Part shown: one piece after another, positions 1 to 64,000 of the stretch
Layout of the letters: each line of letters begins with the position of its first letter
Position numbering within the stretch: position 1 is the stretch's first letter
NCBI RefSeq assembly: GCF_000218625.1
Contig: NC_015672.1
Span: 2,145,451 to 2,209,450, forward strand
Source of the DNA: Flexistipes sinusarabici DSM 4947
Lineage (GTDB): Bacteria; Chrysiogenota; Deferribacteres; Deferribacterales; Flexistipitaceae
Reading direction: 5' to 3'
Length of the DNA stretch: 64,000 nt
Program-made: the position numbers and the translations under genes
Notes under the pieces: generated by a model
Database searches by the model: none
What the model was told of the DNA's origin: nothing
What the model saw: only the letters and a program-made list of their open reading frames with translations

Positions 1-2118
1 ATGTTTCGTTTCATAAATTTCTTTTTTCTCTGTATGGCATGCCAGACAGACATTTTCACCGGTATTTATTTTAATAAAACTGTTGTTGATGTCACCTTCA
101 TCACCTTTGTCTGGACCGTTGAGATGCGGATCGTGACACGTGTTGCATGATAGGAAATATTTGCCGTTTTTATTATCCAGATATTTTCTGTTCCCGCCGA
201 ATTTCTCAACAGTCCCCACAGGATGTGATACATGCTTAATGGTTTTCTCCTCAGCCATTCCACCGTCTTTATGACAGTTAAGACATATTGATTTTCCTTC
301 ATCTTCAGAAACCTTAAAACTGAAAATCATCCTTTCCGATTTAGCGTTGTGAACCAAATGACATTGATTGCATGTATTTTTACTTTTTCCGGATTGTCTC
401 AGATCGTGGTCGCTCTCATAAATTTTATCCTTATTTTCATGGCATTGGGAACATACCTCATCATAATTTTTCCCTTCAATTCTCATAAAATTCATTCCCA
501 TCTCATTAAGATTTTCGGTTTTTTTGTGGGGATTATGACAGGAAACGCATGTAAGCATTTTCTCATCGGTATTGATTTTTTCTGACATTCCAGCCTTAAA
601 TTTTATACTTACAGGGTGTGAATTCTTACCTATTAATTTTTCTTCAGCTTTTTCGCCCTTTCTATGGCAGTTAAAACAGCCCTGCCCGGCTCCTTCCCTG
701 TCAATTTTGTCTTTTTTAAGGAGTTTTTTATTTTTCGAATTATGAATCCTGTGACAGCTCAAACAGTTTATCCCCGTTTTTCCGTGTTCTGTACTCAAAA
801 TTTCCTTTTTTCCCTTGTGACAGTCAAGGCACAACCCAGAATTCTTTATTCCATCTCTGAGGAAATTTTCAGTTTTTTTATGAACATTGTGACATGTTGC
901 ACAGGTCATTACGGACTCATTTTTGTCAAAATTCTCAGCAAAATAATCGATTACTTCACCAAACAGCGGAAGTTTCTTAACTTTTTCAGGCTTTTTGCCG
1001 GTGGGGTGGTTATGGAGATTGTTATTGATAGTCTTTTCCCCAGCCGCAAGACCTTTTGAATGGCAGGATAAACATGCCTTCTCCACAAGATCATCACCTT
1101 TACCGAGTTTCAGGCTCCATCCGTGTGGACCGTGACAGGCATTGCACACACCATGGTTAAAAGGAGATTCACCCATTTTGTTTGTAAATCCTTTCTCTCT
1201 TTTCATATCATGCTTGGTTCTGTATATTTCCTTCTTATTCTCATGACACACAAGACAAAGCTGATCCCCTCTGTTTGAAAGCACCAGGAGCTGCTCACTA
1301 ACTCCTTTATGCGTATTGTGACAGGTCAGGCATATAATTTCATTTTTCCCCGCAAACGTACCGCCGTAACTCTTAAGCAATTTTACTTCCTTTTCATCTT
1401 TATGATTAATATTTACCGGATGATTCAACAGCCCTTTTTTATACGAAAGATTCGGATTCAGTTTATCGGTATGGCACATGGAACATATATCGGAGTCCTC
1501 CAAATGCCCGATAAGAAGCTTGCTCTCCTTTGGGCCGTGGGGTGTGTGGCAGCTCTGGCAAATAACCTGATTATGATCCATTCCTAATTCACCGCCGTAT
1601 TCATAAAACTTCTGTGAGATTTTGTAGTTAACCTGCTTCTGCGGATGATTATAATGGCCGGCCTTTTTTGTATGACAGCTTTTGCAAAGCTCTGAATTTC
1701 CATTTTCCATTCTAAGGAAAATACTTCGCTCGTACCCCTCTCGCTTTGGATTGCCGGTGACGTGAGCCGTATGACAGGTTTTGCACACAATTTTGCCGTT
1801 TTCCAAAGGAAGGATATCGGGGACATCCATATTCTCAGGTATTTCAACACCTGTTTTGTGCATATCCTTTGCCCACACCCTTTTTCTGCTGTCAGCAACA
1901 GTACCGTCGTGACATCCGAAACATATTTCCTGCGTAGCAACAACCCGTTCTTTCTGATATGGCACCAGATCTGTCCCTTTAAACTCATAGAAAAACGGAT
2001 CCATCCATTCATAATGGCATATCGCACACTCTTTGGCAGAGTCAGGGTTGCCACCGCCCTTTGCGTATAGCTGAACACCCGCAAGTAATAGTATCAGACA
2101 AATAATCATTTTATTCAT
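1..2118 (-). CDS. Giant multihaem c-type cytochrome, 3' end outside window
   Basis: The visible 706 codons begin MNKMIICLILLLAG, a signal peptide, and contain 20 CXXCH haem motifs, all in the same frame (for example CAICH, CFGCH, CKTCH, CKSCH, CQSCH, CSMCH, CLTCH). The motifs are spread evenly to the window edge, which argues that the frame is intact; the gene continues to the left. A secreted cytochrome with this many haems would act in the periplasm or at the cell surface as an electron wire or storage protein. The start ATG overlaps the stop of the NHL-repeat gene as ATGA, so the two are probably translationally coupled. Many shorter frames in this interval are shadows. The electron partner cannot be read from sequence. 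Confidence 0.9.
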   Translation of the reverse strand, partial: MNKMIICLILLLAGVQLYAKGGGNPDSAKECAICHYEWMDPFFYEFKGTDLVPYQKERVVATQEICFGCHDGTVADSRKRVWAKDMHKTGVEIPENMDVPDILPLENGKIVCKTCHTAHVTGNPKREGYERSIFLRMENGNSELCKSCHTKKAGHYNHPQKQVNYKISQKFYEYGGELGMDHNQVICQSCHTPHGPKESKLLIGHLEDSDICSMCHTDKLNPNLSYKKGLLNHPVNINHKDEKEVKLLKSYGGTFAGKNEIICLTCHNTHKGVSEQLLVLSNRGDQLCLVCHENKKEIYRTKHDMKREKGFTNKMGESPFNHGVCNACHGPHGWSLKLGKGDDLVEKACLSCHSKGLAAGEKTINNNLHNHPTGKKPEKVKKLPLFGEVIDYFAENFDKNESVMTCATCHNVHKKTENFLRDGIKNSGLCLDCHKGKKEILSTEHGKTGINCLSCHRIHNSKNKKLLKKDKIDREGAGQGCFNCHRKGEKAEEKLIGKNSHPVSIKFKAGMSEKINTDEKMLTCVSCHNPHKKTENLNEMGMNFMRIEGKNYDEVCSQCHENKDKIYESDHDLRQSGKSKNTCNQCHLVHNAKSERMIFSFKVSEDEGKSICLNCHKDGGMAEEKTIKHVSHPVGTVEKFGGNRKYLDNKNGKYFLSCNTCHDPHLNGPDKGDEGDINNSFIKINTGENVCLACHTEKKEIYETKH

Positions 2119-2999
2119 TTGAAATCCTCAAGGCTGAAAATCTGAACCGATTTGTCAAGAAAGTCTGTGACAGCAAGTTGGTCTTTGTATATCTTCATCC
2201 TTACAGGGGATACAAATTTCAGTTTCTCACCTTTAGAATTACCCAGCACCCCTGTAAAATTGCCCTTTTTATCAAAAACCTGAATTAAGCCCATATAACC
2301 ATCAGCTACTAGTAGATATTTATCCCTGTAAATTACAACACCTTTTGGCCTGTAAAAGTGACCGGAAGATACCCCCCAACCTCCTATATAATTTACATAT
2401 TTCAGATCGTAAGTAAGCTGTTGAATTCTTGTGTTAATAACTTCTGAAACAAACAGATCTCCTCTACTGTCGATAGCAATGTCAAAGGGATACCTGAACA
2501 TCAGATAATCAAATCCGTATTCCCCTTTTTTATTAATCAGGGAGCCTTTTTCGTTAAAAACCATTATTCTGTGGTTGTCGTTGTCGGCAACATAAAATTT
2601 ATTGTCATAAAATGCTATATCCGTCGGGTTAAATGCACCCTTTGAATTCTTAATACTGCCAGTAATTCTAAAGTCTTCATTTAAAATATAGATTTTACCT
2701 TCTGCAGGGACACATATAAAATATTTGTTTTCATGCCTTTCAAAGCACATCCCCTCATCCGGTACAGCCAATTTTACTTTCCTTCTTAACTGGAAATTTT
2801 CATACAGCAGCACGGCCGGTTTGTAGGCATCCAGCAGATAAAAAGAATTGGAGTCCCTGAAAACCACATCAGTGGGCAGGGAGTGTTTTTTTAAATTAAC
2901 CTCTTCCACTTTTTTTACAGGTATCAAATTAAGAGCGTATAAATTATCCACATTGTTTGCGAACAAAAAAAACAGAACCAATAAAAGAATTTTCTTCAT
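2115..2999 (-). CDS. Secreted NHL-repeat beta-propeller protein
   Basis: This 294-residue protein starts with a hydrophobic signal peptide (MKKILLLVLFFLFANN). It then has repeated blades of the NHL type, such as NPTDIAFYDNKFYVADNDNH, YPFDIAIDSRGDLFVSE and RPKGVVIYRDKYLLVADGY, suggesting a six-bladed propeller in the periplasm or outside the cell. NHL proteins are common beside multihaem cytochromes in metal-reducing bacteria, where they are thought to be structural or binding partners. The gene overlaps the giant cytochrome by four bases. It is separated by 239 bases of repeats from the cytochrome genes upstream, so it may have its own transcript. Function is inferred only from fold and neighbours. 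Confidence 0.85.
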   Translation of the reverse strand: MKKILLLVLFFLFANNVDNLYALNLIPVKKVEEVNLKKHSLPTDVVFRDSNSFYLLDAYKPAVLLYENFQLRRKVKLAVPDEGMCFERHENKYFICVPAEGKIYILNEDFRITGSIKNSKGAFNPTDIAFYDNKFYVADNDNHRIMVFNEKGSLINKKGEYGFDYLMFRYPFDIAIDSRGDLFVSEVINTRIQQLTYDLKYVNYIGGWGVSSGHFYRPKGVVIYRDKYLLVADGYMGLIQVFDKKGNFTGVLGNSKGEKLKFVSPVRMKIYKDQLAVTDFLDKSVQIFSLEDFK

Positions 3000-3061
3000 T
3001 CAAAACTCCGATGTATAATATGTTCTTTCATACTTCAGCTTCGAAACCTTTGAATAATTCA

Positions 3062-3140
3062 GGAAGCGCGGCTTTAGCCGGGCAAACATTTTTTTTAAAA
3101 TTCTGTATTCACAGACCTGCGGGGCTAAAGCCCAACTTCC
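3062..3140. repeat. Pair of dispersed GGAAG..CTTYAG hairpin repeats in inverted orientation
   Basis: Two copies of a short hairpin unit face each other. One reads GGAAGCGCGGCTTTAGCC and the other, on the opposite strand, GGAAGTTGGGCTTTAGCCCC. Related units lie near 7551 and 45798. The rest of 3000-3238 is low-complexity near-repeat DNA of the type ATAACCTATAACCCAT. I see no gene in 3000-3238. The pair could act as a terminator for the minus-strand cytochrome gene ending at 3239. Confidence 0.6.
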
Positions 3141-3238
3141 AAAACCCTATAACCTATAACCCATCATTGGACTTTCCACCCATACTACTCATAATACCTG
3201 TACACCCCCTATAACCAAATCCCATCACGCATTACATA

Positions 3239-4099
3239 TCACTTGTCACGGCTCTTTTCCGTCTCTCCCGGAGAAAAAAGCTTCGGTATATAAAATTTTT
3301 CATATTTTTTAACCATTCCCACTACTTCATTACCAAGTATCTGTGACACTCTTCCTTTTGTATAGCCAACTTCCCGTAGAGGAAGATACGATTCCCTAAG
3401 CGTTTTGGCATGACAATCACCGCAGGGTACCGGTTTTTCGGACACGCTTTTATGTATCATTTTAAGCCCGCGGCTTTTTCGGGACGGACCTAATTCGGGG
3501 AGAATGTTTTTAAATTTTTGCACGAATGCCCTTAACTGCTCAGAGTCATAACGAACAAAATCACCATTTTCATATTTTAAAGGCATAAGTTTATAACTGG
3601 CATTGCTTAAATAATCTTCAATACCCTTCATATTTTTCAGTTTACCAGTTTCTTTGCTGTACCAAGCGTATTTTTTATGGAAATCTTGTTCAATTTTTAT
3701 ATGGCAGGTTTCACAAGCTAAAAAATCACTGTGCATATTAAGAAAAGCTCTGATCTCCTTGCTTTTATCGTGCGGAACATCACCGTGACAGCTTATACAT
3801 AAATTAAATTTGTCATGTTTGGGCATATTGCCTATATGATGAAAGTGATCCTCAATCTTCTCCTCTTTAATCACCTTATAACCCAGATCATACTCCATCT
3901 TCTTCTCAACACCTTCCATCATTTTTTTGAACATTTTCTCTTCTTCAGTCATTTTTTTCTCATGTGCAGATTCTTCAGGTACTTTGTGCCATATATGCAT
4001 CACAAGTTTTATAACAAGATATGTTGAACCGATCAGAAGAAAAATCCCGATAATACAGTATATTTTTTTAACAAATGAAAGTTTTTCTCGTGCACTCAC
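3239..4099 (-). CDS. Membrane-anchored trihaem cytochrome c
   Basis: The 286-residue protein has one N-terminal membrane helix (about residues 12-34) followed by a charged stretch and three CXXCH motifs: CISCH, CETCH and CGDCH. Distal histidines are likely within the segments DHFHHIGNMPKHD and LKMIHKS. The anchor without an obvious cleavage site suggests a periplasmic domain held in the inner membrane, as in NapC/NirT-type quinol dehydrogenase subunits, although the haem number and spacing do not match that family well. It lies three bases downstream of the cytochrome b gene, so it is probably a subunit of the same quinol-oxidising complex. Confidence 0.8.
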   Translation of the reverse strand: MSAREKLSFVKKIYCIIGIFLLIGSTYLVIKLVMHIWHKVPEESAHEKKMTEEEKMFKKMMEGVEKKMEYDLGYKVIKEEKIEDHFHHIGNMPKHDKFNLCISCHGDVPHDKSKEIRAFLNMHSDFLACETCHIKIEQDFHKKYAWYSKETGKLKNMKGIEDYLSNASYKLMPLKYENGDFVRYDSEQLRAFVQKFKNILPELGPSRKSRGLKMIHKSVSEKPVPCGDCHAKTLRESYLPLREVGYTKGRVSQILGNEVVGMVKKYEKFYIPKLFSPGETEKSRDK

Positions 4100-4102
4100 A
4101 TC

Positions 4103-5005
4103 CTACCCCCTGGAATTGATATCTGAAGAATTATCATCAGATAGTTCATCAACAGCTTCCATATTTACATCGAACTGCTTCTCCAGTTCTTCTTTTTTTC
4201 TTTGCTTATAACTGTCAACATCAAAGATTATGTCAGGATTTTGATCAGCCATTTTTTCCAGACGCTCCCATTCAAGATAATATTCATGCTTCATAATTTC
4301 TTCAGGAAGATAACCCGTGAGAAAAAGAGGAGACATCGGAAACTTGTCGTAATTCACATGAGCGTTGTACATATGCCATATAAGAATTACAGCAGCTGCC
4401 AGCAAAGCTTCATCAGAATGGGCAATAAAGCTGACATTGACAGCCCAGCCGGGCATTATTTTAGTGGCATACGTTTCAAACCAGAGAATCGCTCCGGTTA
4501 AACCCAAAAGCGGAATACCCCAGAAAACCGCCCAGTAGTCAAATTTTTCCCTCCAGTGAAATCTTTCATGCTGAGGCTTTTCATCAGAAATAAAAAAAAC
4601 ATATTTCAGAAAATCTTTCACATCTTTTAAATCTTTAATTCTCGGGAACATAGGAGAATAATAAATAAATTTAAGCATACCCGATATGGAGAATGCCTTT
4701 TTCTTTTTCGCCGGCACAATATAATATTTAAACAGATTTTTAAACAAGTAGTACCAGTGGTAGAAAAAAAGGGCGACCATTGTTACACCGCAAATTCTGT
4801 GTATTACTGCAGTTACCTCTGGTCCTCCGAAAAAGCTCATAAGTGATTCCGCCCAGGGATAGTAGTAAAACTTCAAAGGAAACCCTGTAAGTATGAGCAG
4901 TATAAATGTTGACATAAGAATTAAATGTTGCACTCTCTGTGCATAATTCATTTTCAGGTAATACTTTTTTCCTTTTACTATCTTAATTAAAGGCTGCTTT
5001 GTCAT
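4103..5005 (-). CDS. Membrane cytochrome b subunit (hydrogenase/formate dehydrogenase b-type family)
   Basis: This 300-residue protein has four or five membrane helices carrying histidines expected for two b haems: RVQHLILMS, VIHRICGVTMVALFFYHW and FIAHSDEALLAAAVILIWHM. That pattern is typical of the diheme cytochrome b subunits of hydrogenases, formate dehydrogenases and Cbc-type quinol oxidoreductases. The C-terminal 60 residues are cytoplasmic and acidic. The gene sits between an octahaem-type and a trihaem cytochrome c with gaps of one to three bases. That context suggests it takes electrons from, or gives them to, the quinone pool and passes them to the c-type haems. No hydrogenase or dehydrogenase large subunit is present in the window. 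Confidence 0.82.
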   Translation of the reverse strand: MTKQPLIKIVKGKKYYLKMNYAQRVQHLILMSTFILLILTGFPLKFYYYPWAESLMSFFGGPEVTAVIHRICGVTMVALFFYHWYYLFKNLFKYYIVPAKKKKAFSISGMLKFIYYSPMFPRIKDLKDVKDFLKYVFFISDEKPQHERFHWREKFDYWAVFWGIPLLGLTGAILWFETYATKIMPGWAVNVSFIAHSDEALLAAAVILIWHMYNAHVNYDKFPMSPLFLTGYLPEEIMKHEYYLEWERLEKMADQNPDIIFDVDSYKQRKKEELEKQFDVNMEAVDELSDDNSSDINSRG

Positions 5006-5006
5006 T

Positions 5007-6044
5007 TTAATTCCTCCTGCGCTTTTTCAATGAAAGGTTGGGAAACAAGTCCCTTATAAGCTCAAGAACAAGGACGATAATGAGCGGTATAAAAGCACCT
5101 AGCGTAAGTATGGTAAAACCAAGTGCTGTATAATATTCATAAGGATAAAGTTTTTTGTCTATAACAACATGCATCCTTACTTCACCCATGCCGGGGCCTG
5201 CATCCGGATGGCAGGAAGGCCGGGCACAGGTTTTCCATCTGTTACTTTCGTGTACTGCACTTTCCGGATTTTCATAACTTTTTATAGAATGAGCTGACTT
5301 GTTCATCTTAACATGACAGTCTATACAATCAGGCGCTCCATGGTAATCAAATTTAACAGCCTTGCCGTGAAATGTGTCCAGATATGTCTCCACAGCATTT
5401 TTGAGCTCATGCTTTTCAGCCAGCTCCTCCTTCTTGTGACAGTTCTGACACATATTAAGAATCTCTTGACTATTCCGGCTTCTGTGAAGTCTGTGGCTGA
5501 CATGATTATAAAAATACTTTACAAAATTTTCGTCTTCATGGCACAGGGCGCAACGTGCAAGTGCTTTCGGATTAAGACCTTCTGAAGTTACATTTTTATA
5601 AATATTCAAAGGTTTGAACAAAGGATTGGTGTGACAGTCGATGCATTTCGGGAAATCCTCCGGATCATCGTTATTATTAACGTATTTATTATCCGGGTTA
5701 TGAATGCTGTTTTTTAAAGCTTTTTCTACACCTTTGTGCGAAAATCTCTTTTCACTGGTTGGTTCAGTCAAATGGCACTCATTCATACAGTCCACTTTTG
5801 TACCTGTTTTATGGGGAATTTTTTCAATTTCTGAATGACATTCCGTACATTTGATTCTGGCGTGTACTGAACTCTGGTAAAGATCTTCATTCACATAAAA
5901 CAGTCTTGTTTCACCCGTATCATCCACCCTGGCAAGACCCCTGTACTTGTGACAAAGGATACAGTTTTCATCATCGGCGGCAAAAACAGAATTTGTGGCA
6001 ATTAACAAAAACAAAAAAATGAAAACACATAACACTCTTTTCAT
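5007..6044 (-). CDS. Multihaem cytochrome c with atypical haem motifs and C-terminal membrane anchor
   Basis: This 345-residue protein has a signal peptide ending near VFAADDENC and a C-terminal helix (about 310-332) followed by the basic tail KKRRRN, so the haem domain is periplasmic and anchored at its C-terminus. Six canonical CXXCH motifs are visible (CILCH, CTECH, CIDCH twice, CALCH, CQNCH). Two further sites are expanded: CMNECH (CX3CH) and CARPSCH (CX4CH). That gives up to eight haems. The many extra histidines could be distal ligands. It is the middle of the cytochrome operon, one base ahead of the cytochrome b gene. Whether the CX3CH site binds haem is uncertain. Confidence 0.85.
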   Translation of the reverse strand: MKRVLCVFIFLFLLIATNSVFAADDENCILCHKYRGLARVDDTGETRLFYVNEDLYQSSVHARIKCTECHSEIEKIPHKTGTKVDCMNECHLTEPTSEKRFSHKGVEKALKNSIHNPDNKYVNNNDDPEDFPKCIDCHTNPLFKPLNIYKNVTSEGLNPKALARCALCHEDENFVKYFYNHVSHRLHRSRNSQEILNMCQNCHKKEELAEKHELKNAVETYLDTFHGKAVKFDYHGAPDCIDCHVKMNKSAHSIKSYENPESAVHESNRWKTCARPSCHPDAGPGMGEVRMHVVIDKKLYPYEYYTALGFTILTLGAFIPLIIVLVLELIRDLFPNLSLKKRRRN

Positions 6045-6059
6045 AACCCTCTCCTTATA

Positions 6060-7106
6060 TTATTTCTCATGGCACATCAGACATAAATCATACCCGGAAA
6101 GCAAACGTGTTCTTTTCGGATACTTACCCTTCGCCTGCCCCTCTATCAGACGAAACTGATGCGGCAAATGACATGTCACACAAAGTACCTTCCCCTCTTC
6201 TCCGATAGGGAAATATATGTTTTTTTCTTTTATATTATCTTTCAGATAGGTGAGCATTTTATTGGACATCTTTTTTATATGATTCACACCGGTAGGATGA
6301 TCGGTTCTGATCATATGACAGCCGTTGCATATTTCATTAACAGTACCTTTTAACTCCACGTCTTTCCTAATATCATCAGTACGAAGGTTTGGCTCCTTAG
6401 AATGACAAACCACACATGTCTCATGGATAATATTACCTTTTTCATCAAACTGAATATGAGGGTTATATCTTTTAAAGTCTCTACTAACATGGCATCTCAG
6501 GCAGAATTGTTGTCTCGAATTAGCTTTCACCCTCAGATAGTAATCGTTTGCTGCAACATGACCGGTATCTTTTTCACATTTGAATTTATGGCATGTAAGG
6601 CATGTAACTTTGCCTATATACAGGGGAAAGTTATCCGGTATTTTGACATGCTCACTTTCCCGGTATTCAAAATTAACACTGTGAGCTTCCATGGTTACAT
6701 ACTTCTCGTTATGACAACGTTCACAAACCTTTACGTCATTCGGAAACAGAAGCTTTTTGCTCATTTTGCCGGTTTCAGTGGTTTTATGACACGAAACACA
6801 CATGTAGGAAGAGTTGTGGGGATTTAAATATTTTCCTTTCAGACTTCGGATGAATCCGCTTTTCAAATAGAACCTGTCAAAACTGTAGTGATTGTGACAA
6901 AAGGTGCAGTCTTTATCGTTGAACCCTTCAAGAGAAAGCTCTTTCATGTGTGTAAAATTCTTATGGCAGGATTTGCAGTCTTTTAAACTTCCCTCTGCAT
7001 TCTGAAAGGTTGAGTCATGACATTTTTCACAAACAGGTTTTTGTTCAAATCCAAAAATCATTAATAAAAGAGAAATCAAGATGATAGTTCTTAAGATAAT
7101 TTTCAT
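6060..7106 (-). CDS. Undecahaem cytochrome c
   Basis: Eleven CXXCH motifs (CEKCH, CKSCH, CTFCH, CVSCH, CERCH, CLTCH, CLRCH, CVVCH, CNGCH, CVTCH, CLMCH) lie in 348 residues after a short signal peptide (MKIILRTIILISLLLMIFG). The last motif is three residues from the C-terminus. I chose the ATG at 7106, which has AGGTG just upstream, over an in-frame TTG at 7118. It is the first gene of the minus-strand cytochrome cluster, 15 bases before the next gene, and so probably defines the operon promoter. Its likely role is a soluble periplasmic electron carrier receiving electrons from the b/c complex encoded downstream. Confidence 0.88.
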   Translation of the reverse strand: MKIILRTIILISLLLMIFGFEQKPVCEKCHDSTFQNAEGSLKDCKSCHKNFTHMKELSLEGFNDKDCTFCHNHYSFDRFYLKSGFIRSLKGKYLNPHNSSYMCVSCHKTTETGKMSKKLLFPNDVKVCERCHNEKYVTMEAHSVNFEYRESEHVKIPDNFPLYIGKVTCLTCHKFKCEKDTGHVAANDYYLRVKANSRQQFCLRCHVSRDFKRYNPHIQFDEKGNIIHETCVVCHSKEPNLRTDDIRKDVELKGTVNEICNGCHMIRTDHPTGVNHIKKMSNKMLTYLKDNIKEKNIYFPIGEEGKVLCVTCHLPHQFRLIEGQAKGKYPKRTRLLSGYDLCLMCHEK

Positions 7107-7477
7107 ACACCTACCCAAACTGTGATACGATTAACTCAAAATAAAAACATTCAAAATTATTTATATTCAAATCTACCTATATTTTTAGATTTATTATCAA
7201 TAAATTATAAAAATTACATAGCAATTTTTATGCCTCATTGATTTGATAATGTTTTACAAATAGTTATAATTCACACCGAATAGGTATGTTTTGATCGTAT
7301 TACCTTTGATAAAGCATGGGTTATTTTATGGGTTTTGGGTTATGGGTGGTAAGGGCTAAGTTCCAAGGAACAGGGGTTAGGTTCAGGTTGAGGTTGAGGT
7401 AGAGGTAGAGGCAAAGGTATAGGTAAAGAGAGATCTCTCCACTTCGGTCGAGATGACAACTATTTACGTCATCGCGA

Positions 7478-7505
7478 CCAAGCACTTAAAGCGTTAAGTG
7501 CTCGG
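7478..7505. repeat. Dispersed hairpin with CACTTAA/TTAAGTG stem
   Basis: The stem is CCAAGCACTTAA / TTAAGTGCTCGG with a four-base loop. Equivalent hairpins at 21314-21341 and 53949-53976 differ by paired compensatory changes. It is embedded in a GAAGCAATCTCC-type repeat. Confidence 0.65.
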
Positions 7506-7550
7506 GAAGCAATCTCCCATACGGAATTCCATTTAAAAACCGACGTTATT

Positions 7551-7711
7551 CTGTGGCGGGGCTGAACCCCCACTTCCGAAAGACAAGTATCTCCTTCTAA
7601 ATTTTATTGCTATTTTGACTACAATTTAGTATTAGAGGTGTAAACTTAGCGCTTAAAACTTAGTACTTAATACTAATAAGTTTATTGCTCTCTTAACTGC
7701 AAAGTGGTAAG
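7551..7711 (+). repeat. Long dispersed intergenic repeat, copy 1
   Basis: This segment matches the reverse strand of about 45673-45820 with scattered differences. Shared words include AAGTATCTCCTTCTAAATTT, TTTTGACTACAAT, GGTGTAAACTTAG and AATAAGTTTATT. It begins with a hairpin GGGGTTCAGCCCC on the opposite strand. No coding potential is evident. Confidence 0.65.
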
Positions 7712-7920
7712 ATTGAGTATTGCACATTCAACAGTTTAAAGGGCTAAGGCTCAAGGTGCAAGGGGAGACTCCGTAAAGCTTTATGTGCAAGAAGGCAAAG
7801 GTTGAGGTTAGAAATGGTGAATCATACTACCCATAATACCGATAACCCATTTCGTCTTACGTCTCACTATCACTTTCTTTTCCCAATGCTTCCCTTGTTC
7901 CTCGACCCTCGACCCTATGA

Positions 7921-7994
7921 ACTTAAAACTTAGCACTTAACACTTAACACTTAAAACTTAGCACTTAACACTTAGCACTTAGCACTTAGCCCTT
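7921..7994. repeat. Drifting heptamer array ACTTARC
   Basis: About ten imperfect copies of ACTTAAC / ACTTAGC / ACTTAAA follow one another up to the stop codon of the cyclase gene. Similar words occur in other intergenic regions (26910, 40010, 45710). Confidence 0.7.
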
Positions 7995-7999
7995 AAGAA

Positions 8000-8917
8000 T
8001 TATGTTTTACTTTTTACAGTGGAGTTTTTGCCGCTTCTTTTGGCTTCATAAAGGGCTTTGTCAGCCAATCCTATTATTTCTTGTGTATCACCCGATTCCT
8101 TCGAGGAAGCGACACCTAAACTTAAGGTTACAGGAATTTCCATATTTGCCACATGAACAGGGGTTTCACAAACTGCTTTTCTCATCCTTTCTGCCACACT
8201 GCAGGCGCAGTCAGATTTCAGACCGGGCACAATAATAACAAATTCCTCGCCACCGTAACGGCCGACAAAATCATAATTTCTGCAGTTTTCAGATAAAATA
8301 TCGGCAATCTCTTTTAAAACCTCATCGCCGATCAGGTGACCGAATTTATCATTAATACTTTTAAAATCATCTATATCTGCAAAAATAATACTCACCTCGT
8401 GCCCTATCCTTTGTCCCCTTTCAAGCTCCTGGTTGAACATTTCAAGAATAGTAGCCCGGTTGAAAACGCCGGTAAGACTGTCATATGCGGAAAGCTCATA
8501 AAGTTTCTCATGAGCATCTCTCAATCTTTTTTCGAGCTTGAGAATACGCTCACCGGACATAATCCTCACCTTCAGCTCCTGAAAACTGAACGGTTTTACC
8601 ACATAATCATCAGCTCCAACCTGCAGCCCTTCTATTATGTCTTTTTTTTCAGATTTCCCCGTGACCATAATAATATAGATATATCTATTTATATCCAAAT
8701 CCCTAATTCTCCTGCAGACTTCTATCCCTTCTATACCCGGCATAACCCAGTCCAGCAAAACCATAGAAATCTCTTCCTTCTCAATTACCTCCAGAGCATC
8801 TGTTCCATTTGACGCTTCGTAAACCTCAAAGCAAAGATTTTCCAGAAAATCTTTGCACAGTTTACGGGCATCCCTGTCATCTTCGGCAATCAGCACCTTA
8901 AATTTACTCTTGGACAT
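8000..8917 (-). CDS. Response regulator with diguanylate cyclase output (REC-GGDEF)
   Basis: The 305-residue protein has an N-terminal receiver domain (about 6-120) with acidic residues E12/D13/D14, phospho-acceptor D56 in MVLLDWVMPG, and the switch lysine in YVVKPF. A linker helix leads to a GGDEF domain with signature GGEEF and an RXXD inhibitory site (RNYD) five residues before it, so it should make cyclic di-GMP with product inhibition. I chose the ATG at 8917, preceded by AGGAG seven bases upstream, over an earlier in-frame start at 8968. No histidine kinase gene is adjacent, so its sensor is unknown. Confidence 0.9.
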   Translation of the reverse strand: MSKSKFKVLIAEDDRDARKLCKDFLENLCFEVYEASNGTDALEVIEKEEISMVLLDWVMPGIEGIEVCRRIRDLDINRYIYIIMVTGKSEKKDIIEGLQVGADDYVVKPFSFQELKVRIMSGERILKLEKRLRDAHEKLYELSAYDSLTGVFNRATILEMFNQELERGQRIGHEVSIIFADIDDFKSINDKFGHLIGDEVLKEIADILSENCRNYDFVGRYGGEEFVIIVPGLKSDCACSVAERMRKAVCETPVHVANMEIPVTLSLGVASSKESGDTQEIIGLADKALYEAKRSGKNSTVKSKT

Positions 8918-9110
8918 ATTTTGCTCCTGAAATATAGTTTTGCATAAACAAAGCAGTTCATACCGCACATGGCCCGGTGGCAGAATACTGCAAAATGGCG
9001 ATAATAAGCTTATACAAAACCTTCTAAATCAATAGATTTAGACCTAAATAAAAATATGGTCAATACAAATCAATTTGTTTTCACCACAAAACTTAAGACT
9101 GTTTTTTGTT

Positions 9111-9635
9111 TTAACCCGATATCTGCGCGATTACCTTTTCCACAAAGTCCTTACTTAAAGCACCCACATAAAAGTTGTATAACTCACCGCCGGGTGCATA
9201 AAAAATGTTGGTCGGGACACCGGTTATATTAAGTCGTTTTTCCAGTGATCTTTTGGCGTGAAATACGGGATAAGGTATTCCCATATCATTGATAAAATTC
9301 ACAGCATCTTTTTTGCTGTCGTCTATGCTTAATCCGATAATAACAAATTTATCCTTATTCTCATTGTATACTTCTATAAATTCAGGAGTTTCCTCCTTGC
9401 ACGGCGGGCACCACGAAGCGAAAAAATTTACCAGTATGACTTTGTCTGAATATTTTTTCTTCAAGTCGTTCAGTCCGGACATTCCTATCGTCTTGAGACC
9501 TTCAACTTCCTCTGATGAGATTGCAGAACCTTGGCTGTTATTTTTATTCTGTGCTGACTCACATGAAACCAAAAGCAAAGATGCCATAAAAATGCAAACA
9601 ACCAATACTTTTCTATACAACAGTGGTTTAATCAT
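9111..9635 (-). CDS. TlpA/ResA-like lipoprotein thioredoxin
   Basis: The 174-residue protein has a lipoprotein signal (hydrophobic core then LLVSC), a short Ser/Gln-rich linker, and a thioredoxin fold with WCPPC in FFASWCPPCKEE. The cis-proline region is TGVPTNIF. It is expected to sit on the periplasmic face of a membrane and reduce disulfides, for example in apocytochrome c before haem ligation, which would fit the cytochrome-rich neighbourhood. Start is ATG with GGAGG upstream. The last gene-proximal bases before the next gene (9001-9110) show no feature. Confidence 0.88.
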   Translation of the reverse strand: MIKPLLYRKVLVVCIFMASLLLVSCESAQNKNNSQGSAISSEEVEGLKTIGMSGLNDLKKKYSDKVILVNFFASWCPPCKEETPEFIEVYNENKDKFVIIGLSIDDSKKDAVNFINDMGIPYPVFHAKRSLEKRLNITGVPTNIFYAPGGELYNFYVGALSKDFVEKVIAQISG

Positions 9636-9671
9636 AATTTTCCTCCAAAATCATCAGATATCAATTAACTT

Positions 9672-9712
9672 CTTCAAGTTTCGCACATGACATAGCGAAG
9701 TGCGAAACTGGA
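9672..9712. repeat. Minimal inverted-repeat element with TTTCGCAC ends
   Basis: CTTCAAGTTTCGCAC and GTGCGAAACTGGA face each other across a 13-base spacer. The arms match the terminal inverted repeats of the larger elements at 21216-21377 and 53717-54090, so this may be a deletion derivative. It also could work as a hairpin at the 3' end of der. Confidence 0.6.
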
Positions 9713-9781
9713 TTTATATCAATAATAACTTATAGCTGCATTTTTTCAATATTAAAAACTTAATATTCATATAATTTAATA

Positions 9782-11116
9782 CTATTTTTCATCCCTGCCT
9801 TTCCTTTTTCTGATTCCTATTCTAAGAGGGATACCGTCAAAACCGTATGCTTCTCTTATCAGGTTAAGAATATAGCGTTTATAGGAAAAATGTACAGCTT
9901 CAGGATAGTTTACAAATATTACAAAATAGGGCGGTTTCACATCTACCTGTGTCATATAGAAAAATTTTAGTCTTCTGTTACTTACAACAGGCGGTTGATG
10001 CCTCTCCTGTGCAAACTGTAAAAGTTTATTAAGCTCAGCGGTTTTTATTCTTTTTGAATACTCTTTATACAACCTCTGAGCATACTTAAATATATTGTCC
10101 AGACGGTTTCCCGTAAAAGCTGAAGTAAAAATTATCGGAGGGTTGGTGATAAATTTAATCCTGTCCTTCACCTGAAACTGAAGGTCCCTTGCTGTCTTCT
10201 TTTTATCCTCTTTTATTAAATCCCACTTGTTAAAAACAATAATGACGGTGCGCCCCATATCAACAGCATCCGCTATAATTTTCACATCCCTCTCGGTAAC
10301 CCCTTGAACGGCATCGAGAATTGCAATGGCAATATCTGAACGCTCAAGGGCATCCATCCCCCTGTAATACCCGATTTTCTCCACAGCGTCCTTAAACATG
10401 ACCGACTTTTTACGGATGCCTGCCGTATCTGTCAGAACATAATTTTTACTTTCAAAAGTGAAGTATGTGTCCACCGCATCCCTTGTTGTCCCCGGAATTT
10501 CGGTTACGATAACCCTTTCCTTGCCCAGTATCCTGTTCAGAATGCTGGATTTGCCAACATTAGGTTTACCGATTATTGTCAGCCTCAGCAAGTCAGCCGG
10601 CTCATCCGATCCCTCTTCCTGTTCGTATTTTTGAGCCTCATCAAGGACTCTGTCCAGAAGCATGTCAACATTTCTTCCGTGTTCTGAGCTGATGAGAAAC
10701 ATCTCTGAGACTCCGAGCCTGTAAAATTCGCTTGCAAGATACTCCCTTTTTTCACTGTCAACTTTGTTTACCACAAGAAAAAACGTTTTACCCTTTTCCC
10801 TTAGCAGGTTGCATACTATTTCATCCAATGAATGCACACCTTCTGTTACATCAACCATCAGCAGACATACATCCACCTCATCCAGAAGAGTGAAGAATTG
10901 TTGCTGCATCTCTTTTTTTATGATTTCTTCTTTGAGATCAAAACCGGCCGAATCCACTACTGTGAATCTGACGCCCAGCCATTCGGTGACTTTTTCCAGT
11001 CTGTCCCGGGTCACACCGGGCATATCATTTACAATAGCTGATCTGCTGCCTGTGATTTTATTAAAAAGTGTTGATTTTCCGACATTAGGCCGGCCTATAA
11101 TTCCTACTTTCAGCAT
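9782..11116 (-). CDS. der: Ribosome biogenesis GTPase Der (EngA)
   Basis: The 444-residue protein has two tandem GTPase domains, with P-loops GRPNVGKST near residue 8 and GKPNVGKSS near residue 183. DSAGF/DTAGI switch II motifs and the NKVD and NKWD G4 motifs follow. A C-terminal KH-like domain ends in basic RKRKGRDEK. Length and order are normal for Der, which acts in maturation of the 50S subunit. It lies three bases after gltX and should share its transcript. Confidence 0.97.
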   Translation of the reverse strand: MLKVGIIGRPNVGKSTLFNKITGSRSAIVNDMPGVTRDRLEKVTEWLGVRFTVVDSAGFDLKEEIIKKEMQQQFFTLLDEVDVCLLMVDVTEGVHSLDEIVCNLLREKGKTFFLVVNKVDSEKREYLASEFYRLGVSEMFLISSEHGRNVDMLLDRVLDEAQKYEQEEGSDEPADLLRLTIIGKPNVGKSSILNRILGKERVIVTEIPGTTRDAVDTYFTFESKNYVLTDTAGIRKKSVMFKDAVEKIGYYRGMDALERSDIAIAILDAVQGVTERDVKIIADAVDMGRTVIIVFNKWDLIKEDKKKTARDLQFQVKDRIKFITNPPIIFTSAFTGNRLDNIFKYAQRLYKEYSKRIKTAELNKLLQFAQERHQPPVVSNRRLKFFYMTQVDVKPPYFVIFVNYPEAVHFSYKRYILNLIREAYGFDGIPLRIGIRKRKGRDEK

Positions 11117-11119
11117 CTG

Positions 11120-12574
11120 TCACTCACTAAAATGAGCGGAAACCTTTGCCAGACGTTTCAAAACCTCATCTTTGTCCAGGAGTGTGGCAAGCTTATCCAC
11201 TTCAGGGCCTTTTGTTTTACCGCTGAGACCAACCCGAATTGCCATGAAAAGCGGTTTCCCTTTGATTTTCTTCTCTTTCTGTATCTTTTTCACAATCTCT
11301 TTATATTTTACTCCGTCAATTTCTTCTGCTTTTTCAACTTCTTCCTTAAGCATATTAATCACAACAGGTGTTGTTTCCCATGATAAAATTTCCGAAGCTT
11401 CCTCATCAAAAGTCTCAGGATACTCAAAATAAATCTTAAGATAATCTCCGATATCAGATAGCAGGTCAAGGTTGTCCCTTACGGAAAGAGCCATCTGTTT
11501 CACCCTCTCAGAATTTTCATCAATATAATGTATGTCGGTCGTTCCCGATTTAACAATAAACGGTTTTACCCTCTCAAAGAAATCATCTTCGTCAAGATTT
11601 CTGATATATATACCGTTCATCCATTTCAGCTTCTCAAAATCAAAGACAGCAGCACTTTTGGAAACCCTTTCAAGGCTGAAGACTTCGGCGAGCTCCTCAC
11701 GTGATAAAATTTCCCTTTCGTTTTCATCTGACCAGCTTAAAAGTGCAAGGTAATTAAACAAAGCTTCAGGCAGATATCCCTGATCCCTGAACGCGTTAAT
11801 ACTGGTAACACCGTGCCTTTTGCTCAGTTTGGAATGGTCCGGCCCCAATATCATCGGTATATGGGCAAATTTGGGTATATCAAACCCCATAGCCTCAAAC
11901 ATAAGAACCTGCTTCGGCGTATTACTCAGGTGATCATCTCCCCGGATTACATGGGAGATATTCATAAGCGCATCATCGATCACAACTACAAAATTATAAA
12001 CCGGTGTGCCGTCAGGCCTGACTATGATAAAATCGCCGAACGAATCGGTTTTAAAGTCAATATCCCCTCTGATTTCATCACTCACAAGCACATTCTCTTT
12101 ATTTACTCTAAACCGGATTGAAGGTTTTATCCCTCTATTCTCAAGTTTCTCAATTTCACCTTCGGATAAATTCCTGCATTTCCCGCTGTATCTGGGCGGT
12201 CTGCCCTCGGCCAAAGCTTTCTCCTTCTCCTTTTCAAGCTCCTCCTTTGAACAGAAGCATTTATATGCGTAACCATTCTCAAGCAGTTTATCCGCATACT
12301 TTTTATACAGATCAAACCGCTCCGTCTGTCTGTACGGGCCATATTCACCGCCTTTTCGGGGTCCTTCATCCCAGTAAAATCCCAGCCATTTCATATCTTC
12401 GTATATCATTTCTTCATTTTCCATTGAGGAGCGCTGCAAATCGGTGTCCTCTATTCTGAGGATAAATTTTCCCTTTTTTGAGGCTGCATAAAGATAATTA
12501 AAAAGGGCGGTTCTGGCATTTCCCACATGCAGATGTCCGGTAGGACTGGGAGCAAATCTAACTCTTGTTGACAT
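11120..12574 (-). CDS. gltX: Glutamyl-tRNA synthetase
   Basis: The 484-residue class I synthetase has the HIGH-type motif in PSPTGHLHVGNAR and the KMSKS-type motif KLSKRHG near residue 245. The zinc-binding/insert region has CFCSKEELE and a later cysteine. It charges tRNA-Glu (or also tRNA-Gln if the organism uses the amidotransferase route, which cannot be judged here). Its length is typical. The start is ATG at 12574 with GGAGGAAAA upstream. It begins the gltX-der minus-strand pair and is divergent from the cyclase gene at 12640. Confidence 0.97.
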   Translation of the reverse strand: MSTRVRFAPSPTGHLHVGNARTALFNYLYAASKKGKFILRIEDTDLQRSSMENEEMIYEDMKWLGFYWDEGPRKGGEYGPYRQTERFDLYKKYADKLLENGYAYKCFCSKEELEKEKEKALAEGRPPRYSGKCRNLSEGEIEKLENRGIKPSIRFRVNKENVLVSDEIRGDIDFKTDSFGDFIIVRPDGTPVYNFVVVIDDALMNISHVIRGDDHLSNTPKQVLMFEAMGFDIPKFAHIPMILGPDHSKLSKRHGVTSINAFRDQGYLPEALFNYLALLSWSDENEREILSREELAEVFSLERVSKSAAVFDFEKLKWMNGIYIRNLDEDDFFERVKPFIVKSGTTDIHYIDENSERVKQMALSVRDNLDLLSDIGDYLKIYFEYPETFDEEASEILSWETTPVVINMLKEEVEKAEEIDGVKYKEIVKKIQKEKKIKGKPLFMAIRVGLSGKTKGPEVDKLATLLDKDEVLKRLAKVSAHFSE

Positions 12575-12639
12575 TTTTCCTCCAAGCTGTATATGATTGT
12601 ATTTTATTTAAACCATCTTTGACTAAAGCAGAGGTTGCG

Positions 12640-13956
12640 GTGAAAAAGTATATCCTTATAGCAGACCCTTCCAAAGTGTCAAGATTTGTTTTGGAGAACT
12701 ATCTGAAGGGTAAATATAAAATTTTGACGGCCACTTCCTATTCGGAAGCAAAAGATATACTGGATGAATTTCTCCCCTCTCTTGTTATCATCTCATACGA
12801 ACTGCAGGATGGTGTAGGGCTTGATCTTTGCGAATACATGCAAAAAAGAAAAAAATTCCGCTCTGTACCTGTAATTGTATTAACCTCAAATGAAAATGAC
12901 GAAACACTGAAATTCAAAGCTTTCGGAGCAGGCGCCATAGATTTCCTGGAAAAGTCAAAAGTAAATGAGGATTTTGTCAAATATGTGGATGAAATTGTTG
13001 AAATTATATCAATTTCAGACATCAGCGGCTCATCGGCTTGGATAGTTGATAACGATATAGCGGAAACACAGTTTCTCGAAAATATTCTCAAATCCACCGG
13101 AATAACTGTGTCAACGTTTTCTGAGCCTTCCGAGCTTCTCAAAAATTTAAAAAACAATACCCCTGATATTATCATCGCAGATTTGTTTATGAAAAAGATG
13201 GACGGAATGGAGCTCACCAAAGAACTCCGTCATAAAAATTCTCTGAAAAATGTCCCTATCCTAATACTGGCATCTTCAAGAGAAAGCTCATTCATGAGAA
13301 CACTTCTTCTTCACGGTGCAAACGACTATATCCTCAAACCGTTTTCAGCAGAAGAAGCAATACTTAGGGTAACAAGCAACATTAAAACAAAAAAACTGTA
13401 CGATGATTTGGAGGAAACCAACAGAGAACTGTTCAAAAAAGCAACCACCGATTCTTTGACCGGCCTTTATAACAGACGTTTTTTCATGGAACAGCTGGAG
13501 CATGTCAACTATAATGCCGGACGTTACGGTCACAGCTTTGGGGTAGCTTTGTGGGATATCGACCATTTTAAAAATATAAACGACCGGCACGGCCACGATG
13601 TGGGTGACAGGGTATTAATAAAATTAACAGAAGCAATAAAACACTCTGTCCGCAAATCTGATATTATCGGGCGTTTTGGGGGAGAAGAGTTCATCTGTAT
13701 TTTCCCCGGGCAAAAAGAAGCGGATATGCCGGCAATTGTCTCAAAGCTGCTGGAAGCGGCAAGAGATTTATATATTAAGGAAGGTGGTAAACAAATTCCT
13801 GTAACAATAAGCATAGGAGCTGTTTTTTGCAAAAACACTTCTGAGAATCTGGACAATATCATCAAAAATGTAGACAAACTCATGTACAGGGCAAAGTCAG
13901 ACGGCAGAAACAAAGGATATATCAGCATCGGCAAAAAAATTATCGAAGTAACATAA
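12640..13956 (+). CDS. PleD-like dual-receiver diguanylate cyclase
   Basis: From the GTG at 12640 (AGAGG upstream) the protein has 438 residues: two receiver domains (about 1-120 and 135-255) and a GGDEF domain. The second receiver keeps the acceptor Asp in IIIADLFMKKMDG and the KPF lysine. In the first, the acceptor position reads VIISYELQDG, so the Asp appears replaced by Ser and this domain is probably an adaptor that cannot be phosphorylated. The GGDEF domain has GGEEF and an RXXD I-site (RKSD), so it should be active and product-inhibited. An earlier frame start at 12565 overlaps gltX and is less likely. No partner kinase is adjacent. Confidence 0.88.
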   Translation: MKKYILIADPSKVSRFVLENYLKGKYKILTATSYSEAKDILDEFLPSLVIISYELQDGVGLDLCEYMQKRKKFRSVPVIVLTSNENDETLKFKAFGAGAIDFLEKSKVNEDFVKYVDEIVEIISISDISGSSAWIVDNDIAETQFLENILKSTGITVSTFSEPSELLKNLKNNTPDIIIADLFMKKMDGMELTKELRHKNSLKNVPILILASSRESSFMRTLLLHGANDYILKPFSAEEAILRVTSNIKTKKLYDDLEETNRELFKKATTDSLTGLYNRRFFMEQLEHVNYNAGRYGHSFGVALWDIDHFKNINDRHGHDVGDRVLIKLTEAIKHSVRKSDIIGRFGGEEFICIFPGQKEADMPAIVSKLLEAARDLYIKEGGKQIPVTISIGAVFCKNTSENLDNIIKNVDKLMYRAKSDGRNKGYISIGKKIIEVT

Positions 13957-13963
13957 AAAATAC

Positions 13964-13991
13964 TTTACAAAACTTTTTTAATGAGTATTAT
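13964..13991 (+). promoter_or_regulatory. Probable promoter of the trp operon
   Basis: TTTACA (13964-13969) and TATTAT (13986-13991) are separated by 16 bases, close to a sigma-70 consensus. Transcription would begin near 13998, just ahead of the leader peptide. Confidence 0.65.
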
Positions 13992-14013
13992 GCAAAGCAT
14001 GAAAATAAAAATA

Positions 14014-14061
14014 ATGCTAATCAATAATGCTTGGTGGTGGACAGTTAACGGAATAAGTTAG
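14014..14061 (+). CDS. trpL: trp operon leader peptide with three consecutive Trp codons
   Basis: ATG at 14014 opens a 15-residue frame, MLINNAWWWTVNGIS, ending in TAG. Three TGG codons in a row (14032-14040) are what ribosome-mediated attenuation needs. An in-frame ATG at 13999 would add five residues, and that start would be nearly leaderless given the predicted promoter. No strong ribosome binding site is visible. The peptide ends directly where the antiterminator arm begins, which supports a regulatory role. Confidence 0.8.
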   Translation: MLINNAWWWTVNGIS

Positions 14062-14111
14062 GTTGTTCACTACCTTTGTGTAAAAATATAAGGGCCGTGT
14101 GGTGAACAACC
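14061..14111 (+). promoter_or_regulatory. Antiterminator hairpin of the trp attenuator
   Basis: GGTTGTTCACTAC (14061-14073) can pair with GTGGTGAACAACC (14099-14111), 13 pairs with one G-T. The second arm includes part of the terminator stem that follows, so the two hairpins exclude each other. A ribosome stalled on the Trp codons would leave the first arm free and favour readthrough. Confidence 0.75.
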
Positions 14112-14126
14112 ACACGGCCTTTTTTT
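14093..14126 (+). terminator. trp attenuator (intrinsic terminator 1)
   Basis: A perfect 10-base stem GGCCGTGTGG / CCACACGGCC with a 7-base loop is followed by seven T. It overlaps the antiterminator arm and lies between the leader peptide and trpE. Confidence 0.85.
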
Positions 14127-14135
14127 GTATCTTAA

Positions 14136-14164
14136 GGCCGTGGATTGTACCACGGCCTTTTTTT
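14136..14164 (+). terminator. Second terminator-like hairpin before trpE
   Basis: GGCCGTGG / CCACGGCC with a 6-base loop is followed by seven T and ends seven bases before the trpE Shine-Dalgarno. Its stem resembles terminator 1. Either it is a second attenuation point or its 5' arm pairs with the 3' arm of terminator 1. Confidence 0.75.
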
Positions 14165-14179
14165 ATATCAGGAGGAAAT

Positions 14180-15649
14180 ATGATATACCCGGACAAAGAG
14201 AGATTTAAAAAACTTGCAGAAAAATATTCTCACATTACCATTTATCGTGAGATTGTAGGCGACACCCTTACCCCCATAGGTTTGTTGAAGAATTTCTCCA
14301 ACAGAGACAGTGTATTTTTGCTGGAAAGTGCAAATCTGGACAAGACTTTTTCAAGGTTTTCGTTTTTCGGAATAAATCCAAGCGAAATTGTTTCACTTAA
14401 AAACGGCAGCCTTACCGTGGAGAAAAACGGCAAAAAAACAAAAATCGATATAAATCCGGTGGATTATCTCAACAGCAAAATAGAAAAATTTAACGGATAT
14501 GCGGATCCCAAGTTCGGAGCATTTTCCGGAGGATATGTGGGTTATTTCGGCTATGAATTCATCAACTATACGGGGACTCTAAGACATAAACTCACCGAGC
14601 CTGCCGATGAAAACCTCATTTATCTAATGCTTATGAATGAATTCTATGTCTTTGACAACAGAACAGGAAGGGTTTATGCAGCCTGTAATGCAGAAACTAA
14701 AGGAAATTTAGAAAGTAATTACGAAACAGCCGTTAAAAGAACAAGAAAAATGGCTGATGAAATAAACGACTTCAATTTTGACAACTACACATCCGCTGAT
14801 AAACTGAGCGTTTCAAAAGAATTTTCTAAAGAAGAATTCGAAAAAACGGTAAATAAACTAAAATCCGATATCGCTGACGGAGAGCTTATACAATGCGTAT
14901 TTTCCAATAAATATGAAGTAAAGGGAAGCATCCATCCTCTGAGCTTTTACAGATCCTTAAGAAATGTAAATCCTTCTCCATATATGTTTTATTTCAAAAT
15001 GAAAGATAAAACAATGCTGGGCTCATCCCCTGAAATTCATCTTAAAGTGGAAAGCGGTAAGGCAACACTAAAACCGATAGCCGGGACATATCCCGTCGGC
15101 GAGGATATAGAAAAAATCAAAAAAGAGCTTCTTGAAGATGAAAAGGAAAAATCCGAACATCTGATGCTTCTTGATCTGGCCAGAAACGACCTTTACACAA
15201 GCTGTGACACCGATTCAGTAAAAGTGGAGAAATCTTTTAATGCGGAAGTCTATTCACACGTAGTCCATATCGTTTCAGAGGTATCGGGAAGACTCAGAGA
15301 TGACAAAACATCACTCGATGCATTTGTAAACACTTTCCCGGCAGGGACGGTAAGTGGTGCACCTAAAATCAGAGCAATGGAAATAATAAGTGAGTGTGAA
15401 AGATCACCGAGAGGATTTTACGCAGGCTGCGCCGGTTATATCTCTTATAACGGAAATCTTGATACATGCATAACCATCAGAAGCGCCATGGTAAAACCCG
15501 ATAAGACAATCATTCGGGCAGGAGCCGGCATCGTTTACGACAGTATACCGGCAAAGGAATACCATGAAGTGGAAGGTAAGCTGAAAGCACTGTTCACGGC
15601 TATAGACAGAATAAAAAATCTGGAGGGCGAAAATGTTTTTGCTAATTGA
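14180..15649 (+). CDS. trpE: Anthranilate synthase component I
   Basis: From the ATG at 14180 (GGAGG upstream) this is 489 residues. The N-terminal LLES motif, in VFLLESANLDKTFSRF, is the tryptophan feedback site. The C-terminal chorismate-binding domain shows GSSPEIHLKV, PIAGTYPVG, LLDLARNDLY and FPAGTVSGAPKIRAME. It makes anthranilate from chorismate using ammonia delivered by TrpG. It is the first structural gene of trpEGDCFBA, under the attenuator just described, and its end overlaps trpG by 17 bases. The longer frame starting at 14099 runs through the terminator hairpins and is rejected. Confidence 0.96.
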   Translation: MIYPDKERFKKLAEKYSHITIYREIVGDTLTPIGLLKNFSNRDSVFLLESANLDKTFSRFSFFGINPSEIVSLKNGSLTVEKNGKKTKIDINPVDYLNSKIEKFNGYADPKFGAFSGGYVGYFGYEFINYTGTLRHKLTEPADENLIYLMLMNEFYVFDNRTGRVYAACNAETKGNLESNYETAVKRTRKMADEINDFNFDNYTSADKLSVSKEFSKEEFEKTVNKLKSDIADGELIQCVFSNKYEVKGSIHPLSFYRSLRNVNPSPYMFYFKMKDKTMLGSSPEIHLKVESGKATLKPIAGTYPVGEDIEKIKKELLEDEKEKSEHLMLLDLARNDLYTSCDTDSVKVEKSFNAEVYSHVVHIVSEVSGRLRDDKTSLDAFVNTFPAGTVSGAPKIRAMEIISECERSPRGFYAGCAGYISYNGNLDTCITIRSAMVKPDKTIIRAGAGIVYDSIPAKEYHEVEGKLKALFTAIDRIKNLEGENVFAN

Positions 15650-16208
15650 TAACTACGATTCATTCACTTACAACCTTTATAGTCTTTTCTTAAAGGCTGG
15701 GGGAAAAGTCGATGTGATAAAAAATGATGAATTTATACCAGCAGACAGATACGAAGGCATTGTTATATCACCGGGGCCTTCAAACCCTTCAAACTCAGGT
15801 ACTTCTCTAAAATATCTGGAGCACTATCTGGGCTCAAAACCCATTTTTGGAGTCTGTCTGGGAATGCAGTGTATCTGCCATTATCTCGGATACCCTGTAA
15901 GAAGAGCGGCTTCAATCAAACACGGCAAACTGGATAAAGTAAAGAAACAGCACGAAAGTATACTTCTTTCAGGACTTACCGAATCTTTTGATGCAGTAAG
16001 GTACCATTCGCTGGTTGTAGATGCCGATGATATAGCAATAGCACGATCAGCTTCGGATAATGAAATAATGGCTGTTGAAGACTCCGCAAAACACTTATTC
16101 GGAGTACAGTTTCATCCGGAGTCCTATCTCAGCAGACAGGGACAAAAGATAATTAATAATTTTATAGAATACTCAAAAAGCAGCAACAGGGAGGTAAGCT
16201 ATGCATAA
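15633..16208 (+). CDS. trpG: Anthranilate synthase component II (glutamine amidotransferase)
   Basis: The 191-residue class I amidotransferase has the nucleophile in FGVCLGMQCICH and the catalytic His/Glu in VQFHPESYLS. The N-terminal DNYDSFTYNL is typical. It provides ammonia to TrpE and may also serve folate synthesis if no separate PabA exists. It overlaps both trpE (17 bases) and trpD (8 bases), indicating translational coupling. Confidence 0.95.
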   Translation: MFLLIDNYDSFTYNLYSLFLKAGGKVDVIKNDEFIPADRYEGIVISPGPSNPSNSGTSLKYLEHYLGSKPIFGVCLGMQCICHYLGYPVRRAASIKHGKLDKVKKQHESILLSGLTESFDAVRYHSLVVDADDIAIARSASDNEIMAVEDSAKHLFGVQFHPESYLSRQGQKIINNFIEYSKSSNREVSYA

Positions 16209-17196
16209 TATTTTACAAAAAGTCAATAACGGCAAAGTACTGGATTTTGATGAAGTAAAAACACTCTTTAACGGAATACTCACCGGTGAAATATCTGAAG
16301 CCGGGATCGGTTCCGCTCTGATAGCCATGAAACTCAGAGGGGAAACAGCTGAAGAGGTCGCTGCAGCTGCAACAGTTTTAAATGAGCATAAGGTAAAGTT
16401 TCAGCACTCTGCCACAAAAACTATCGACACCTGCGGAACCGGCGGTGACGGGAAATCAACTTTAAATGTCTCCACAGCAGTTTCCCTGGTCCTGGCGGCA
16501 ATGGGAATAAAAGTATTAAAACATGGAAATATGGCACAAAGCGGTAAAGTCGGGTCAGCAGACATACTGGATGAACTCGGAGTTCCAACAAAACTTGACG
16601 AAACAAACTCCCATACCTATTTCAACAATAACAACTTCATTTTCCTTTTTGCCCCCCACTACCACCCGGCATTGAAAAATGTAGCAAAAATAAGAAAAGA
16701 TCTTCGTGTGGCAACCATTTTCAACTATTTGGGACCTATGCTGAATCCAGGCTCCCCTGATTATCAGACAATCGGAATCAACAGGGCTGATAAACTGGAT
16801 CTGTATGCCGAAGCCCTCAGGATACAGAAGAGAAACAACATTATCGTTTACTCCTCCAAAGATGGCTACGACGAAATCTCATCCTCCGATATAACCTATG
16901 TGCGCCATATCAAAGACGGGAAAATTGAAAAATTTGAAATAGACCCTTCCTGCTTTTTCGAAAAATTTCCCATGCCTGTGGTAAATTCAAAAGAAGATGC
17001 CAAAAAACTTTTCCTGGAATCCATAGAAGGCAAAAACGAAAAGCTGACAGACCTGATTGCACTTAATACAGCCGTCAGCCTTTACACAATGAATATGTAT
17101 ACATTAAAAGAAGGCTTTAATGCGGCACAAAAAATATTAAAAGAAGGCAGTGTGTCGGCCAAGTTAAATAAGATGATAATGGAAAAGGCTGTATAA
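16201..17196 (+). CDS. trpD: Anthranilate phosphoribosyltransferase
   Basis: The 331-residue protein has the family hallmark DTCGTGGDGKSTLNVST near residue 80 and KHGNMAQSGKVGSADILDE, which bind PRPP and anthranilate. Length is usual for TrpD. The canonical KHGNR..SS reads KHGNMAQSGKVGSAD here, a slight variation at the PRPP loop. It transfers the phosphoribosyl group to anthranilate, the second step of the pathway. The stop codon is directly followed by the trpC start. Confidence 0.95.
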   Translation: MHNILQKVNNGKVLDFDEVKTLFNGILTGEISEAGIGSALIAMKLRGETAEEVAAAATVLNEHKVKFQHSATKTIDTCGTGGDGKSTLNVSTAVSLVLAAMGIKVLKHGNMAQSGKVGSADILDELGVPTKLDETNSHTYFNNNNFIFLFAPHYHPALKNVAKIRKDLRVATIFNYLGPMLNPGSPDYQTIGINRADKLDLYAEALRIQKRNNIIVYSSKDGYDEISSSDITYVRHIKDGKIEKFEIDPSCFFEKFPMPVVNSKEDAKKLFLESIEGKNEKLTDLIALNTAVSLYTMNMYTLKEGFNAAQKILKEGSVSAKLNKMIMEKAV

Positions 17197-17943
17197 ATGC
17201 TTGATAAAATACTGGCGAACAAAAAATACGAGATTGAAGAAATTCCGGAAATTCTGCCAAAAAGAACAAAAGATATTATTGAGCCTTTACAAACACTAAA
17301 AAACAAACCGTTTATTGCCGAGGTTAAAAAGGCCTCACCCTCAGCCGGAGAAATAAAACCCGATGCATCACCCGCAGAACAGGCGGCACTATACGAGAAA
17401 TACGGGGCAGGAGCTGTGAGTGTACTTACCGACAAGTACTTTTTCAAAGGCTCATTCGAATATCTGAAAGAAATATCCGAAAAAATTAATACCCCGGTGC
17501 TTTGCAAAGATTTTATCATTTCTGAAAGACAGATAGAGGCCGCATATGCTTTTGGTGCAGATATTATACTAATAATTGCGGCCGTTTTAACACAGGAAGA
17601 AATTGGCAGATTATCCGAAAAAGCCCGCGAGTTGAACCTTTACATTCTGTATGAAATTCACACTGCTGAAGAATACGAAAAGATAAAAGACTTTTCACCT
17701 GCTTTGGTGGGTGTAAATTCGAGGAATCTGGATACACTTGAAATTGACAAGCAAAAAGGTGCACAAATTTTAAACACACTGCCGGACAGTCTTTTTAAAA
17801 TCGCTGAAAGCGGTATAAACAGCCCCGAAGATGTAGCAAATTTCCGCAGGGCCGGCGCAGATGCTTTTCTTATAGGTACTTACCTTATGAAATCAGACAA
17901 TATAAAAGAAAGTTTTCAAAATTTATACAGAGGACTGGAATAA
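17197..17943 (+). CDS. trpC: Indole-3-glycerol-phosphate synthase
   Basis: The 248-residue TIM barrel shows the phosphate and substrate signatures FIAEVKKASPSAGEI, GAGAVSVLTDKYFFKGS, VLCKDFII, VGVNSRNLDTL and IAESGI. It closes the indole ring from CdRP. It is separate from TrpF, unlike the fused enterobacterial protein, and the two genes abut without a gap. Confidence 0.95.
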   Translation: MLDKILANKKYEIEEIPEILPKRTKDIIEPLQTLKNKPFIAEVKKASPSAGEIKPDASPAEQAALYEKYGAGAVSVLTDKYFFKGSFEYLKEISEKINTPVLCKDFIISERQIEAAYAFGADIILIIAAVLTQEEIGRLSEKARELNLYILYEIHTAEEYEKIKDFSPALVGVNSRNLDTLEIDKQKGAQILNTLPDSLFKIAESGINSPEDVANFRRAGADAFLIGTYLMKSDNIKESFQNLYRGLE

Positions 17944-18486
17944 ATGTTTGTAAAGATTTGCGGCATGAAGACAGACGAGCAGATAAGATATGCTGCAAGT
18001 CTGAATTACAGTATGATAGGTGTTGTGCTTCACAATGGGAGCAAACGGTTCGTGTGTATTGAAAAAGCAAAAGAGCTGGCAAAATGTGCTAAAGAAACAG
18101 GAATTAAAAGTGCTGCCGTCGGACTCACTTACGATGAGGTTCAAAATGTGGCTGAATACTTTGACTACATACAAATTTATGAACCGGTAAAAACAAAATT
18201 CCCGACAATCTTTGCAACATCTGAAGAGCCTGCTGACAATATAAAATACGAATATCTTTTGTATGATATGAGCAGAGGTTCGGGAGCTTTTGAAAATTTC
18301 AAAAGCTGGATTGAAAAATACAGAGAAACCATCATACTTGCAGGCGGACTTAATGCTAACAATGTTGCACGGATCATCAGAAGATACCGGCCGTTTGGAG
18401 TGGATGTTTCCAGCGGTGTGGAAGATAAAACGGGAGAAAAAAACTTTGACAAAATGAGAAAATTCATATTGCAGACAATGTTTTAA
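17944..18486 (+). CDS. trpF: Phosphoribosylanthranilate isomerase
   Basis: The 180-residue protein starts MFVKICGMKTDEQIR, the normal N-terminal CG motif with the catalytic Cys. It ends with LAGGLNANNVARI and GVDVSSGVED, the phosphate-binding loops. It is shorter than the usual 200-210 residues, with the central barrel compact around a diverged segment (residues 60-110), but both catalytic ends are present. It isomerises PRA to CdRP. A 40-base gap with AAGGGGGAAAG leads to trpB. Confidence 0.93.
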   Translation: MFVKICGMKTDEQIRYAASLNYSMIGVVLHNGSKRFVCIEKAKELAKCAKETGIKSAAVGLTYDEVQNVAEYFDYIQIYEPVKTKFPTIFATSEEPADNIKYEYLLYDMSRGSGAFENFKSWIEKYRETIILAGGLNANNVARIIRRYRPFGVDVSSGVEDKTGEKNFDKMRKFILQTMF

Positions 18487-18526
18487 TAAAAAGAGAACAT
18501 AAGATTACATTTGGCAAGGGGGAAAG

Positions 18527-19696
18527 ATGAACAACGGATTTTACGGGGAATACGGGGGGCAGTTTGTGGCGGAAACGCTCATGCCGGCCTTGAACGAACT
18601 GGAAAGAAATTTCTTTAAAGCAAAAAATGATGCAAATTTTAACAATAAATTTCTTAAATATATGAATGATTACGCAGGCAGGCCGACACCGGTCTATTAT
18701 GCTGAAAATCTTTCAGAGAAATACGGTTTTAATCTTTACCTGAAAAGGGAAGATCTGCTTCATACCGGAGCACACAAAATTAACAATACAATTGGGCAGG
18801 CTTTGCTTGCCCTGCAGATGGGTAAAAAGCGGATCATAGCAGAAACCGGTGCAGGGCAGCACGGCGTGGCAACGGCCACAGCATGTGCACTTTTCAATCT
18901 GGAATGCGAAATATATATGGGAAAAACGGATGCAGAGAGACAAAGAGTTAACGTTGAAAAAATGGAAATGCTGGGCGCAAAAGTCACTGTTGTGGATAAG
19001 GGGAGCAAAACACTTAAAGACGCTGTCAGTGCCTGTTTAAAGGACTGGGTGGCAAATGTAGACGATACCCATTATCTGCTCGGTTCAGCTTTAGGTCCGC
19101 ACCCTTTTCCGTCTGTAGTATCCCACTTTCAATCCGTTATCGGCCGGGAAGCGAGGGAATACTTTGAGTCATCAGACAAACTGCCCGATTATGTCATTGC
19201 ATGTGTAGGCGGTGGCAGCAACGCCATCGGTATTTTCAGAGGATTTATGGATACGGAAGTTGAGCTTATCGGTGTGGAAGCGGGAGGATTAAGTGATAAA
19301 CCCGGAGAACACGCCATAAGATTCGGCAAAGGCCAAAAGGGAATCTTTCAGGGTTCGCATTCATATGTAATTCTGCAGAAAAACGGACAGATTGCCCCTG
19401 TTCATTCCGTTTCAGCAGGTCTTGATTATCCAGGGGTAGGACCTGAGCATGCATTTTTAAAAGACAGCAAAAGAGTAAAATACGAATTCTGCAGGGATGA
19501 AGATGCAATTTTTGCATTTTATGAACTCACCCGGAATGAAGGAATCATACCGGCACTCGAATCAAGCCACGCTTTGGGATATATATTCAAAAACAGTAAT
19601 TTTTTCAAAGAGAAGAATATTCTGCTGAACCTTTCCGGCAGAGGGGACAAGGATTTGGAAATTGTCAGGGAATACAGAGGAGGAAGCCTGTCATGA
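18527..19696 (+). CDS. trpB: Tryptophan synthase beta chain
   Basis: The 389-residue PLP enzyme has the Schiff-base lysine in HTGAHKINNTIGQ, the QHGVATA substrate loop and the phosphate-binding GGGSNAIG. It joins indole with serine. The ATGA overlap with trpA couples the two subunits that form the alpha2beta2 complex. It is TrpB1-type, as expected for a gene paired with trpA. Confidence 0.97.
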   Translation: MNNGFYGEYGGQFVAETLMPALNELERNFFKAKNDANFNNKFLKYMNDYAGRPTPVYYAENLSEKYGFNLYLKREDLLHTGAHKINNTIGQALLALQMGKKRIIAETGAGQHGVATATACALFNLECEIYMGKTDAERQRVNVEKMEMLGAKVTVVDKGSKTLKDAVSACLKDWVANVDDTHYLLGSALGPHPFPSVVSHFQSVIGREAREYFESSDKLPDYVIACVGGGSNAIGIFRGFMDTEVELIGVEAGGLSDKPGEHAIRFGKGQKGIFQGSHSYVILQKNGQIAPVHSVSAGLDYPGVGPEHAFLKDSKRVKYEFCRDEDAIFAFYELTRNEGIIPALESSHALGYIFKNSNFFKEKNILLNLSGRGDKDLEIVREYRGGSLS

Positions 19697-20415
19697 AAGG
19701 AATCTACATGATGATCGGATATCCGGACATCGAAACATTTAAAGAGGAATTCATTTTTTCCCAGAACTGCGGGCTTGATTTTGTGGAAATCGGTATCCCC
19801 TTTAACGACCCGGTGGCTGACGGTCCGGTTATTTCCGAAGCCGGAGAAAATGTTCTGACAAAACAGATAAACATTGAAGAATTAATGGATTTTATCCGTG
19901 AAAACAAAAAAACCAAAATATATATAATGACTTATTCCAATATAATTTATCATTATGGAGCCGAAAATTTCAGTAAAAAATATAAAAGTACAATTGATGG
20001 AGTGATTATAGCTGATTTGCCTAATGAATATCACTGCTTTTTCAAGGAAGAAGGGTTCGAGATTCCGATCATTCCCTTTGCTACAACAGATACCGACGCC
20101 GGTAAACTCACACAATATCTTGATGGTCAGAATTTTATCTATTTTGTCGGACTGAAAGGCGTTACGGGCTCAAAAGCGGACTTAAACAATCAGGTAAATA
20201 TCAAAAAAATAAAAGAAGTAAAAGAAAAATCGGGTTACAAGGTGGTTTTTGGTTTCGGAATCAAAACACCGGCTGATGCATCGGCTGTTATGAAATTTGC
20301 CGACGGTTTCGTGGTGGGAACAGAGGTTGTAAAAAGGCAGCCGGAGCCGGAAGAATTCAAAAAATATGTTAAATCGCTGACAGAAAGCGGGGAAATATAT
20401 ATACGTAATGGGTAA
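19693..20415 (+). CDS. trpA: Tryptophan synthase alpha chain
   Basis: The 240-residue TIM barrel has the catalytic Glu in DFVEIGIPFNDPVADGPVI and the Asp in IADLPNEY, and the phosphate loop in VFGFGIKTPADA. It is about 25 residues shorter than usual because it begins close to strand 1 (MKGIYMMIGYPD). It splits indole-glycerol phosphate to indole. It closes the trp operon; downstream is a block of near-repeats that can form long hairpins and may terminate transcription. Confidence 0.95.
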   Translation: MKGIYMMIGYPDIETFKEEFIFSQNCGLDFVEIGIPFNDPVADGPVISEAGENVLTKQINIEELMDFIRENKKTKIYIMTYSNIIYHYGAENFSKKYKSTIDGVIIADLPNEYHCFFKEEGFEIPIIPFATTDTDAGKLTQYLDGQNFIYFVGLKGVTGSKADLNNQVNIKKIKEVKEKSGYKVVFGFGIKTPADASAVMKFADGFVVGTEVVKRQPEPEEFKKYVKSLTESGEIYIRNG

Positions 20416-20606
20416 TACCGTAATGCGTAATGAGTAAGAGCCGTGATGCGTTAAGCGTAACACGTAATCCGTAATGGGTGATGGGGGAGTTCAACGTTCA
20501 ACATTCAAAATTACTTAGCACTAATTCTCTACCTCCTATCTGACTACCTCACCATCTACACAGGACTTTCCCATTACCCTATTACGCATCACCTATTACG
20601 GCATTT
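20416..20606. repeat. Drifting GTAATGCG arrays in inverted orientation
   Basis: The first part (20404-20485) contains a run of GTAATGCG / GTAATGAG / GTGATGCG near-repeats. The last part (20567-20603) carries the same words on the opposite strand (TATTACGCATCACCTATTAC). GTTCAACATTCAAA and CTACCTCACC words lie between. It sits between the convergent ends of trpA and the next gene. Confidence 0.65.
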
Positions 20607-20918
20607 TTAGAAAAAATAATGGAAAAGCCAGTCGAGGCGGCCGCGTTTAATAAAATACATACCGCTGAATTTCATAATTTCACGAATTTTCCGCCTCATC
20701 CCAGGAGTATAGCAGTGGATATGACAATCTTTACATTTGGGCTTAGGGTCAAGCGGACACTTTTCGTCCCTCTTCAGGGCATATTCCAGAACTTCTCTGC
20801 ACTCAGGACAGTATCCACCCTCATATCTCCCATGATGAGTTTTGCAGTAAACATGGATAAATTTTCTTAAGATTTTTGCATCTTTTTTTATCCGTTTTTC
20901 TTTGGTTTTCATAAGCAA
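20607..20918 (-). CDS. YgbA-like nitrous-oxide-stimulated-promoter family protein
   Basis: The 103-residue basic protein has clustered cysteines (CKTHHG, CPECREVLEYA, CPLDPKPKCKDCHIHCY) and the C-terminal MRRKIREIMKFSG characteristic of the YgbA_NO family. E. coli YgbA is induced by nitric oxide through NsrR; its role is poorly known. The cysteine pattern suggests a metal or iron-sulphur site. A TTG start at 20918 has GAGG seven bases upstream; the ATG at 20912 is the alternative. It lies just downstream of a small protein with a similar CXC/CXXC make-up. Confidence 0.72.
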   Translation of the reverse strand: MLMKTKEKRIKKDAKILRKFIHVYCKTHHGRYEGGYCPECREVLEYALKRDEKCPLDPKPKCKDCHIHCYTPGMRRKIREIMKFSGMYFIKRGRLDWLFHYFF

Positions 20919-20938
20919 AAGCCGGCCTCAACTATCCT

Positions 20939-21178
20939 TTAGTATCCCTTTCCAGCCGCCATAACATTGGCCGGATCAAATGCGTGGCAGGGAGTCACTC
21001 CGTATGTCATTCCACATGCCGGACAGTTCATCTCAAACGTTTCATACATAAATTCCTCTCCACATGTGCATTTATAATCAAATGGCATTGGAACATACTG
21101 CATGTTAAACCCCATCATTCTGATTTTATTCACCACTTCTTTACCGTTTTCAAAGCTTCCGCTACAGCCTTCGTGCAT
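20939..21178 (-). CDS. Small zinc-ribbon-like protein of unknown function
   Basis: From the ATG at 21178 (GGAGG five bases upstream) this is 79 residues. Four cysteines in two pairs (CTCG and CPACG) separated by about 13 residues suggest a zinc ribbon. Two more cysteines lie near each end (EGCSG and TPCHAFD). I do not recognise the family. It is 20 bases upstream of the YgbA-like gene on the same strand and probably co-transcribed. Confidence 0.72.
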   Translation of the reverse strand: MHEGCSGSFENGKEVVNKIRMMGFNMQYVPMPFDYKCTCGEEFMYETFEMNCPACGMTYGVTPCHAFDPANVMAAGKGY

Positions 21179-21215
21179 AACAACCTCCAATTTAATTTAT
21201 ATTTTTTTCCTAAAT

Positions 21216-21377
21216 TTAATTTTCAAATTTCGCACTTGCACCTTCTGCAAGTCTTTGCGAGGAGCGAATGCGACGAAGCAATCTCGATGCTTTTCAGATT
21301 TTGAGATTGCCATCCGCCCACTTAAGGCGTTAAGTGGGCGGTCGCAATGACCGAATTAAGTGCGAAACTTGAATTAA
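21216..21377. repeat. MITE-like element with TTTCGCACTT terminal inverted repeats
   Basis: The left end TTAATTTTCAAATTTCGCAC faces the right end GTGCGAAACTTGAATTAA. Inside are the GCGAGGAGCG..GACGAAGCAATCTC motif and a covarying hairpin at 21314-21341. The 374-base element at 53717 has the same ends and similar contents, and 9672-9712 has the ends only. It carries no gene. Confidence 0.7.
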
Positions 21378-21401
21378 TTTTTAAACCTAAATGTTTAAAC
21401 C

Positions 21402-22406
21402 TTAAGATAACGTTTCTCCGTTTCTCAGTTTATTCCTGTATTCCAGAAGCTTGTCATCAATCTCCTGCAATTTCGGCAGTAAACTTCTTTCTTCTTCCTC
21501 CACTTCTATGACCTTACATATACCTCCGTTTTTAATGACCAGTCTTTTGTCCCCCAAAAGTGCCAGAATAGGATCATGGGTGGCCATCAAAACGATTTTC
21601 TCTTTTTTTACAAGCAGATTTAATGCTTTGCGCCTGTCAATACCTGCATTTTCAATTTCATCGATAAGCACTATCGGTGATTTGCTTAAAACCGCCGCAT
21701 CGGCAATCATAAGTGCTCTTGACTGCCCGCCGCTTAACGATGTAATCTGTGTATCCCTGTCAAACCTTTCTCCGGCCAGTTCATTGGCCAGTTTAAAAAC
21801 CTCGTCAACCTTCTCATCCGGTCTTTCCACAAGCCTGCTTTCTGCATGCATTTTCACAAATTCTTCCACCGTTAAATCCATCACAAAATTCATATTCTGA
21901 CTTAATTGAGCCACCAGTTTATACTCAATGGAAAACCGCCATTTTTTATCGGGTTTTGCACCATTGATGAGCACAAGCCTCTGCGTAGGTGTATCCTTTT
22001 GTGCAACCCACTCAATATCCGCCAAAAGCCTGCTTTTACCGGATCCGGTCGGCCCCACTATACAAACAACTTCACCCTTTCTGATATGCAGATTTATATT
22101 TTCATCTCTGCCGTTTTTATCTTTACCTCCGTATATCGTTATACTCTCCACATCGGCAGATGATTCGTCTTCCTCCATCGTTTCCACGAGATCCGCAAGA
22201 GAATTGACAAGAGAATCTCTGTCTATAGCATTCTCTTCCAGGAAATCTTCTGACAGACTTTCCAGATACTTTGAAAAGGATTTCTCCAGGTCATCATCAA
22301 AAATTTCCAGACCGAAAGAATCGAAAAAATCCTTTGCAAAAGGATATATATTGAGCAATTCCTCTATTTTCATATTTTCCAGTTTTGAAACTGCAGCTGT
22401 TTGCAT
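21402..22406 (-). CDS. Cytoplasmic ABC-type ATPase with N-terminal DUF1858-like domain
   Basis: The 334-residue protein has a helical N-terminal part (MKIEELLNIYPFAKDFFDSF, DUF1858/ScdA-N-like). An ABC ATPase domain follows with Walker A GPTGSGKS, signature SLSGGQ, Walker B IVLIDEIENAG and the H-loop MATHDP. The Walker B Glu and D-loop are intact, so it should hydrolyse ATP. No permease gene is adjacent, which is odd for an importer. It is last in a three-gene minus-strand cassette after the GTPase and the solute-binding-like protein, with 11 bases between genes. I cannot assign a substrate. Confidence 0.82.
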   Translation of the reverse strand: MQTAAVSKLENMKIEELLNIYPFAKDFFDSFGLEIFDDDLEKSFSKYLESLSEDFLEENAIDRDSLVNSLADLVETMEEDESSADVESITIYGGKDKNGRDENINLHIRKGEVVCIVGPTGSGKSRLLADIEWVAQKDTPTQRLVLINGAKPDKKWRFSIEYKLVAQLSQNMNFVMDLTVEEFVKMHAESRLVERPDEKVDEVFKLANELAGERFDRDTQITSLSGGQSRALMIADAAVLSKSPIVLIDEIENAGIDRRKALNLLVKKEKIVLMATHDPILALLGDKRLVIKNGGICKVIEVEEEERSLLPKLQEIDDKLLEYRNKLRNGETLS

Positions 22407-22417
22407 TCTCTCCCCCC

Positions 22418-23101
22418 TTACGAGTCCATTTTTCTGACATTGCCCATCTGGTACTCATCCCCTATCTTTGTTTCACCAAGACAGTAAGAACACAGTGCCG
22501 AAGGCATTGAGAATCTCAGCTTTTTGCCTTTGAGTGTTTCATGCTCTGCAGAATCATACAGAAAACTGGACAGCTCAAAAGCTCCCTGTCCGGTAACCCC
22601 GTTAACATTTAAAATAACGGCTTTGGGATTTACATGTTTTACCCTTGAGGCAAAAACTTCCCGCTCAGCCTGTGATACTATATCTCCTTTCGTAATAACA
22701 ACCACATCGGCAGATTTTAGCATGGGGCCGATTTTTTTCGGGGTATTTACCCCGCTCAAATTATCTATAACACAAACCGCCGTCACCTCTTTTATATGAG
22801 GGGAGCATCTGTTACACAGACCGGCACTTTCACTGATTAAGATATCAAGACCTAACTCTTTACCCCATTCAAAACAGGCTTCCACATTACTGACAAAGTA
22901 GTGATCAGGGCACAATGACCCCGAAAGCCCTTTTCTCACCGGAATATCCTTTTTTTCATAAAGCTTGTCATCATCGGTGGAAAGACAGTCGAACTTAACA
23001 ACCCCGACATTCATTTCACGCTGTTTGAATGCATCAATAACCTTTAGAATCACTGAAGTTTTCCCGGATGAAGGGGGGCCTGAAATTGTCAGAAATTTCA
23101 T
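22418..23101 (-). CDS. UreG/HypB/CobW-like P-loop GTPase
   Basis: The 227-residue protein has Walker A GPPSSGKTS, a metal-type region LSTDDDKLYEKKDIPVRKG, the switch-like ISESAGLCNRCSPHIKE and the guanine motif TKGD. This pattern belongs to the SIMIBI metallochaperone GTPases that load nickel, cobalt or zinc. Two cysteine pairs (LCNRC and CSYC) could hold a metal. It overlaps the upstream gene by four bases (ATGA) and is followed by the ABC ATPase. A role in metal or cofactor delivery is inference. Confidence 0.85.
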   Translation of the reverse strand: MKFLTISGPPSSGKTSVILKVIDAFKQREMNVGVVKFDCLSTDDDKLYEKKDIPVRKGLSGSLCPDHYFVSNVEACFEWGKELGLDILISESAGLCNRCSPHIKEVTAVCVIDNLSGVNTPKKIGPMLKSADVVVITKGDIVSQAEREVFASRVKHVNPKAVILNVNGVTGQGAFELSSFLYDSAEHETLKGKKLRFSMPSALCSYCLGETKIGDEYQMGNVRKMDS

Positions 23102-24327
23102 ACAGTCACCTCCGAAGCACTCTCCTCAAAAACAGTGTTTACTTCTTTAATAAGTGCATCGATATCGTTATTATAAATATAATCCCATCCAAGCCATTTG
23201 AATGGAGCATTTTCGGGCAAATTATTGTCAACCTCATTATTCAGAGAGGGGAACAACCCTCTGTGTGAAAGAATCTCCCCGACTTCCGGACTGCTGAGAT
23301 AATCGGCAATGGGTTTTAATTCTTTTTCTTTATCCCTTTTGGTCAGCATGAAAATCGGTGAAATGATAGCACCGTCGGAAGGCCAGACAACCTTCATTGT
23401 TTTGGAGTCCCTCACCATTTTGGTGAAAAAATACGGCATTATCGTAATAACTGGCTTTTCTTCAATTTTTTTGCCTGCATTTTTTACCATCTGTGATGGG
23501 TGCATAGATTTCATAAGGCTCTTGCCAAGCTTTTCAACACCCTCTTTACCGTAATCTTTATAAATATTGAGCAGAATACCGTTGAAAAGGTCAAAATCTC
23601 CGACGGGAAGGGCAACTTTCTGTCTGTACTTTTCGTCAAAAATATCTTCCCACGACTGAGGAACAGGTAAGTCTCCAAGTTCCTGAAGATTAACCATAAA
23701 GACCGCCGGAACAACGGAAATAACAGAATAATGTCCCTGCTTGTCTACAATATCCAATCCTTTAAAATCCTCATTTAACTCAAAATCCGTCAGATCTTTG
23801 AACACGTCATTATTTTTGAACTTTTCCACAGAATCCTTGCCGAAAAAGGCCTCAAAACCAGCCGAGATAAAAACATCCGGCAATTTATCAGCACTATCCA
23901 CTGTCAAAATATTTTTCAGGAAATCTGCACCCAAAGAGGCGGCCTCCAGTTTATAATCAACCTTCAGCTCATATCTTCTCTGATAATCTTCCAAAAATCC
24001 GTCAAATTTCTCCATTAACGGGACCCTGACAGGGCAGGGAAGAAGACCCGTTATATTTATATCGGCATTCTCTTTTCGGGTATCTTTCAGCGTAACATCA
24101 ACATTGTTTTCAGTTTCTGCTATTTTATCTTCAAGCATATTTATATATGTTTCCACATCATACTTTTTGGATTTTAGAGCAGATTCAAGTTTCAGAATTT
24201 TACCGACTGACTTAAGTTTTTTTTCATCTTCAAACTGGGAAAAGCCGTTATTAACAAAAACATCCAAGGTTTGGGGATATTGATTCACAATTTCAAATAT
24301 CGTCATTTTTCCATTTATTTTATTCAT
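23098..24327 (-). CDS. Solute-binding-like protein without signal peptide, N-terminal DUF1858-like domain
   Basis: The 409-residue protein begins with a DUF1858-like helical unit (MTIFEIVNQYPQTLDVFVNN) instead of a signal peptide. It continues as a family-1 type solute-binding fold (about 95-405; segments LPDVFISAGFEAFFG, AVFMVNLQELGDLPVPQSWED, YLSSPEVGEILSHRGLFPS). The ABC ATPase of the same cassette has a similar N-terminal unit, so the two may interact through it. A binding protein kept in the cytoplasm is unusual and suggests trafficking inside the cell rather than import. Start ATG has GGAGG upstream. An FNR-type box lies 59 bases upstream of the start codon. Confidence 0.8.
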   Translation of the reverse strand: MNKINGKMTIFEIVNQYPQTLDVFVNNGFSQFEDEKKLKSVGKILKLESALKSKKYDVETYINMLEDKIAETENNVDVTLKDTRKENADINITGLLPCPVRVPLMEKFDGFLEDYQRRYELKVDYKLEAASLGADFLKNILTVDSADKLPDVFISAGFEAFFGKDSVEKFKNNDVFKDLTDFELNEDFKGLDIVDKQGHYSVISVVPAVFMVNLQELGDLPVPQSWEDIFDEKYRQKVALPVGDFDLFNGILLNIYKDYGKEGVEKLGKSLMKSMHPSQMVKNAGKKIEEKPVITIMPYFFTKMVRDSKTMKVVWPSDGAIISPIFMLTKRDKEKELKPIADYLSSPEVGEILSHRGLFPSLNNEVDNNLPENAPFKWLGWDYIYNNDIDALIKEVNTVFEESASEVTV

Positions 24328-24385
24328 TTAAACCTCCGTTATCTTCTTTATTGTAGGAAGTATAGGGAAAAATTCGACAATTAAA

Positions 24386-24399
24386 TTGATATGAATCAA
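24386..24399 (-). promoter_or_regulatory. FNR/CRP-family binding site
   Basis: TTGATATGAATCAA fits TTGAT-N4-ATCAA exactly. It lies 59 bases upstream of the solute-binding-like gene, a normal position for an activator site, so the cassette is probably induced when oxygen is absent or nitrogen oxides are present. Confidence 0.65.
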
Positions 24400-24630
24400 A
24401 AACAGAAAAAAACTTTAAACAAAGGAGATAATCTGCAAAAAGAGCTGTAAGACGTAAAACACGAGGTTATAGAAAGTGGTTAGGGGTAGTAGGGGTATTA
24501 AAGGTAGTAGGGGTATTAAAGGCAGTTCAGGTGGTTGATTTACCAATATATTATTAAACAAATACACCACTCAACTACTTAACAAATTACAACTCTTCTA
24601 TCTCACTATCTTCCCTACCTCACTATTTCA
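24400..24630. repeat. Intergenic near-repeats with an 18-base tandem duplication
   Basis: GGTAGTAGGGGTATTAAA occurs twice in exact tandem (24485-24520). The rest is of the form CCAATATATT, CAAATACACC and CTACCTCACTATTTCACTAC. I see no gene between 24328 and 24630. Confidence 0.7.
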
Positions 24631-25506
24631 CTACTTCTCTCTTTTCAGCAATGGAAAACCAAGTTTTTCCCTGCTTTCCACATAACCTTCGGCACAAAGT
24701 TTGGCAAGATGCCTCACCCTTCCTATATACCCCGTTCTTTCGGTTACGGAAATTGCATTTCTGGCATCCAGCAGGTTAAATGTATGGCTGCATTTCAGGC
24801 AGTAATCATAAGCTGGCAGAACAATACCCTTTTCCACAAGCTGTCTGCATTCTTTTTCATACATCTCGAAAAGCTCAAAAAGCATATCGGTATCGGCTTC
24901 TTCAAAATTATATTTCGAAAATTCCACTTCATTTCTATGGTAAACATCACCGTAAGTGAGGTTCTCGTTCCATGCCAAATCAAAAACAGAATCCACCTTC
25001 TGAAGATACATGGCAATTCTTTCTATACCGTATGTTATTTCTCCGGAAACAGGTTTTAAATCAAGGCCTCCGGCCTGCTGAAAGTATGTAAACTGCGTAA
25101 TCTCCATACCGTCAAGCCAGACTTCCCAACCGAGGCCCCATGCCCCGAGAGTGGGCGATTCCCAGTCATCCTCCACAAACCTTATATCATGCTCCAGCGG
25201 ATCTATGCCGAGATAAACGAGACTCTCCAAATACAAATCCTGTATATCCTCCGGCGAAGGTTTTAGAAGTACCTGGAACTGATAATAGTGTTGCAGCCTG
25301 TTCGGATTGTCACCATATCTGCCGTCTGTGGGACGTCTGCTGGGCTCAACATAAGCTGAATTCCATGGTTCGGGCCCGAGACATCTGAGAAAAGTGGCGG
25401 GATTAAATGTCCCCGCACCAACTTCTATATCGTAAGGCTGATAAATAATACAGCCTTTTTTAGCCCAAAATTCCTGCAACTTGAGAATAACATCCTGGAA
25501 ATACAT
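24631..25506 (-). CDS. glyQ: Glycyl-tRNA synthetase alpha subunit
   Basis: The 291-residue class II catalytic subunit has typical segments: [57 protein letters not shown] and [18 protein letters not shown]. It charges tRNA-Gly together with the beta subunit GlyS. No glyS gene lies next to it, whereas the two are usually adjacent; the next gene downstream belongs to the unrelated cassette and 230 bases of repeats separate them. Confidence 0.96.
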
Positions 25507-25538
25507 ATACTCTCCTTGTTAACTTAAAACATCCGGTT

Positions 25539-26750
25539 TTACTGTTTTTTCCTTTTGGCTTCCGCCTTCAAAGGCAGCGAATGAAGCTTTATAAATCCCG
25601 TTGCATCCGTCTGGTTATAAGCGCCCAAATCGTCATCCATTGAAACTACAAGTTCATCATACAGCGAATCGGAAGATTCTCTTGAAACCGGCACGATATT
25701 TCCTTTATAAAGTTCAAGTTTTACTTTTCCGTTGACATATTCCTGGGATTTTTCCGCCATGGCTTTCAGACAATCCAGTTCATCTGTATACCAATACCCT
25801 GCGTAAACCAATTGAGCAAAACGGGGCATTAAAGTATCTTTCAGATTTATTACTCCACCGCTCAAAGTCAGCCCTTCAAGATCTCTGTGTGCTTCCATAA
25901 GAATCGCAGCTCCCGGTGTTTCATAAACTCCTCTGGATTTCATCCCCACATACCTGCTTTCGACTATATCAATTCTGCCGATACCGTTTCTTCCGCCTAT
26001 TTTGTTCAATTCACTGAGCATATCAACCGGTTTTAAAGCTTTGCCGTTAAGCTTAACAGCCTCTCCCTTTTCAAACTCTATCTCAATAACTTCCTTTTCA
26101 TCCGGTGCATCTTCAGGACTTGTACTAAGCTCAAACATATCCTTCGGCGGTTTTTTAGCCGGATCTTCCAGAATACCGGCCTCAAAACTTATATGCATAA
26201 GATTTTCATCGGAGCTCCACGGCTGATCGGAAGTTGCCTTTACAGGGATATTATGTTCGGCTGCAAAATCCATGGCCTCTTTCCTTCCCTTGATTTTATT
26301 AAAAAACTCCGGCTCACGCCACGGAACAATAGCTTTCAACTCAGGAGCAAGGGCAGCTGCCGACAGCTCAAACCTCACCTGATCGTTCCCTTTACCTGTT
26401 GCCCCATGGGAAATATATTTTGCACCGGTTTTGCGGGCTACTTCAACCATCCCTTTTGTAATAACAGGTCTTGCAAGTGATGTACCCAAAAGATACCTGC
26501 CTTCATAAACTGCATTGAACTTTACCGACGTGTAAACAAATTCCTTTACAAACTCTTCTTTCAGATCCACAACATGAAAATCAACAGCACCGGAAGCAAA
26601 TGCTTTCTCTTTTATTTCTTCGTAATCATCCCTCTGTCCTAAATCTGCAACATAGGCCACAACATCATAACCTTTTAAGTCAAGCCATTTCAGGATTACC
26701 GAAGTATCAAGACCTCCGGAATATGCAAGTACCACTTTATCTCTGCTCAT
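25539..26750 (-). CDS. argG: Argininosuccinate synthase
   Basis: The 403-residue protein has the N-type ATP pyrophosphatase loop AYSGGLDTSV, the aspartate/citrulline site regions SHGATGKGNDQVRFE and GIGRIDIVESRYVGMKSRGVYETPG (written in parts here). It joins citrulline and aspartate in arginine synthesis. I took ATG at 26750, seven bases after GGAGG, over the preceding TTG. No other arg genes are adjacent. glyQ follows after 32 bases. Confidence 0.96.
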   Translation of the reverse strand: MSRDKVVLAYSGGLDTSVILKWLDLKGYDVVAYVADLGQRDDYEEIKEKAFASGAVDFHVVDLKEEFVKEFVYTSVKFNAVYEGRYLLGTSLARPVITKGMVEVARKTGAKYISHGATGKGNDQVRFELSAAALAPELKAIVPWREPEFFNKIKGRKEAMDFAAEHNIPVKATSDQPWSSDENLMHISFEAGILEDPAKKPPKDMFELSTSPEDAPDEKEVIEIEFEKGEAVKLNGKALKPVDMLSELNKIGGRNGIGRIDIVESRYVGMKSRGVYETPGAAILMEAHRDLEGLTLSGGVINLKDTLMPRFAQLVYAGYWYTDELDCLKAMAEKSQEYVNGKVKLELYKGNIVPVSRESSDSLYDELVVSMDDDLGAYNQTDATGFIKLHSLPLKAEAKRKKQ

Positions 26751-26976
26751 CAAAAAACCTCCGGGTCAAATTTACCATTCAAAAAAACCTATACTCCATT
26801 AACCGCTAATATTCAACATCAAAGTTCAAATGCGTGATAAGTAATAAGTGATGCGTAACGCGTAATGAGTGATGAGCTCAATGTTCAAAGTTCAAGGTTC
26901 AAAGTTGTTTAGTGCTTAACACTTAGTACTCTACTTCTCCATCTCACTCTCTCACCAGTAAGTTACCCCAGCCCGG
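26751..26976. repeat. Intergenic near-repeat block
   Basis: Runs of GTAATAAGTGATGCGTAACG, GTTCAAAGTTCAAGG, TTAACACTTAGTACT and CATCTCACTCTCTCACC follow one another. The same word classes occur at 20416, 39833 and 7921. I see no gene. Confidence 0.65.
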
Positions 26977-28101
26977 TTATTCGAGGATGTCTACAAGGTT
27001 GAGCCAGAAATAAACAGCATCGCCAGCCGACTTATCAGAAAGGGAAAAATCCCTGTTATGCAACGGGGCATTGTTCTGATTGGTTCTGGTACCCAGTTTG
27101 AAAAATATTCCGGGAGTTATCTGCTGATAACATGCAAAATCCTCACCCGTGAGGGAGAGTCTGTCATCATCCATAAGTTCCAATTTTTCCAGAACACGGT
27201 TAAGCTTGCCTCCGATCTCTTTTGATAAAGACTTATCATTGTGTACCGGTGAAATACCTTCATGGATATCAACATATGTAAAAACGTTGTGAAAAAGAGA
27301 AATGGATTCAGCGAGAACTCTTAAATTATCGTTGATAACAGCGGCTGCTTCATCATCAAAAAAACGGAAAGTTCCTGAAAGAGTAGCCTTCTCCGGCAAA
27401 ACATTTGCTATATCCCCCGCCTGCATTTTCCCAACTGATACAAGCGCATTCAGAGTAGGATCGATTTTTCTGGAAACGATATTCTGCAACCTGCAGACAA
27501 AATCCGAAGCTGCCACCACAACGTCACTGCCTTTATGAGGATAAGCTGCATGAGTGGAATCTCCTTTTATTGTCACATCAAAGAAGTTGGCTCCGGCCAT
27601 CATATTCCCTGTTTTTAAACCTACGACTCCTTTATCCAGCTCAGGATCCACATGTATTCCGTAAACTTCATTTACCCCTTCCATAGCACCGTTCTTTATC
27701 ATAAAGTTTGCCCCTGAAATATTTTCTTCAGCAGGCTGAAAAATGATTCTCAAATTAACTTTCGGCTTTATTCCTCTGTCAAAGAGAATCTTTACAAGAG
27801 ACAGCAGTGCAGCTGTATGCAGATGGTGACCGCATATATGCTTATACTTTTCCCCACTGGAATCCAAAGGCAGAGCATCTATATCCGCTCTTAACGCAAC
27901 GGTTTTACTGCTTTCAAAATCAAGGTGAAAGAAACACCCCGGCTCGGTCACCTTTATATCATTTACACCGCTTTTGGTAAGGTAATTTACAATATAATCA
28001 GTCGTCTTGTATTCTTTAAACGAAGGTTCAGGTATTTTCTCCAAGTCGTGCAGTACTTTTGTTATCTCTGCTTCATATTTTTCCAAAAAATTATAGTCCA
28101 T
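26977..28101 (-). CDS. M20-family metallo-amidohydrolase
   Basis: From the ATG at 28101 (GAGGG upstream) this is 374 residues. M20 motifs are visible: ALRADIDALPL, ICGHHLHTAALLS, FQPAEENISGA, YGIHVDPEL and the final PLHNRDFS histidine. These predict a two-metal hydrolase of N-acyl amino acids or hippurate-type amides. The usual GHDGHTA segment reads GHHLHTA, so the conserved Asp is replaced, which may shift metal binding. The dimerisation domain (about 175-290) is present. Substrate is not evident and neighbours do not help. Confidence 0.85.
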   Translation of the reverse strand: MDYNFLEKYEAEITKVLHDLEKIPEPSFKEYKTTDYIVNYLTKSGVNDIKVTEPGCFFHLDFESSKTVALRADIDALPLDSSGEKYKHICGHHLHTAALLSLVKILFDRGIKPKVNLRIIFQPAEENISGANFMIKNGAMEGVNEVYGIHVDPELDKGVVGLKTGNMMAGANFFDVTIKGDSTHAAYPHKGSDVVVAASDFVCRLQNIVSRKIDPTLNALVSVGKMQAGDIANVLPEKATLSGTFRFFDDEAAAVINDNLRVLAESISLFHNVFTYVDIHEGISPVHNDKSLSKEIGGKLNRVLEKLELMDDDRLSLTGEDFACYQQITPGIFFKLGTRTNQNNAPLHNRDFSLSDKSAGDAVYFWLNLVDILE

Positions 28102-28376
28102 AGTTTCCCTCTGATTTTTATTAATCAACGCCGGCGGCAAAAATGTGCATTTGCCATAACAACGGTATTACAAAACGACTTTTAGCACCACGAATAAAAT
28201 TTATCAAGTTGAAACACTATGAATAGTGAGAGAGTGAGATGGTGAGGTAGTGAAGTAGAGGGCTAAGTAACGTTGAACCCTGAACATTGAACTTTGAGTT
28301 CATGGCTATTCTGGCATCACCCCAAAAATCATATAAAAGTATTGTTTTACATATACTTAGCTAACATGACACTAAT

Positions 28377-28566
28377 TTCAATGTAATTTGCACAAATGAA
28401 GCAGCCGATGTCTGAGAAACGTACTGCCGGTTAGCGGTCACACCCTGTGTTGGAAAGTAAAGTGGATAAATATTTGCAAATAAAAACAATTATGAGAGGA
28501 GGGTGTAGACGGTTAGCGGCAGTAGTTTCGAGTTTCGGCTGCGAAATGCGTGCAAATTACATTGAA
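28377..28566. repeat. Inner 190-base element with perfect 17-base terminal inverted repeats
   Basis: TTCAATGTAATTTGCAC and its exact reverse complement bound the segment. A second, imperfect inner inverted repeat follows (TACTGCCGGTTAGCGGTCAC against GTGTAGACGGTTAGCGGCAG), which would make a long hairpin. Confidence 0.6.
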
Positions 28567-28639
28567 AAATATTTGCACTGCTAGCATCGTTCGAAAACCG
28601 ATTGGCAGCTATGTAAATAGCTAAATTGAATGTTTGACA

Positions 28640-28671
28640 ACATATTTACCAGTCTAAAAGCCTGGTGCTAG
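28640..28671. repeat. ACCAGTC/GACTGGT dispersed repeat
   Basis: This 32-base segment matches the reverse complement of 53995-54026 with one difference. The core of the other copy is the palindrome ACCAGTCTTTTAGACTGGT. Confidence 0.6.
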
Positions 28672-28788
28672 ACGAAGTCAATCAATTTGTGTACACAATA
28701 AAAAATGGGGTGACTTCAGATGGCTATTATGTTGTAAATTCCGGATTTGTATGATAATTTTATATTAAGACATCACAGGAGGAATCTT

Positions 28789-30165
28789 TTGTCTAAACAG
28801 GAACTTTACAGTCAAATTCCCCAGATGCACGAAATCATGGAACAGCTCAGCAGCCACAACTATAACAGAAGTGTTGTTAAATACTGTGCTGACAAAGTCC
28901 TTTCAAATCTCCGGGAAAAAATTTCAGAAGGAAAAATCGATATTATCGACAAGGACAAGGTGATAAATAATATAATGTCATCCTGTGAAAACTTTATACA
29001 GGGCTCTCTAAAAAAAGTGATAAATGCCACAGGCATTGTAATACATACAAATCTCGGTCGCTCTCCTCTATCCGGCGATTTATTTAAAAAAAGCATGGAG
29101 ACTGTATGCGGATACTCCAATCTTGAGTATGATATTGACGCAGGAAACAGAGGGGACAGATATCACCACCTCTCTGAATATTTAAGATATCTTACCGGGG
29201 CAGAAGATGCTCTTATACTGAACAATAATGCAGCTGCAGTTTTCCTCATACTGAACACATTTGCTGAAAACCGTGAAAGCATCGTCTCCAGGGGAGAGCT
29301 TGTAGAAATAGGCGGCAGCTTCAGAATACCCGAAGTGATGAGAAAGAGCGGAGCAAGACTGCAGGAAGTAGGTACTACAAACAAAACAAAAATTACCGAT
29401 TACGAAAATGCGGTCAGTCCCGAAACATCGGTTATAATGAAAGTGCATAAAAGTAATTATATAATAAAAGGATTTACAGAGGAACCCCCATGTGAACAAA
29501 TCTGTCAACTGGCTGATAAAAATGATCTGATAAGTTATTATGATTTGGGAAGCGGCTTGATATCCGATTTCAGTCTCAAATTCTGCGATGAGCCGCCGGT
29601 GAAAGATGTTATCGATAAAGGTTTTGATTTGGTAAGCTTCAGCGGTGATAAGCTCTTAGGCGGCGTTCAGGCAGGTATCATCGCAGGCAAAAAACATCTG
29701 ATTGACAAATTAAAAGGAAATCAGCTGATGCGTATGCTGCGGGTGGATAAAATTACACTTTCACTCCTTCAAAATATTTTAAAGGAATATATAAATGAAG
29801 ATTACGAAAAAATCAGAACACTAAGAATGTTTAATGAAAATCTGGATTCTTTAAAATCAAGGAGCGATGATCTGGCACGGATTATTAACAATCTGAACCC
29901 TGATTTGAAATTGGAAATAGTCCAGGTCACTTCATTCACCGGCGGTGGCAGCTGTCCGATGCAGGAAATAAACTCCTATGCCGTACAGCTGAATACAGGC
30001 AGCATAAGTGAAGCTGAAATTGAAAAACATCTGAGGGAATTCTCACCGCCCGTTATCTGCCGAACGGCAGATAAGAAGATCATACTAGATCTGCGTACAA
30101 TTTCTAAAGAGGAATATGAGGATATTGCCGGAGGAATAGATTGGGCCGTCAAAATGTCATTGTAG
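28789..30165 (+). CDS. selA: L-seryl-tRNA(Sec) selenium transferase
   Basis: The 458-residue PLP enzyme has the lysine in SFSGDKLLGGVQAG, the N-terminal tRNA-binding domain and the conserved NATGIVIHTNLGRSPLS. It converts Ser-tRNA(Sec) to Sec-tRNA(Sec) using selenophosphate. I chose the TTG at 28789, six bases after a strong AGGAGG, over an upstream start at 28747 that lacks one. It overlaps selB by 25 bases. Together with selB here and selD at 40052 this shows a complete decoding route apart from the tRNA gene, which I did not find in the window. Confidence 0.95.
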   Translation: MSKQELYSQIPQMHEIMEQLSSHNYNRSVVKYCADKVLSNLREKISEGKIDIIDKDKVINNIMSSCENFIQGSLKKVINATGIVIHTNLGRSPLSGDLFKKSMETVCGYSNLEYDIDAGNRGDRYHHLSEYLRYLTGAEDALILNNNAAAVFLILNTFAENRESIVSRGELVEIGGSFRIPEVMRKSGARLQEVGTTNKTKITDYENAVSPETSVIMKVHKSNYIIKGFTEEPPCEQICQLADKNDLISYYDLGSGLISDFSLKFCDEPPVKDVIDKGFDLVSFSGDKLLGGVQAGIIAGKKHLIDKLKGNQLMRMLRVDKITLSLLQNILKEYINEDYEKIRTLRMFNENLDSLKSRSDDLARIINNLNPDLKLEIVQVTSFTGGGSCPMQEINSYAVQLNTGSISEAEIEKHLREFSPPVICRTADKKIILDLRTISKEEYEDIAGGIDWAVKMSL

Positions 30166-32006
30166 GAACAGCGGGACATATAGACCACGGCAAATCAGCC
30201 CTGGTTGAACGGTTAACGGGAGTTCATCCGGACAGGTTCAAAGAAGAACAGGAAAGAGGCATAACGCTGGATCTCGGATTTGCAGCTCTTGAAATTGATG
30301 AAACAACAATCTCTTTTGTGGACGTTCCCGGTCATGAAAAACTCATCAGAAACATGATAGCAGGAGCCACCGGCATAGATATTATTTTATTTGCCGTAGA
30401 TGCAACAGAAGGTATAAAACCTCAAACCATTGAACATGCTGATATCCTTTCTGTCTTAAATATTGAAACACTGATAGTCGTGCTGACAAAAGCCGATAAA
30501 GTGAGTGAAGCCCTTCTAAACAGACGGTTGTCTGAAGCAAGGGAGTTTTTTAACCGATTTACCTACCCTTATAAAAGGTTTTTAACAGTAAGTATATACG
30601 AGCAACACTCCATCGATAATCTGAAAAAAACACTGTATGAGTGCTCCGGGTTGATAAGCAGCAGGTATACATCCCATGATTTTCTTATGAGAATAGACAG
30701 AAGTTTTTCTGTAAAAGGCGCCGGTACTGTTGTAACGGGCAGCTGTATAACCGGTCAGATAAAAACAGGTGATGATATAGAAATACTCCCCGCCGGGATT
30801 CAAACAAAAGTGAAAAACATACAGGTACATTCTAAAAATTCCCTTTCAGCTTCTGCCGGAGACAGAGCGGCATTAAACGTTACAGGAGTGGATAAGAACA
30901 ACGTTCACCGGGGAGATATTGCGGCGGCACCGAAAGTGTTTTCACCTGCGGCATCTTTTTATGCGAGGCTAAAGACATTCAGCAGTATATCAAAAAAAGA
31001 TGTTATAAAACATAATAAATCATACAGATTTCTTATAGGCACCTATGCGGGAGAAGCCAAAATTATACTGCTGGGAAAAAAATCATTAAATGCCGGGGAA
31101 AGTGCACTATGTAAAATTGTCCCTGATAAATCTTATACTCCTCTATTCGGTGAAGCATTCTTTCTACGGAGTTTAAGCCCTCAGATTACCGTTGCAGGTG
31201 GAAAGGTTTTGTCCATAACCAATTTCGGTCTGGCTAAAAATAACCTGCTCACTCTCCTCAGCTGTATGGAAAACGGGAAAGCGGAAGAAGCTTTCAAAGT
31301 ACTGGAAACCAACATTGAAGGGACATTCGATATCCCAACTCTGATACAGTTTACGGATAAAAAAAGCGACGAGATAAAACATCTTATAAAAAAATATTTT
31401 ATTTCAGCCGGCAGAACAGTGACACCCAGAAAATACTTTTCAAAAATAACAGATATGGCAAAAGAGGAGATATATTCCGGCAAAACATTATCGTTGAGCG
31501 GTTATCACAAATATTTTAAAAACAGTGAGAATATCTGGAAGATATTCAGGGAAAATCTCATACGCCTTGCTGAAAAAAACGGTTATACATACGAAAACGA
31601 AAAAATTTTTAAAAAGAGAAAGTCGGAACACGAAAAACTTGCTGATGAAATCTATGAAAAAATGTCTCAGGATGTGTCCCTAAGCAATGCCGCAAATTTG
31701 TCAAGCTTTTTAAATATTTCCGAAAAAGCGGCGGCAAATGCACTCACCATACTGGCTAACAAAGGAAAAGTCAAAAAGCTGGATGAAAAAAATTTCATCA
31801 GAACGGATATTTTTGATAATTTTATTCAGCTTGCTGTAAAAACCGCAAAGAAAGAGCAGTATATCGATCTGAAAAAAGCAAAAACAATTATTAAGGCACC
31901 GCGGAAAATCCTTATCCCTTTAATCGAACAGCTTGACAAAACGGGCTTATTTACTAATAAAGATAACAAACGGTATTTAAAGGGGGATGAAACTGCAGAA
32001 TTTTGA
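30141..32006 (+). CDS. selB: Selenocysteine-specific elongation factor
   Basis: The 621-residue protein has an EF-Tu-like GTPase domain (GTAGHIDHGKSALVERLTG, DVPGHEKLIRNM, TKAD), two beta-barrel domains and C-terminal winged-helix domains that bind the SECIS hairpin in mRNA. It brings Sec-tRNA to in-frame UGA codons. A TTG start at 30141 follows GGAGG by seven bases inside selA, so translation is coupled. The frame overlaps the next gene, dprA, by 20 bases. Confidence 0.95.
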   Translation: MGRQNVIVGTAGHIDHGKSALVERLTGVHPDRFKEEQERGITLDLGFAALEIDETTISFVDVPGHEKLIRNMIAGATGIDIILFAVDATEGIKPQTIEHADILSVLNIETLIVVLTKADKVSEALLNRRLSEAREFFNRFTYPYKRFLTVSIYEQHSIDNLKKTLYECSGLISSRYTSHDFLMRIDRSFSVKGAGTVVTGSCITGQIKTGDDIEILPAGIQTKVKNIQVHSKNSLSASAGDRAALNVTGVDKNNVHRGDIAAAPKVFSPAASFYARLKTFSSISKKDVIKHNKSYRFLIGTYAGEAKIILLGKKSLNAGESALCKIVPDKSYTPLFGEAFFLRSLSPQITVAGGKVLSITNFGLAKNNLLTLLSCMENGKAEEAFKVLETNIEGTFDIPTLIQFTDKKSDEIKHLIKKYFISAGRTVTPRKYFSKITDMAKEEIYSGKTLSLSGYHKYFKNSENIWKIFRENLIRLAEKNGYTYENEKIFKKRKSEHEKLADEIYEKMSQDVSLSNAANLSSFLNISEKAAANALTILANKGKVKKLDEKNFIRTDIFDNFIQLAVKTAKKEQYIDLKKAKTIIKAPRKILIPLIEQLDKTGLFTNKDNKRYLKGDETAEF

Positions 32007-32898
32007 TTTGATAGAGCAGTACCTCGCTTTAAAAAGTATCAAAGGTATCTCGGATAATTCGATAAATTCTCTTGTCAAAAAAGCGGGCAGCCTTGACGGT
32101 GTTTTCAATATGGACTCAGAAACATTAAGCAACGCCGGTTTCAGCAGTAATCAAATCACCTCAATTAAGAACTACGCTGTAGAGAAAACATTTCTCAACA
32201 ATGAACTGGAAAAAATCAGAAAATATAAAATAAGAATGATTCTGCGGGAAGATGACCTTTATCCGGCTTTGTTAAAGGAAATAAATTCTCCTCCAGCTTA
32301 TCTGTATACATACGGGGATATCAGTGTACTGGAGAATCCGTCCATTGCAGTTGTAGGGGCAAGGAAATGCAGTAAAAGCGCTAAAGAATTCGCATTCGAA
32401 CTATCAGTTGAACTTGCTGAAATCGGATTTAATGTCGTAAGCGGTTTTGCTGCCGGTATAGATATCAATGCCCATCTCGGTGCAATTAGCAAAGGGCACA
32501 CAACAGCCGTTTTTGGCAACGGTCTGTTAAAGGTTTATCCCGGCTACAACAAAAAGTATATGAAAGATATTCTGAAAAACGGCTGCATAATCTCCGAGTT
32601 TCCTCTTGAAGAGGAGCCTCTGGCAATCAATTTCCCAAAAAGAAACAGAATCATAAGCGGTTTGTCACTGGGAGTAATTGTAGTGGAAGCTTCGGAAAAA
32701 AGCGGCTCACTTATTACTGCACGCTATGCTGTTGAAAATAACAGAGAGGTATTTGCCGTACCGGCATGGCCGAAAAACCACAACAGCGCCACAAACAAAC
32801 TCCTGAAAAATGGAGCGAAACTAACGGAAAATTATATGGATGTTGTGGAGGAGTTTGCAAGATTCCTAAATTTTCCAAAAACTTTAAGATTGCATTAG
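31987..32898 (+). pseudogene. dprA: dprA, 5' part, cut by an IS element
   Basis: Residues 1-298 are a DprA/Smf protein: an N-terminal helical region and a Rossmann fold with VVGARKCSKSA, VSGFAAGIDINAHLGA, FGNGL, SEFPL, FPKRNRIISGLS and EASEKSGSLITARYA. The last five codons (TLRLH) are read from the end of the IS. The missing winged-helix end is the frame at 34505. DprA loads RecA on incoming single-stranded DNA in transformation. The fragment keeps the whole Rossmann fold and could retain partial activity, but it is separated from its C-terminal domain. Confidence 0.9.
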
Positions 32899-34500
32899 GA
32901 GTTGCAAGCCACCTTTAAGATGTTGTAGATTAAGGTTTTAAGAAAACAAAAACCACAACCAAAAAGGTGACTTACAATGAGCAAACTAAACTACAAATTA
33001 GAAAGAAGCAATGATAAAATTACCCCATTTGGTGGAATATCTTTGTTAATCCCACTGTTAGATAAGATGGGCATCCGAGATTTCCTTGATAAAGAACTTG
33101 ATCATCCAGGCTCTAACAGAGGCAAACCGCCATCTTCTAAAATAATTCCTGTTATTCTATCGATGATATGCGGTGGCAGGAGTTTCAGTGATATCGACAA
33201 ACTTTCTTTTGATAAGGTTTTAAGCTATATCAGCGGTATTGAAGATATCCCGGATAGTTCCAGCATCAGTAGGTATTTTTCAAAAACAGAAAGCATGTTG
33301 GATGAAGTAGCAGTTAATAAAACAATCAGCAAACTGGGCAGTCTCAACTATAAAATAGTGAAAGATGCTTTAAAAAGAGAAAATTTATTTTCAGTTACTC
33401 TGGATCAGGACGCCACTTATGCAAAGGTGTATAAAAGGGATGCCAAGTATTGTTATAAGAAATTTAAAGCATACAGTTCTATGACGTGTTTTATAGGAGA
33501 GAGCGGTTATTGTATAGACGAGGAATTTCGGGAAGGCAATGTAAGTGCCCAGGTTGGCATACTTGAACAGCTTCAGAGAGTCCATAAATATCTTGAATCT
33601 TGTGGTATAGAAGTATCCAATGTTCGTAATGATTCTGCCGGTTACCAATCTAAAGTATTGAATTACTGTTTTGATAACGATTTAACGTTTTTTATAGGAG
33701 GTGACCTTGATAGTTCAGTTCGTAAAGGAATAAATCATATACCATCTGATTCATGGAAAAGATATAGAAATAGGTATGGAGATGAAAGCGATAATGAGGA
33801 AATAGCAGAGTTTATTCACTGTATGGAAAACACTAAGGAGAGTTTCCGTATAATAGTTGTTCGTAAGAAAATTGAGTCAGACAACCCCACAGTTCCGGAG
33901 CTTCTTGGTGATAAATATGAATATCGTGTTATTGCAACTAATTCAAAACTGGATGCAGAAAAGGTGGTACATTTTTATAATTTGCGCGGTGTTTGTGAAT
34001 ACAATATAAAAGAAGCAAAGTATGGTTTTAATTTAAAAAGCTTTCCTTCGGGTAATCTTGCGGGTAACGGCTTATGGTTTAAGACAGGAATACTGGCATA
34101 TAATCTGATTATGTACCTCAAACGAATCATAATGGGAGGTGTCTATAAAAATAAAGAGATGGGTAGTATACGTTATCAGGTCATATCTATAGCGGGGAAA
34201 CTTGTGTCCCACGGCGGTAATAAACTGAAGTTGTGCTGCAGTGTGGATATGTTCAAAAAAATGGAACAGTGGAGGACAGAATGTTTAACGTTGTGACCTT
34301 TTTTCTTTACTTATGTTAACTTTGTGGACAATTCAGGCAATAGGCAGTATTGCTGTGTCTAAAAACGGTGTAAATGGAGAAAATTTATGCTTTAGTAAAG
34401 TATGAATGAAGTAATATTTGGAAAATCTTTTCTTGTATTTTAAAAACAACAGGAAAAATATCAAAATCGGAGTTTGTTATTTTCTAATGCAAAATTAAAG
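32882..34500. mobile_element. IS1380-family insertion sequence inside dprA
   Basis: Ends read CTTTAAGATTGCATTAGGA on the left and, on the opposite strand, CTTTAATTTTGCATTAGAA on the right, an imperfect terminal inverted repeat. Five A flank each side (32877-32881 and 34501-34505), giving an apparent 5-base target duplication, though a run of A makes its exact length uncertain. Removing 1619 bases plus one A5 rejoins the two dprA halves in frame. The element carries one transposase gene. Confidence 0.8.
32977..34296 (+). CDS. IS1380-family transposase
   Basis: The 439-residue DDE transposase shows the first Asp in VTLDQDATYA and the second near VRNDSAGYQS. The last acidic residue is in the YNLRGVCEYNIKEAKYG motif, the family hallmark (YNQRG..EN.IKE.K.G). 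The length is normal, so it is probably intact. AAGGTGA precedes the ATG. Confidence 0.88.
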   Translation: MSKLNYKLERSNDKITPFGGISLLIPLLDKMGIRDFLDKELDHPGSNRGKPPSSKIIPVILSMICGGRSFSDIDKLSFDKVLSYISGIEDIPDSSSISRYFSKTESMLDEVAVNKTISKLGSLNYKIVKDALKRENLFSVTLDQDATYAKVYKRDAKYCYKKFKAYSSMTCFIGESGYCIDEEFREGNVSAQVGILEQLQRVHKYLESCGIEVSNVRNDSAGYQSKVLNYCFDNDLTFFIGGDLDSSVRKGINHIPSDSWKRYRNRYGDESDNEEIAEFIHCMENTKESFRIIVVRKKIESDNPTVPELLGDKYEYRVIATNSKLDAEKVVHFYNLRGVCEYNIKEAKYGFNLKSFPSGNLAGNGLWFKTGILAYNLIMYLKRIIMGGVYKNKEMGSIRYQVISIAGKLVSHGGNKLKLCCSVDMFKKMEQWRTECLTL

Positions 34501-34504
34501 AAAA

Positions 34505-34723
34505 ATGGTTGACAATAAAGATGATGACTATAATATTAATTTTGACTCGGACGAAGAAAAGGACATTTATAATATTTTAAAAACTGAACCGCTTTCAATA
34601 GACGAAATCTGCATGCATTCCGGTAAAAATGCTCCCAAGGTACTCACTACTTTATCAGGGATGGAATTGAAAGGTATGGTTCAGTACGATATGGACGGCA
34701 AATACTCAGTCAGGAGGATTTAA
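34505..34723 (+). pseudogene. dprA: dprA, 3' part (winged-helix domain)
   Basis: The 72-residue frame reads as the C-terminal winged-helix domain of DprA (DIYNILKTEPLSIDEICMHS, LSGMELKGMVQ). Joined to the 5' part after removal of the IS it gives ...FPKMVDNKDDD..., a 370-residue protein of normal DprA length. An ATG happens to sit at the junction, so a separate small protein could be made, but no ribosome binding site is visible. Confidence 0.88.
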
Positions 34724-35149
34724 ATGGATAAAATTGTTATAGCCTTAAATCTTATAATAGATTACATAGATACAGACGAAATAGTGAGTGAAAAGGATAT
34801 TACCGACTATCTTCAGAATACAGGTTTTGATGATTATGAAATAAGACAGACTCTTTCCATATTGAATTTCGGTGTTTACGACTCACCGAAAGCTATGCGT
34901 ATTTTCACTGTACCTGAGAAAAACAAAATTACGGAAAAAGCTCTCCAGTATCTTCAGAAACTCAATATGGCGGGAATTCTGGATTTTATTACACTTGATG
35001 AAATCATCGACAAATCACTTGAATCCTCAGATCAAAAAATCGACGTGGAGCAGATAAAACAGATAGCTCTTTACACTCTGCTTGAAAAAAAATCCTACAT
35101 TTTTAAAAACGACTACGAAAGAGACGAAGAAGATTATTATATACAGTAA
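34724..35149 (+). CDS. Smg/DUF494 family protein
   Basis: This 141-residue acidic protein starts directly after the dprA stop and precedes topA. The same order, dprA-smg-topA, is common in proteobacteria, and the sequence (IVIALNLIIDYI..DEIVSEKDITDYL, AMRIFTVPEKNKITEKALQY) fits the Smg/DUF494 family. Its molecular function is not established. Helices predominate, and there is no signal peptide or membrane segment. Confidence 0.8.
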   Translation: MDKIVIALNLIIDYIDTDEIVSEKDITDYLQNTGFDDYEIRQTLSILNFGVYDSPKAMRIFTVPEKNKITEKALQYLQKLNMAGILDFITLDEIIDKSLESSDQKIDVEQIKQIALYTLLEKKSYIFKNDYERDEEDYYIQ

Positions 35150-35200
35150 CAGAAAATCCAGTCTGATTCACATTATTTTAGAGGACGGGGTGCAGCTTCT

Positions 35201-37627
35201 ATGGCAAATGTAAAATCAAATCAATCCCCACAAAAAAAGGGTAAAAATCTTGTTATTGTTGAATCTCCCGCCAAAGCTAGAACAATTGAGCGGTATCTCG
35301 GCAGGGATTTCACGGTAATGGCAAGTGTCGGGCACGTGAGGGATCTGCCCAAAAATGAGTTGGGAGTTGAGATTGAAGATAACTTCACACCAAAATACAA
35401 AACAATAAAAGGCAAGAAAAAAATAATAGATGCACTGAAATCTGCAGCCAAAGAAGCGGATAAAATCTATCTTGCAACTGACCCGGACAGAGAAGGTGAA
35501 GCTATAGCCTGGCACATTGCTACCGCACTGAAAACAAAAGCCGATAATACATACCGAGTCCAGTTTAACGAAATTACAAAACAGGGAGTAAACGAAGGCA
35601 TAAAAGAGCCCGGTAGAATTAATATGAACAGGGTGAATGCCCAGCAGTCCAGAAGAATTCTTGACAGGCTTGTCGGCTACAAGGTCAGCCCTCTTTTATG
35701 GAAACCTTTAAAATACGGTCTGTCTGCGGGAAGAGTCCAGTCCGTTGCCTTAAGACTGATATGCGAGCGTGAAGAGGAGATTGAAAAGTTTGTACCAAAG
35801 GAATACTGGACATTAGACGGATATTTTAAAAAATCCGCAGGTGTACCGGAGTCAAAAGGGGAAGCTGTAAAAGCACGGCTGGAAAAGAAAAACGGAAAGA
35901 AAATCGAAATACCTGATGAAAAAAAAGTAAGGGAAATTCTCAATGACTTAGAAAACAAAGAAGCGAAAGTGGCTGATGTCGCAAAAAAGGAACTCAGACA
36001 GTCCCCCGCTGCTCCTTTCATAACATCCACATTACAACAGGATGCCAACAGAAAGCTGGGATTTACAGCTAAGAAAACCATGATGCTTGCCCAGCAGCTT
36101 TATGAAGGTATTTCTCTGGGCAGTGAAGGGCCCGTGGGCCTGATAACTTATATGAGAACAGATTCTACAAGGGTATCTTCAGAATCTGTAAAGCAGGCTA
36201 AAGCTTTTATCACAAAACACTTCGGCGAAAAATTTCTCGGCAAGGGGCGCTCTGCAAAATCACAAAAAAAGAAAGCGGGTACACAGGACGCTCATGAGGC
36301 AATCCGCCCGACAAATGTTGACAAATCACCTGATAATATTAAGAATTTTCTCACCAACGATCAGTACAAGCTTTATAAGCTTATATGGGATCGTTTTGTG
36401 GCAAGCCAGATGGCGCCGGCGCTATTTGATCAAAGTACCATTACCATTACCGTTGGCGATTACGAATTTATCACAAAGGGGAAAATACTTAAATTTCCAG
36501 GTTTCATGAAGCTGTATGTTGAATCCAAAGAAAACGGTGAAAATAACGAAGATTCTATTATATATGATGTTGAAAAGGATGAAAAACTTGAAGTAAAAAA
36601 CTATGAGGAAAAACAGCATTTCACGTCCCCTCCTCCGAGATATTCCGAAGCACGGCTTGTAAAAACTTTGGAACAAAAAGGTATAGGCCGCCCCAGTACA
36701 TACGCATCAATAATTTCCACGATTATCGAAAGAAACTATGTTCTCCTTGAGGAAAAGAAATTCAGACCTACTGAGTTGGGAAGAATTGTCAACAAGCTGT
36801 TGATTTCCAATTTCACAAATCTTTTCAATGCGGAATTTACGGCGGAAATGGAAAAGGAACTGGATCAGGTGGAATCCGGAAGCAAGGAATGGGTGGAATT
36901 GCTTAACGAATTTTATAAAGATTTCAGAAAAGAACTTAATAAAGCTGAAGAAAAATTCGATGCAGATCTCACAATCGACGAAAAGTGTCCGAAATGCGGC
37001 AAAAAGTTGATTATAAAATACGGTAAAAACGGCTCATTTATTGCCTGTTCCGGTTATCCTGACTGCAGATTTTCATGTAATTTTGAAAGGGATGAAAACG
37101 GTAAAATCAGGTTGACCGATGATAAAAACGGTAAATCCACAGGATTGAAATGTGAAAAATGCGGGAGTGAACTCGTCATAAAACAGAGCAGGTGCGGGGA
37201 AATACTGGCATGTTCGGCTTATCCTGATTGCAAAAATATAAAAAGTTTCCTCCGCTTAAAAGATGGAACCCTGAAAGTAATAGAGCCCGGCGAAAAATTA
37301 GAGGAGAAATGTCCCAAATGTGAGTCCGAACTGGTTGTAAAAAGCGGCAAAAACGGTATATTTGCAGCCTGCAGTTCATACCCTGATTGCAACTATACTG
37401 CAAATATCAAAGTGGATGAAGATGGTAATTTAAAACCTCAGATACTTAAAATCGATACGGTTAAATGCGAAAAATGTGATGCAGAAATGGTTTTGAAACG
37501 AAGCAGAAGAGGTTCTTTTTTCGCATGCCCCAACTACCCCGACTGCAAGAACACCAAAGCTGCCGTTACAAATGAAGACGGACTGGTTACTGTAAAACAG
37601 AAAAAAGCCAAGTCAAACACCGAATAA
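35201..37627 (+). CDS. topA: DNA topoisomerase I
   Basis: The 808-residue type IA enzyme has the N-terminal TOPRIM domain (VIVESPAKARTIERYLG, ATDPDREGEAIAWH) and the active-site Tyr in GLITYMRTDSTR. Four C-terminal zinc ribbons follow, each with a CXXC pair and an ACSxYPDC-type pair. It relaxes negative supercoils. Its frame ends by sharing one base with trmFO (TAATG). Confidence 0.97.
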   Translation: MANVKSNQSPQKKGKNLVIVESPAKARTIERYLGRDFTVMASVGHVRDLPKNELGVEIEDNFTPKYKTIKGKKKIIDALKSAAKEADKIYLATDPDREGEAIAWHIATALKTKADNTYRVQFNEITKQGVNEGIKEPGRINMNRVNAQQSRRILDRLVGYKVSPLLWKPLKYGLSAGRVQSVALRLICEREEEIEKFVPKEYWTLDGYFKKSAGVPESKGEAVKARLEKKNGKKIEIPDEKKVREILNDLENKEAKVADVAKKELRQSPAAPFITSTLQQDANRKLGFTAKKTMMLAQQLYEGISLGSEGPVGLITYMRTDSTRVSSESVKQAKAFITKHFGEKFLGKGRSAKSQKKKAGTQDAHEAIRPTNVDKSPDNIKNFLTNDQYKLYKLIWDRFVASQMAPALFDQSTITITVGDYEFITKGKILKFPGFMKLYVESKENGENNEDSIIYDVEKDEKLEVKNYEEKQHFTSPPPRYSEARLVKTLEQKGIGRPSTYASIISTIIERNYVLLEEKKFRPTELGRIVNKLLISNFTNLFNAEFTAEMEKELDQVESGSKEWVELLNEFYKDFRKELNKAEEKFDADLTIDEKCPKCGKKLIIKYGKNGSFIACSGYPDCRFSCNFERDENGKIRLTDDKNGKSTGLKCEKCGSELVIKQSRCGEILACSAYPDCKNIKSFLRLKDGTLKVIEPGEKLEEKCPKCESELVVKSGKNGIFAACSSYPDCNYTANIKVDEDGNLKPQILKIDTVKCEKCDAEMVLKRSRRGSFFACPNYPDCKNTKAAVTNEDGLVTVKQKKAKSNTE

Positions 37628-38961
37628 TGAGAAACAATGTCAAGACAATAACCATTATCGGCGGCGGCCTGGCCGGCACGGAAGCCGCGTATCAGCTGGC
37701 TGAACACGGGTTTAATGTAAAGCTTTATGAAATGCGCCCCGATAAAATGACTCCCGCCCACTCCACTGGTTTCCTGGGAGAGCTTGTTTGCTCAAACTCT
37801 CTCAAATCAGAATCACTTTCCACCGGCAGCGGCCTTTTGAAAGCAGAGCTTGATAAACTGGGCAGTATTATTATTAAAACTGCTCAAGAAACAAGAGTTC
37901 CCGCCGGAAATTCTCTTGCCGTTGACAGACAGGCACTTGCCAGACAACTCACAGAAATTATAAAGCAGCATGAAAACATTGAGATAATAAATGAAGAAAT
38001 AAAAGATATTCCTGCAGACAGGCCTTTGATAATCGCCACAGGCCCGCTGACTTCCGACTCATTTGCCCAGACTCTAATGAAAGAACTGGTATCAGAGGAA
38101 TTATTTTTTTACGATGCAATTGCCCCTGTTATAAGTGCCGATTCAATCGATTATAACCACTGCTTCTTTAAAAGCCGTTATGACAAGGGTGAGGCAGACT
38201 ATTTAAACTGCCCCTTAGACAAAAAAACTTTTGAACTTTTTTATAACGAGCTTTTGGATGCGGAGAAAGTGCCTTTAAAAGATTTTGAGGAAGCTTCCGT
38301 ATTTGAAGCCTGTATGCCTCTTGAAGAAATGGCTGAAAGGGGTGAAAAAACACTCACTTTCGGCCCGTTAAAGCCCGTAGGTCTCGACCACCCGGATACC
38401 GGGGATAAATACTATGCTGTTCTTCAGCTTAGAAAGGAAAATAAAAAAGGTACGGCATATAATCTTGTAGGATGTCAGACAAAGATGAAAATTCCCGAGC
38501 AGAAACGTGTTTTCAGAATAATACCTGCTTTAAGAAATGCTGAATTTCTCAGATACGGCTCCATCCACAGAAATACATATATTAACTCACCCCTTTATCT
38601 TGCAAATAATTACAGGATGAAAGAACAAGACATCTATTTCGCAGGACAGATAACAGGTGTGGAAGGTTACATTGAATCGATAGCAAGCGGCTTAACCGCT
38701 GCATACGATCTGATATTCAGGCTGCTTTTGGACAAACAGCTAAACTTTCCTGAAACCACTGCACTTTCAGCCCTGCAGCGTTATGTTCAGGAGTATAAAA
38801 ACAAATACACCCCTTCGAACTTTCATTTCGGTCTGCTTCCCCGGCTTGAAGAAAAAATCAAAAAGAAGAAATTAAAAAAAGAGAAGCTGAGCGAGAGGTC
38901 ACTGAAGGATCTTCAAAGATACTGGGTGGATAACTATGAGAATCGGCAGAGCAGTAGATAA
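37627..38961 (+). CDS. trmFO: tRNA m5U54 methyltransferase, folate/FAD-dependent
   Basis: The 444-residue protein begins with the FAD-binding GGGLAGTEAAYQLAEHG and continues with the family segments ELVCSNSLKSE, FYDAIAPVISADSID, YLNCPL and ITGVEGYIESIASG. It makes ribothymidine at position 54 of tRNA. The start overlaps topA and the end overlaps xerC, consistent with one transcript. The final 40 residues are lysine-rich. Confidence 0.96.
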   Translation: MRNNVKTITIIGGGLAGTEAAYQLAEHGFNVKLYEMRPDKMTPAHSTGFLGELVCSNSLKSESLSTGSGLLKAELDKLGSIIIKTAQETRVPAGNSLAVDRQALARQLTEIIKQHENIEIINEEIKDIPADRPLIIATGPLTSDSFAQTLMKELVSEELFFYDAIAPVISADSIDYNHCFFKSRYDKGEADYLNCPLDKKTFELFYNELLDAEKVPLKDFEEASVFEACMPLEEMAERGEKTLTFGPLKPVGLDHPDTGDKYYAVLQLRKENKKGTAYNLVGCQTKMKIPEQKRVFRIIPALRNAEFLRYGSIHRNTYINSPLYLANNYRMKEQDIYFAGQITGVEGYIESIASGLTAAYDLIFRLLLDKQLNFPETTALSALQRYVQEYKNKYTPSNFHFGLLPRLEEKIKKKKLKKEKLSERSLKDLQRYWVDNYENRQSSR

Positions 38962-39832
38962 GTTTTTATACTTTCTCCAAAATGAGAAAAACTGCAGTGA
39001 ACATACCATTAAATCCTATTCAAAAGATCTGAACGATTTTATAGATTATCTGCAGGATGAAAATATCCGAATAAATGAAATCGACTTTTTTCTGCTCAGA
39101 GGTTTCATCGCCGGCTGTTATGAAAGGAAACTGGCAAAAGCCACTGTGGAGAGAAAAATATCAACAATAAAATCATTTTACAAGTTTCTCACTCTGAGAA
39201 AAATCATTGAAGATAACACAGCCAAACCGCTAAAATTCCCAAAAAAGGAGCAGAAATCCTTTAACATTTTTAATATCGACGACCTTTTCAATCTTCTGGA
39301 GGCACCTGATAAAGAATCCGCCGCCGGTTTAAGGGATGCTCTGATTCTGGAACTTTTATATGCAACCGGGGTAAGAATCTCCGAACTTGTGGGCATAGAG
39401 ATATCCGATATCGATTTCAGCGGTAAAAGACTGAGAGTGATGGGAAAAGGAAAAAAAGAACGCATAATACCGTTGGCCGATATTCATCTAAAAATGATAA
39501 AGGATTACAGCAAAAACAAAGATAAAATACCTAAAAACAGAACAGTAAAAACCCCGCGCCTTTTTATAAACAAATTTGGAACGGCTTTAACTGACAGAAG
39601 TGTAAGAAGGATTGTGGATAAATATCTGAAAATATCAGGACTACCATCAAATTTCAGTCCGCATGATTTCAGGCACTCTTTTGCAACCCATATGCTTGAA
39701 GGCGGAGCAGATTTAAGAACAATTCAGGAACTGCTCGGTCACAGCAGCCTCTCAACAACCCAAAAATATACCCATCTGAATCTCTCAGAGCTGTTAAAGA
39801 TTTACGACAAAACACATCCGAAATCAAAGTAA
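38936..39832 (+). CDS. xerC: Tyrosine recombinase XerC/XerD type
   Basis: The 298-residue protein has the N-terminal SAM-like core-binding domain and the catalytic set: Arg in YATGVRISEL, Lys in GKGKKERIIP, HDFRHSFATH (His, Arg), and LGHSSLSTTQKYTH (His and nucleophile Tyr). It resolves chromosome dimers at dif sites. Whether it is XerC or XerD cannot be decided from this alone; the position after topA-trmFO matches xerC in several phyla. Confidence 0.88.
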   Translation: MRIGRAVDKFLYFLQNEKNCSEHTIKSYSKDLNDFIDYLQDENIRINEIDFFLLRGFIAGCYERKLAKATVERKISTIKSFYKFLTLRKIIEDNTAKPLKFPKKEQKSFNIFNIDDLFNLLEAPDKESAAGLRDALILELLYATGVRISELVGIEISDIDFSGKRLRVMGKGKKERIIPLADIHLKMIKDYSKNKDKIPKNRTVKTPRLFINKFGTALTDRSVRRIVDKYLKISGLPSNFSPHDFRHSFATHMLEGGADLRTIQELLGHSSLSTTQKYTHLNLSELLKIYDKTHPKSK

Positions 39833-40051
39833 AGGTACCGTAATGCGTCATGCGTGATGCGTGACTTGTTCAAGGTTAGTGGAAGTGAAAGCAAATAGTT
39901 ATTTATTGTTATTATTTGATATTAATGGTTATTCATTGTGTAAGGCCTGCCCTACGAAATATGGAGTCCATTTCATCAAGGTTGAAATAACCAAAATTGG
40001 TGAAGGTACTCAAAACTTAGCACTTAGCTCTTAACACTTAATACTAACACT
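39833..40051. repeat. Near-repeat block between convergent genes
   Basis: It starts with GTAATGCGTCATGCGTGATG and ends with AACTTAGCACTTAGCTCTTA. The middle is AT-rich (TTATTTATTGTTATTATTTG). No gene or clear terminator is seen. Confidence 0.55.
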
Positions 40052-41080
40052 CTATTCAAATACAATATAATGATCGGCCAACTCTACAGCTTCACCGATT
40101 ATACAGCTGTCTTTATAACCGCTTCTTTTTAATTCATTAACCAGCTCATCCGCGTACTTCCTATTTACCCCGATAAGCAGACCACCCGAAGTCTGAGGAT
40201 CAAACATAAGCATTTCTTTATTTCTATGATTTTCACTGAAAGAATAATGGTGGCCAAGAAACTGTCTGTTATGATAGGCACCTGCAGGGATTATTCCCAT
40301 TTCGGCGTAATTCAGAGCACCCTCAATTACAGGGATTTTTTCAGTAAAGAAATTTATGCTGCAACCGGAAAATTTAGACATTTCCAAAGCATGTCCGGCC
40401 AGACCGTAACCCGTTATATCGGTGCATGCAGACACCGGATAATTTTTGATAATCTCAGATGCTTTTTGGTTTGATAAAAGCATAAGCTCGGTTACATCTG
40501 ATATTTCATCTTCCTCAGCCATTTCCCCTTTAATTGCTGTTGTTATAATACCGATTCCCAAAGGCTTAGTGTATACCAGCGCATCCCCGGGTTTAAGAGT
40601 GTTATTTTTCATTATCTTCCCGTCATCAATCATACCTGTAACAGAAAGGCCGAATTTCACCTCGTTGTCTTCAAGAGTATGCCCGCCGACAAGTACACAG
40701 CCGGTTCTCCCAAGCTCATCGCAGGCTCCCTGCATAATCTCATGCATTATGCTGCCGGCAATATCACAGTTGTACATTAACAGCGTCATAGCCGTCAGAG
40801 GTCTCCCCCCCATTGCATAAAGATCACTCAACGAGTTAACCGCCGCTATTCTGCCGAAGTTATAGGGCTCATCAACCACAGGTGTAATAACATCAATACT
40901 TTGCACCAGGTATTTGTTTTCAGCAATTTTATACACACCGGCATCATCGCTGGTTTCAAATCCAACCAGCAGGTTATCGTCTTTATAAATCTTCAAGCCT
41001 TCGAGTGTCTTCTGCAGGTCCTCCGGACCTATTTTAGCCGCTCAGCCTGCAGCTTTTACCAGATGTGTCAATTTAATCAT
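40052..41080 (-). CDS. selD: Selenide, water dikinase, itself a selenocysteine protein
   Basis: The real start is ATG at 41080. Translation gives MIKLTHLVKAAG, then TGA at codon 13 (41042-41044), then AAKIGPEDLQKTL and an uninterrupted frame of 342 residues. In SelD this position is the catalytic Cys or Sec, so the TGA encodes selenocysteine. A frame begun after the TGA (at 40996) would lack the active site. The ATP site is visible in DDAGVYKI and VGGHTLEDNEVKFG, and the C-terminal AIR-synthase-like domain in ISGY-type TDITGYGLAGHALEM. It makes selenophosphate. It lies one base after yedF. Confidence 0.95.
41016..41044 (-). promoter_or_regulatory. Candidate bacterial SECIS hairpin in selD
   Basis: Eleven bases after the TGA the mRNA can form AGGTCC-GGA-GGACCT, a perfect 6-base stem with a three-base G-containing loop. 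Position and form fit a bacterial SECIS read by SelB. Confidence 0.7.
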
Positions 41081-41081
41081 C

Positions 41082-41666
41082 TTACAACCTTATCACCTTA
41101 TCCGCATCGAACAGCTTCTTCATTACCGTATAAGCATCGGTAACTTCTCCGACCTGCAAATCATCCTCCAGGTTAAAATATTCCAGGCATGTACCGCAGC
41201 TTAAAATGTTTACCCCCTTTAGCTGTTGCAACGCTTTTATTGTTTCATCATTTGTGGTGGTTAAAAAAACACCGGTGTTAACGAAAATAATTGTTTTAGG
41301 CAGATAATCCATATTTTCTACATTTTTAATAAAATTATCCATCAGTTTCTTGCCGAGATCGCAGTCGCCGCTTCCGATAGACTCGCTGCCTACATATAAA
41401 ACAACTTTTGTACCATCAGTCTTTCCGGACTGATTTGCTGCAGGAATGGAACATGTAAATCCTTTTGCAATTTCAATCGTAAATTCACCGTTTTTTTCAC
41501 TTACATTAGCCGAAAATCCCTGGCTCTGTGCAAATTTTAAAACATTATCCCTGGATATCTCAGAATCCAGCAGTACCGTAACAATCCCTTCTTCAAGAGA
41601 ATCCAGAGCTTTCTTAGTCATTACCACCGGTTTTGGACATTCTTTGCCTCTGGCATCAACATTCAT
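41082..41666 (-). CDS. yedF: Selenium-metabolism protein YedF
   Basis: The 194-residue protein has an N-terminal TusA/SirA-like domain with DARGKECPKPVVMTKK (the CPxP motif). A C-terminal DsrE-like domain follows with IIFVNTGVFLTT and ILSCGTCLEYFNL. This two-domain protein accompanies selD in many selenium-using bacteria and is thought to handle selenium or sulphur; its exact role is unknown. ATG follows AGGAG. The one-base gap to selD shows a yedF-selD operon. Confidence 0.9.
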   Translation of the reverse strand: MNVDARGKECPKPVVMTKKALDSLEEGIVTVLLDSEISRDNVLKFAQSQGFSANVSEKNGEFTIEIAKGFTCSIPAANQSGKTDGTKVVLYVGSESIGSGDCDLGKKLMDNFIKNVENMDYLPKTIIFVNTGVFLTTTNDETIKALQQLKGVNILSCGTCLEYFNLEDDLQVGEVTDAYTVMKKLFDADKVIRL

Positions 41667-41710
41667 GATAACTCCTGGTATTTGCTTAATACATTTTTAT
41701 GATTAACGCC

Positions 41711-41744
41711 AAAAAGAAACCGCCCGCTTGACGCAGACGGTTTT
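41711..41744 (-). terminator. Terminator of the aminotransferase gene
   Basis: On the minus strand AAACCGTCTGC pairs with GCGGGCGGTTT across a short loop, followed by CTTTTT. It lies 16 bases after the stop codon at 41760. Confidence 0.7.
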
Positions 41745-41759
41745 AATAATTTTTCAAAT

Positions 41760-43067
41760 TTACTTATTAAGATCTTTGCAGCCTTTGTAAATTAGCTCAA
41801 ACAGCTCTTCAATTTCATCAACTTCCAGACACGAAAAGGCAATTCTCAAATCGGTTTTGTTAACTGAGATTGTACCCACGCCGTATTTATCCAGCAAATG
41901 GATACGAAGCTTTTCGGCGTCTACATTTTTTAATTCCAGACACATAAAATATCCGGAATTAAAAGGATAGTATACAAATTCATCGTCATATTTACCGCTG
42001 TCCAGAACCTCTTTTACTTTCAATGCTCTTTTCTGCATTACATCATACTTTTTCTGCTTGTCCTTATAAAAATCAGGATGGGATAATGCTCGTAAAACAA
42101 ATGTCTGCGAAGGATGAGGACAATTGGAAATGGTCGCACGTATTATGCCCCCGACCTTCTTTTCAAGAGCTGTAAAAGTCTTCGGCATATCTTTGCCGGA
42201 AGTACTGCCGAAAGTTATAAAACCTACTCTGAATCCCCAGACATATTCCTCTTTTGTGGCACCATCAAGCTTTACAGGCAGAAGATTCTCACTTCTTCCT
42301 GCAAGATATCCGAACAGAGACTCTTTTAATGTATCCTCATAAAAAAGACCGAAGTATGCATCATCAGTCACTGCAACTATTTTAACACCGCTTTCTGCAA
42401 TCTTAACCAATCCGTCGGCAATTTGCTCACCTTCCTTTACTGTAGGCATATAGCCTGCCGGGTTATTGGGAAAATTCAGAAGCACAACAGCTTTACCGTT
42501 TATCTTACCGCATTCTTCCACCTTTTTAAGCATGGCATCAACATTAAAGGCTCCTTCCGGAGTAAATGTGCTATAAGTGCTTATTTCTGCCCCTCTGCGA
42601 ACGGTATAGGTCAGCCTGTAATTCCCCCAGAATTTGTCAGGCAGCACGACTGAATCCCCTTTATCAACAAACAGATCAGCTACAATGCTTAACCCGTGGG
42701 TGAGCGCATTGGTGACAACGGGATTACTTGTGTATACGCCCTCCATTCTAGGGTTTTCCTTAAACATCTTCTTTTTCCACTCTTTTCTGAGTTCCGGCTT
42801 GCCTGTTGCAGGAGCATAGGGAAAAATATCTGCAGGTTTAAAATCCTTCAAAGGTTCATACATACAGTCCAGATACATAGGGCCGTTATTTTCCGTAGCA
42901 ATCCCGATTGTAGCATTATATTTTGTAGCCTTTTCTTTCGCTTCAGCCGATTGGGTCAAAATGCCCTTTGGAAAGAAAATATTTTTTCCCAAATCTGAAA
43001 ACATTTCAACTATAGTGGGGTTTTCTTCTGCGATCATTTCATTAAGTTCTTGAGCTAACGGGTTCAT
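41760..43067 (-). CDS. Class I/II PLP-dependent aminotransferase
   Basis: The 435-residue fold-type I enzyme has NFPNNPAGYMP (substrate and PLP contacts), AVTDDAYFGLF, the probable Schiff-base lysine in DGATKEEYVWGFRVGF, and a C-terminal Arg in LRIAFSC. This subgroup resembles uncharacterised aromatic/branched-chain-type aminotransferases of anaerobes. Substrate is not evident. It is a single-gene unit with its own terminator, between yedF and the cyclopropane synthase gene. Confidence 0.87.
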   Translation of the reverse strand: MNPLAQELNEMIAEENPTIVEMFSDLGKNIFFPKGILTQSAEAKEKATKYNATIGIATENNGPMYLDCMYEPLKDFKPADIFPYAPATGKPELRKEWKKKMFKENPRMEGVYTSNPVVTNALTHGLSIVADLFVDKGDSVVLPDKFWGNYRLTYTVRRGAEISTYSTFTPEGAFNVDAMLKKVEECGKINGKAVVLLNFPNNPAGYMPTVKEGEQIADGLVKIAESGVKIVAVTDDAYFGLFYEDTLKESLFGYLAGRSENLLPVKLDGATKEEYVWGFRVGFITFGSTSGKDMPKTFTALEKKVGGIIRATISNCPHPSQTFVLRALSHPDFYKDKQKKYDVMQKRALKVKEVLDSGKYDDEFVYYPFNSGYFMCLELKNVDAEKLRIHLLDKYGVGTISVNKTDLRIAFSCLEVDEIEELFELIYKGCKDLNK

Positions 43068-43215
43068 ATAAAACCTCCTGATTTTTTAACTGCCCATATA
43101 TATAAATTATATTTTAACACATGTAAACTGTCTGTTTCAATTAAAGAAGGCAATTAAATGAATGCTGTCTCACGGAAAATAAAAAATAAAAGGTTTAGTG
43201 CTCTGAATAGCTGAA

Positions 43216-44331
43216 TTATACAAATCTGCAAAAGGGCTGTTCCTTTCTCTCATGGGTAAACACAAACTGCCATAATTGAAGATGCCTTGCTCTGAAACCA
43301 CCTGCTGATGAAAGGAGATAGTACTCCCACATGCGCTTGAATGTTTCGTCATAGTCGTTTTCAAGCTTTCGCCACGAATTAAGAAAATTATTATGCCAAT
43401 GCATAAGGGTTCTGTCATAATGGGGTCCGAAATTGTGCACATCCTCAATAACGAAGCGATTTTCAGCGGCCCTTGCAATCTGGGCTATACTCGGCAGACT
43501 GCCGTTGGGAAAAATATATTTATTCACCCACGGATCACAGTTCACCGATGAAGTATTGGATCCAATTGTGTGCAGTAAAAATATACCATCAGGCTTCATG
43601 CATCTTTTTACAGTATCCATAAACTCATTATAATTTTTGGGTCCTACATGTTCAAACATGCCGATGGATACAACTTTATCAAACTTCCCTTTAATCTCTC
43701 TGTAATCGGAATTCACTATCTCTACGGGCAAATCCTTACAAAGATTGCGTGCATATTCAATCTGTCTTTCGGAAATATTTACACCCACAACCTTGCATCC
43801 GTAGTTCTCAGCAGCATATTTGGCAAATCCGCCCCATCCGCATCCGATATCCAGAAGAGTATCGTTTTCATTTAATTGCAATTTCTTACAGGTGAGATCC
43901 ATTTTGTTTTTCTGTGCAGTCTCCAGATCTTCCTTGTTGTAAAAATATCCACAGCTGTACTGCATATAGGGATCCAGGAAAGATTCAAAAAGTTTGTTCC
44001 CAAGATCATAATGTCTTTCAGCAATTATGCGTGCCCTTGAAGAGGATTGTCTGTTAAAAATCAATGAGGGCAAAATATAGAGAAAATCTCTGAAATTTTC
44101 CTTTATTTCTGTATGCAGGTTATGAGTTAATATTTTGTTAATAAATTCATCCGGAGCTTCACAATCCCACCATTTAAGCATGTAACCTTCGCCAAGAGCG
44201 AGATTCTTGCGAAGCAAGACATCCTTGAAAAGCTGCTCGTTATGGACAGTAATATCCCATGGTTTGTTACCGTTAACATCAATATCAGCTTTTTGTAAAA
44301 TCGTAACTACAAATTCTTTAGCATTTTTCAT
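43216..44331 (-). CDS. cfa: Cyclopropane-fatty-acyl-phospholipid synthase
   Basis: From ATG 44331 (AGGTG upstream) the protein has 371 residues. It has the family's N-terminal lipid-binding part and a SAM domain with LLDIGCGWGGFAKYAAENYG, VGVNISERQIEYA and VSIGMFEHVGPKNY. The bicarbonate/active-site segments are HYDLGNKLFESFLDP and QYSCGYF. It adds a methylene bridge to unsaturated membrane lipids. An upstream in-frame start at 44406 is less likely. The 148 bases to the next gene show nothing notable. Confidence 0.94.
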   Translation of the reverse strand: MKNAKEFVVTILQKADIDVNGNKPWDITVHNEQLFKDVLLRKNLALGEGYMLKWWDCEAPDEFINKILTHNLHTEIKENFRDFLYILPSLIFNRQSSSRARIIAERHYDLGNKLFESFLDPYMQYSCGYFYNKEDLETAQKNKMDLTCKKLQLNENDTLLDIGCGWGGFAKYAAENYGCKVVGVNISERQIEYARNLCKDLPVEIVNSDYREIKGKFDKVVSIGMFEHVGPKNYNEFMDTVKRCMKPDGIFLLHTIGSNTSSVNCDPWVNKYIFPNGSLPSIAQIARAAENRFVIEDVHNFGPHYDRTLMHWHNNFLNSWRKLENDYDETFKRMWEYYLLSSAGGFRARHLQLWQFVFTHERKEQPFCRFV

Positions 44332-44489
44332 ATTACACCTGCTGATTTTATATTTTATCAATTTTACGAAATTAGTGTCAACAGAAGTTTGTTTTCCGCT
44401 AAACACATATTCTTAAAACACTTTGTAACAATAACAGTATTTGCCCCGCCAAAGAACACATATTTTCTCTTGCTTTTTTAAGTCAAATC

Positions 44490-44513
44490 ATTTATCGTAT
44501 TTTTACGATAAAT
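44490..44513 (+). promoter_or_regulatory. ArsR operator
   Basis: ATTTATCGTA and TACGATAAAT form a perfect dyad across TTTT, ending 16 bases before the arsR start. TTGCTT about 20 bases upstream could be the -35 of a promoter whose -10 lies in the dyad. Confidence 0.7.
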
Positions 44514-44529
44514 TAGTGAAGGTAATAAT

Positions 44530-44880
44530 ATGATAAAAAAAGATAAATTCAGCGGGGATGAAATCCAGCTGGCAACTATTGCCAAAGCTCTTGCTCACCC
44601 TGCGAGAATTCAGATTATTAAATTTCTTGCAGAATCAGGAGAATGCATGTGCGGGCGTATTGTCGATGTCTTACCTTTGTCCCAAGCTACGGTATCCCAG
44701 CATCTTCGCACACTGAAAAACGCCGGGCTGATAAAAGGAAATATTGAAGGTCAAAGGGTATGTTACTGCATTGACGAAAAAGCGTTCAGACTGTTCGAGA
44801 ATGAAATAAACGCTTTTCTGAAAATTATAACTATTAACAATACATGCAAAAATGGAGGTATTAAATGCCAGACAAACTGA
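44530..44880 (+). CDS. arsR: ArsR-family arsenite-responsive repressor
   Basis: The 116-residue winged-helix protein has ALAHPARIQIIKFL, the metal-site helix GECMCGRIVDVL (two Cys, as in ELCVC-type ArsR sites) and the recognition helix LSQATVSQHLRTLKNAGL. Further cysteines (CYC and two near the C-terminus) could supply the third ligand. It should repress its own operon from the adjacent dyad until arsenite binds. It overlaps arsM by 16 bases. Confidence 0.9.
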   Translation: MIKKDKFSGDEIQLATIAKALAHPARIQIIKFLAESGECMCGRIVDVLPLSQATVSQHLRTLKNAGLIKGNIEGQRVCYCIDEKAFRLFENEINAFLKIITINNTCKNGGIKCQTN

Positions 44881-45626
44881 AAGAACTTATTAAAAATAAA
44901 TACGGCGAAATAACCCGCCAGTCTGATTCCTGCTGTTCTTCCGATGGATGCGGCTGTGAACCAATGGTATCCGGAGAAGACTATGCAACCCAACCCGGAT
45001 ACACGGAAGATGCCGATTTTGGTTTAGGATGCGGTATCCCCACACGTTTCATAAATATACAAAAAGGTGATATAATTGTAGACCTCGGTTCAGGTGCGGG
45101 AAATGATCTCTTTATTGCCCGCAGATTTACAGGAGAAGAGGGGTATTGTATTGGAATAGATATGACGGAAGAGATGTTGAAAAAAGCCGAAGAGAACAAC
45201 AATAAATTAGGCTACAAAAACGTTGAGTTCCGTTTGGGTGATATAGAAAATATCCCCGTGGATGAGAACATGGCCGATATTGTCATCAGCAATTGTGTCA
45301 TCAACCTTGTTCCGGACAAAAACAAGGCGTTCCAGGAAATCTACCGTATTTTAAAGCCGGGCGGGAAATTCTGTATTTCCGATATCGTAATCGAAGGAGA
45401 AATGCCCGATGAAATAAGGAGTTCTGTTGAAATGTATGTGGGATGTGTTGCCGGTGCAATAAGTAAAAAAGAATATCTGGATATAATAAAAAGTGCAGGA
45501 TTCAGTGATGTGGAAATAGTTGAGTTAAAGAAGCTTAATTCAAAAATCCCGGAAATTGAACGCCTGGAATTAAACAAGGATGAAAATTTTGGAGTATTCA
45601 GCGCAACTTTTTTAGGCGAAAAATAA
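44865..45626 (+). CDS. arsM: Arsenite S-adenosylmethionine methyltransferase
   Basis: The 253-residue protein has the SAM loop VDLGSGAGNDLFIA and the family hallmark VISNCVINLVPDK. It also has N-terminal cysteines (SCCSSDGCGC) and a later Cys in YVGCVAG that bind As(III). It methylates arsenite, either for detoxification or as the first step to arsenosugars. It is co-transcribed with arsR. It lacks the long C-terminal domain of some ArsM. Confidence 0.93.
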   Translation: MPDKLKELIKNKYGEITRQSDSCCSSDGCGCEPMVSGEDYATQPGYTEDADFGLGCGIPTRFINIQKGDIIVDLGSGAGNDLFIARRFTGEEGYCIGIDMTEEMLKKAEENNNKLGYKNVEFRLGDIENIPVDENMADIVISNCVINLVPDKNKAFQEIYRILKPGGKFCISDIVIEGEMPDEIRSSVEMYVGCVAGAISKKEYLDIIKSAGFSDVEIVELKKLNSKIPEIERLELNKDENFGVFSATFLGEK

Positions 45627-45900
45627 CACATTAAAATTTTTAATTAAGGAAAGTGTGACGTAAAATGCTATGGTACCAAGTTGCAGTCAAGAAAGTAATA
45701 AACTTATCAGTATTAAGTACTAAGTTTACACCTTTAATACCACATTGTAGTCAAAAGAGTAATAAAATTTAGTAGGAGATACTTGCTTTTTGGAAGTGGC
45801 GCTTCAGCGCCGCCATGACAACAATGATAATTTTGCAAAATTAGTTTGTCACGTCTAAAGCCGCGATTTCTGAGTTATTAAAATCCTCAGATATTACTTA
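45627..45900. repeat. Intergenic repeats, including long dispersed repeat copy 2
   Basis: About 45673-45820 is the reverse-strand copy of 7551-7711. It ends with the hairpin GGCGCTTCAGCGCC, whose stem differs from the 7551 copy by a paired C-G to G-C swap. There is no gene between 45627 and 45963. Confidence 0.65.
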
Positions 45901-47444
45901 GTTAACCCTGAAAAAGGTATATTTTCTTAAAATTTGCCAATATTTTTGTTTATTAAATGTAAACTATACATATATTTTGGCATACTTTTTATCCAGAAAC
46001 ACTTCGTTTGCAAAATTTGCTAATTTTTTTGCAATATTATCCATAAATTTTTTGAGAAAAAATAAAAGAAAGGCCAGTATCAGCCTTAAATTATGTCCAC
46101 TTGCTGCCAAAATCGCATTAGCTTTATCTCCCTCTTTGCCTTTCAGATAATTTCTGTCCATCCGGTTATCTCGCTTAGTATGACCTATCGTCGCCTCAAC
46201 ACAACTTCGTCTTTTCAATAACCTCTTAAAATTAACTTTGAATTTCTTCATACTGCGTGGAACTACATGGACTTTTGCATCCCCTCTATAATTGTGCTTC
46301 CTGTAACCCAAATCTACCAATATCGTATCTATTGTACCGTTACTACCCAAAAGGGTTTTTGCTTCACATAAATTCTCTTCTAATGTATGACCGTCATAAG
46401 GATTGCCGTGAAATGATTTGCAACTCAGTATAAAATTCTTCTTCAATGTACCAACAAAACCTACTTTGTTACCAAACTCATACCTCTTATGGCTCTTGCC
46501 CTTGCTAATGCACTCAACCTCTGGACTGTGAAGACTGTAAAGTTTGTTCTTGCTCTTTTTACTCCGATTCCACAAACTCTCGTAAAATAACTTTAGCTGT
46601 TGAAACTCATCCGAATTCCTCAATTCCTCAGGTAAAACCCTTTCTATAGAACGATATAATTTGCCCATCTTTGTCTTCATCTTTTTTACTGCCTTACCCG
46701 CTCTCTTGTACTGTTTCGCATGAACATAGCCACTATATTTCATCAATAGCTTCTTGCCGGAATATTCATGTGTCTCCTTTAACCTTATCTCATGCTTCTT
46801 TGAAAATTTCACAAGATATTTGATCATTGTATAAAAAAGTTTTATGTCCGTTGGAAACGTTATGTTCTTTTCCTGCACCGTCGTATCTGCAGCTACTTTC
46901 TTTACGTCATTCTTATTAAGATAACCACTACGAAAAGCAGTGTTAATTGTCTCCTCTAAAAACTTCAACAAATCTTCTTCTTTTAAACGATTCCGAAATC
47001 TTGTCATGCTGGTTGGATTTATCGGCACCTTTGTCTGGAATACCTTTTCTCCAGTGAAGTACTGCCAGTAAGGGTTTTCTTTCCAGCCATGCACCACGTC
47101 TTCATCACTCAAATTGTACGTGTATTTCAAATAATGAAACCCAACCATCATACGCATTGGAATTCCTGGGCGACCATCGTTACGGTGATAAAGACTGCCA
47201 AATTCTTTCTCAAAATATTCCCAGTCTATTTTATCTGCTAATTGTATTAATGGATGTTTCATATCTATAATGTTAACAAGCAGTGGTTCTAAAAGCTCTT
47301 GTGTCGTCGAATCTTGCTTCTTAGGACGCATATAATCCCCCGGGTTTTTTGCTTATTCCTTTACTTTTCTGTGGGATTACTTTAGCATATTTCCTTGGTT
47401 AACTCAAGTATTATCAAATAGTTATCTAGTTTCTCAGGGCTAAC
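45901..47444. mobile_element. IS5-like insertion sequence between the two arsenic gene groups
   Basis: The left end starts GTTAACCCTGAAAAA and the right end, on the other strand, GTTAGCCCTGAGAAA. TACTTA occurs directly outside both ends (45895-45900 and 47445-47450), giving a 6-base target duplication. The element is 1544 bases with one transposase gene on the minus strand. Confidence 0.8.
45964..47331 (-). CDS. IS5-like family transposase
   Basis: The 455-residue protein begins with the DUF772-type domain (HPLIQLADKIDWEYFEKEFG, GRPGIPMRMMVGFHYLKY) and has a DDE core with VAADTTVQEKNI and DTILVDLGYRKHN. The ending is VEATIGHTKRDNRMDRNYL, typical of IS5/IS1182-like enzymes. The frame is full length, so it is probably functional. 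Confidence 0.88.
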   Translation of the reverse strand: MRPKKQDSTTQELLEPLLVNIIDMKHPLIQLADKIDWEYFEKEFGSLYHRNDGRPGIPMRMMVGFHYLKYTYNLSDEDVVHGWKENPYWQYFTGEKVFQTKVPINPTSMTRFRNRLKEEDLLKFLEETINTAFRSGYLNKNDVKKVAADTTVQEKNITFPTDIKLFYTMIKYLVKFSKKHEIRLKETHEYSGKKLLMKYSGYVHAKQYKRAGKAVKKMKTKMGKLYRSIERVLPEELRNSDEFQQLKLFYESLWNRSKKSKNKLYSLHSPEVECISKGKSHKRYEFGNKVGFVGTLKKNFILSCKSFHGNPYDGHTLEENLCEAKTLLGSNGTIDTILVDLGYRKHNYRGDAKVHVVPRSMKKFKVNFKRLLKRRSCVEATIGHTKRDNRMDRNYLKGKEGDKANAILAASGHNLRLILAFLLFFLKKFMDNIAKKLANFANEVFLDKKYAKIYV

Positions 47445-47565
47445 TACTTAGACAAATGCAATTTGATATTGCAAGTGATGCGTGGAGAGGGGTTAACTTT
47501 CAAGGCTTATCAACTCAACCAATACACCAGTACACAAATACACCAATATACCACTCAACAAAAAA

Positions 47566-48264
47566 CTAAAGTTCCGCCTTTTGTTTTGCAAATAATTTCT
47601 TCAAGACTGGTGGTACAATTGCAAATAATCCCAGCACTGTAAAAGCCAGAATCACTTTTGTACTGAATATCTCTCCCGGACTGTCAATACTGCCCAGATT
47701 GCGCCCAGCGTATGTATAGACCAAAGAACCGGGTAAGATTCCCAAAGACGTAGTCCAGAAGAAAGTCCAGATTCTTATATTTGTAAGTCCAGCCAGAAAA
47801 TTAATCAGAAAAAAAGGGAATACGGGTATCAATCTTAGTGTCAACAGATAATAAAGTCCGTTGTTTTTAAGTTCTCGGTTAAATTTTTTTAAGCTTTCTG
47901 CATATTTTTCCTGAATTTTTCCGCCCAGCAGATATCTCGCAACAATAAAAGCCATGAGCGCACCTGCTGTTGCTCCTATGTTAACGTAAAACACACCCGG
48001 AAATACGTTAAACAGCATACCGCCGGCCAGGGATAGTATTGCCGCACCAGGAAGAGATAATGTTATGGCAGCAAAATAAATCAAAACAAAAGAGATTGAT
48101 GAAATAAAATAGTTACTTTCCACAAGGTTTAAAAGTCTGTTTTTATTTTTTATGATATTTTCGAAAGTCAGATAATCCGCCAGTGGTGAACTTCTCAGTA
48201 TTATTATCGCCGCAATAAGCAGTATTATTATAATTATTTTTTTATTCATCAGAATTTTCATCAT
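47566..48264 (-). CDS. TVP38/TMEM64 (DedA-like) membrane protein
   Basis: From ATG 48264 (AAGGA upstream) it is 232 residues with about five membrane segments. It has the VTT-domain hallmarks: LSLPGAAILSLAGGMLF, YVNIGATAGALMAFIVARYLLG and RLIPVFPFFLINFLAGL. Such proteins often lie beside mercuric-reductase-like flavoproteins and rSAM/arsenosugar-type clusters; transport or lipid roles have been proposed but none is certain here. The longer frame up to 48366 runs into near-repeat DNA and is rejected. Confidence 0.85.
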   Translation of the reverse strand: MMKILMNKKIIIIILLIAAIIILRSSPLADYLTFENIIKNKNRLLNLVESNYFISSISFVLIYFAAITLSLPGAAILSLAGGMLFNVFPGVFYVNIGATAGALMAFIVARYLLGGKIQEKYAESLKKFNRELKNNGLYYLLTLRLIPVFPFFLINFLAGLTNIRIWTFFWTTSLGILPGSLVYTYAGRNLGSIDSPGEIFSTKVILAFTVLGLFAIVPPVLKKLFAKQKAEL

Positions 48265-48373
48265 TTTTTCCTTACTTATATTGGTATATTTGTGTATTTG
48301 TTTATTGGTTGAGTGGATGAGTCGGCATTCAACATTGACCCTTACTACCCATAATACTTCCAACAACCTCTTT

Positions 48374-49780
48374 TCACTTAAACTTCTTAATTAACTTTAC
48401 AAAAAAATTGTTGTTTATTTTGTGAATATATGCGGCTCTTGCAAGATATTTCAAACACTGTGCATAAGTAGGATAAGTAAAAATTATTCTATCCAGCCTG
48501 TAAAGCGGTACATTGTTATCCATCGCAATCTGAACTGCCGCTATTATCTCCCCGGCACGCTCTGAAAGAATCGTCGCACCAAGAATTTTGTATGATTTAT
48601 CCGTAAAAATTTTAGCCATCCCCGTATTTGTACCATCCGTTACAGCCCTGTCCAGAGTATCAAAGGGAAATCTGAATGTCAGAAAATTTTCTCCGTATTT
48701 CTGTTTTGCTTGGGCAGCTGACAATCCCGTTTTAGTCAGTTCAGGTTCTGTATACGTGCACCAGCCCAGTGTTTTGTAATTAATACTCTTTTTCACAGGC
48801 AGAAACATATTCTGAACAGCAATAATAGCATGGTTTTCGGCCAGGTGAGTAAATTTATAGGGAGCCACAACATCCCCGGCGGCATAAATATTCTTGTTAT
48901 CCGTCTGAAGCTGTTTGTTAACATGAACCCCTTTCTTATCGAAGCTGACTCCGCTTTTTTCCAGATTCATATCAAAAATATTCGGTTTTCTCCCCGTTGC
49001 CACCAGCAAACGCTCCGAGGAAATATCAAAATTTTCACCTTTTTTCTCAACGGTGCACTGTATGCCACCGTTTTCTTTTTTTACCTCTTTTACCTCAGCT
49101 CCCAGATAAAAATTTACCCCTTCGTCTTCCATCGTCTGTTGAAGCATTCCGGTTAACTCTATGTCATCGTTGAAAAGTATTCTGTCATGTTTTTCCACCA
49201 CATTAACACTGACTCCTAAACGTCTGAAAGCAAAAGCCATCTCTATCCCTATGGGGCCGCCGCCCAGAATAGTAATGGATTCAGGAGGTTTTTCAATCTC
49301 GAAGATACTTCCATTTGTCAAGTATTCCACATCTTCTATTCCGGCTATCGGAGGTACAAATGCGGAAGAGCCTGTAGCAATCAAAAATTTTTTAGCGGTA
49401 TAACTATTGTCATTAAGCCTTATAGAATTTTCATTCTTGAAAAAAGGCTCTCCTGTTACTACGTCAATCCCTTCATTTCGGAAAACTTCCGGTGTCTCCC
49501 CTGAATATACCCCGGCTCTAACATCCCTCACATGCCCAAACACCGAATCAGCATTATCAAAATAACCTTTTATTCCGTAATCATCTGCATCCTGTATATG
49601 TTTTGCAACAAAAGCAGATTTCAGAAGTGTTTTGCTGGGTACACATCCATACCATGTACAGTCTCCTCCCAGGTAACGCTTTTCCACAAGGAGTACACTC
49701 TTCCCCAGCCCTTTCGCAAGTTTTGCCCCGACGAGTCCCGCCGAACCGCCACCCAGCACAATCAAGTCATAACTTTTCAT
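48374..49780 (-). CDS. MerA-like pyridine nucleotide-disulfide oxidoreductase
   Basis: From ATG 49780 (GGAG upstream) this is 468 residues. It has the FAD loop LIVLGGGSAGLVGAKLAKG, the redox disulfide GGDCTWYGCVPSK, the NAD(P)H loop ILGGGPIGIEMA and the dimer interface with FTYPTYAQC. It lacks the N-terminal metal domain and the C-terminal CC pair of true MerA, so mercury reduction is unlikely. In rSAM/arsenosugar clusters these enzymes are frequent neighbours of TVP38 proteins. It overlaps the upstream glycosyltransferase gene by 14 bases. Confidence 0.88.
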   Translation of the reverse strand: MKSYDLIVLGGGSAGLVGAKLAKGLGKSVLLVEKRYLGGDCTWYGCVPSKTLLKSAFVAKHIQDADDYGIKGYFDNADSVFGHVRDVRAGVYSGETPEVFRNEGIDVVTGEPFFKNENSIRLNDNSYTAKKFLIATGSSAFVPPIAGIEDVEYLTNGSIFEIEKPPESITILGGGPIGIEMAFAFRRLGVSVNVVEKHDRILFNDDIELTGMLQQTMEDEGVNFYLGAEVKEVKKENGGIQCTVEKKGENFDISSERLLVATGRKPNIFDMNLEKSGVSFDKKGVHVNKQLQTDNKNIYAAGDVVAPYKFTHLAENHAIIAVQNMFLPVKKSINYKTLGWCTYTEPELTKTGLSAAQAKQKYGENFLTFRFPFDTLDRAVTDGTNTGMAKIFTDKSYKILGATILSERAGEIIAAVQIAMDNNVPLYRLDRIIFTYPTYAQCLKYLARAAYIHKINNNFFVKLIKKFK

Positions 49781-50417
49781 ACATTTGCTCCACAAAAGAA
49801 GATAGTTGTTTATCATATTTCATTTCATTTTTAAGATCTTCCAATGTGTCCACATCGTTCAATGTTTCCAATAACTGAACACTTCCGGATTCATTTATTT
49901 TATGCAGTGTATCAGAATAAACATCAGGGCCGCTCCATTTTATACCCTCAAAGATATCCTTCTTCAAGCAACCTTTCTGCATACCTATCAGATAATAACC
50001 GCCGTCATTCGATCCACCCAGACAGTAATGATAATTTCTGAGTGATTCCTCACCGTATTTTATCAGGTTTTCGGAAATTCCCGGAATATCACTGCCCATA
50101 AGCAAAGCACAGTCAAAAGTCTTTTCTGAAAATATCTTTTCAAAAGCATTATACATTCTTTCGCCCAGACTTTTTCCCGTTTGAGTTTTTATGTTCTTAT
50201 ATCCGGAAATTTTTGCAAATTTTTCAACATTCTCTTTACCGGAAACAAACCAGTAAACATCCTCAATATTTTTCAATTCAGAAAACAGCCTGTTTAGTAA
50301 AAACCTATAAACTTCCACCGCAAAGTTGTCTGATGAATCAGCAGCTAATCTTGTTTTAATATTTCCGGCCTCAGGATATTTCGCAAATACAATCTTTGCA
50401 CATTTCAACAGCAGCAT
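49767..50417 (-). CDS. Glycosyltransferase-like protein, TIGR04282/DUF2064 type
   Basis: The 216-residue protein has a nucleotide-sugar fold with VFAKYPEAGNIKTRLA at the N-terminus, LMGSDIPGIS as the metal-binding segment, and GGSNDGGYYLIGM. This matches the DUF2064 glycosyltransferases found in rSAM/selenodomain or arsenosugar clusters. It probably transfers a sugar in the arsenic pathway. Start is uncertain: ATG at 50417 or TTG at 50408, both inside the preceding gene. Confidence 0.85.
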   Translation of the reverse strand: MLLLKCAKIVFAKYPEAGNIKTRLAADSSDNFAVEVYRFLLNRLFSELKNIEDVYWFVSGKENVEKFAKISGYKNIKTQTGKSLGERMYNAFEKIFSEKTFDCALLMGSDIPGISENLIKYGEESLRNYHYCLGGSNDGGYYLIGMQKGCLKKDIFEGIKWSGPDVYSDTLHKINESGSVQLLETLNDVDTLEDLKNEMKYDKQLSSFVEQMYEKL

Positions 50418-51922
50418 CCTTTATCCGTATTATCAACATGTTCTTTACACTGTATTTTTCCCCCGCAATCTTCAAAAGCTCCGAAATGCTCATCAAAATC
50501 ACCTATAATTGTAAAATAATTTCTGAATCTGGATTCGCTGAGCATAAGAGCCGTGTTACCGCACACCCTCTCGGGCTTATTTTTTTCAAAAACATGTTCT
50601 TCATCCAAAATAAATTTGTTTTCCGAATATTTCAGCCCGCCTTTGTATATTGCCACATGCCCGTAATCTTCACAGGCATCCTCCAGTCCATCAATTTTAA
50701 ACAGCCTATATTTAACGGAATAAAATCTTGCATTTCCCACAAGATTTTGCACCTTTTTATTTGTAATCTCAATTTCGCGGGAAGTCATAATCCTCGGATC
50801 ATTAAATCCCGCCCTGCGCGCAAGCCTTATAAAATCATTTATATAAAGAGCTCCGCCAAGGCATTCTGCATACAGGAGTTCGTTATTTCTAATTTCATCC
50901 GGCAGCCGTCTGTCTGCATAAATATCTGAAAAGTAAAGCTCACCGCCGTTTTTCAGCATACGAAAAATATCATCCAAAACCCTCTCCTTATCCTCAGTCA
51001 GGTTTATCACACAGTTGGATATAACCACATCGGCAGAACCGGGATTAACATATTTAGCTGCATTTTCTATATAATCATGCACAAATTTTACATTTTTGTT
51101 TTCATATCCGAAAGCTTTCATCTGGGTATTGATATGTTTTCGGGCAACATCTATCTGCTCATTCGTCATGTCTATACCGAGCACTTTTCCATGTTCTCCT
51201 GCAAGTTTGGATACTATATAAGAATCCCTGCCTGTACCGCAGCCCAAATCAACCACACTGCACCCTTCCAGATGCAGAGGAATTGGAGATCCGCAACCGT
51301 AAAATTTCATCTGGATTTCATCGGCAATCAACGGAGAAATATCTTTCACATATTCGGGAATATCGTCGAGATCGCAACATGCAGTAGTTTTAAGATCGTT
51401 TGAGGAGCTCAGAGTACTGACGTAATAGCCTTTAACCACTTCTTCCGTGTCAAAGTTTTTCAATTCACCGTGGCAGCTGCTTCCCCTATTAACAGTACAG
51501 GCAAGACAGTGCTCGGCTACAATAATTTCAGATTCGAAATTATCAAAATCAATGTCCCAAAAATAAACATCCTCAAACCCCTTTACAGGTATCCTTAGTG
51601 CATAATTAAAGTCACAATCGTAAATTCTGCCGTCATGACCGACAGTCAGCAAACTCCGGCACATTACGTTTTGCCATGTGGCTTTGTTATGATTACTGAA
51701 AAGAAGATTGATATAATCATCGTATCGGTTGTTATTTACAAGATAATCACGGAAACGCATGATAGGGACATTAACAATTGCCGACAAATTATTGAAGGAT
51801 ACGCCGAAATTCTCACCGAGAAAATTTCTGAATTCATTCTGAAGTTTTGCCTGTTCCGGGGGAAGATAATCACCGGCAGGATTGTAAACGATATCCAGCG
51901 GCAGTGTTTTCCCGTAACCCAT
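50405..51922 (-). CDS. ArsS C-terminal domain fused to ArsM-like methyltransferase (3' part of frameshifted gene)
   Basis: This frame starts inside the ArsS domain. Residues 1-180 hold its C-terminal Cys-rich part (DUF3641-like: YDCDFNYALRIP, CLACTVNRGSSCHGEL). Residues 185-410 form a SAM methyltransferase like ArsM (VVDLGCGTGRDSYIVSKLAG, VISNCVINLTEDK, YAECLGGALY), and the tail ends in CCC. In the same frame 5' of this ATG the expected ArsS sequence continues to about 52035 (KIIASLPSILEDITDTQRG), so the ATG is not the original start. The separate arsM at 44865 has the same NCVINL hallmark. The fusion suggests that methylation and radical addition act on the same arsenical. Confidence 0.8.
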   Translation of the reverse strand: MGYGKTLPLDIVYNPAGDYLPPEQAKLQNEFRNFLGENFGVSFNNLSAIVNVPIMRFRDYLVNNNRYDDYINLLFSNHNKATWQNVMCRSLLTVGHDGRIYDCDFNYALRIPVKGFEDVYFWDIDFDNFESEIIVAEHCLACTVNRGSSCHGELKNFDTEEVVKGYYVSTLSSSNDLKTTACCDLDDIPEYVKDISPLIADEIQMKFYGCGSPIPLHLEGCSVVDLGCGTGRDSYIVSKLAGEHGKVLGIDMTNEQIDVARKHINTQMKAFGYENKNVKFVHDYIENAAKYVNPGSADVVISNCVINLTEDKERVLDDIFRMLKNGGELYFSDIYADRRLPDEIRNNELLYAECLGGALYINDFIRLARRAGFNDPRIMTSREIEITNKKVQNLVGNARFYSVKYRLFKIDGLEDACEDYGHVAIYKGGLKYSENKFILDEEHVFEKNKPERVCGNTALMLSESRFRNYFTIIGDFDEHFGAFEDCGGKIQCKEHVDNTDKGCCC

Positions 51923-52026
51923 TTCATTTAAATCTTTCAGAACATTTATTGATGTTTTATAATAATTTTTCCCCCTCTGGGTGTCTGTTATATCCTCAAG
52001 TATGCTGGGCAGCGAAGCTATAATCT

Positions 52027-52386
52027 TTACATGATATTTTTGTAGAGCTCCTTAAAATGGCTGTATTTGTTGCTGTTCAATATTGTCAGACTGGATCTTA
52101 CGGTGAGCTTTTTCACATTACCCAGTTCTTCCAGAAACATTCTGAAGTTGGGGTTCATTTCCGGTGTTCCGCCTGTAATTTCTATATTTTCAATGTTCAT
52201 TTTTTTAAGTTTTTCAATAACTTTAACAGAAGTATCATAATCCATTATATTCTCTCCCACCGGAGAGGCCTCCACATGGCAGTGGCTGCATGCGTGATTG
52301 CATAAATTGCCCATATTTATTTGCATGATTGACAGTTGTTTCCTTTTCAGCGAGATTTTGTTGATTGTATTCTGCACTTCATTCAT
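52027..52386 (-). pseudogene. arsS: ArsS radical SAM domain, 5' part of frameshifted arsS-arsM fusion
   Basis: The 119-residue frame has the radical SAM cluster CNHACSHCH and IENIEITGGTPEMNPNFR, as in ArsS. It then ends at ELYKNIM*. In the next frame the protein continues smoothly with YHVKIIASLPS. Adding one A to the five-A run at about 52040-52044 gives ELYKKYHVKIIASLPS and a single frame of about 660 residues through to 50405. So a one-base loss in a homopolymer broke the gene, or it is a sequencing error or slippage site. ATGA overlap links it to the upstream glycosyltransferase. Confidence 0.85.
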
Positions 52387-53096
52387 TTTTGACTCCTGTA
52401 AAATTTTTTAAGATAATGTGGATCTATTTTAAATACAAAATAAAGTATTTGTAAATACCAATTGCGTATAGTTGCTCTAAATATTCCTTCATCTTCCCAT
52501 CTTCTTGGAGATGTTGTTATTTTTTCTTCTAATGTATGAATCTTCACCCCGTATTTTTTTAACTTTTCAACAAGATCAACATCTTCAAAAATAGGTATTT
52601 CAGAAAAACCGCCCGACTTAAAATAGGTTTCCCGCTCTACAAATATTGCCTGATCTCCAAAAGGCATCTGCAAATATTTCGCCCTTAAATTCGTAAAAAA
52701 TTCTATTATTCTGTAAAGATGTTTGCCGGAATCAATTTTTAAGCTGAAGGCTCCGCAGGAAGAAATCTTGTCACAAGTGTCTGTAACAGTATAAAAAAAA
52801 TTATCAGGAAGTTCGGTATCTGCATGAAGAAAGAGCAGAATATCACCTGTTGAATGCTCAGCACCTTTCTTAAGTTGAGTACCTCTGCCCTTTTCGTTTG
52901 TAATTGTTTTCAGATCGTACTTTTCAAGCCTGGAAACTGTAGAACCTGAGTTGTCACCGTCCACAACAACTATTTCCACATTACAATTCTTTACTTTCCG
53001 CTGGAGTACGGCAACAAAACGGTCAATATTGTATTCCTTGAAAACGGGAATTATTATTGAAACTTTTTTATTTTTCATAACTCTAATAGATATCAT
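52383..53096 (-). CDS. Family 2 glycosyltransferase, TIGR04283 type
   Basis: The 237-residue protein has a GT-A fold: VSIIIPVFKE, VVDGDNSG, KGRGTQLKKGAEH and LFLHADTELP (the DXD-type site). It ends with IPIFEDVDLVEKLKKYG and SPRRWEDEG, features of the TIGR04283 group found beside ArsS. It is the first gene of the minus-strand cluster and overlaps arsS by ATGA. The start could also be the ATG at 53078. The 39 bases to the divergent gene must hold any promoters. Confidence 0.88.
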   Translation of the reverse strand: MISIRVMKNKKVSIIIPVFKEYNIDRFVAVLQRKVKNCNVEIVVVDGDNSGSTVSRLEKYDLKTITNEKGRGTQLKKGAEHSTGDILLFLHADTELPDNFFYTVTDTCDKISSCGAFSLKIDSGKHLYRIIEFFTNLRAKYLQMPFGDQAIFVERETYFKSGGFSEIPIFEDVDLVEKLKKYGVKIHTLEEKITTSPRRWEDEGIFRATIRNWYLQILYFVFKIDPHYLKKFYRSQK

Positions 53097-53135
53097 ATTT
53101 TCAGATAAAAAAAAGCATATACAAGAGGCTTAAAG

Positions 53136-53579
53136 TTGGAGAAAAATTTAAAGGAAGAAATCACTTCATATGCAGTGGATGAATTCAAAAGAGGATATTT
53201 CTGTTCTGAAATTATCGTCATGGCCTTCGAAAAATTCACAGGCCACAGATTCTCTGAAGAAATACACAGGGGGATGACAGCTTTTGCCGAAGGAATCGGA
53301 TCTAACGGCTGTATTTGTGGTGCTGCTTCGGCAGTTACCTTTGTAATAAGCACCTTTGAAGGGAGAACAAACAATAAACAGAACTATAAAAATGCTTTCG
53401 ATTTATGCAATAATTTTATGAAGGAATTTAAAAAGGAATACGGATCAGCCTGCTGCAGAGTTATAACCAAAAATGCAGCTGGCAAGCTGGGATTCGGAAA
53501 ATTCAAACACTGTCCTTACATCACTGCCTTTTGCGCATTGAAAGTCGTGGAACTTGCACAAAAACATGAGTGGATTTAG
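53136..53579 (+). CDS. C_GCAxxG_C_C family redox-type protein
   Basis: The 147-residue protein has the pattern FCSEIIVMAF, GSNGCICGAASAVTFV, GSACCRVI and HCPYITAFC, that is C-x-CGA-type cysteines spaced as in the C_GCAxxG_C_C family. These are often next to rSAM or redox genes and may bind a metal or cluster. TTG start at 53136 with AGAGG eight bases upstream. It is divergent from the arsenosugar-type operon and probably co-regulated with it. Confidence 0.8.
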   Translation: MEKNLKEEITSYAVDEFKRGYFCSEIIVMAFEKFTGHRFSEEIHRGMTAFAEGIGSNGCICGAASAVTFVISTFEGRTNNKQNYKNAFDLCNNFMKEFKKEYGSACCRVITKNAAGKLGFGKFKHCPYITAFCALKVVELAQKHEWI

Positions 53580-53716
53580 CTGAAGCAGCTATTTTGTATA
53601 AATCTTACTTATAGTAATCAGAAATATTTCCCAAGGCTTTAAAAGTATATACAAAAACAGCGCTGTCAAATTATTTAAAGGACTGTTATTGTAAAAATAT
53701 TTTAGTTAGCATAATA

Positions 53717-54090
53717 TTAATATTCAAGTTTCGCACTTGCACCTATTGTAAGTCTTTGTTCATCCTGTTAAATATCAGCTTCGCTGATTGCCTGCGGCTT
53801 TTAACAGGGCAGGGAGTGCTAACGATGAAGCAAAATCTAATACCTATACGAGATTGCTTCGCTACGCTCGCAATGACGGACAAACGACGTCATTACGAGG
53901 GACGGAGTCCCGAAGTAATCTCATGTCTCTTACGGGAGATTGCCACAACCGAGCACTTAAATTCTTAAGTGCTCGGTCGCAAGGATGCCTATGGCTAGCA
54001 CCAGTCTTTTAGACTGGTAAATATGTTTAACATTCTATATGTTCGCTAAAAGCGAATGCTAAACAAAACGAAGTGCGAAGCTTGAATTAA
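53717..54090. repeat. Large MITE-like element with TTTCGCACTT terminal inverted repeats
   Basis: Left end TTAATATTCAAGTTTCGCAC, right end GTGCGAAGCTTGAATTAA. Inside are hairpins: GATTGCTTCGCTACGCTCGC with GAGGGACGGAGTCCCGAAGT, the covarying stem at 53949-53976, and the ACCAGTC/GACTGGT palindrome at 54000-54018. The rest of 53580-54113 holds no gene; the short open frames there come from these repeats. Confidence 0.7.
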
Positions 54091-54113
54091 TATAAAAAAT
54101 CAAAGGTATTAAT

Positions 54114-55436
54114 ATGGAACTCAGATTTAATGAAAGCCTTTTCAGAACAATCTTTGACAATGTATACAATGGAATATATGTAGTTGACGGTGAAGGTAGA
54201 ACACTTCTCGTCAATAAAACCTTTGAAATGATGTCCGGATTTACAAACGAAGAGCTTGCCGGAAAAACACTTTACGACCTGGTTCATCATTACAAATATT
54301 TTTCCGGTGCAGCAAGCTTACTTGTCCTTGAGCGCAAAAAACCCGCAACAATAACCTATAAAACAAAGACCGGCAAAAACCTTTTGGTAAAGGGGAGGCC
54401 TATTCTTAATGACAAAAACGAAATAGAATTAATCATTAATACCATATGGGACTTAACAGTAATTAAATACAACGATGTACTGGACAAAGATACTGCCAGA
54501 GACTCTTATTTGAAAGAAGAGGGCTTTATCGCCGCAAGTGAAAAAATGACAGAAGTAATAGATACCGTTCTCAAGCTTTCTAATACAAGTACCACAATAT
54601 TGCTCACCGGCGAAACAGGAGTGGGCAAAAGCGTTGTAGCCGAAATGGTGCATAGAACAAGCAGAAGAAAAAACAATAAATTTTTAAAGATAAATTGCGG
54701 AGCAATTCCCGAAAGTTTGATAGAATCAGAACTTTTTGGATACGAACCGGGAGCTTTCACCGGAGCTGACAAAAAAGGCAAGATTGGAATCTTCGAATCA
54801 GCTGACAAAGGCACAGTGTTTCTCGATGAAATATCCGAGTTGCCCCTTTCAGCTCAATCAAAATTGTTGTTGTTTTTGCAGGATAAGGAATTTTTTAAGA
54901 TTGGGGGGAGAAAACCTATAAAAACAGATACCAGAATAATCGCCGCTACAAATAAAAACCTATGGGAACTGGTGAAAAGTGGGAAATTCAGAGAAGATCT
55001 TTATTACAGACTGAATGTGATCCCCATAAATGTACCTGCATTAAGGGAAAGAACGGAAGATATTCCTGTGCTGGCAAAATATTTTCTCAACAAATTTAAT
55101 CAGCATTACCATGCTTATAAATATTTCTCGAAAGAATTACTTGAAACTTTTCAATCGTTTAATTGGCCCGGGAATGTAAGGGAATTGGAAAATGTAATAG
55201 AGAGATTAATACTTTTGGCCCCTAACCAGGAACTGACAACAGAAGATTTTTACCGTATTCAACAAAAAAGAAAAATAGTGCCTAAAAAGTCACTGCAAAA
55301 TATGCTTGACAAATTTGAATATGAAATACTTGTACAGGCTAAAAAAGAACATGTCACCACACGAAAAATTGCAAAATCACTTGGTATCAGCCAACCTAAA
55401 GTTGTGAGGCTCCTCAAAAAGCATTCTTTAAATTAA
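54114..55436 (+). CDS. Sigma-54-dependent activator with PAS sensor domain
   Basis: The 440-residue protein has an N-terminal PAS domain (about 1-115: GIYVVDGEGRTLLVN). An AAA+ domain follows with Walker A LTGETGVGKSVVA, the sigma-54 contact GAFTGA, Walker B GTVFLDEISE and the R-finger region. The end is a Fis-type helix-turn-helix (TTRKIAKSLGISQPKVVRLL). There is no receiver domain, so it should sense a ligand directly through PAS. It lies next to two matching 20-base palindromes and a sigma-54 promoter that leads into the TRAP operon, so it is very probably the activator of that operon. It carries no recognised promoter of its own. Confidence 0.92.
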   Translation: MELRFNESLFRTIFDNVYNGIYVVDGEGRTLLVNKTFEMMSGFTNEELAGKTLYDLVHHYKYFSGAASLLVLERKKPATITYKTKTGKNLLVKGRPILNDKNEIELIINTIWDLTVIKYNDVLDKDTARDSYLKEEGFIAASEKMTEVIDTVLKLSNTSTTILLTGETGVGKSVVAEMVHRTSRRKNNKFLKINCGAIPESLIESELFGYEPGAFTGADKKGKIGIFESADKGTVFLDEISELPLSAQSKLLLFLQDKEFFKIGGRKPIKTDTRIIAATNKNLWELVKSGKFREDLYYRLNVIPINVPALRERTEDIPVLAKYFLNKFNQHYHAYKYFSKELLETFQSFNWPGNVRELENVIERLILLAPNQELTTEDFYRIQQKRKIVPKKSLQNMLDKFEYEILVQAKKEHVTTRKIAKSLGISQPKVVRLLKKHSLN

Positions 55437-55482
55437 AACAATTTTATACAAAAAACCCATTGCTGATTCATATTATTATCGA

Positions 55483-55502
55483 ACGATTCATATATGAATC
55501 GT
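55483..55502. promoter_or_regulatory. Enhancer palindrome 1 for the sigma-54 activator
   Basis: ACGATTCATATATGAATCGT is a perfect 20-base palindrome, about 110 bases upstream of the sigma-54 promoter. A further half-site, TGATTCATA, lies at about 55463. Confidence 0.75.
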
Positions 55503-55546
55503 TATTTTATTCAGTCATATGTACAGTTTAAGCAAAATGCAAATTT

Positions 55547-55566
55547 TTGATTCAAATTTGAATCAA
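55547..55566. promoter_or_regulatory. Enhancer palindrome 2 for the sigma-54 activator
   Basis: TTGATTCAAATTTGAATCAA is a perfect palindrome sharing GATTCA/TGAATC with palindrome 1. Their centres are 64 bases apart, about six helical turns, which would place both on one face of the DNA. Confidence 0.75.
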
Positions 55567-55604
55567 TTACTATCTGTACTCTCTTGAAATTAAGCCTTTT
55601 TATT

Positions 55605-55622
55605 TTGGAACGCTTTTTGCTT
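55605..55622 (+). promoter_or_regulatory. Sigma-54 promoter of the TRAP/ketone-body operon
   Basis: TTGGAACGCTTTTTGCTT has GG and GC separated by ten bases, matching the -24/-12 consensus (TTGGCACG-N4-TTGCW). Transcription should start near 55632, 26 bases before dctP. Confidence 0.85.
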
Positions 55623-55657
55623 ATAGTGTAAGTATAGAACATCACAGGAGGATTCAT

Positions 55658-56734
55658 ATGAAGAAACTGGCACTAATTTTTTCGATAGTTTTTATACTAT
55701 CAGCAGCAACTACTACTTTTGCTGCAGAAACTTACAATTGGAGACTTGTTACAACATGGAGCACCAGTATCCCTTTTTATGAAACAGCACAGCATTTTGC
55801 TAAGACTGTGGACAAATTGTCCGAAGGCCAGCTTAAGATTAAGGTTTATCCGGCTGGTGCTATTGTTCCAGCATTTCAGGTATTTGACGCGGTAAGAAAC
55901 GGTGTAGCCCAGATGGGGCACGACTGGCCCGGCTATTGGAAAGGTAAAAATGAAGCTTTTGTTCCTTTTGCGTCTGTGCCTTTTGGTATGAACAGTCTTG
56001 AGTATACCATTTGGCTTCAGCATGAAGGAATGGACTTAGCCAAAGAAGTTTACGGAAAATTCGGCCTTGTACCTTTAATGGGAGGTAACCCCGGACAGGA
56101 AATCGGTTTTTTCACAAAAAAGGCGGTTAATTCTGTGAACGAGATGGACAAAATGAAGATTCGAACTGTCGGCTGGGCAGCAGAAATATTCGAAAAAATG
56201 GGAGTAAATGTATCCCCGCTGCCAGGGGGAGAAATTTACCTTGCTTTTGAGCGTGGTGTGTTGGATGGTGCAGAATTCAGCACCCCAAGCACAACTTACC
56301 CTCTTGGATTTCAGGAAATAGCTAAAAACGTATTGGTGCCGGGTTGGCATCAGACTTCCTGCCAAAATATGTTTATGATTAACGAGAAAGCTTATAACGA
56401 ACTTCCTGACCATCTGAAATACATTTTGGAAATAGCTTCCAGAGAAACACAATTGTGGTCAATGGCAGAAAGAGAATATGGAAATGCAGTTGCAATAAAA
56501 AAATACAAAGAAGAAGGGGTAACATTTAATAAACTTGATGATGACTCTCTTAACAAACTTAGAAAAACAACAAAGAATTACCTTGACGGTTTAAGAAAGA
56601 AAAACGCTTTGTTGGATAAAGTATTAACATCTCAAGAAGATTTAATACAGCTATATTCAAACTGGAAAGAGGTAAAAAGCGGCGTTTCTGCATATCCTTA
56701 TGGGGATTATATCAAAGGCAAGCATCTGGAATAA
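55658..56734 (+). CDS. dctP: TRAP transporter solute-binding protein (DctP type)
   Basis: The 358-residue protein has a signal peptide (MKKLALIFSIVFILSAATTT) and the DctP fold. Segments include WRLVTTWSTSIPFYETAQHF, GAIVPAFQVFDAVRNGVAQMG, MKIRTVGWAAEIFEKMG, the carboxylate-binding Arg region, and GVLDGAEFSTPSTTY. It binds an organic acid in the periplasm for DctQM. The operon's catabolic genes suggest 3-hydroxybutyrate or acetoacetate, though the WSTSIP subgroup also binds other acids such as 2-oxo acids. AGGAGG precedes the ATG. Confidence 0.93.
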   Translation: MKKLALIFSIVFILSAATTTFAAETYNWRLVTTWSTSIPFYETAQHFAKTVDKLSEGQLKIKVYPAGAIVPAFQVFDAVRNGVAQMGHDWPGYWKGKNEAFVPFASVPFGMNSLEYTIWLQHEGMDLAKEVYGKFGLVPLMGGNPGQEIGFFTKKAVNSVNEMDKMKIRTVGWAAEIFEKMGVNVSPLPGGEIYLAFERGVLDGAEFSTPSTTYPLGFQEIAKNVLVPGWHQTSCQNMFMINEKAYNELPDHLKYILEIASRETQLWSMAEREYGNAVAIKKYKEEGVTFNKLDDDSLNKLRKTTKNYLDGLRKKNALLDKVLTSQEDLIQLYSNWKEVKSGVSAYPYGDYIKGKHLE

Positions 56735-56752
56735 TAATCAATTTTTACCCAC

Positions 56753-56782
56753 TAAGCCGGAGAGATTATTCTCTTCGGCTTA
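56753..56782 (+). other. Stem-loop between dctP and dctQ
   Basis: TAAGCCGGAGAG pairs with CTCTTCGGCTTA across six bases. It has no T run, so it is more likely an mRNA-stabilising or partial-termination hairpin that raises binding protein over membrane subunits. Confidence 0.65.
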
Positions 56783-56799
56783 ATTAAAAGGTGACCAGT

Positions 56800-57309
56800 A
56801 TGAATACTGCAATTAGATGGATCGACACTCTCAATACATTAATAGGAAAAGCTTTAAGTTTCATTGTTTATATCTTACTTGTAATTGTTTTATACGAAGT
56901 GGTAAGCAGAAAATTTTTTGGCACCCCTACCATATGGGGTTTTGAGCTAAGCTATATGCTATATGGCTTTTTGTTCATGATGGGTTATGCTTATGCTTTA
57001 AAGTCAAAAAGCCATGTTAACATAGACATATTTTATTCCCGTGCAACCCCAAGGAAACAGGGTATTCTGGATATTATAGGTTATTTGATATTCTTTTTTC
57101 CTTTTATATATTTTGGATTAAAAGCTTCCTATCAATTTACAATTCAATCGTGGCAGATCATGGAACACAGTCAGTCCACATGGGCTCCGCCTGTGTATCC
57201 TTACAAAACTACATTATTGATTGGCTTCTTCTTGCTATTCCTTCAGGGAATTTCGGAATTTCTCAAAGCCATATACAAAGTTAAAACGGGAGAAATGTAT
57301 GAGTCCTGA
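56800..57309 (+). CDS. dctQ: TRAP transporter small membrane subunit (DctQ type)
   Basis: From ATG 56800 (AAAGGTG upstream) this is 169 residues with four membrane helices. It has the DctQ motifs YEVVSRKFFGTPTIWGFEL and GYAYALKSKSHVNIDIFYSR. It pairs with DctM to form the sodium-driven transport unit. Its last codons overlap dctM by 11 bases. Confidence 0.92.
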   Translation: MNTAIRWIDTLNTLIGKALSFIVYILLVIVLYEVVSRKFFGTPTIWGFELSYMLYGFLFMMGYAYALKSKSHVNIDIFYSRATPRKQGILDIIGYLIFFFPFIYFGLKASYQFTIQSWQIMEHSQSTWAPPVYPYKTTLLIGFFLLFLQGISEFLKAIYKVKTGEMYES

Positions 57310-58621
57310 TTTATTAGCAATAGCAATGTTTGTTGTCCTCCTCCTGGCAGTATTCTTAGGGCATCCACTTGGGTTTACACTTGGAGGACTTGGAATAATT
57401 TTTGGGGTTATAGGATACGGGCCCGGAGCTTTTTTTATTTTAACCAATAAAACATATGGTTTGATGACAAATTACGTATTAGTGGCAATACCGTTATTTA
57501 TTCTAATGGCTCAATTTCTCGACAAATCAGGAGTTGCAGAAGACTTATACGAATCGATGTATATAGTATTGGGACCCGTCAGGGGTGGTTTGGCTCTTGC
57601 AACAATCGTAGTAAGTACGGTATTTGCGGCCACAACAGGAATAATAGGTGCATCTGTTGTGGCAATGGGTCTGCTTGCGGCACCGACCATGCTTTCCAAA
57701 GGGTATCAGAAAGAGCTGACGGCCGGAGTTATAACCGCCGGCGGAACACTGGGGATATTAATTCCACCCTCTATAATGCTTGTTGTCTACGGCGGGCTTA
57801 TAGGAATGTCAGTGGGCAAACTATTTTTGGCTGCATTTATTCCCGGTTTACTACTTTCAATGCTTTACCTGTTATACACTTTCGTACTCTGCTATATAAG
57901 GCCGGATTACGGTCCTCCGATTCCTATGAAGAAGAGAACCCATACCACTGCTCAAAAGATAGGGATGACAATGAAATCTATGCTGCCGCCTTTATTCTTA
58001 ATTTTTGCTGTACTGGGCAGTATAGCAGCAGGTGTCGCAACCCCAACTGAAGCAGCAGGCTTAGGTTCACTCGGAGCACTGCTTCTTGCTGTTGTAAACA
58101 AAAGAGCAAACTGGAAGTTTTTCAAAGAATCTTCTTATTCCACTTTAAAAATAACATGCATGGTAATGCTTATTTTTGTGGGCGCTAATTTTTATACAGC
58201 AATTTTCATGGGGCTTGGCGGCGGAGATATGTTTGAGAGATTGCTGTTTGCTGTCAGTGATAACAAATGGGTAATTCTGGCAGTAATGATGATAATAATG
58301 TTTTTGCTCGGTATGTTTGTTGACTGGCTCGGCATTTTACTGCTGTGTGTTCCGATTTTTACGCCGATAGCCGTAGGAACACTTGGTTTTGACCCGCTTT
58401 GGTTTGCTTTGATAGTTTGTGTAAATTTGCAAATGTCCTTCCTTACGCCACCCTTTGGATACGCTTTGTTTTATCTTAAAGGGGTGGCGCCCCCTGGAAT
58501 GGAATTAGGTCATATTTACAGGGGTATTATACCTTTTGTAATTCTTCAGGTAATAGGGTTGATATTGATTATTAGTTTCCCCGAACTGGTTACATGGTTA
58601 CCTAATTTTATAATGAACTAA
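57299..58621 (+). CDS. dctM: TRAP transporter large membrane subunit (DctM type)
   Basis: From ATG 57299 (GGGAG six bases upstream) the protein has 440 residues and about twelve membrane helices. Segments include AIPLFILMAQFLDKSGVAEDLY, ATTGIIGASVVAMGLLA and GTLGILIPPSIMLVVYG (written in parts), and near the end SFLTPPFGYALFYLKGVAPP. It is the channel-forming subunit. The next gene, a thiolase, follows after 15 bases, linking uptake to catabolism. Confidence 0.93.
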   Translation: MSPDLLAIAMFVVLLLAVFLGHPLGFTLGGLGIIFGVIGYGPGAFFILTNKTYGLMTNYVLVAIPLFILMAQFLDKSGVAEDLYESMYIVLGPVRGGLALATIVVSTVFAATTGIIGASVVAMGLLAAPTMLSKGYQKELTAGVITAGGTLGILIPPSIMLVVYGGLIGMSVGKLFLAAFIPGLLLSMLYLLYTFVLCYIRPDYGPPIPMKKRTHTTAQKIGMTMKSMLPPLFLIFAVLGSIAAGVATPTEAAGLGSLGALLLAVVNKRANWKFFKESSYSTLKITCMVMLIFVGANFYTAIFMGLGGGDMFERLLFAVSDNKWVILAVMMIIMFLLGMFVDWLGILLLCVPIFTPIAVGTLGFDPLWFALIVCVNLQMSFLTPPFGYALFYLKGVAPPGMELGHIYRGIIPFVILQVIGLILIISFPELVTWLPNFIMN

Positions 58622-58636
58622 CAAGGAGAATTTAAT

Positions 58637-59812
58637 ATGGAAGAGGTATATTTATTTGAAGCATTGAGGACACCGTTCGGCTCTTTTGGGGGTTCTCTTT
58701 CAGATGTTCCGGCCACCGAGTTGGCAACGACTGTTATCAAGGAAATTATAAAAAAATACGATTTGCCAAATGATGCAGTTGATGAAATTATTCTGGGACA
58801 GGTCATACAGGGAGCTGCCAGGCAGGCTCCTGCAAGACAGGCTATGCGCAATGCAGGCTTAAGCGATAAAGCGCATGCCATGACGATAAACAAGGTATGC
58901 GGAAGCGGCTTAAAATCAGTAATGCTTGCCGCCCAATCGATAATGCTTGGTGATTCAGATCTCGTACTTGCAGGTGGGATGGAAAGTATGTCTATGGCAC
59001 CATATGCTTTGGAAAAGGGGCGTTACGGTTATAAAATGGGTAATGGAAAAATAATTGATACGATGATTGTTGATGCTCTGGAAGATCCATATTCCGGAAA
59101 TCATATGGGTGAAATTACCGAAAGGAGTATTAAGAAGAATAATATAAGCCGTGAAGAGCAGGATGAATATGCAATAAGGTCATATGCACTTTCACAGAAT
59201 GCAATTCAAAAAGGAACTTTTAAAAATGAGATTGTACCGGTAACCAAAAAATCAAAAAAAGCCGACATTGTAGTAGACACCGATGAAGAACCCGGAAGGG
59301 GTAAAATCGAAAAAATCACAAGTCTGAAGCCCGTCTTCAAAAAGGACGGTACTATCACGGCGGGTAATGCTTCCACAATAAATGACGGAGCAGCTGTACT
59401 CCTTGCAGGAAGTAAAAAGGCCGGTAAAAAATACGGATTGCAACCTAAGGCAAAAATCATCGCTTATTCCACAAACAGCATACACCCCGATGACTTCGGG
59501 GAGGCACCGATTGGAGCAATAGAAAAGATTCTTAAAAAATCCGGCTTCAAAAAAGAAAATATCGATCTGTATGAAATTAATGAAGCTTTTTCCGCCGTTC
59601 CTCTTATGGCGATAAAGAGTCTGGGGCTGGATTTTGATAAAGTCAATGTAAACGGTGGAGCTGTTTCGCTGGGCCACCCTGTTGGAGCAAGTGGAGGCAG
59701 ACTGACTGCAACACTTTTGAGAGAGTTGATAGCAAGAGATAAGAAATATGGTATTGCATCACTGTGTATTGGCGGCGGCGAATCTGTTGCTGTTTTAATT
59801 GAAAAAATTTAA
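58637..59812 (+). CDS. atoB: Acetyl-CoA acetyltransferase (thiolase II)
   Basis: The 391-residue thiolase has the acyl-accepting Cys in [13 protein letters not shown], the catalytic residues in NEAFSAVP and [10 protein letters not shown], and the second Cys in SLCIGGGES. It splits acetoacetyl-CoA into two acetyl-CoA, or runs in reverse. AAGGAG precedes the ATG. It is part of a run of catabolic genes with gaps of 2-20 bases after dctM. Confidence 0.94.
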
Positions 59813-59832
59813 CAATTAAGGAGGGTTTTTCA

Positions 59833-61200
59833 ATGAGCAAATTGTATAAGAATGCTGAAGAAGCATTATCTGATGTCATTAAAGACGGAATGTTGGTTGC
59901 CGCCGGAGGTTTTGGACTTTGCGGAATACCGGAAAATTTGATTAACGCATTAAAAGAGAGTAATGTAAAAGATTTAACTGTTGTCAGTAATAATGCAGGT
60001 GTGGATAATTTCGGGCTCGGGCTGCTGCTTCAAACAAGACAAATCAAAAAAATGGTGGCTTCCTATGTAGGTGAAAACAAAATATTTGAACAGCAATACT
60101 TAAATGGTGAGCTGGAACTTGAGCTTGTCCCACAGGGGACACTTTCTGAGAAATTAAGAGCGGGAGGGGCAGGAATCCCGGGATTTTATACAAGAACAGG
60201 GTATATGACAAAACTGACAGAGGGCAAAGAGATAAAAAACTTTAACGGTGTGGATTATGTTCTGGAGGAAAGCATTGTTCCGGATCTTTCTATTATCAAA
60301 GGATGGAAAGCCGATAAAGCCGGGAATGTCATCTTTCGATATACAGCAAACAACTACAATGAACCGGCAGCAAAAGCAGGCAAAATGACAGTGGTTGAAG
60401 TTGAGGAAATTGTTGAAGTCGGAGAGCTTGACCCGCATTGCATACATCTGCCTGGTGTATACGTGGACAGACTTATCAAAGGTAGAAATTACGAGAAACC
60501 TATCGAGCAAATAACCACTTCGGATTCCGGAGTAACGGCAAAAGGCTTTAATGAGAAAAGAGAATGGATGGCAAAAAGAATTGTCAAAGAACTGGAAGAC
60601 GGGGCATACGTTAATCTTGGGATCGGTATGCCGACACTTGTGTCCAACTATATTCCTCAGGATATTGAAATTACACTGCATTCGGAAAACGGGCTTATGG
60701 GTATCGGACCGTTTCCAAAAAGAGATGAAGTTGACCCTGATCTGATTAATGCAGGAAAACAAACTGTCACTTTCAAAAAAGGAGCCTCTTTTTTTGATTC
60801 ATCTGAATCGTTTGCAATGGTAAGAGGGGGGCATATTGATCTTTCGGTTCTTGGCGGTATGCAGGTGAGTAAATACGGTGATCTTGCCAACTGGATGATC
60901 CCGGGAAAGATGGTGAAAGGTCCCGGTGGTGGAATGGATCTGGTCAGCGGTGTTAAAAAGCTGGTTATAATGATGGAGCATGTCGCCAAAGACGGCAGCC
61001 CAAAAATACTGAATGAGTGCAGCCTTCCTTTAACGGGCAAAAATGTTGCCAATATGCTTGTTACCGACAAAGGTGTCTTTAAGATAGATAAAAATGAAGG
61101 TTTGACACTTATCGAAATATCACCTTATTCAGATCTTGAAGACATTAAAAACTCCACAGGCTGTGATTTTCAGGTAGCTGATAATTTGATGGGAGGATAA
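59833..61200 (+). CDS. 3-oxoacid CoA-transferase, A and B domains in one chain
   Basis: The 455-residue protein joins the alpha type (about 1-230: [29 protein letters not shown]) and beta type (about 240-455: [17 protein letters not shown], then the catalytic Glu285 in [13 protein letters not shown]). Bacteria usually encode these as two genes; the single chain resembles the mitochondrial enzyme. It would move CoA from succinyl-CoA or acetyl-CoA to acetoacetate. Strong GGAGG precedes the start. Confidence 0.92.
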
Positions 61201-61202
61201 TA

Positions 61203-61961
61203 ATGAAAAACAGAACAGCGATAATAACCGGTGCTGCAAGCGGCATCGGTTTGGCTATATCAAAAAAATTTGCTGAAGATGGAGCCAACGTAGTTATGGC
61301 GGATATTAATGATAGAGACGGCATTAAGGAAGCGGAAAAAATCAACGCTTACTTTATTAAAAGTGATTTAACAAAACAAGAAGATTGTAAGTCATTGATA
61401 GATAAAGCTTACAATAAATATGGCCGGATAGACATTCTGGTTAATAATGCCGGTATTCAGCATGTAGCACCGATTGATGAATTCCCGGAGGAAAAATGGA
61501 ATTTTATAATAAATCTTATGCTGACTGCTCCCTTTCTTCTTACCAAATATGCATGGCCTTATTTGAAAGAAAACAAATGGGGCAGAGTGATAAATGTAAA
61601 CTCAGTTCACGGACTAAGAGCGTCAGAATTTAAGTCAGCTTATATCTCTGCTAAACACGGCCTTATGGGGCTTACTAAAACTACTGCGCTCGAAGGAGCT
61701 CCCTACGGCATAACGGTTAACTCCATTTGTCCGGCATATGTCAGAACTCCCCTGGTGGAAAATCAGATAAGTGACCAGGCAAAAACACACAATATATCTG
61801 AAGATGAGGTGATCGAAAAAATAATGCTGAAAAAAGCATTTGTTAAAAAATTAATAGAGCCTTCCGAAATTGCTGAGATAGCTTCATTTCTTTGTAAGGA
61901 TGCCGCTTCTACAATCACCGGAACATCAATAACCGCCGACTGTGGATGGACGGCAAGCTAA
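61203..61961 (+). CDS. 3-hydroxybutyrate dehydrogenase-like short-chain dehydrogenase
   Basis: The 252-residue SDR has the NAD loop TGAASGIGLAIS, NNAGIQHVAPI, the catalytic Ser in NVNSVHGL and YxxxK in AYISAKHGLMGLTK. NVNSVHGLRAS plus AAKHG-like sequence is typical of D-3-hydroxybutyrate dehydrogenases. It would oxidise 3-hydroxybutyrate to acetoacetate, the substrate of the CoA-transferase immediately upstream. It closes the operon. Confidence 0.9.
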   Translation: MKNRTAIITGAASGIGLAISKKFAEDGANVVMADINDRDGIKEAEKINAYFIKSDLTKQEDCKSLIDKAYNKYGRIDILVNNAGIQHVAPIDEFPEEKWNFIINLMLTAPFLLTKYAWPYLKENKWGRVINVNSVHGLRASEFKSAYISAKHGLMGLTKTTALEGAPYGITVNSICPAYVRTPLVENQISDQAKTHNISEDEVIEKIMLKKAFVKKLIEPSEIAEIASFLCKDAASTITGTSITADCGWTAS

Positions 61962-62029
61962 ATTAGCAGGGAAGAAATCTCTACCATATGAAACGATATA
62001 ATGAATAAATAAGCAACTGTGCTTTGAAT

Positions 62030-62135
62030 GTGTCAGTGCCTCCCGGAATTACCATTATTTGGTTGATCCCTCTCTGTGCCTTCTTCGGTGCTGACACTAT
62101 ATGGTAATTTTATCAGAAGGTTAGGAGAGGGGTCA
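62030..62135. other. Three interleaved inverted repeats between convergent genes
   Basis: Block A GTGTCAGTGCC (62030) pairs with GGTGCTGACAC (62087). Block B AATTACCAT (62047) pairs with ATGGTAATT (62101). Block C TGATCCCTCTC (62064) pairs with GAGAGGGGTCA (62125), with CCTTCT/AGAAGG nested inside. The order A-B-C-A'-B'-C' cannot form together as simple hairpins, so it is a pseudoknot or a set of alternatives. It may terminate both convergent transcripts or be an RNA gene. Confidence 0.5.
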
Positions 62136-62203
62136 TTTGAGCTATGTTATGGCAGTAATGTTTAAACAGCATTTTCAACAGGAAACCACAGTTTGAATAC
62201 AAA

Positions 62204-63487
62204 CTATAGACCGGATTTTTTCTCAATAAGACGCCCGAGATAGCGGGATTTTATCTGCTCTGCAGCAAGAACTTTCTTTACCGGCGGTAATTTCAATACT
62301 GACCCTATTATAGCCGCCATTGCTCTGTGTGAGGAAAGGGCTCTGTTATCAAAAATCAGGTGCTCAAGCCCGCCCCTTTCAATTGACATCATAACTGCTT
62401 TGTGAACAGAATTAACCGGAGTAATAACCCTTTTTTTACGAGGCTCCATACTAATGCACTGTGCAGGACATACGCGTACACAGACTCCGCATCCCAGGCA
62501 CCTGTTTTCATCAATATCAGCCTTTTTGTATCGTGGTTTAACCGGATTATTGGCAGAAACAAGGCTCATTGCCTCCACAGGGCAGACCTCAACACATTTA
62601 CCACAGCCCGTACAGTCATTATGTACAATTTCAGGCATGAAATTAGAGGTATGAACCGGATTCATCAGACCGAATTTTCTTGCAGCTATCATCGCCTCAC
62701 AACAACACCCGCAACAGTTACAAATAAACGAAACTTCATGCTGAACATTTTCACCGAATTGTACCAGATTATTTTCATAAGCCTCTGCAAGAAGCTCCAA
62801 TCCTTCTTTTTTACCCACCCGCCTAGCAAAACCATGTCTGATCAGTGAATCAGCGACCGTTCCGAAAGTCATGCAGATATCCATTGGTGCATCACACTTT
62901 TTTCCCAAATGCTGCATTTTATGGCGGCAGTAACACATACTGACACCCATATGTTCTGCTGTTTCAATAACTTTACTGGCTTTTTCGTAATCATAAACAA
63001 AGAGATCACTGTCCCTTGGGATGGTATCTTCATTAACAAAGGTTCTGCCCAGCTGGGTCTCACCATTTACAAAAAGAGCTTTTATAAAATCCTCTTCAAC
63101 TGTTATATACTGATAAAAAAGCTCGCTTAATAGCTTCTGATCGATATCGCCCCTTGTGCGCATCATTGAAAACTCAAAGAAACCTGCCATAGGCGGTGGC
63201 AGCACATAATGTTTTTCCCCTTTTATTGTCATATCAAGCAAAAGTACTCTGTCAGCAAGATTCTCCAGTATTCTGACTGCTTTCACTTCAGATACTTTCC
63301 ATATGCCGGCAGCCTTTTTTGAGGTAAACGGCTTAATGGGAAGCTGCGCAATAAGTGAAGCTTCCTCTTCACTCATAAGAACAGATAGAATTTTATATAA
63401 ATATTCTGAAGGAGGGGCACCCTGCGGAAATCTGTTCAGCCTGTTTGCAAGCTCGGCAAAACCTTTACGTGCAGTCAAATGTGCCAT
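62204..63487 (-). CDS. Winged-helix and two-[4Fe-4S] ferredoxin-domain protein
   Basis: The 427-residue protein has an N-terminal winged-helix-like region (about 20-110: FTSKKAAGIWKVSEVKAVRI) and a middle part with cysteines (MCYCRHKMQHLG, KKCDAPMDICMTF, CNCCGCCCEAM). Two ferredoxin motifs follow, CTGCGKCVEVCP and CLGCGVCVRVCP. It is a soluble iron-sulphur protein of a family found in anaerobes, with unknown partners. The fused helix-turn-helix suggests either redox-linked DNA binding or only a structural use of the fold. It faces the SDR operon tail to tail. Confidence 0.85.
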   Translation of the reverse strand: MAHLTARKGFAELANRLNRFPQGAPPSEYLYKILSVLMSEEEASLIAQLPIKPFTSKKAAGIWKVSEVKAVRILENLADRVLLLDMTIKGEKHYVLPPPMAGFFEFSMMRTRGDIDQKLLSELFYQYITVEEDFIKALFVNGETQLGRTFVNEDTIPRDSDLFVYDYEKASKVIETAEHMGVSMCYCRHKMQHLGKKCDAPMDICMTFGTVADSLIRHGFARRVGKKEGLELLAEAYENNLVQFGENVQHEVSFICNCCGCCCEAMIAARKFGLMNPVHTSNFMPEIVHNDCTGCGKCVEVCPVEAMSLVSANNPVKPRYKKADIDENRCLGCGVCVRVCPAQCISMEPRKKRVITPVNSVHKAVMMSIERGGLEHLIFDNRALSSHRAMAAIIGSVLKLPPVKKVLAAEQIKSRYLGRLIEKKSGL

Positions 63488-63628
63488 TTATCGTTTCCTT
63501 TTTTAAAATCTTTATAAAAGTATAACATTATAAAGCAAATCTTTAAAATATTTTAGCGAAAATTTTTAATTACACAATAATTGTCAACAATCGTTTGCCC
63601 GGCATATTTTTATTTTTTCAAAGACTTA

Positions 63629-63657
63629 TTGCTTTTTATCATATCATTGATTATAAT
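63629..63657 (+). promoter_or_regulatory. Sigma-70-type promoter of the DegT-family gene
   Basis: TTGCTT and a perfect TATAAT are 17 bases apart. The -10 is 30 bases from the start codon at 63687. Confidence 0.7.
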
Positions 63658-63686
63658 TTTTGTTTGTTTAAACTCAGGAGGCAAAT

Positions 63687-64000
63687 ATGATACCAATGCT
63701 GGATTTGAAAAGAGAACTTGCAGATATAGGAGACGAAATAAGCAAAGCCGTTGATAAAAGTATTGGGGAAACAAAATTTATTTTGGGACCTAATGTCAAA
63801 GAGTTTGAAAAAAATGCAGCTGATTATCTCGGCTGTAAATATACTGCCGGCGTTGCAAGTGGTACTGATGCACTTCATCTTGCATTAAAGGCTTCCGGAA
63901 TAAAGGAGAATGACGAGGTAATCACAACGCCCTTCACTTTTATAGCCACTGCTGAAGCCATAGTTTATTGCGGAGCAAAACCTGTTTTTGTGGACATCGA
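63687..64000 (+). CDS. DegT/DnrJ/EryC1-family sugar aminotransferase, 3' end outside window
   Basis: ATG at 63687 follows AGGAGG. The 104 visible codons read MIPMLDLKRELADIGDEISK, then KFILGPNVKEFEKNAADYL, GVASGTDALHLAL and TTPFTFIATAEAI, the N-terminal half of a PLP-dependent nucleotide-sugar aminotransferase. These make amino sugars for surface polysaccharides. The Schiff-base lysine lies outside the window. It probably starts a polysaccharide gene cluster to the right. Confidence 0.9.
   Translation, partial: MIPMLDLKRELADIGDEISKAVDKSIGETKFILGPNVKEFEKNAADYLGCKYTAGVASGTDALHLALKASGIKENDEVITTPFTFIATAEAIVYCGAKPVFVDI

Follow-up and report, generated by a model that had tools for sequence, protein, structure and literature searches.

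A tryptophan attenuator with two terminators in series, probably wired by alternative RNA pairing, upstream of trpEGDCFBA in Flexistipes sinusarabici

In the present study, we analysed the region upstream of the trpEGDCFBA operon in a stretch of 64,000 nucleotides (the window) from Flexistipes sinusarabici. The presence of a Trp attenuator at this site is near certain. Comparison of leaders across genera strongly supports a ribosome-mediated mechanism. The attenuator carries two terminators (T1 and T2) in series, which are likely to be wired to each other by alternative RNA pairing, so that the stalling of a single ribosome would probably silence both together.

The genome of F. sinusarabici is a single contig of 2,526,590 bp which contains the window, and the published genome of F. 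sinusarabici MAS10 has the same size (PMC3236037). The attenuator is flanked upstream by a response regulator of the diguanylate-cyclase type, which ends at 13956, and downstream by trpE, trpG, trpD, trpC, trpF, trpB and trpA in that order. The folding z-score of the attenuator region was -7.2, with none of 200 shuffles as good. In about 424 kb of this genome, where 34 strict terminators were counted, only T1 and T2 stand in tandem. The promoter, the leader with three consecutive Trp codons (WWW), the 13-pair antiterminator, the terminator and the second terminator-like hairpin were all found where the initial annotation had placed them (Table 1).

Table 1. Features of the attenuator and the first gene of the operon (positions in the window; segments numbered 5' to 3')
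Feature	Position	Strand	Sequence or composition	Remarks
Promoter	13964..13991	+	TTTACA (13964-13969), 16-nt spacer, TATTAT (13986-13991)	10 of 12 consensus matches
Leader ORF (probable start)	13999..14061	+	MKIKIMLINNAWWWTVNGIS	20 codons and TAG; ATG 7 nt past the -10 box, without Shine-Dalgarno
Trp codons	14032..14040	+	TGGTGGTGG	three consecutive; invariant in 21 aligned leaders
Segment 1	14033-14046	+		overlaps the Trp codons; 1:2 pairing coevolves, p ~2e-4
Leader stop	14059-14061	+	TAG	
Segment 2	14061..14073	+		antiterminator 5' strand; begins at the leader stop codon
T1 (3:4)	14090..14122	+		14 pairs, then U run
Segment 3	14099..14111	+		antiterminator 3' strand; within T1
Segment 4, candidate relay strand	14113..14121	+	CACGGCCTT	T1 3' arm; 9 Watson-Crick pairs with 14134-14142
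T2 (5:6)	14134..14159	+		10 pairs, then U run
Segment 5, candidate relay strand	14134..14142	+	AAGGCCGTG	T2 5' arm; complementary to the T1 3' arm
Shine-Dalgarno of trpE	14170..14175	+	AGGAGG	read from sequence; unpaired in the minimum free energy (MFE) fold
trpE	14180..15649	+		ATG at 14180; heads trpE-G-D-C-F-B-A (reaching 20415)

A short ORF with clustered Trp codons 5' of the trp genes, mutually exclusive pairings 1:2, 2:3 and 3:4, and an intrinsic terminator are the marks of a classical trp attenuator, and all of them were found here. The antiterminator 2:3 consists of 13 contiguous pairs (14061-14073 with 14099-14111); it coevolves across genera (p ~2e-5) and also covaries on the alignment. 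T1 was paired in 99.6% of alignment cells over 21 leaders, with double changes in 6 of its 11 aligned pairs. The stop codon is placed as in classical attenuators: the start of segment 2 is, in most genera, 2-6 nt away from the stop and 17-21 nt past the last Trp codon, so that a terminating ribosome would mask segment 2 and a stalled one would not. Since the WWW codons are invariant and the helices 1:2 and 2:3 coevolve, ribosome-mediated Trp attenuation, as initially annotated, is strongly supported by comparison. A pseudoknot in the antiterminated state, joining the 5' base of T1 to its freed 3' arm, was considered and judged sterically impossible, with a 13-bp helix to cross and no linker.

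The relatives of trpE were gathered from 51 genomes of the phylum Deferribacterota. The whole arrangement of WWW leader, antiterminator, T1 and T2 was found before trpE in 23 of these, which belong to nine genera of the order Deferribacterales, and was missing from the other Deferribacterales genomes examined. From the leaders we built a covariance model (R1), which detected a single strong copy, in every case before trpE, in each of those 23 genomes and only there; weak second matches in three genomes (G010, G014 and G021) were ordinary terminators. The leader that the initial annotation had proposed to look for in related genomes is present there with its Trp codons conserved, and its view that the attenuator lies outside the textbook phyla was right. 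In four leaders (L012, L013, L017 and L022), GC-rich palindromic repeats are inserted between T2 and trpE, and because such repeats have entered, two of them (L012 and L013) stand about 400 nt from trpE. Another leader, L014, has a third hairpin between T1 and T2, CGGGGTCTGAGAACCCCG, without a U run.

The start of the leader peptide was examined through its distance from the promoter. Upstream sequence of sufficient length was available for 22 leaders; in all of these the promoter is placed alike relative to the leader ATG, and the candidate start lies 5-9 nt past the -10 box with no Shine-Dalgarno sequence. Where only a single in-frame ATG exists (for example in L006, L014, L015, L019, L021 and L024), it falls 5-7 nt after the -10 hexamer. 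A 15-codon leader had been read earlier from the ATG at 14014, which is in frame with the ATG at 13999; the start spacing across genera favours the latter, so the ORF probably has 20 codons and the shorter reading is probably wrong. As the ATG follows the -10 box by 5-9 nt across the leaders, the leader mRNA is probably leaderless, with a 5' end predicted from promoter spacing at or beside the AUG. The Trp run is WWW in the leaders, with four W in L014, and the stop comes 7-9 codons past the first W; the Trp codons excepted, the peptide sequence is free to vary between genera.

A leaderless start joined to a terminated leader resembles rnTrpL of Sinorhizobium meliloti (PMC7298713), and the T1- and T2-terminated leaders might accordingly serve chiefly as stable small RNAs, or as tiny leaderless mRNAs, that act in trans as rnTrpL and its peptide peTrpL do, with T2 only guarding the 3' end. 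This is very improbable, since the peptide varies so freely outside the Trp codons, and it leaves the covariation between segments 4 and 5 unexplained. A role in trans is nevertheless compatible with attenuation and may exist in addition to it.

T2 was found in 23 of 23 leaders; its U run was kept in all of them and its helix covaries on the alignment. The initial annotation had held that the second hairpin has no role in the classical model and could be a second checkpoint or hide the ribosome binding site. Its end lies 10 nt before the Shine-Dalgarno sequence in the window, as would suit a hairpin that masks this site and controls the translation of trpE. That reading is hardly credible, as the Shine-Dalgarno sequence is unpaired in the MFE fold, repeats part T2 from trpE in the four leaders named above, and every leader retains the U run. 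The checkpoint reading has fared better, in the form of a T2 coupled to T1 by a conserved 4:5 pairing.

The evidence for this coupling comes from the arms of the two hairpins. In every leader the best match between the T1 3' arm and the T2 5' arm of its own genus is 8-11 contiguous bp. The 4:5 score was 211 within genera against a mean of 163 across genera (p<2e-5; 0 of 50,000 partner shuffles), in a permutation test of nine genera in which shared ancestry is controlled only partly, through comparison with the mirror helix. Without genus g6, p was at most 3.4e-4. The mirror pairing of the T1 5' arm with the T2 3' arm was not significant over all genera (p 0.07-0.16). Column covariation, measured on a MAFFT alignment (A1), gave the same contrast: 97.8% of the cells of the relay helix were paired, with 16 double-change cells and double changes in 6 of 9 pairs, no shuffle of 500 reached the observed value, and slid versions dropped to 24-51%, whereas the mirror helix was 82.5% paired, a value reached by 284 of 500 shuffles. 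In genus g5, T1 now reads GGCUGUG and the T2 5' arm has followed; in one leader of this genus (L021) the T2 3' arm is still CACGGCC, which gives wobble pairing.

These results bear on a simpler explanation, in which T2 is an uncoupled fail-safe terminator of limited efficiency, its likeness to T1 comes from duplication of a hairpin, and the operon is expressed through partial readthrough of T2. The core GGCCGTG is indeed common to T1 and T2 in many species, and genus g6 has a strong T2 with little coupling to T1. However, a duplicated hairpin should preserve both cross pairings equally, and only 4:5 is kept and covarying, which points to selection on this pairing. In addition, T2 looks strong, and without coupling it would be expected to lower expression during starvation as well. 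The core is also not common in the genome, with 8 occurrences in a 360-kb sample against about 10 expected from its GC content; an abundant genomic repeat or uptake-like motif, considered as a source of the likeness, was rejected for want of enrichment. We therefore regard the uncoupled terminator as unlikely, and a relay from T1 to T2 through the 4:5 pairing as likely.

The timing of the relay was examined by folding calculations. For the leader in the window, with the antiterminator formed, the relay kept its advantage over T2 up to the point at which the T2 3' arm was exposed to its final nucleotide. In partition-function calculations with the T1 arm free, most genera favoured the relay until all, or all but 1-2, of the nucleotides of this arm were out. 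During this interval the base of T2 would still sit inside the polymerase. Once T2 is fully exposed, the equilibrium in most species favours T2 or puts it level with the relay, and the relay model therefore needs cotranscriptional kinetics. Genus g6 stands apart, with about -12 kcal/mol for the relay against -27 to -31 kcal/mol for T2, which moves ahead early in the calculation; its T2 is longer and different in sequence, and G-U pairs make up as many as 4-5 of the 10-11 pairs of its relay. The relay may be non-functional in this genus, with T2 acting alone, or it may be kinetic only.

Comparison establishes the leader codons, the coevolution of helices 1:2, 2:3, 3:4, 4:5 and 5:6, and the promoter-to-AUG spacing; we infer where transcription starts, that the leader is translated, that both sites terminate and in what order these events occur. 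In the proposed mechanism, transcription would start at or beside the leader AUG. When charged tRNA-Trp is present, the ribosome would run to the stop codon and cover segment 2, T1 would fold and transcription would stop; a polymerase slipping past T1 would then meet T2, which could fold because the 3' arm of T1 is already engaged. Under Trp shortage, the ribosome would stall on UGG UGG UGG, segment 2 would pair with segment 3 and T1 would be unable to form. The lower portion of the T1 3' arm (segment 4), now free, would capture the T2 5' arm (segment 5), the next complementary stretch to be transcribed, before the T2 3' arm (segment 6) leaves the polymerase, and with both terminators off trpEGDCFBA would be transcribed. 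Thus, T2 would be a second stop under repression that is silenced along with T1 on induction.

With regard to other regulators of trp, neither TrpR nor TRAP (TrpBP) was found over cut-off in the genomes of the phylum, and no T-box was found in the 23 leader-bearing genomes. T-box-like matches occurred only in two Deferribacterales genomes without the WWW leader (G031:C149:5751-6012 and G032:C108:16463-16724), about 110-140 nt upstream of trpE; they scored 81 and 89 bits, just below the gathering score of 93, and suggest a swap of regulatory device, with a T-box-like RNA in place of the WWW leader. In a further genome (G039, locus L027), a distant trpE is preceded, at about 173 nt, by a 30-codon ORF with S-W-R-V-L-W-W-R, whose start follows a TTGACA-17-TATTTT promoter by about 5 nt; no terminator was detected. 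This ORF is possibly another leaderless leader.

The proposed arrangement points to a way in which one act of sensing could govern two serial terminators. It would be a compact natural part, whose coupling could be broken and restored by paired base changes. Furthermore, it widens the range of ribosome-mediated trp attenuation to include Deferribacterota, with a leader peptide that is probably leaderless. We put forward only tentatively, as somewhat less probable than not, that the double-terminator relay is a distinct and old architecture in which one stall switches two terminators together through five overlapping helices, giving tighter repression with induction kept, and that a his-type form with a single terminator gave rise to it, and that it occurs beyond the phylum too. 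The supposed older form is exemplified by a trp leader of a neighbouring family (G001, L030), which has a Shine-Dalgarno sequence, only one terminator, a middle hairpin that lacks a U run, and 9 bp of 4:5 pairing; it looks his-like and of the six-segment type, from this single example. Outside the phylum, one example came from a Syntrophobacterales metagenome-assembled genome (L093:3819-3974), in which a WWW trp leader combines a tandem pair of terminators with a possible 4:5 pairing; R1 matched it at 56 bits although it lies outside the model, and its TrpE is 36% identical to that of the window. The other trp leaders among the distant loci (L056 and L094), likewise single examples, had one terminator. 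No description of a coupled double-terminator trp leader was found in the largely open-access literature searched.

Like the classical trpL-type attenuators of proteobacteria and actinobacteria, the Flexistipes leader has an ORF with Trp codons, the pairings 1:2, 2:3 and 3:4, and an intrinsic terminator before trpE. It differs from them in the conserved second terminator coupled to the first, in the ORF without Shine-Dalgarno sequence and in matching no Rfam trp leader at gathering score; RF04312 (trpB motif) reached 32.5 bits against 59, and the others were also below. The leaderless trpL of S. meliloti, an alphaproteobacterium, which we take to have a single terminator, resembles the Flexistipes leader, where the leaderless start is predicted order-wide from promoter spacing. 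In S. meliloti the leader RNA begins at the trpL ATG and regulates trpE by attenuation (PMC7298713). The rimP-leader of Gammaproteobacteria likewise has a tandem second terminator and an antiterminator; it differs in having no leader peptide and in its inverse related motifs, and the excerpted account describes no relay pairing between its terminators (PMC2965389). The mgtCBR leader of Salmonella also contains two attenuators, which answer to separate signals, act independently and are unlike intrinsic terminators (PMC3641672). The closest likeness in logic is with the enterobacterial his attenuator, for a different amino acid, in which AB, CD and EF alternate with BC and DE, and formation of BC frees D to pair with E and prevents the EF terminator (PMC10989985). 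The same six-segment logic appears here as 1:2, 3:4 and 5:6 against 2:3 and 4:5, and the 4:5 relay corresponds to the D:E pairing, through which the first antiterminator acts on the final terminator. In the his leader, however, only EF is described as a U-run terminator (PMC10989985), whereas in Flexistipes U runs follow both T1 and T2, so that the middle hairpin would also be an intrinsic terminator and both stops would be switched.
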